Shown here piece by piece: positions 1-20,365 of a stretch of 20,365 bases of DNA; within the stretch, counting starts at the first letter, position 1; each line of letters starts with the position of its first letter. This DNA comes from a virus: IMG/VR virus record IMGVR_UViG_3300038327_000100, positions 1 to 20,365 of that record. The stretch is one strand, 5' to 3'. The translations under genes were made by a program, and so were the position numbers. Under the pieces are notes generated by a model. The model saw only the letters and a program-made list of their open reading frames with translations, made no database searches and was not told the origin of the DNA.

Positions 1-80
1 AAGACCTAAATGCAAATGTACTTCAGAATCAATTGGCACATGTCATTATTAGTACAAATTTCGACATATTCTTAACAAAG

Positions 81-88
81 TTTATTAA
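81..88 (+). promoter_or_regulatory. TATA box for the portal gene
   Basis: TTTATTAA is centred about 25.5 nt upstream of the portal ATG at 110, the spacing expected for a leaderless archaeal transcript. The bases to the left of it hold no complete gene. Confidence 0.6.
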
Positions 89-109
89 CATCCAATTTTC
101 AAATAAACT

Positions 110-2143
110 ATGGGCATTCGTAGTTCTTTCTCCAACATAAGGAAAAATTTAACCAGTCTTAACAAGTCATACACAGAGACCACAGTACGTCCATCTATAG
201 CACAACCTTACATGAGTACCGATACCGGTGCCAAACTCCCAATTTTCCCATTCCCACTCATAATGATATATGAGTTGGCAGACAATATTGATGCTTTGAG
301 AATTCCTATTGAGACTATTAATCGTGAGATGTTCAAAAATGGATTCGAGATAGTCGAATCATGGAAGTACAAGTGTAACAACTGTGCCAAAGAGTTCCAA
401 TACAAGCCTCTTGCATCCGACATAGCGGACGAACAGCCAAATTCTACCAACGAGGACAACGAGTCAACAGTAGGTAGTACAACTACAAGTAAGGCACTGG
501 TCAAGAAAGAGACCGATTTCACTACAACTGAAGATGCAAGATCAAGAGAAGCCGGATTACAGTGTGATTATTGCCTGTCTACCGACTTGTTGAGACCCGA
601 ACCAACACACAGAAAGGTATTGGAAGGTATCTTGCATGACGAGGTTAACGGCAACGGACAAAGTTTTGAAGACATAGTAAGACAGTTGGAACGAGACCTG
701 GAAATTGCCGACAATGCATATCTGCTTGTGCTTAAAAACTACTTTATAGATGATACTACAAAAGAAATTGTACCTGAAAAGACAGAAATCAAAGAGTTGC
801 TTAGACTGGATCCGCCACAGGTAGCCATGATTGCCGACTCTGATGGTAGAATTGGATATGATGACAAGCATAATCCAGTATATGTATGTCCAAAATTCGA
901 ACACAGAAACAAAAGATTGGTAGAAGACCATTGTACCATCTGTGGAACCAAGGCATTGAAGGCTATGATAGAGGTAAACTCTGTATACTCAGTAGGAATA
1001 CCACAACCCAAGCGTGTTATCTATGGTGAAGGAGAGGTTATATTCAGGGCTGGTAAATACAAACCCGGCTTAATTTATGGATTCTCACCAATTTATGCAG
1101 TATGGAGTAAGGTAATGGCTTTGTCCCATATGGACGAGTATATTAGAAAATACTTTGACAAGATGAGACCACCAAGAGGAATGCTTGTAGTAGCCTCACG
1201 TAACTATGAAACCTTTAGAAAGTCATGGGACGTACTTGAACAAAAGGCACAGGAAGATCCTTACATGATTCACCCCCTACTTGTAGAGAGTGATAAGGGA
1301 AGTGCAGGTAACATGGCACAATGGCTTGACTTTACCGGTTCATTAAAAGAATTACAGTTTACAGAAATTAGAAGAGAACTCCGAATGATCATCGGTGCAA
1401 TTTATGGTGTGCTTCCACTTTACTTTGGTGAACTTCCAACTGGTTGGTCTCAAGAAGGACTTCAAGTTACAATTACAAACAGAGCCATTAAATGGGGACA
1501 GGAAATTTTACTTAACTCGTTCTTCAAAAAAATTGCAAAACTCAACGGTGTTACAGATTGGGAACTTCGATTAAAGACTGGTGAAGAAACAGACAAACTT
1601 AGAGACTTGCAAATTCAAGGTGTAGAGATTGAAAACATGAAATCACTACAAACATTAGGATTTGAAATTACTAGAACCCACACAGGTGAGTTCAAGGTAT
1701 CAAAGGATCCTGTCATCTCTTTGGAAGAAATGATGTTGGGTGATCAGGGAGGAGAGCCAGGAGAGAATATGAAAAAACCTGGAGGACGAGGTAGAGGTAC
1801 AGCAGCTCCTAAAGAAGACACTCAAAGATTTGAAGGAGAACCATCCCCTAACCAACCATCAAGAGTAGGTGGACTTATGCAAGGCAGTCCTCAAAAGAAA
1901 CCCGGTTCTCAGAACAAATCATTAGGTTTGGATGCAACTCCAAAGTTCCCTCAAGGCATTACGCCAACAAACTTTGAAATTGTAAAGTCAACATTACAGG
2001 ATGCAATAGACTTCCAATGGAACAAGGGAGACACGGTTGACAAATTAAGAAAGGAGGCAGGCATGACAGTAAGAGAGGCAAGAGATCTTGTAAAGACAGA
2101 ATTAGGAATGACAAGGAGGTGGGAAGATGAAGAAGAAAGCTAG
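110..2143 (+). CDS. Phage portal protein with zinc-binding inserts
   Basis: The portal is the dodecameric ring at the unique capsid vertex through which DNA enters and leaves and to which the tail attaches. The portal-like core is clearest at residues 320-480, with the stretches YAVWSKVMALSHMDEYIRKY, MRPPRGMLV and AIYGVLPLYFGE typical of archaeal and bacterial portal families. Two cysteine clusters are unusual: C89/C92 with C152/C155, separated by about 60 polar, probably disordered residues, and C260 with H265/H274/C275/C278. Both look like zinc-ribbon knuckles. Residues about 545-625 are Gly/Pro/Gln-rich, followed by a short helical tail ending in a run of acidic residues. At 677 residues it is longer than most portals, largely because of these inserts. 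The ATG start is supported by a TATA box 25.5 nt upstream. The next gene starts inside its 3' end. Confidence 0.85.
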   Translation: MGIRSSFSNIRKNLTSLNKSYTETTVRPSIAQPYMSTDTGAKLPIFPFPLIMIYELADNIDALRIPIETINREMFKNGFEIVESWKYKCNNCAKEFQYKPLASDIADEQPNSTNEDNESTVGSTTTSKALVKKETDFTTTEDARSREAGLQCDYCLSTDLLRPEPTHRKVLEGILHDEVNGNGQSFEDIVRQLERDLEIADNAYLLVLKNYFIDDTTKEIVPEKTEIKELLRLDPPQVAMIADSDGRIGYDDKHNPVYVCPKFEHRNKRLVEDHCTICGTKALKAMIEVNSVYSVGIPQPKRVIYGEGEVIFRAGKYKPGLIYGFSPIYAVWSKVMALSHMDEYIRKYFDKMRPPRGMLVVASRNYETFRKSWDVLEQKAQEDPYMIHPLLVESDKGSAGNMAQWLDFTGSLKELQFTEIRRELRMIIGAIYGVLPLYFGELPTGWSQEGLQVTITNRAIKWGQEILLNSFFKKIAKLNGVTDWELRLKTGEETDKLRDLQIQGVEIENMKSLQTLGFEITRTHTGEFKVSKDPVISLEEMMLGDQGGEPGENMKKPGGRGRGTAAPKEDTQRFEGEPSPNQPSRVGGLMQGSPQKKPGSQNKSLGLDATPKFPQGITPTNFEIVKSTLQDAIDFQWNKGDTVDKLRKEAGMTVREARDLVKTELGMTRRWEDEEES

Positions 2144-2378
2144 CACAACAAAGGGTCTGACAAAGACGGAAAAGAATACCGTAGCACCAAAGGTAGTGAA
2201 GAAGGTTGTAAAAAAAGAATCAAAACCTGTAAGTGAGACATCCAGTATTATACAATCATTACTTGGTGACATTGCATTTGCAGTAAAGAATACCGATCAC
2301 AGTTCAATTATAACGGCACTTACAAAATGCCATAAAGATATATTGAACATCAAAAAGGATGTAGGTATTGCCAACTAA
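2127..2378 (+). CDS. Small Lys-rich protein of unknown function
   Basis: This 83-residue protein has a strongly basic, Lys/Val/Thr-rich and probably disordered first half (KVVKKVVKKESK at about 24-35), then a helical second half (SSIIQSLLGDIAFAVKN and following). I do not recognise a family. It starts 17 nt before the portal stop. The start is fixed by a strong Shine-Dalgarno sequence, AAGGAGGTG at 2113-2121, five bases before the ATG, so it is translated from the portal mRNA. Its position next to the portal and its charge suggest a minor head, packaging or nucleic-acid-contacting protein, but this is only inference. Confidence 0.65.
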   Translation: MKKKASTTKGLTKTEKNTVAPKVVKKVVKKESKPVSETSSIIQSLLGDIAFAVKNTDHSSIITALTKCHKDILNIKKDVGIAN

Positions 2379-2817
2379 ATTAGGAACTAATAAAAACGCA
2401 AACGACCTTACAAAGAAACTTTGGGACAAACATCAAAAGGATGAATTCACCAGAGTCGATAATTACAAGGAGGCTGTATGTCTTGGATGTATGAAGGTTG
2501 ATGTAGCGGCAGCTACAATAGCCGATATATGTGGAGACTGTGCCGGAAAAAAGGGTCGTGAGCCGTTATTGGCAAAAATTACGGACAAACATTATGGTTT
2601 ATGTTATTTTTGTGGAGAATACAAGTTTAAAATCGAACAGGTAAATGGAAGATTTTGTAATACATGTCACAGAAGAATAGCAAATGTTACAAGAGACTAT
2701 AATAAAAAGGGAGGAATGTTCAAAGTTGATCCTTTCTGGGTCAACATGAGAAAGAAGCATGGAAAGGACTGGGCTAAAATAATGAGTTCTGGCGAAACTA
2801 AGTCTTATCGGAAGTAA
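2368..2817 (+). CDS. Double zinc-ribbon protein, function unknown
   Basis: This is a 149-residue protein with two four-cysteine sites: C38/C41 with C55/C58 (CLGC, CGDC) and C79/C82 with C97/C100 (CYFC, CNTC, then His). Such paired CxxC knuckles normally bind one zinc each and often contact nucleic acid or protein. The C-terminal third (about 105-149) is basic and aromatic. The start is a TTG that overlaps the last codons of the preceding gene; the only nearby in-frame ATG, at 2359, is followed at once by a stop, and AAGGAT lies just upstream. It is translationally coupled to the portal transcript, suggesting a role in head assembly or packaging. It ends convergently with a minus-strand gene, overlapping it by 20 nt. 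Confidence 0.75.
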   Translation: MPTKLGTNKNANDLTKKLWDKHQKDEFTRVDNYKEAVCLGCMKVDVAAATIADICGDCAGKKGREPLLAKITDKHYGLCYFCGEYKFKIEQVNGRFCNTCHRRIANVTRDYNKKGGMFKVDPFWVNMRKKHGKDWAKIMSSGETKSYRK

Positions 2818-2965
2818 CCTTTGTTAATGAATTTCTTAATTTTGCCCATTCAACCAAATTGGGAACTCTAAGATTTTCTTCTATCTGTTCAAGCAGTTCG
2901 TTTGTCTTGGTCAGTTTTCTATTTGTTTCATTCAATAATTCTATAACCTTAAACATCCCTAACAT
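2798..2965 (-). CDS. Small coiled-coil protein, 55 aa, unknown
   Basis: This short minus-strand frame has good coding character. It reads MLGMFKVIELLNETNRKL and then a continuous charged helix with Leu/Ile heptad spacing through about residue 33 (TKTNELLEQIEENL), followed by a PNLVEWAKLRNSL helix. Its ATG overlaps the stop codon of the upstream minus-strand gene (ATGTTAG), so the two are probably a coupled two-gene operon. Its last seven codons overlap the 3' end of the plus-strand double zinc-ribbon gene. No family was recognised. A small coiled-coil partner of the upstream protein is a reasonable guess. The main doubt is its small size. Confidence 0.6.
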   Translation of the reverse strand: MLGMFKVIELLNETNRKLTKTNELLEQIEENLRVPNLVEWAKLRNSLTKVTSDKT

Positions 2966-3390
2966 GCTAACACCAAGTTTATTCTGTCTCTTACCAAATC
3001 ATAAAACCTATACTCATAGTTAATCTTCTTCTTACCTTTAACCTTTTCTCCATAATATCTTCCTATATTTATGGACATTAGGGGTTTTTTTAGAATTCTT
3101 GGATGTAATTCTAATAATTGTTTACAAGAATTGTACCTAATCTTGTCAAAAGTTATACAAATTTCGTCACCTTCCATATAATCCTCGGCAGAACCGTTCC
3201 TGAAATGTACTATTGTCTTTCTTAGTTCAGGTTTTTCCTTCAATTTACTGGTATTTGTGACTATCCAGAGCTTGCTACCCTTGATAAACATGTCTATAAG
3301 GTCTACATGATGCATTGGATTATCTGCAAACATACCATAAATACGTTTATATTCTGTCAAATTTTCGTAAATATGAAAAGATGATGCCAT
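2959..3390 (-). CDS. Unknown protein, minus-strand accessory gene
   Basis: This is a 143-residue soluble protein of no family I recognise, starting MASSFHIYENLTEYKRIYGM. It has mixed alpha/beta character, an LWIVTNTSKLKEKPELRKTI stretch near the middle and a basic patch (GEKVKGKKK) near residue 120. The start is placed at ATG 3390 and not at the TTG nine bases further upstream, because the palindromic TATA box at 3409-3418 is centred 23.5 nt from it. It is transcribed against the structural genes, with a coupled 55-residue gene behind it. Opposite orientation, its own promoter and its position inside the head module resemble a moron (an extra cargo gene), so a host-interaction or regulatory role is possible but unproven. 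Confidence 0.75.
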   Translation of the reverse strand: MASSFHIYENLTEYKRIYGMFADNPMHHVDLIDMFIKGSKLWIVTNTSKLKEKPELRKTIVHFRNGSAEDYMEGDEICITFDKIRYNSCKQLLELHPRILKKPLMSINIGRYYGEKVKGKKKINYEYRFYDLVRDRINLVLAC

Positions 3391-3408
3391 ACAAAACAAA
3401 CCTAATAC

Positions 3409-3418
3409 TTATTAATAA
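3409..3418. promoter_or_regulatory. Palindromic bidirectional TATA element
   Basis: TTATTAATAA is a perfect palindrome. Its centre (3413.5) is exactly 23.5 nt from the minus-strand ATG at 3390 and 23.5 nt from the plus-strand ATG at 3437. One TATA box could therefore direct leaderless transcription in both directions. Confidence 0.55.
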
Positions 3419-3436
3419 ATGATTGGTACCAAACTT

Positions 3437-3640
3437 ATGGAAGACATGATTGATTGTGAGTGTGGAAGCAAGAAATTCGGATACACTGACAAAACTAACA
3501 TTGTATATGTATGCTATGCATGTGGCAGATTCAAGGCTAGTAATATTGACAAGGATTTCTCTGAAATGTTAGAGGATGACCCTCTGGTATTATTGGGAAT
3601 GATAAGAGAAAGATATCTCGTACCTATTACAGATAAATAG
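3437..3640 (+). CDS. Small zinc-ribbon protein
   Basis: This is a 67-residue protein with a four-cysteine zinc ribbon, C7/C9 (CEC) and C26/C29 (CYAC), spaced like the ribbons of archaeal transcription factors and small DNA-binding proteins. An acidic helical tail follows (FSEMLEDDPLVLLGMIRERY). The start at 3437 is preferred because it lies 23.5 nt from the shared TATA palindrome. An in-frame ATG at 3419 would add six residues but sits almost inside the TATA element. It is divergent from the minus-strand pair, so it could be a regulator of that pair, but no DNA-recognition helix can be identified with certainty. Confidence 0.75.
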   Translation: MEDMIDCECGSKKFGYTDKTNIVYVCYACGRFKASNIDKDFSEMLEDDPLVLLGMIRERYLVPITDK

Positions 3641-3648
3641 CAATCAAA

Positions 3649-3656
3649 TTTAAATA
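3649..3656 (+). promoter_or_regulatory. TATA box for the 82-aa membrane protein
   Basis: TTTAAATA is centred 25.5 nt before the ATG at 3678. It lies only 4 nt from the ATG at 3660, which argues against that earlier start. Confidence 0.6.
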
Positions 3657-3677
3657 TTAATGGGTACATTTAAATAC

Positions 3678-3926
3678 ATGGATCTGTTTTCATCTATACT
3701 TGAACCTTTGCTTTTGGCTACTCTTATAGGCATGGGCAGTGGATTATTTGCATTCTTTAGAAAAATGAGCAATACACAAAAGAGTTTATGTGAAACGGTA
3801 TCGAGACTACAAAAAACATTAATTATTCTAGCCAAGGCAGTAGACAGACAATCCAACAGATTACATCCGGAAAATGCAGATTCCGAACTGGATGACCTAG
3901 TAAAAGAATTGTTGAAAGATGATTGA
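3678..3926 (+). CDS. Small membrane protein with a coiled tail
   Basis: This 82-residue protein has one N-terminal hydrophobic helix (about residues 4-27, ILEPLLLATLIGMGSGLFAF). A basic and polar helical region follows (RKMSNTQKSLCETVSRLQKT and following), then an acidic C-terminus (DDLVKELLKDD). One N-terminal membrane anchor with a helical cytoplasmic tail is compatible with a holin-like, spanin-like or membrane-tethered accessory protein, but no family is recognised. The start is chosen from the TATA spacing; ATG 3660 would give 88 residues. Another membrane protein gene with its own promoter follows 64 nt downstream, so the two may act together. Confidence 0.65.
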   Translation: MDLFSSILEPLLLATLIGMGSGLFAFFRKMSNTQKSLCETVSRLQKTLIILAKAVDRQSNRLHPENADSELDDLVKELLKDD

Positions 3927-3960
3927 TATTTATGGTTTATGACTAAATCATCCATGAAAC

Positions 3961-3968
3961 TTTAAATA
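3961..3968 (+). promoter_or_regulatory. TATA box for the 88-aa membrane protein
   Basis: TTTAAATA is centred 26.5 nt upstream of the ATG at 3991, in the short gap between the two membrane-protein genes. Confidence 0.6.
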
Positions 3969-3990
3969 GAATGATTATCGTGATGATTTC

Positions 3991-4257
3991 ATGGTTGAAG
4001 CCTTATTAGCAGTAGTAATTGCCACAGTATCCGGTGCTATACTAAATACCATCAGAGGATTTCTAGGTTCTGACGAACCAAGATATGACATCAAGAAATT
4101 CTTCGGTGCAGTAATTGTATCTGGATTTGCAGGTATTGCTATCTCACAGACAATATCTTTGTCAGGTATTGACACATTAGGATTAGTCCTAATAGGTTTA
4201 ACAGCAGGATTTTCTGTTGATTATGCCGTCAGTAAAGCAAAGAAAGTTAATCAATAA
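3991..4257 (+). CDS. Small multi-pass membrane protein, holin-like
   Basis: This 88-residue protein has three hydrophobic segments: about residues 2-20 (VEALLAVVIATVSGAILNTI), 38-57 (FGAVIVSGFAGIAISQTISL) and 61-80 (DTLGLVLIGLTAGFSVDYAV). They are joined by a short polar loop (GSDEPRYDIKK), and the C-terminus is basic. Size and topology match small phage holins, which make lytic pores, but archaeal virus lysis genes are poorly known and no endolysin lies nearby, so the holin call is an inference. It has its own leaderless promoter and is followed by T-rich terminator-like sequence, so it is probably a single-gene transcript. Confidence 0.65.
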   Translation: MVEALLAVVIATVSGAILNTIRGFLGSDEPRYDIKKFFGAVIVSGFAGIAISQTISLSGIDTLGLVLIGLTAGFSVDYAVSKAKKVNQ

Positions 4258-4260
4258 TTA

Positions 4261-4290
4261 GTGTGTTTTTACACCACTTTTTATCTTTTT
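4261..4290 (+). terminator. T-rich terminator after the membrane-protein gene
   Basis: A short GTGT/ACAC inverted repeat around a T-rich loop is followed by T5 and T5 tracts. T-rich tracts alone can terminate archaeal transcription. It lies between the 88-residue gene and the TATA box of the protease gene. Confidence 0.45.
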
Positions 4291-4297
4291 ATAAAAC

Positions 4298-4305
4298 TTT
4301 ATAAG
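4298..4305 (+). promoter_or_regulatory. TATA box for the protease-scaffold gene
   Basis: TTTATAAG is centred 26.5 nt upstream of the ATG at 4328. It should drive the protease-scaffold and major capsid genes together. Confidence 0.6.
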
Positions 4306-4327
4306 TAAATAAGGTGCAATTCTTACT

Positions 4328-5956
4328 ATGGATAGCTTGTTCTTTAGAACACTGATAACGAAATCCCTTGTACCTACCGAGACTGATGATCGGTTCTTCG
4401 AGGGAGTTCTTACTGTCCAGATGAGAGACAAACAGGGCGAGGTAACAATCACTGATGAATTAATGAAGGTTCTTCCAATATGGATGGACAGAGGTGCACC
4501 AATTACTGATACACATTCCAACCGGGTTGTTGGTAAAGGTATAAATTTTGCAAGAGTTGAGGTAAAGGGTGAGGATGGTGAGATGTTACCGGCAATTAAG
4601 ATTACAGGAAAGATTCACAAGAATTATGAATTGGATAATGATATATGGGGTAAAATTAAATCAGGAGAATATAAGGGATTGTCATTTGGTGGTGCAACCA
4701 AGGCAGAAAGACAGCCAATTCGAATGAAAGATGGTTCTATAGCTTATACTCTAGGAGACCTAGAACATTATGAAGTTGCGGTATGTGCAGATCCGGCAGT
4801 ACCGTTGGCATTAATTACTGACTACAATCCACTGGCAAAGGCTTCAACTATGGCAGAAGATTTAGGAAACGGTAAAATGTTGATCAAATGTGACAAATAT
4901 GGTTGCTACGTTAACAAAGATGCAGACCTAACAGAGGAAGATACATTTGATGGTAAAGTATCAAAATTAGTAGCAGATGGAAAGACCAAAGAACAGGCAG
5001 AGAAAATTGTAGGTTCATTTGTGAAAGGTGAACAAGGAACTACATCTGAAGGTAATTCCGATTCTGAGATGGATGGTAATCATCACTCAATGTATAATCA
5101 AGACGTAAATGAAGATGGTTCATCAGGTAGAAGAAATGTTGCTGTTAAAGAAGAATGGCAAGGAACTGGTGCACCACAACCAAAAGAAGTTAAAGATGAA
5201 GAAGATGATAAAGATAAGAAAAAAGATTTACAACAACCGGACGGTGGATTGAGAGGACTGGGCGGTTATAATACATCCCAACAGGGAGCTGATGACATTG
5301 CACAGGTATCCGAAGTAAAGGAAAAGGATATAAATGAGGAAAACTATATAAAGAACGAAAATCAAGAATCTGATAGTAATATGGCAAACGAATTAGAAAA
5401 GAAGCCTGAAGAAGAAGTTAAAGCTGAAATTGTCGACGAAGAACCTAAAGTTGAAAAAACTGAAGAAGAAGTCGAAGACAAAAATAAAGCTTTCGATGCT
5501 ATCTCAGTGCAACTTAAAGCAATCATCGACGGACAAAAATCCCTAGGTGACCGCATTAAAGCACTAGAGACACCAACTGATTTACCTTTAGTCCCAAAAG
5601 TCTCTGATAAAGATGACATAGGAGCTGAAGTAAAAGCACCAGACACTTATCAATCAAACTCGCGACAAGCTGGTTTAGATGACGATAAATCCGGTGAAAA
5701 GAAACCAGAAGGAGACAAAGGAAATCTTGCTATGCAAGAAAAAGCCTTAGTTAACAAAGCATCACACACTTTTACAACTGAAACCCCACGACCAAATGCA
5801 GCACTCGAGACAATCGAGAAATCTTCTGGAAAAGACTACAGTCCAATCTTAAAAGATGCTAGAGCAAATGGATTCGAAGGTTTAAGTCAGGTTGCACAAA
5901 ACATTCTTGCCGGCAAATATTATACACCAACTTCTGACGAAGTAGGAACATACTAA
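4328..5956 (+). CDS. Prohead protease fused to scaffold domain
   Basis: The N-terminal part (about residues 1-170) resembles XkdF-like or herpesvirus assemblin-like prohead serine proteases. H63 in TDTHSN and S119 in GLSFGG are the likely catalytic pair, with H147 or E149 in LEHYEVAVCADPA as third-member candidates. A linker contains a small helical domain at about 190-235, and residues 240-350 are Gly/Asp/Lys-rich and probably disordered. The C-terminal third is very acidic with a predicted coiled coil (about 385-420, ISVQLKAIIDGQKSLGDRIK), typical of an internal scaffold. The last about 60 residues may bind the capsid protein. The protease would remove scaffold after prohead assembly. The major capsid gene starts one base after the stop. 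Codon use moves towards C-ending codons in the scaffold part. Confidence 0.75.
   Translation: MDSLFFRTLITKSLVPTETDDRFFEGVLTVQMRDKQGEVTITDELMKVLPIWMDRGAPITDTHSNRVVGKGINFARVEVKGEDGEMLPAIKITGKIHKNYELDNDIWGKIKSGEYKGLSFGGATKAERQPIRMKDGSIAYTLGDLEHYEVAVCADPAVPLALITDYNPLAKASTMAEDLGNGKMLIKCDKYGCYVNKDADLTEEDTFDGKVSKLVADGKTKEQAEKIVGSFVKGEQGTTSEGNSDSEMDGNHHSMYNQDVNEDGSSGRRNVAVKEEWQGTGAPQPKEVKDEEDDKDKKKDLQQPDGGLRGLGGYNTSQQGADDIAQVSEVKEKDINEENYIKNENQESDSNMANELEKKPEEEVKAEIVDEEPKVEKTEEEVEDKNKAFDAISVQLKAIIDGQKSLGDRIKALETPTDLPLVPKVSDKDDIGAEVKAPDTYQSNSRQAGLDDDKSGEKKPEGDKGNLAMQEKALVNKASHTFTTETPRPNAALETIEKSSGKDYSPILKDARANGFEGLSQVAQNILAGKYYTPTSDEVGTY
5381..5956 (+). CDS. Possible independent scaffold from an internal start
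   Basis: An in-frame ATG at 5381 begins MANELEKKPEEEVKAE, exactly at the start of the acidic coiled-coil part of the fused protease gene. It would give a 191-residue scaffold protein alone, like the nested scaffold genes of several phages (lambda Nu3 within C). A TATA-like CTATATAA at 5344-5351 is centred 33.5 nt upstream, a little further than at the other genes here. There is no clear Shine-Dalgarno sequence. This is an inference; the full-length fusion may be the only product. Confidence 0.3.
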   Translation: MANELEKKPEEEVKAEIVDEEPKVEKTEEEVEDKNKAFDAISVQLKAIIDGQKSLGDRIKALETPTDLPLVPKVSDKDDIGAEVKAPDTYQSNSRQAGLDDDKSGEKKPEGDKGNLAMQEKALVNKASHTFTTETPRPNAALETIEKSSGKDYSPILKDARANGFEGLSQVAQNILAGKYYTPTSDEVGTY

Positions 5957-5957
5957 G

Positions 5958-7172
5958 ATGACTCAAATCCGAACAATAGACGAACTTGAGGCACTTCATT
6001 ATGGATACAACCGCAATTTGTTGAGAAAGGCTGACGCCCCAGTAACAACATCAACAGCTGGCACATTCAACGCCATCTTTGGTGCATATGCATGGGCTCA
6101 ATTAAACCTTGAAGCCAACGCATTCGGAGTTCTCCCAAAATACCCTTGGGATAAATCTGGATGGAGGGTCATAACTGCAAAACCAACATTGAATACAACC
6201 AATGGTAATACTACCTTGGGTGGAACCAGTGAAGGTGGCAGTATAGCAGAAACCGTAAAACCAACACTACAAGAACTAGATGTACGTCCAAAGACAGCTC
6301 AGTTGCCTTTCAGTGCATCAGAAGTTATGGAGTGGTTGTCTACACATTCAAAAGACGACATTTGGGGAGGTCTCGGCTCACTCAGACTCTATATGGCAGT
6401 TCAACATAAGGAATTCCTTAATAGAATGCTACTTGCCGACGTAGAAAGTGAAGCAGCAGGTGCCAGTGCTAATAACGCTGGTAGTACAGACTTTGAATCA
6501 TTGGACAGAATTATTTCTTCCGATGCTGAAGAGGATGCATTAGGCGGAACATACACAGGTATGTACGACCCATGGGCTGCTAACGCAACTGTAGACAGAG
6601 ATTCTGGTACAGACTTTGACTGTACAGTAGAATCTGCTTCTGGTACAATTGGTACCGACGGAGTCCTTACTGACGACACTCTAAGAACTTTCCTCAGAAA
6701 GGTTAGAATCGCAGCAGGTAAAGACCCAAACGTTTTCCTAGGCTCTCACGAAGTCTACTCAGAAATACAAGGCTTGTACATGCCTTCAGTCCGTATCGCA
6801 AACCCTTACGGTGAAGCACTCGTACAAATCGACGTAAATGGTATCCAAACATTTAAGGGTACTGGAGTAGGAATTCATGTAGACTCTATCTATGGAATCC
6901 CATACATCCCAACCAAAGACGCCCCATCTGGTGGCGGAGATGAAGTTGGTAGACTATTTGCATTAGATACATCTGATGCAGAAGGTTATGGATACCCAAG
7001 ACTCGGAATTCAAGTCGCAATCCCAACCGAATACTATGAAGCAACTAGACGTTCACCTGGTTACCCATTCGTAAACAATGCATTTGTTGAGAAAGGTGTA
7101 TTCAGAACTATGGGCGAAACAGTTTGTAGACACTTCAAATCACAAGGTAAGATTAGAGATATCAAACTCTAG
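5958..7172 (+). CDS. Major capsid protein, HK97 fold
   Basis: This is the 404-residue shell subunit. It follows the protease-scaffold gene, as in HK97-type head modules. The segment at about 92-128 (GGSIAETVKPTLQELDVRPK then TAQLPFSASEVMEWLS) has the pattern of the E-loop and spine-helix region of HK97-fold capsid proteins. Residues 245-290 (LRTFLRKVRIAAGKDPNVFL and SHEVYSEIQGLYM) and the C-terminal 340-395 (LGIQVAIPTEYYEATRR, GVFRTMGETVCRHF) fit the A-domain and closing strands. The ATG follows the previous stop after one base, so it is translationally coupled. Codon choice favours C-ending codons (GAC, ATC, TAC, TTC) compared with the AT-ending tail genes, as expected for a highly expressed protein. 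A hairpin and T-run terminator follows at once. Confidence 0.85.
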   Translation: MTQIRTIDELEALHYGYNRNLLRKADAPVTTSTAGTFNAIFGAYAWAQLNLEANAFGVLPKYPWDKSGWRVITAKPTLNTTNGNTTLGGTSEGGSIAETVKPTLQELDVRPKTAQLPFSASEVMEWLSTHSKDDIWGGLGSLRLYMAVQHKEFLNRMLLADVESEAAGASANNAGSTDFESLDRIISSDAEEDALGGTYTGMYDPWAANATVDRDSGTDFDCTVESASGTIGTDGVLTDDTLRTFLRKVRIAAGKDPNVFLGSHEVYSEIQGLYMPSVRIANPYGEALVQIDVNGIQTFKGTGVGIHVDSIYGIPYIPTKDAPSGGGDEVGRLFALDTSDAEGYGYPRLGIQVAIPTEYYEATRRSPGYPFVNNAFVEKGVFRTMGETVCRHFKSQGKIRDIKL

Positions 7173-7198
7173 AATAAAATACTATATTTTATTTTTTT
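7173..7198 (+). terminator. Hairpin plus T-run terminator after the capsid gene
   Basis: The 9-nt arms AATAAAATA (7173-7181) and TATTTTATT (7185-7193) are perfect inverted repeats around the loop CTA, and the T-run continues to 7198. The element starts at the base after the capsid stop codon. Confidence 0.6.
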
Positions 7199-7201
7199 AA
7201 A

Positions 7202-7209
7202 TATATATA
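7202..7209 (+). promoter_or_regulatory. TATA box for the 130-aa head protein
   Basis: TATATATA is centred about 27.5 nt upstream of the ATG at 7233. It sits directly after the capsid terminator. Confidence 0.5.
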
Positions 7210-7232
7210 CAAGTATTTTCCTACACTTATTA

Positions 7233-7625
7233 ATGGCAATCACAGTCGCACAGAATTCAGACCATAAGAGTCTAACAGGAAAAACTCTAGCCGTTCAAGC
7301 AGAATTGACTTCCAAATTAAAGTCAGTTGTTGTCGATGTCACCTATGGTGCTTCAGACAATTATGCAACAAACGGTAATACAGTTGACCTTTCTTTGGGC
7401 GGTAGAATCAGTACAGTAATCGGAGCAGAAATTCTCCATGCTAATAAAGGTCTACTTTTGCAATACGCACCAGCAACAGCTGGAGCAGCAGCCACTGGAA
7501 AAGTTAAAGCTTATGGTCATACTCCAACAAGTGCAACAGCAACAGTTGTAGCACTTGAGGAACTAGATAACGCTGACACAGCAGTGAATAGTATGACTAT
7601 TCGCGTTCGTGTAACAGGTTTCTAA
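7233..7625 (+). CDS. Putative capsid decoration protein
   Basis: This 130-residue protein is Ala/Thr/Val-rich with alternating beta-strand patterns (LKSVVVDVTYGAS, GKVKAYGHTPTSATATVVAL, NSMTIRVRVTGF) and no cysteine. I do not recognise the sequence family. A small beta-rich protein directly after the major capsid gene is typically a decoration or head-stabilising protein that sits on the outer capsid. It has its own leaderless promoter and a T-rich terminator, so it can be made at a separate level from the capsid protein. Confidence is high that it is a gene and moderate for the role. Confidence 0.7.
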   Translation: MAITVAQNSDHKSLTGKTLAVQAELTSKLKSVVVDVTYGASDNYATNGNTVDLSLGGRISTVIGAEILHANKGLLLQYAPATAGAAATGKVKAYGHTPTSATATVVALEELDNADTAVNSMTIRVRVTGF

Positions 7626-7627
7626 CC

Positions 7628-7639
7628 TTTTTTTCTTTT
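7628..7639 (+). terminator. T-rich terminator
   Basis: T7-C-T4 lies just after the stop codon at 7623-7625, with no hairpin. This is the form of intrinsic archaeal terminator, and it precedes a new TATA box. Confidence 0.5.
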
Positions 7640-7647
7640 AATAATAC

Positions 7648-7655
7648 TTATATAT
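7648..7655 (+). promoter_or_regulatory. TATA box for the 89-aa head protein
   Basis: TTATATAT is centred 24.5 nt upstream of the ATG at 7676. Confidence 0.5.
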
Positions 7656-7675
7656 TATACTCATTATCAATATTT

Positions 7676-7945
7676 ATGGTTGAACTTAATCACAATGTAG
7701 TTAATATCAATTCAGATACCTTGATCAAAGGTGCTCACGGTGTAATTGTTGCTGTCAAAGTAATGAAGGCAGGTTCAAGTGGGGCTAAGATTGAACTAAG
7801 AAACGGTACAACTGGTTCCGCAGCTGTCGAGTTTACAGTCTTTGGAGAGGATGTCCAGGACTTGGGAAGCATTAACAGACGATTTGAAGCAGGTATATAT
7901 GCAGATGTCACAGGATCAGCAGAATATCTAATAATATTTAAATAG
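7676..7945 (+). CDS. Small beta-rich structural protein
   Basis: This 89-residue protein is predicted to be nearly all beta strand (GVIVAVKVMKAG, GAKIELRNGTTG, AVEFTVFGED, GIYADVTGSAEYLIIFK). This is the pattern of small jelly-roll or Ig-like accessory proteins found beside capsid genes in many marine tailed viruses. The family is not identified. A second decoration protein or a head fibre is the likely role. It has its own leaderless promoter. Its last codons and stop (TTT AAA TAG) double as the TATA box of the following connector gene. Confidence 0.65.
   Translation: MVELNHNVVNINSDTLIKGAHGVIVAVKVMKAGSSGAKIELRNGTTGSAAVEFTVFGEDVQDLGSINRRFEAGIYADVTGSAEYLIIFK
7931..7944 (+). promoter_or_regulatory. 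Extended TATA box for the connector gene
   Basis: ATAATATTTAAATA contains TTTAAATA at 7937-7944, centred 25.5 nt before the ATG at 7966. It overlaps the end of the upstream coding sequence. The same 14-mer occurs before the tail tube and glycine-rich fibre genes. Confidence 0.65.
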
Positions 7946-7965
7946 AAAGCAACGCTTATATATTC

Positions 7966-8607
7966 ATGGCAACTCCTGTTTACTGTACCGTCGCTGATGT
8001 ATCCGATTTTCTACGTGTTCCTATCACTGCTACTACTACTCCAAACAAGACTCAGGTCACGAAACTCATAAATCGAAAGGAGGAGGAACTTGACAGAAGA
8101 ATGGGACATGCATGGAGAAGCAAGACAAAGACAAAAGAACTTCACGATTTACCTTTACTTTACACTTTTGGATGGGGTACTCCTATCTTCCTTCAACACA
8201 GGAACATATACGAATTTGATGTAGACCAGGGTGACAAGATCGAGATTTGGGAAGGTGCAGCTTCAAACTGGACAAACATCCTTGGAAACGAGTCATGGTA
8301 TGATGTAAATTATGAAAGAGGTACAGTACATCTCAGAGGTTATATTTTTTCCATACTCAGAAAAAACAGATGTAGAGTAACATATCGTTACGGTGGAGAA
8401 AACTTTGCAGGTGATACTGAAATTCCATATGATATTCAGGACTGTGTTGTAAAAATGGTTGCAATGGAAATTATGAACACCAGTTTCAGAATGGATACAA
8501 TACCAATGGGTGGAGAAGGTATCAATATAGGTCAGGTTAAACGTGAATGGCGTGAAGACATCGAGAAATGTATCAATAATAGAAGAGAAATCTTCGTGAT
8601 CCCTTGA
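7966..8607 (+). CDS. Head-tail connector (adaptor) protein
   Basis: This 213-residue protein fits the HK97 gp6/SPP1 gp15 type of adaptor ring that docks under the portal. The N-terminus (TVADVSDFLRVPIT, then a helix with INRKEEELDRRMGHAWR) matches the helical opening of these proteins. The middle has an inserted beta region (IYEFDVDQGDKIEIWEG, ESWYDVNYERGTVHL). A late helix carries IQDCVVKMVAMEIMNTSFR. The length exceeds the roughly 100-150 residues of bacterial adaptors because of that insert. Synteny (after capsid and decoration, before neck and tail tube) supports the call. The start is leaderless. The stop TGA overlaps the TTG start of the next gene. Confidence 0.65.
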   Translation: MATPVYCTVADVSDFLRVPITATTTPNKTQVTKLINRKEEELDRRMGHAWRSKTKTKELHDLPLLYTFGWGTPIFLQHRNIYEFDVDQGDKIEIWEGAASNWTNILGNESWYDVNYERGTVHLRGYIFSILRKNRCRVTYRYGGENFAGDTEIPYDIQDCVVKMVAMEIMNTSFRMDTIPMGGEGINIGQVKREWREDIEKCINNRREIFVIP

Positions 8608-9365
8608 CACTTGGTGCTGATTTAATACTACAGGGACATTCTCTAGGTGGTGTAAAAGGTGGTATTACTAAACATGTTAGAAAATTAACTGATAGTAAGA
8701 TTGGATTTATTGAAGTATTAGAAGAAGCTATATTTATGAAAAAATCAAATGATTTAAGTTTCGTTAGGGAATATTATAATAAAAGAGGATATACAAAGAA
8801 TGCTGTAAATCTTATAACTAAAGGAATGGAAGATGATGATAAAATAGAAGATAAAGAATTTAGACAGGTGTTAGAAATAAATGAGAATGCAAACATTCCT
8901 GCTGGAACATGGGTAAATTGGAGTTCATTAAATTTATGGGTAGAGAGTCAATGGATAGGTGATAACTTACATGTTGTTTCAAGTGCATATGCTGACTATT
9001 CTAGTAAAATAAGAGAAAGAAATTTACATAGGAAAAGAACAAAACATAGTTACGAGAGATATACATATGATAAAAAATACCAACCAAAGTTCGATGATTT
9101 AGGTAACCAAATATTTAAAGCATTAGACAAAAAATCAATAAAATCATTTGAAGAATTTTTAGATGATTTCTTATCAGGTGTGACATTTGCAATACAAAGA
9201 AACATACATGACAATGGTTCAAAACAACATTATAAGACATATACTGATAAGGAGACTGGAGTATTAATTAAAATTCAACATTTTAATGGTTCTGAACACT
9301 GGATGGCACCACATTATAAGGAACTTTATAAACATGTAGACGAAGAGGGAATGGAATGGGAATAG
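8604..9365 (+). CDS. Neck or tail-completion protein, family uncertain
   Basis: This is a 253-residue protein between the connector and the putative tail terminator, where tailed phages keep head-closure and tail-completion (HK97 gp10-like) genes. Only weak resemblance is visible: a central NLHVVSSAYADYSSKIRER stretch, as in gp10-like proteins, and charged helices on both sides. The C-terminus is rich in His, Tyr and Trp. The start is taken as TTG 8604, overlapping the previous TGA stop (TTGA). The next in-frame ATG is only at residue 45, which would lose a conserved-looking N-terminus. Codon use is clearly more A/T-ending than in the connector gene, suggesting lower expression or separate acquisition. 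Confidence 0.6.
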   Translation: MTLGADLILQGHSLGGVKGGITKHVRKLTDSKIGFIEVLEEAIFMKKSNDLSFVREYYNKRGYTKNAVNLITKGMEDDDKIEDKEFRQVLEINENANIPAGTWVNWSSLNLWVESQWIGDNLHVVSSAYADYSSKIRERNLHRKRTKHSYERYTYDKKYQPKFDDLGNQIFKALDKKSIKSFEEFLDDFLSGVTFAIQRNIHDNGSKQHYKTYTDKETGVLIKIQHFNGSEHWMAPHYKELYKHVDEEGMEWE

Positions 9366-9781
9366 CAGTATACGATGTAATTGATGATTTCATTAATATG
9401 ATTAATGATAATTGGGGATCAGCAGGAGATGCTGGGATTACTCCTAGACTAGAGAAAGTATGGGAAGAAAAAAAGGTAGGGTTTGTTGATGATCGTAGAG
9501 ATATAGTTGTAGTTGAACCAGTAGATGAATCTATAAAATATTTTGGATTATACGGTTCAGATTTCTTACATTCACCGCTAATCAAGGTGGATATAAGATC
9601 ATATCAGGATTCTGTCAGACATAACGATATAGTCAATGAAATATCACGAATTATAAAGTCTCAGATAAGACGAACAGGGTATGTTGACGTCAGGGTAATG
9701 TCAAGCAAATCCCTTAACAGTCTTTATCGTAATTTGTTCAGACATGTATTGGAAGTAAGATATAGGAAACTTAACCCTTAA
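9356..9781 (+). CDS. Putative tail terminator or neck protein
   Basis: This 141-residue alpha/beta protein has an N-terminal helix (YDVIDDFINMINDNW), a strand with DRRDIVVVEP, then DFLHSPLIKVDIRSY and a long helix (HNDIVNEISRIIKSQIRR). It ends with a strand that repeats a valine-rich pattern (VLEVRYRKL). This order fits tail terminator proteins of the lambda gpU type, which cap the tail tube before joining the head. The gene also sits immediately before the tail tube, the usual position. The ATG at 9356 overlaps the last codons of the preceding gene. No TATA box is seen, so it is co-transcribed from the connector promoter. Confidence 0.55.
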   Translation: MGIAVYDVIDDFINMINDNWGSAGDAGITPRLEKVWEEKKVGFVDDRRDIVVVEPVDESIKYFGLYGSDFLHSPLIKVDIRSYQDSVRHNDIVNEISRIIKSQIRRTGYVDVRVMSSKSLNSLYRNLFRHVLEVRYRKLNP

Positions 9782-9794
9782 TAATATTTAAATA
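9781..9794 (+). promoter_or_regulatory. Extended TATA box for the tail tube gene
   Basis: ATAATATTTAAATA overlaps the last base of the upstream stop codon. TTTAAATA is centred 23.5 nt before GTG 9814 and 32.5 nt before ATG 9823, which favours the GTG start. Confidence 0.6.
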
Positions 9795-9813
9795 CTAATA
9801 CGCTATCTAATAA

Positions 9814-10836
9814 GTGAGTAAAATGGTTCGAACTGGTGCTAATAGTTATCTTAAATATGGATGGGAAACAACGTTTGCCACAAAATCTAGTTCCATGACC
9901 AAGCCATTTGGTCTACAACAGTCAGTAGGTAACTGGTCTGTAAATAACTCTAGAAAAGACCTCAGAAAATTAGGTCAAATTGAAAGAGAGGCATTCGCAT
10001 ATGGTCAACAGAATGGTTCTTTATCAGTAGATTTTGTACTATCAAATCCTTGGGTTTTTAAAGCATTATACGGAACACCTTCAACAACAGGCTCTGCATC
10101 AGATTTTACACATACTTATCCTCATGCATCAAACGGACAACCAAAAACTGTTCAGCCTATCTCATGTGAGATTGGATTCCAGGCAGAAGACGCAACAAAT
10201 GCAACAGTAGTAAGAAGTATGTTAGGTGGAGTTTTAACAGGATTAAATATCAGTACAGCAGTAGATGATTTAGTTAATGTTTCAGCTGATATCACTTATG
10301 GAAGTGAAGCAGATCCATCAAATACAGTTTCAGATTTCGATACATCCCCACCAGCAGATGATATTAATTTTCCTTATACATTCGCACATGGATCATTAAA
10401 ATGGTATAACGGTTCATCATTGGCAACAGTAGCAGAAGTACAAAGTGTCAGTGTTGCATTTACACAAAACGTCAATCTATTATACAGAATTGGATCACAT
10501 AAAGCAACCGCAGCATATAGACAAGGGTTTGACATTAACGGTTCATTCCAAGCCTCATGGAAAGATGATGCAATGTTTAAACAATTATTAAACCAAATTG
10601 AAACTACTCCAACAACAGAAATTTACTCTGGTTCAAACACCGCATTAGAATTAAAATTCACTAATGGAGCAAGTGGTGCATCTGAGAAAACAATTACAAT
10701 GAATATTTATGGTGTTGCAATAGATAGTCAATCTGTTGATGGTATTAGACCAGTAGACCCAGTATTTGAAACAATTAACTGGGAAGCAAGAGGTGCAACA
10801 ATCATCGCAAATAACAGTATAACAACTGCATTATAG
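9814..10836 (+). CDS. Major tail tube protein
   Basis: Hexameric rings of this 340-residue protein form the tail tube. The N-terminus (GANSYLKYGWETTFATKSSS, then a FGLQQSVGNWSVNNSRKD stretch) is characteristic of siphovirus tail tube proteins. Repeated beta hairpins follow, such as NGSLSVDFVLSNPWVFKALYG and SVSVAFTQNVNLLYRIGSHK, with GFDINGSFQASWKDD. The chaperone pair and tape measure genes follow, which confirms the role. No second large tube or sheath gene is present, so the tail is probably non-contractile. The start is GTG 9814 by TATA spacing; ATG 9823 is possible. Confidence 0.8.
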   Translation: MSKMVRTGANSYLKYGWETTFATKSSSMTKPFGLQQSVGNWSVNNSRKDLRKLGQIEREAFAYGQQNGSLSVDFVLSNPWVFKALYGTPSTTGSASDFTHTYPHASNGQPKTVQPISCEIGFQAEDATNATVVRSMLGGVLTGLNISTAVDDLVNVSADITYGSEADPSNTVSDFDTSPPADDINFPYTFAHGSLKWYNGSSLATVAEVQSVSVAFTQNVNLLYRIGSHKATAAYRQGFDINGSFQASWKDDAMFKQLLNQIETTPTTEIYSGSNTALELKFTNGASGASEKTITMNIYGVAIDSQSVDGIRPVDPVFETINWEARGATIIANNSITTAL

Positions 10837-10842
10837 ATAGAC

Positions 10843-10850
10843 TTTTATAC
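10843..10850 (+). promoter_or_regulatory. TATA box for the tail chaperone gene
   Basis: TTTTATAC is centred 25.5 nt before the ATG at 10872. Confidence 0.5.
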
Positions 10851-10871
10851 AACTATTTTACATATATTTGT

Positions 10872-11210
10872 ATGACTATAAAGAAATTTACAATAGATTA
10901 TAAAGGTAAAAAAGAACCTATAGAATATGACGATGATATGTCATTCGGAGTATTTGAGAAAATCATTAGAGAATGTGCAGATATTTCAGATGAATCTAAA
11001 ATGTTAACAAATGTTCAAGGATATAGAAAAGCTATATTATTAAATGCTTTAACAAAAGCACCATTTGAAATTACTGAGGAAGGAATAGAAAAAGTGGGTT
11101 ATAAAATATTATTAAAAATAGCAGATAAGGTGGTGGCATCATACCCTTTAGGGGATTATTTGAGCCAGACGATGAAGCCATTCGAAGACTCACCTCTTAC
11201 GATAAACTAA
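10872..11210 (+). CDS. Tail assembly chaperone, G-type product
   Basis: This is the unshifted 112-residue product. It lies between the tail tube and tape measure genes, the fixed position of the gpG chaperone that coats the tape measure during tail assembly. Its composition (MTIKKFTIDYKGKKEPIEYD, then helical segments FGVFEKIIREC and LLNALTKAPFEITEEGIEKV) fits the small alpha/beta tail chaperones. A slippery heptamer 60 bases before the stop allows part of the ribosomes to continue in the -1 frame. The start is ATG with a TATA box. Confidence 0.7.
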   Translation: MTIKKFTIDYKGKKEPIEYDDDMSFGVFEKIIRECADISDESKMLTNVQGYRKAILLNALTKAPFEITEEGIEKVGYKILLKIADKVVASYPLGDYLSQTMKPFEDSPLTIN

Positions 11211-11440
11211 AATATCAAATCTACGCTGCAACTGCATCCCAATTCGGGTGGGATAAGGAACAGACAGATAGACAACCTTGGCAATATCTAAAGAATACAA
11301 TGATTACATATAAACAAGAAATGAGTAATGCTATGGGTAATAAGAGGGTTAATACAACTCCAATAGGCGATCAAAGAGTAGCAAAACCTAGGAAGAAATC
11401 CAAGAGAAATTTAAATAATAGGAAAAGTCTTATAAAGTAG
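10872..11440 (+). CDS. Tail assembly chaperone G-T frameshift fusion
   Basis: Reading the zero frame to 11150 and then shifting -1 gives a 189-residue fusion. The shifted frame has no stop from about 11129 to 11438 and no start codon in its useful part, so it makes sense only as an extension. After the shift it reads RGLFEPDDEAIRRLTSYDK, a middle with FGWDKEQTDRQPWQYLKNTM typical of T domains, and a basic tail (KPRKKSKRNLNN). The T part recruits tail tube protein to the tape measure in lambda-like phages. The fusion ends two bases before the tape measure ATG, and the tape measure TATA box lies within its 3' end. The heptamer and synteny support the call; the frameshift itself is inferred. Confidence 0.75.
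11144..11150 (+). promoter_or_regulatory. -1 frameshift slippery heptamer
   Basis: The zero-frame reading is C CCT TTA, which fits X XXY YYZ. After the slip the codons read CCC and TTT. AAGGTGGTGG at 11127-11136, partly complementary to the 3' end of 16S rRNA, lies just upstream and may act as a stimulator. No convincing downstream stem or pseudoknot is visible by eye. Confidence 0.7.
11410..11417 (+). promoter_or_regulatory. TATA box for the tape measure gene
   Basis: TTTAAATA inside the 3' end of the T reading frame is centred 28.5 nt before the ATG at 11442. Confidence 0.5.
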
Positions 11441-11441
11441 T

Positions 11442-14003
11442 ATGGTTGATACTGGTAAAGATTTTGCATTAGGATTTGATTCTAAGACTATAAAGTCTAT
11501 AGATGACTTGACAAAAGCTGCTGGCATCTACAGAGAAGCATTTAAAGCACAAGGTGCACAGTTAAATCAATTTAAAAAATTATTTAGAAAAGGTTCCAAT
11601 ATGAATTTCCATAAGGATTCTCATAAACAAGCAATGGGTGTAGGATTAGATAAATTATCAGCAATAATGACTAAATCTACTAAACTAAATGAAACTAATA
11701 ATGCTAATTTAGTAAAAGAATTAAAGAAATTACATATGTCATTAGCACCTGCTGGGGTTAAAGGTAGTGCTGGATTAGCAGAAAGATTATTTATGTCTAA
11801 TCAATCTAGAGTAACAAATGTATTTAGTAGAAAGTATCCTAGTTTAACAGAACAAAATGTTGACACTTCATCTAGAAGTAATCCTGGATATACATCCAAA
11901 TCAAGAACACCTTCTCTATTATCAAGTTTAATCAAAAACGCTGAATTTAATGGTTCAAGTGGGGGTGTTTCTCCTGAAGATTTAGGAAATAATGCATATG
12001 AATCTTCATCATCAATCATAAGTAAATATATTAGAAAACAAACAGTTGATAAATTTAAACCATGGATGAAAGATAAACGAGCAAAATATAATGATGTAAA
12101 AGGTTCATTGAGAGATGTAAATCCTATATCCAGAGCATTAAGAGGAGAACAAGGTTTAGAATCTCCATCATATGTAAAAGCATTTGGAGGATTAAAAAAT
12201 AATATTAGTAAATTATTTGGTGGAGGTAAAGGTACTGGTGGTTCTAGTGGAGAAGATGAAACAGAAAAGAAAAAGAAAGGATTAGGATTCTTTACAAAAG
12301 CAGGTATTATAGGTATCGGTGGAATGATAGGAAAGAAATTATTTGATTCATCTCCTATGTTACAAGCTATGATGAAATTATTTAATACTGCAATGACATT
12401 ATTCTTAAGACCTATAGGAGACTTTATAGGAGGAATGTTAAGACCTCTTGTATTTTTCTTCTTGAAAAACATAGCAATTCCTATGGCTAAACAAGGTAAA
12501 GGTATGATGAATCTCGGTGAAAAAATAGGTAAAGGATTATTAGGATTTTTCCTTAAACCAGGTGAAAGTATTAAACAAGCAATATTAACTGCAATAATAC
12601 CTTTATGGACTTCATGGATGAATTTTGTAGCTCCTTCTGGTAGATTTGACAAATCATTAAATGAGGGTGAAGGGGCATTCAGACCTTGGGAAGATAAAGA
12701 TAATAGTCAATTTGGTTGGGCTCAAAATTATGATCCTATAAAAGATTGGAAGATTGATAGAATGTTAGAAATGGAAAAAGGTAAAGATATACCTGACCAA
12801 GATGAAATAGAAATGTGGGAAAGGGCAAAGGAATGGATGCATATGGGTAATTTAACAAAAGATATTGTTGACTCTATAACATTTGATGATTTTAATGATG
12901 GACTTGGTATGTTTGGAATAACAGTTACAAATACTGGTAAAACTTTGGATGAACTCACAGAATCAGCTGAAAAAGCAACTGATGCATTATTAGGTATAGG
13001 TAAAAAAGAAATGACACCCCTAGAAAAAGAAATTGCAATATCTAAAGAACTTCATCCAGAATGGTTTGATGGTAGAGGCGGTAAGGGTGGTGTTAATATA
13101 GGTAATTTCATGGATCAATTTGGTGAAGAAGGTAGTGATGCATATAATGAGGCACAGGAATTTGCTAAGAATATTGCAAAAATGAAACTAGACTCAGAAT
13201 TATCAGCACAAGAAACAAATATGTTACTTAATTATTTTATTAGTGCAAAGAAACATGGTATTGGAACAGCACAAATACTTAACGATATAGGTGATATAAT
13301 AACAGATGCTAGAGATGAACTTGCTGAAAGACTTCGTTCATTAATAGGACAACAAATTACAGCAAGAACCACATATGGTTTATATGGTCAAACAGGTAAA
13401 GCCGATTCTGATTTAGTTCAAACAAATAATTCCCTTAATGCTGGAGGAGGTTCTTTTAGTGGCGGTGGTAGTGAAACATCAGGGGGTAAAATGGCAACGG
13501 CTTCAGAAATATATGCTTTACAAAAGAAATATAAAAAAATAACTGGTGAATGGTTAGTAATACCATCAGGAACAATGACACGAGACCGTCTTAACAGTCT
13601 TAATAAATATCTTGATGATTATATAGCACATGATAAAACTAATGCATATAATACAAATACTGGTAATGCTAGGGATACTGCGGCAGCAGGTGGAAGTACA
13701 GGATATGATGAAGATAAAAATGGGGATGGTGTGGTTGACTGGCAAGATTATACAGGTATGGCAAAAGGTGGAGTTATATCAGAACCTATATTCGGTATAG
13801 GTGCTCAAACTGGACAAAAATATAAGTTTGGAGAAGCTGGTAGAGAGATAATCACACCAGAAGGTAAATCAAGTGGTGGTACCATATATAATGTGATTAA
13901 TATAAACATAGGAAATGTGAGTAAAGAGGCTGATTATACAAAACTTAAACCTTTAATACAAAGGTGGTTATTAGAGTCTAATAGTAGGAGAGGAATACTT
14001 TGA
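11442..14003 (+). CDS. Tail tape measure protein
   Basis: This 853-residue protein sets tail length and is ejected with DNA. At about 1.5 angstrom per residue it predicts a tail near 130 nm. The N-terminal third is helical and Lys/Ser-rich. Residues about 280-400 are hydrophobic (GIIGIGGMIGKKLF, MTLFLRPIGDFIGGMLRPLV, ILTAIIPLWTSWMNFV) and could cross the host membrane. The C-terminal part has AKGGVISEPIFGIGAQ, FGEAGREIITP and a Val/Ile/Asn-rich strand near 815-830, the common tape measure end. An EF-hand-like loop is at 758-769. It has its own promoter. Its TGA overlaps the next gene's TTG. Confidence 0.85.
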   Translation: MVDTGKDFALGFDSKTIKSIDDLTKAAGIYREAFKAQGAQLNQFKKLFRKGSNMNFHKDSHKQAMGVGLDKLSAIMTKSTKLNETNNANLVKELKKLHMSLAPAGVKGSAGLAERLFMSNQSRVTNVFSRKYPSLTEQNVDTSSRSNPGYTSKSRTPSLLSSLIKNAEFNGSSGGVSPEDLGNNAYESSSSIISKYIRKQTVDKFKPWMKDKRAKYNDVKGSLRDVNPISRALRGEQGLESPSYVKAFGGLKNNISKLFGGGKGTGGSSGEDETEKKKKGLGFFTKAGIIGIGGMIGKKLFDSSPMLQAMMKLFNTAMTLFLRPIGDFIGGMLRPLVFFFLKNIAIPMAKQGKGMMNLGEKIGKGLLGFFLKPGESIKQAILTAIIPLWTSWMNFVAPSGRFDKSLNEGEGAFRPWEDKDNSQFGWAQNYDPIKDWKIDRMLEMEKGKDIPDQDEIEMWERAKEWMHMGNLTKDIVDSITFDDFNDGLGMFGITVTNTGKTLDELTESAEKATDALLGIGKKEMTPLEKEIAISKELHPEWFDGRGGKGGVNIGNFMDQFGEEGSDAYNEAQEFAKNIAKMKLDSELSAQETNMLLNYFISAKKHGIGTAQILNDIGDIITDARDELAERLRSLIGQQITARTTYGLYGQTGKADSDLVQTNNSLNAGGGSFSGGGSETSGGKMATASEIYALQKKYKKITGEWLVIPSGTMTRDRLNSLNKYLDDYIAHDKTNAYNTNTGNARDTAAAGGSTGYDEDKNGDGVVDWQDYTGMAKGGVISEPIFGIGAQTGQKYKFGEAGREIITPEGKSSGGTIYNVININIGNVSKEADYTKLKPLIQRWLLESNSRRGIL

Positions 14004-14536
14004 CAGAATTAAAAATATTTATTGAAAAATATAATATGAAATTAGTATCATCTCAACAAAGAGAATATCAATATGAGGCTAGAAACATATCATCATATGA
14101 TCAATCATTAGAAATACCATCACAATTATTTGCATTACCTGAATCACCAAGTGATGAGGCAATACTTACAAAGGCAGAAGGTAATACTGAAAGAATAACA
14201 TTTTCATGGATTATAAAAGAAGAGGATACATCACCAATATTTAACTATGCAGGAACAGAAATAACATCATTTACAAGAACTAGTGACTCATCATCTTGGA
14301 GTACACTCACAACAAACGGTCAAATGGTGTTCTTTTTAGAGGTATTTGAGAAAATAGGTATGGGTACAAATGATAAACATAGGTTTGTTATATGGGATGA
14401 TACTAATAATAAAAATGTTGTAAGTAAATATGGTTCTATTACAAGAATATCAATGCAAAAAAGTGCAACTGATCCTGCTACATGGAATGCAATGATAGAC
14501 TTTGCTGTAGGCGATGTAATTACAGTGAGTGAATAA
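14000..14536 (+). CDS. Putative distal tail protein
   Basis: This 178-residue protein lies directly after the tape measure gene, the usual place of the Dit-type distal tail protein that closes the tube and joins the hub. The sequence is beta-rich in its second half (NTERITFSWIIKEED, GQMVFFLEVFEKIG, HRFVIWDD, WNAMIDFAVGDVITV). No family motif is definite. The start is TTG at 14000 (TTGACA), overlapping the previous TGA. A purine-rich AGGAGAGGA lies 8-16 nt upstream as a good ribosome binding site. The stop TAA shares its last base with the next ATG. Confidence 0.55.
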   Translation: MTELKIFIEKYNMKLVSSQQREYQYEARNISSYDQSLEIPSQLFALPESPSDEAILTKAEGNTERITFSWIIKEEDTSPIFNYAGTEITSFTRTSDSSSWSTLTTNGQMVFFLEVFEKIGMGTNDKHRFVIWDDTNNKNVVSKYGSITRISMQKSATDPATWNAMIDFAVGDVITVSE

Positions 14537-16533
14537 TGAAAATAAAGATGATATTGGATGGTTCATCCATAATTCCTATTAGATTAAATCTTAAAAAAGA
14601 AGGAGAGCGAGCTATAGATCAATTAGAGACGGAACTTAAACCATTTGAAACAGTCGAAACCAATAATACATTATATTATTTACAAGATATGATATCATTG
14701 GATAATCTATCAGCAATATATAATTTTCAAAACACAGAGAAAGATGAAAGTGGTAATAACAATCATGGTACAGCTACAGATATAACATATGGTGATGGTT
14801 CATGGGATGATAAGATAGCATTATTCAATGGTACTAGTTCAATGATATCAATTCCAGATAATAATACTTTAGATTTATCAGGAAAGTTTGATATATTTAT
14901 ATGGGCTAACTGGTCAAGTACAACTCAAGAATATTTATTATCTAAGAGGAGTTCAACAAGTGATGGTGTAGCAATATCAGTTAATGGTACAACCTCCGGG
15001 GACGTAACCGTTGATATTAACGGAACAACAATAACTAGTTCTACAGCAGGATATAATGGAACTTCATTAGTATTAATACGAGTTGTAAGAGATGAAAATA
15101 ATTTAGTTACATTATTTATTAATGATGTATCCAAAGGAAGTGCAACTATAGCAGGTGATCTAACTAATACAGAATCATTAGTAATAGGAAGAGATTATTC
15201 TACAGGTTATTATAGTGGTAACATTGCAAGACTTCGAATTTATAAGGATTATAATGCAGAAGTTGTAGAAGCATCAAATTTATACTCAAATAGAAATTCA
15301 CGTTCTACTATGAAATTTGGAGGATTTGTAACTAAAATAGAAGATGAAACAAAGGTTAAAAAAATAACAGCTCAGAGTTTTGGTAAGGTGTTAGCAGAAA
15401 CAGAAATAAGAGGTGATGCATATGATAACCAGACCCCAGAATTTATAGTAGAAGATTTAATTACCAAAAATACAAATTTTACATATAAAAGTTCAAGTGG
15501 AGCTTCAGGTATAACATTGACAAAATATACAGCTGATGGTAAATTAGTTGATATAATAAAAGATTTTGCAAGTATAACAAATAGATTATTTTATACAAAC
15601 GCATTACAAGAATTTATATTTGACAAAATAAAATTTAATTCAACAGTAATTAATCTTACACATGGTACTAATGTGAAAATATTAAAAAATGGTTATGATG
15701 ATACACAGATAGTTAACGATTTAACTATAATTGGTCAGAGATTAAGATACAGTACAATAGAAACATTGTCAGGTGATGGATCAACAACAGAATTTATATT
15801 AAATTATGGTGCAGTTACAACCAGAGTAAAAATTGGAGGTGTAGAAAAAACACCTGAAGAAGATTACATAATGGATAGTGTAGGTAAAAAAATCACATTT
15901 ACATCAGCTCCAGCTTCAGGATCAAATAATATAGAGGTTGATTATACATATGAAGAACCTATGGTTATACAGGGTAAAAGACAATCAAGTATAGATAAAT
16001 ATGGTGTTCATGCTAAAAGATTAGTATTAAATTGGATTGATAATAGAGGTGATGGTGTTAGATTTATACAGTCATATCTAAATAGACATAAAGAAGTTGA
16101 GCAAAAAATCAAAGTTGAAATACCAACACTTTATAATTCTATTCAGGAAAATGATATTGTGTTTTTAACAAATACAAATAGTAATATATCTGGAGAGTTT
16201 GTTGTACGAGTTATTGAATACAATTATCCAGAATATCATACATCTATAGATGCAGGTGAATATTACTTTGATTACTTTGAATATGAACGCGATGTAGTAA
16301 GAAAAATACATGATGTTGAAGGTGCATTAACAACAATAAAGGAAATAAGAGATTATGAGTCATTAGAAGATATTATAACTGTTAATGATATAGTCATACA
16401 GATTATAACTGAAAATTTTACTGAATCCTTAAATATGGGTGATACTCCTGTTATATATGATAAGAATGATAATAATTACGGAAGTGGTACATATGGAAGC
16501 AGAGTCACAGGGAGTGTGTATGTAAGTGAGTAA
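14536..16533 (+). CDS. Tail hub protein with inserted LamG-like domain
   Basis: This 665-residue tail-tip protein appears to be a gp27-like hub. Residues 1-45 (MKIKMILDGSSIIPIRLNLK) and 258-400 (MKFGGFVTKIEDETKVKKIT, SFGKVLAETEIRGDAYDNQT) read as one hub split by an insert. The insert at about 57-252 has a LamG/concanavalin-like pattern (AIYNFQNTEKDESGNNNHGT, WDDKIALFNGTSSMISIPDN, LVIGRDYSTGYYSGNIARLR) that often binds carbohydrate. A second beta module lies at about 410-475. The C-terminal half returns to hub-like strands (YLNRHKEVEQKIKVEIPTLY). The gene overlaps its neighbours, so it is co-translated. Confidence 0.65.
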   Translation: MKIKMILDGSSIIPIRLNLKKEGERAIDQLETELKPFETVETNNTLYYLQDMISLDNLSAIYNFQNTEKDESGNNNHGTATDITYGDGSWDDKIALFNGTSSMISIPDNNTLDLSGKFDIFIWANWSSTTQEYLLSKRSSTSDGVAISVNGTTSGDVTVDINGTTITSSTAGYNGTSLVLIRVVRDENNLVTLFINDVSKGSATIAGDLTNTESLVIGRDYSTGYYSGNIARLRIYKDYNAEVVEASNLYSNRNSRSTMKFGGFVTKIEDETKVKKITAQSFGKVLAETEIRGDAYDNQTPEFIVEDLITKNTNFTYKSSSGASGITLTKYTADGKLVDIIKDFASITNRLFYTNALQEFIFDKIKFNSTVINLTHGTNVKILKNGYDDTQIVNDLTIIGQRLRYSTIETLSGDGSTTEFILNYGAVTTRVKIGGVEKTPEEDYIMDSVGKKITFTSAPASGSNNIEVDYTYEEPMVIQGKRQSSIDKYGVHAKRLVLNWIDNRGDGVRFIQSYLNRHKEVEQKIKVEIPTLYNSIQENDIVFLTNTNSNISGEFVVRVIEYNYPEYHTSIDAGEYYFDYFEYERDVVRKIHDVEGALTTIKEIRDYESLEDIITVNDIVIQIITENFTESLNMGDTPVIYDKNDNNYGSGTYGSRVTGSVYVSE

Positions 16534-16990
16534 TCAAATTATACCATTAAATGGTCATGTTAAAGTCAGAGCATGGGAAAAACAATCAGATGGAACTGAA
16601 AAAGAAGTTTATAATAAAACTATTAAAAATCTTATAGTTGATGTAGGTAAAGAATCACTTCTTAAATATATTGGTAATTTAGGTGGTGGATATGCTAATG
16701 ATATAGGTGTAGGAGATTCTACTACAGCGGCAGCTGCATCTCAAACAGATTTACAAGCACCAACTAATAAATTATGGTCTAATATAGTTCAGGCAGACAG
16801 AGTATATGTTGGTACAACCTTATTTATATCAGCTGATTTTGGATATTCAGAAGCTAATTTTACATGGAATGAACTTGGTTTAAGAGATAATCAAGGTACA
16901 CCAGTGTTATTAGCAAGACAAATTGACAGTACTCCACTTGTAAAAACATCATCTAAACGTGCAATAGTTGAATGGCAGTTGAGTCTATAA
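16526..16990 (+). CDS. Small baseplate or tail-fibre protein
   Basis: This 154-residue beta-rich protein contains IGVGDSTTAAAASQTDLQAP and NFTWNELGLRDNQGTPVLLA. These two patterns are common in a small tail-fibre or collar-associated family of tailed phages. The N-terminus (GHVKVRAWEKQSDGTEKEVY then NKTIKNLIVDVGKESLLKYI) is also typical. It probably lies at the tail tip and links the hub to the fibres. The start is GTG at 16526, overlapping the hub stop; GGGAGTG upstream may be a weak ribosome site. Its stop codon overlaps the first base of the promoter of the glycine-rich gene. Confidence 0.55.
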   Translation: MSNQIIPLNGHVKVRAWEKQSDGTEKEVYNKTIKNLIVDVGKESLLKYIGNLGGGYANDIGVGDSTTAAAASQTDLQAPTNKLWSNIVQADRVYVGTTLFISADFGYSEANFTWNELGLRDNQGTPVLLARQIDSTPLVKTSSKRAIVEWQLSL

Positions 16991-17003
16991 TAATATTTAA
17001 ATA
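16990..17003 (+). promoter_or_regulatory. Extended TATA box for the glycine-rich fibre
   Basis: ATAATATTTAAATA is the third copy of this 14-mer. TTTAAATA is centred 29.5 nt before the ATG at 17029, so the transcript would have a leader of only a few bases. Confidence 0.6.
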
Positions 17004-17028
17004 TCAGATAGAATATAAATAGGTAGTC

Positions 17029-18528
17029 ATGGCAAAGATCCTTATACCACGTTCAGATAGTATTTCAGCTAAAGTCATAGAACCATCTGACTTTGAATCA
17101 TTTTTTGGTGATGATATTTTAAATAATTATGTTAAATCAGGTTTTACACTATCAGCTGGATCAGGACTAGCAGTAAATATAGCAACAGGTGTAGGTAGAT
17201 TAAAAGGGCTTTATATTAATAATTCAACATCATCATCTAAATCAAGTTTATCAGCAAGTTCAACAAATTACATTTATATAACATTGACAAGAGATTCAAA
17301 CTCTGAAGCAGAATCATGGGATTTTACTTCTAACACTACTGGTACAACACCAACTGATTCCTTATTTATAGGTACAGCAACAACTGATGGTTCTAGTGTA
17401 ACAGCTACAAGTACTGATGATGTAGTAATTACAAGTGGTACTAAATCTAATATATTTTATGGTAATGGACAAGATGGTGATGTAACAATATCATCAAATA
17501 CAACGTTATCAACCCAAAAATATTATAATAATTTAACAATTAATTCAGGTGTAACTCTTACTATTAATTCAGGTATATGTCCATTTGTAAAAAATGAATT
17601 AAATATAAATGGTATTATTAAAGGAACTACAATATCAGGAGGTAGTGGAGGAGCTGGTGGAGCAGGCTCTGGAGGCGGTGGACGTGGACCAAATGCAGCT
17701 GCTCCTTCTGCTGGTGGAACAGGTGGTTCTGGTGGAACTGGATCTAGTGGAACTGATTCTGGTTTATCTGGAGCCGCAGGCGGTGCAGCCGGACCAGGTA
17801 CAGGCGGTGGGTCTGGAGGACAAGGTACAGGCGGTGGTGGAGGCGGTGGCGGTAATGGCGGTGGTGGTGGTAGACCAGGTGGAGCAGGTGGAGTAAGTGG
17901 CGGAGCAGGTGGAGCTGGAGGAGCAGGTGGAACATTAACAACATCTTTAGGAAGTTTATTAACAACTATACAAACAACCCCATCTCTATCTTCAGGAGGC
18001 GGTGGAGGAGGTAGTGGAGGAGCTGGAGGCGGTGGTGGCGGTGGCGGTAAATATGGTAACGCATATAATGGTACAGGTAATGGAGGAGCTGGAGGTAGTG
18101 GAGGAGCTGGTGGTACTGGTGGTACTGGTACAACCTCAGTATTTATTGTTGCAAGAATTATTAATTTAAATGCTGGTGGAACTCTTATTTCTACTGGAGG
18201 AGATGGAGGAGCTGGAGCAGCTGGAGGAGCTGGAGTAAAGGGTCAAGCATCTAATAATGGTGGTGGAGGTAGTGGAGGAGGTGGATCACCTGGTTCAGGC
18301 GGTGGTGGAGGTTCAGGAGGGGTTATATATTTAATGTATCAAATATTTAATGAAAATGGTACTATTAGTGTAGGTGGCGGTGCAGCCGGACTTGCTTCTA
18401 ACAGTGTTGGTAATGGTGCTAACTCTCCTAGTCCAGCTGGTGGTAGTAATGGAGGAGGACAAGGAAGTGTAGGAGGACAAGATGGTGGAGCAGGTGGTTC
18501 TGGTACAATTTACAGAGAACAGATATAA
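17029..18528 (+). CDS. Glycine-rich tail adhesin
   Basis: This 499-residue receptor-binding candidate starts with an attachment module (about 30-60, YVKSGFTLSAGSGLAVNIAT) and a polar beta domain. Next comes the entry strand set GDVTISSNTTLSTQKYYNN and LTINSGVTLTINSG (about 150-190), which often precedes glycine-rich tail domains. From about residue 204 to the end it is runs of GG, GGA, GGT and GGS, broken by beta stretches (LTTSLGSLLTTIQTTPSL, TTSVFIVARIINLNAGGTLI, VIYLMYQIFNENGTISV). This resembles the polyglycine II sandwich tips of T4-like gp38 adhesins, which carry variable loops that choose the receptor. No signal peptide is seen. The repeats are likely to recombine easily. Confidence 0.75.
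   Translation: MAKILIPRSDSISAKVIEPSDFESFFGDDILNNYVKSGFTLSAGSGLAVNIATGVGRLKGLYINNSTSSSKSSLSASSTNYIYITLTRDSNSEAESWDFTSNTTGTTPTDSLFIGTATTDGSSVTATSTDDVVITSGTKSNIFYGNGQDGDVTISSNTTLSTQKYYNNLTINSGVTLTINSGICPFVKNELNINGIIKGTTISGGSGGAGGAGSGGGGRGPNAAAPSAGGTGGSGGTGSSGTDSGLSGAAGGAAGPGTGGGSGGQGTGGGGGGGGNGGGGGRPGGAGGVSGGAGGAGGAGGTLTTSLGSLLTTIQTTPSLSSGGGGGGSGGAGGGGGGGGKYGNAYNGTGNGGAGGSGGAGGTGGTGTTSVFIVARIINLNAGGTLISTGGDGGAGAAGGAGVKGQASNNGGGGSGGGGSPGSGGGGGSGGVIYLMYQIFNENGTISVGGGAAGLASNSVGNGANSPSPAGGSNGGGQGSVGGQDGGAGGSGTIYREQI
17638..18513 (+). repeat. Glycine-codon repeat tract in the fibre gene
   Basis: Dense degenerate GGN repeats (GGAGGAGCTGGAGG, GGCGGTGGTGG and similar) encode the glycine-rich blocks. 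This is the most G-rich stretch of the window and gives long spurious open frames on both strands. Confidence 0.7.
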
Positions 18529-18529
18529 T

Positions 18530-18700
18530 ATGATAAATTATATAAATACTCTCAGGAAAATAAAAATATTAACTAAAACCATTGATGAATATAACCTTAA
18601 AAAAAATACGGATTTAATTCTACTAGACAATATAGAGGAAAAAATATTTAATTTAAGAATTGAATTTTCTAAACAAGTAGAAGCACAGATAGAAGATTAG
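18530..18700 (+). CDS. Small helical protein, 56 aa, unknown
   Basis: The ATG at 18530 follows the fibre stop after one base and gives a 56-residue, charged, Leu/Ile-rich helical protein (MINYINTLRKIKILTKTIDE then LLDNIEEKIFNLRIEF) with coiled-coil character. A longer start at 18482 would lie within the glycine-rich gene and only add frame-shadow residues. The family is unknown. Its place after the adhesin suggests a fibre-assembly helper or chaperone, as is common downstream of adhesin genes, but this is inference. Confidence 0.5.
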   Translation: MINYINTLRKIKILTKTIDEYNLKKNTDLILLDNIEEKIFNLRIEFSKQVEAQIED

Positions 18701-18710
18701 AAACGAAAGA

Positions 18711-18718
18711 CTTATAAC
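18711..18718 (+). promoter_or_regulatory. TATA box for the 36-aa zinc ribbon
   Basis: CTTATAAC is centred 25.5 nt before the ATG at 18740. Confidence 0.5.
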
Positions 18719-18739
18719 AGAAAGATTTTAACATTATTC

Positions 18740-18850
18740 ATGAATTATAACACAGAATGTCCATGTTGCCATTGGAAATTTATTATACCAGAAAAATTTG
18801 ATAAGGAAATAAGTTGTATAAAATGCGGAAGTATCTGGTATAGCAAATAA
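18740..18850 (+). CDS. Mini zinc-ribbon protein, 36 aa
   Basis: This very short gene encodes MNYNTECPCCHWKFIIPEKF and then about 16 residues containing CIKCGSIWYSK. C7/C9 or C10 with C26/C29 form a four-cysteine zinc ribbon, the minimum size for a fold of this type. Its own leaderless TATA box at the standard spacing and the intact cysteine pattern support a real gene despite the length. The role is unknown. It could be a regulator or an RNA- or DNA-binding protein. It lies in the fibre region, far from the other zinc proteins. Confidence 0.6.
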   Translation: MNYNTECPCCHWKFIIPEKFDKEISCIKCGSIWYSK

Positions 18851-18852
18851 TC

Positions 18853-18860
18853 TTTAAATA
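18853..18860 (+). promoter_or_regulatory. TATA box for the 182-aa structural protein
   Basis: TTTAAATA starts two bases after the zinc-ribbon stop codon and is centred 29.5 nt before the ATG at 18886. Confidence 0.55.
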
Positions 18861-18885
18861 CTACCACAACCTGAAGTTAAGTATA

Positions 18886-19434
18886 ATGTTACATCTAACA
18901 GAATCAAATAAACCAGTAGGAAATCAGATTAATCCGGACTTAAATATTTGTATAGTTAAAGAGTCTATTAATGGTGATAAGACTTGGTACTATGCAAAAA
19001 ATATTGTTACCGATGACGGTGACTTATTCTATGCACAACAAGCAGTTGGAGAAACTCCAACAAGCGACTTTGACGGAGCAAGTGGAAGAATGGAACTTAG
19101 AACAGGTTCAGCCACTCCAGCAAAAGGTGACACTTATACAAGCGTAACTACACCAGTAACAGCATCTAGAAAAGTCATTGATTCAACATATCCAAAAACC
19201 AATGACGGTGACTCTGACAACACAGGAGCAGGTACAGATATTGTTACATGGAGAACAAGTTGGACTACATCCGACTTTAGTGCATCAGCCCTTATTGGTG
19301 GATGTATACACGTAGGTGCCGCAAGTCCAGCTAGTGGAACAAAACTACTAACACACTTTAGCATTACTAGTTTTGATAAAACTACAAGTGACACACTCAA
19401 AATATTCGTAAACCATACATTCAACGGAGTATAG
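18886..19434 (+). CDS. Unknown, probable abundant virion protein
   Basis: This 182-residue protein is beta-rich with many Thr, Ser, Asp and Gly residues (GRMELRTGSATPAKGDTYTS, TWRTSWTTSDFSASALIGGC, LLTHFSITSFDKTTSDTLKI). There is no signal peptide or membrane helix. The family is not recognised. The pattern is that of an extracellular or virion-surface beta-sandwich, such as a tail or head fibre. Codon use has many C-ending codons (GAC, ACC, GTC), like the major capsid gene and unlike the adjacent fibre gene, which suggests high expression. It has its own promoter. A perfect inverted repeat spans its stop codon. Confidence 0.6.
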   Translation: MLHLTESNKPVGNQINPDLNICIVKESINGDKTWYYAKNIVTDDGDLFYAQQAVGETPTSDFDGASGRMELRTGSATPAKGDTYTSVTTPVTASRKVIDSTYPKTNDGDSDNTGAGTDIVTWRTSWTTSDFSASALIGGCIHVGAASPASGTKLLTHFSITSFDKTTSDTLKIFVNHTFNGV

Positions 19435-19447
19435 ACATTTGTCTATA
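19430..19447. repeat. Perfect inverted repeat at the gene end
   Basis: TATAGACATTTGTCTATA has 8-nt arms around TT. It spans the stop codon of the 182-aa gene and ends three bases before the next ATG. It could be an operator, an mRNA hairpin or a terminator stem, but no T-run follows. Confidence 0.55.
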
Positions 19448-19450
19448 ACC

Positions 19451-19555
19451 ATGAGTGGTATTTTTAAACTACTTGAGAAGTTAAATCATACTCCACAAGA
19501 AGGTTTAAATGATAAAGTCCAAACTAAAGAAAATGTGGTGGTAAAAGTTGGCTAG
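19451..19555 (+). CDS. Tiny open frame, 34 aa, uncertain
   Basis: This short frame reads MSGIFKLLEKLNHTPQEGLN then DKVQTKENVVVKVG and stops inside the next gene. The 8-nt overlap with the TTG start of the tail-fibre gene is the same coupled arrangement seen elsewhere here, which supports translation. There is no TATA box at the usual spacing, so it would depend on read-through from upstream. It may be a small gene or only a leader that delivers ribosomes to the fibre start. Confidence 0.4.
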   Translation: MSGIFKLLEKLNHTPQEGLNDKVQTKENVVVKVG

Positions 19556-20365
19556 AAGCGGATGGGGTAAACACGCTACCCAAGTAAATACAAGTACATA
19601 TCCTGATGATCCAAGTGTTCCTATAGGTTCTAATGAATGGAATGAAGCACCTTCAGCTTCTGGTATGTTGGGATTTACAGAGAGTACTAAAACAATAGCA
19701 ACAGGAGCAATCACCCCTGTAGATACAGCAACCGTTGTAGCAGCAGAATCGGGGACTGCTGACGATTTAGATTTCATTACTTATTCAGAAACTGCCGCTA
19801 ATGATATAATGTATATATTTGCTGATTCTGGTGATACAATTACCGTAAGACATAATCAAACTCCAGGATCTGGACAATCTGCAATCATCACAACTAGTGC
19901 TGCAAGTATCACATTATCAGAAACAATTCCTCTAGTTCTTCAAAGAAGAGGTACAACATTTTATCAAATTATTGAAAACAGTATATCAAGTTACACACCA
20001 TCATCAACTGATACTGTAACAAATAAAACAATCAATACGTCAAGTAATACAATAACAGTTGTTGCAGCAGATGTATCTGACTTTGATACAGAGGTGGCAA
20101 ACAATTCAGCAGTAGCAGCAAATACTGCAAAGACAGGAATATCATCTGCACAAGCAAGTGCAATTACTGCAAACACAGCAAAAGTAACATATCCAACAGC
20201 AGATTCTAATAAACTAGCAGCAATAGAAGCAAGTGCAACCGCAGACCAAACTGATGCAGAAATCAGAACCGCAGTTGAAGCAGCCACTGACTCAAACGTA
20301 TTCACTGATGCTGATCATTCTAAATTAAATGCTATTGAAGCAGCAGCAGATGTAACAGATGCAAC
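19548..20365 (+). CDS. Tail fibre protein, partial at right edge
   Basis: The frame is open for 272 codons and runs off the window. The start is taken as TTG (MARSGWGKHATQVN), with GGTGG about seven bases upstream. After a beta-rich N-terminal domain (residues about 40-145, DTITVRHNQTPGSGQ and ITLSETIPLVLQRRG) it has TDTVTNKTINTSSNTI, then SAVAANTAKTGISSAQASAI and the fibre repeats NKLAAIEASATADQTDAEI and SKLNAIEAAADVTDA. These are well-known shaft repeats of tailed-phage fibres that form trimeric rods. It is probably the main long fibre or side fibre. The C-terminal receptor-binding tip is outside the window. Confidence 0.8.
   Translation, partial: MARSGWGKHATQVNTSTYPDDPSVPIGSNEWNEAPSASGMLGFTESTKTIATGAITPVDTATVVAAESGTADDLDFITYSETAANDIMYIFADSGDTITVRHNQTPGSGQSAIITTSAASITLSETIPLVLQRRGTTFYQIIENSISSYTPSSTDTVTNKTINTSSNTITVVAADVSDFDTEVANNSAVAANTAKTGISSAQASAITANTAKVTYPTADSNKLAAIEASATADQTDAEIRTAVEAATDSNVFTDADHSKLNAIEAAADVTDA

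Follow-up and report, generated by a model that had tools for sequence, protein, structure and literature searches.

The question raised by this locus is how two viral genes that diverge from a 46-bp gap are transcribed. The window (the whole stretch of DNA analysed, a 20-kb record of 20,365 nucleotides) is from a tailed virus; it contains a portal gene and encodes a major capsid protein having 24-25% identity to that of Haloarcula tailed viruses. The predicted structural genes are located on the plus strand and are interrupted by a single minus strand gene (2959-3390), the start of which faces a small plus strand gene (3437-3640) across the gap. An earlier note on this DNA had proposed that the intervening site is a bidirectional leaderless promoter. 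Comparison with related viral loci supports this proposal well, in that the putative boxes lie at -29, the core is kept and loci that lack the plus gene have a broken plus half. We therefore consider it very probable that the site is a real bidirectional leaderless promoter of the BRE-TATA-BRE kind. Promoters of this kind have been known in archaea before, and the present site, a well-conserved case, does not amount to evidence for a new switch.

Table 1 Features of the divergent locus (window coordinates)
Feature	Position	Strand	Remarks
Minus gene, basic protein of unknown function, 143 aa	2959..3390	-	64 IMG/VR relatives; MA start invariant
Plus gene, acidic zinc-ribbon protein, 67 aa	3437..3640	+	Four cysteines invariant, 36 relatives; pLDDT 90
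Core, two overlapping opposed TATA-like boxes, near-palindrome CTTATTAATAAA, contains TTATTAATAA	3408..3419		Conserved in relatives
TATA-like box of plus gene, CTTATTAA	3408..3415	+	First base -29 from ATG 3437; YTTAWW mode -29
TATA-like box of minus gene, TTTATTAA	3412..3419	-	First base -29 from ATG 3390; portal-gene octamer identical
BRE-like AATA upstream of plus box	3404..3407	+	AA at -33/-32; AA invariant, 37 relatives
BRE-like AA upstream of minus box	3423..3424	-	-34/-33; plus-strand TT in 92% and 81% of 37
Predicted leaderless transcription start of minus gene	3390	-	A of ATG
Predicted leaderless transcription start of plus gene	3437	+	A of ATG

The 10-mer TTATTAATAA is read directly from the sequence at 3409-3418. 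Its centre (3413.5) is 23.5 nt from the minus ATG (3390) and 23.5 nt from the plus ATG (3437), which bears out the description of an exactly symmetric palindrome between divergent starts. The rarity of a perfect palindrome was dropped as the chief argument for function, because the motif by itself falls within chance. A perfect 10-bp palindrome occurs at any given window centre with a frequency of about 0.001, 0.17 exact copies of the 10-mer are expected per window, and copies having no more than one mismatch number 5 versus 4.4 expected. The 10-mer alone is unremarkable and its symmetry in isolation is a modest coincidence. The exact numbers behind the 23.5-nt symmetry need nothing beyond the ordinary -29 rule described below, since two start codons separated by 47 bp, each with a standard box at -29, will necessarily have boxes that share 4 bp and appear symmetric. 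What makes the site more than chance is its conservation in 42 distinct related intergenic sequences.

The geometry is sensitive to the choice of start codons. The longest plus strand open reading frame begins at an in-frame ATG at 3419, and use of that codon would break the symmetry. ATG 3419 is kept in the closest relatives only and is absent from L014, L015, and other distant relatives, which retain a start equivalent to 3437. Hence, we rejected ATG 3419 and assigned the plus start to ATG 3437. Bases 3419-3436 also vary among close relatives at amino-acid-changing positions. For the minus gene, the Met-Ala start at ATG 3390 is invariant in 39 of 39 aligned relatives, unlike the in-frame TTG at 3399, which is unsupported as a start.

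The yardstick for promoter spacing was a set of 380 other upstream regions taken from the same viral loci. The hexamer YTTAWW begins at -29 in 107 of these regions and at -30 in 59; no other position comes near these counts, and thus most of the genes appear leaderless, with predicted transcription starts at the A of the ATG. A pyrimidine is present at -1 in 73% of the regions. Judged by this mode, each half of the divergent site (hexamers CTTATT for the plus gene and TTTATT for the minus gene) is placed like an ordinary leaderless promoter, and so this feature of leaderless genes is found on both strands. Within the window, TTTATTAA also lies at -29 of the portal gene, where it serves as a putative one-way promoter. 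Gene 7676 (region 7643-7676) has AATACTTATATA, with its box at -29, and AATACTTAT occurs both there and in the plus half of the site between the divergent genes; boxes resembling that of gene 7676 precede other genes in L003, L005, and L017. At 3660-3678 of the window, ATG 3678 has TTTAAATA at -29 and is probably the true start of the gene that was listed as beginning at 3660. In four relatives (L017, L018, L021, and L043) the conserved string TTAGTGAGAG lies about 30 nt beyond a box of the AATACTTATWT type and may mark a leaderless GTG start.

The earlier note suggested a single TATA box serving both directions. A shared site is indeed present, but in place of one box it consists of two overlapping opposed boxes: within 3408-3419 TATA-like boxes can be read on both strands with an overlap of 4 bp. 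A BRE-like element flanks the pair on each outer side, the AA of the plus side being invariant and that of the minus side present in 81-92% of relatives. One-way promoters are also A-rich at the positions matching the plus side AATA.

Relatives were found in IMG/VR by use of a profile of the minus protein, which gave 64 loci. Together with the window these yielded the 42 distinct intergenic sequences, 37 of which have the zinc-ribbon gene opposite. When aligned on the box, the 16-bp core of the zinc-gene loci reads AATACTTATTWATAAA and is almost invariant, although their minus proteins are down to 37% identical to that of the window, and CTTATTWATAAA, with AA/TT at both outer ends, is nearly invariant in the same 37 distinct relatives. 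At least 1.5 bits of information is found at 15 of the 16 core positions, and further out there is a conserved TT (AA on the minus strand). Outside the box and BRE positions conservation does not exceed 0.85 bit. The two halves are equally well conserved. The divergent site carries about 29 bits over the 16 positions versus 19-24 bits for orthologous one-way promoters of the same loci, which fade after 8 bp, whereas the divergent site is informative throughout.

Whether the spacing is kept in relatives has a divided answer. The minus ATG is 18 nt from the 10-mer (19 or 20 nt in some loci). In the TTAATAA-type loci (n=21) the plus start is exactly 18 nt away in 19, a count that includes the short plus strand open reading frames of L015, L046, and L061 (ATG or GTG at 18). 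Both gaps are 18 nt in 18 of these 21 loci, and an exact mirror is thereby kept in 18 of the 37 zinc-gene loci. In the TTTATAA-type loci (n=16), however, the plus gap is 19-22 nt, 1-4 nt longer, and therefore exact symmetry is confined to part of the family; in these relatives the plus start may carry a leader of 1-4 nt. Near-symmetry is a property of nearly the whole family. L064 keeps the zinc gene, but its plus box is altered to CTTGTT and its plus start is 10 nt away.

On the plus side of L015, L046, and L061 the short open reading frame located exactly 18 nt from the box has its own paired cysteine motifs and precedes the main zinc-ribbon reading frame. It starts with ATG in L015 and with GTG in L046 and L061, an arrangement that resembles the insertion or the splitting of a second ribbon. 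Elsewhere in two of the loci a minus-type gene and a double-zinc gene converge; the two genes overlap tail to tail by 4 bp in L015 (6438-6441) and are separated by about 300 bp in L014.

A scan of IMG/VR for the exact architecture led us to re-read 61 sites among the matches listed, with 19 family hits among the flanking proteins. Most of the other re-read sites among those matches had no open frames on both sides, and thus the bare pattern is not diagnostic. Among the other divergent gene pairs of the loci, which were picked mechanically and are mostly differently spaced, no second family with a shared box was found.

Loci that lack the zinc gene form five groups (L038, L047/L048, L068/L069, L059/L060, and L070). 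In three of these the plus half is broken, reading TTGATT in L038, CTTACA in L047, and ACTATT in L068, and the minus half and its 18-nt gap are intact. The next plus strand gene of L038 and L047 has its own box at -29. In L059 and L070 the divergent region is rearranged and the box of the next plus gene lies at -28 or -30. Absence of the zinc gene requires four changes on an unrooted tree of the minus proteins, and well-supported branches force at least two of them; as the root is not fixed, the changes could be losses or gains of the zinc gene.

The structure model of the plus protein (pLDDT 90) consists of one zinc ribbon and, after it, two short helices, and it has weak structural likeness to the ribbons of RNA polymerase subunits and of elongation factors including ELOF1. 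Weak Pfam rows below cut-off (HNH_5, ArfGap, and zf-UBP) were taken as generic ribbon similarity. The suggestion that this protein is a DNA-binding product that makes the site a switch found no support: the protein is small and acidic (net charge -4; positively charged in only 9 of 36 relatives), and searches of Pfam, PHROGs, NCBIfam, PDB sequences, and folds gave no DNA-binding family. We set aside the zinc ribbon as a DNA-binding switch following these family, PDB, and fold searches. The minus protein has a confident, mostly beta model and is basic in 39 of 39 relatives. It gave no family and no clear fold match (best Foldseek E 0.95, best Z 2.6), which does not indicate a new fold. Relatives of the minus protein were found neither in genome contigs, by a pattern-limited search, nor in public phage records. 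Family and fold searches gave a DNA-binding family or fold for neither product of the divergent pair.

What is seen directly is the sequence, its geometry, its conservation, and the breakage of one half in loci without one of the genes, and together these suggest how the site would work. Each strand of a 12-bp near-palindrome carries a TATA-like box with its own outer BRE-like AA, the two boxes having 4 bp in common, and host TBP and TFB would assemble there in either orientation, probably as only one complex at a time per DNA molecule. RNA polymerase would then initiate at a distance of about 29 nt, where the A of each ATG lies, and the two resulting leaderless mRNAs would encode the basic minus protein and the zinc-ribbon protein, respectively. 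An extension of this scheme is an either/or device, in which a single pre-initiation complex forms per genome copy, the non-optimal plus box sets the ratio of the two outcomes, and a viral product tips the balance during infection. We consider such a device unlikely; were it to exist, the basic minus protein would be a likelier viral product than the acidic zinc ribbon.

Two other explanations of the palindrome were weighed against the bidirectional promoter. The palindrome might be mainly an operator, at which a viral or host regulator, perhaps a dimer, covers both promoters, with the invariance of the site reflecting the regulator. The sixth base of the plus box argues for this, as it is T in 37 of 37 loci and A in 93% of the one-way boxes at -29, and the one-way promoter consensus does not account for the invariant T. 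The ideal double box TTTATATATAAA was never seen among the 37 zinc-gene loci, the divergent site is more conserved than the other promoters of the family, and the consistently basic minus protein would also suit an operator. However, each half sits exactly at the position required of a promoter box, conservation drops outside the box and BRE positions, and the halves are lost separately, which is not predicted for the operator of a symmetric dimer. Given also the acidic zinc ribbon and the lack of a DNA-binding family or fold for either protein, an operator as the main function seems very improbable. Under the promoter reading, the sixth T may limit the strength of the plus promoter or contribute to the choice of orientation.

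The least probable explanation, in our judgement, is that only the minus gene starts at the site, that the plus gene starts at ATG 3419 or is transcribed from another promoter, and that the palindrome is an AT-rich accident. The in-frame ATG at 3419, the plus spacing that in part of the family is looser than the minus spacing, and the tendency of AT-rich archaeal TATA elements to be symmetric by nature (PMC6640164) would all fit this explanation. Yet distant relatives do without ATG 3419, and the plus half is conserved like the minus half and is broken in loci without the plus gene. Moreover, the gene directly upstream is on the other strand, and so no plus strand operon is seen leading in. 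The bidirectional promoter is the reading that we retain.

One of the relatives bears on the host. L015, which comes from a 48.5-kb contig, encodes just beyond its major capsid gene an amoC-like protein of 187 aa (538-1101, minus strand) that scores E 2.5e-14 in NCBIfam, below the curated cut-off of the bacterial model. Given this gene near the capsid gene, ammonia-oxidising archaea are probably the hosts of at least the L015 virus, and we infer such a host for the window virus itself. Descriptions of archaeal bidirectional promoters have for the most part treated them as generators of antisense noise. The putative bidirectional promoter of this locus is maintained across a wide virus family, the genes that flank it are both conserved, and natural variants appear to have lost only one direction. 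This combination makes the site a clean test bed for the choice of orientation by TBP and TFB. The -29 rule is in addition a simple aid to finding start codons in these little-studied tailed viruses.

Bidirectional initiation has precedents in three systems. In E. coli, bidirectional sigma-70 promoters are built on the -10 element, and their basal transcription is so low that one direction does not compete with the other (PMC12825309); the principle is the same, but the -10 element stands in place of TBP and TFB. Halovirus HF2 has a conserved bidirectional region (T-17064/T-17022) with outward starts 42 nt apart (PMC8707807). Like the window virus, HF2 is a tailed archaeal virus with outward starts (predicted ones here) around closely spaced boxes in a region conserved in related viruses. 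Unlike the single 12-bp near-palindrome of the present site, the HF2 region has three 12-bp direct repeats and several candidate boxes, and the two viruses have unrelated hosts. The closest likeness is to Pyrococcus furiosus, in which bidirectional BRE-TATA-BRE promoters have been described; the binding of TBP to the TATA box is symmetric, direction is determined by TFB, and the PF1918 promoter gave both transcripts in vitro from starts 49 bp apart (PMC6640164). In PF1918 and in the present site alike, a near-symmetric TATA element is flanked by BREs (BRE-like elements here) and the outward starts are at nearly the same distance, 49 bp in PF1918 and a predicted 47 bp here. The difference is that the second P. 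furiosus transcript is antisense and thought to be non-functional, whereas both directions here enter conserved protein genes that are probably leaderless. The present site carries every feature of the archaeal bidirectional BRE-TATA-BRE kind that can be tested in sequence.
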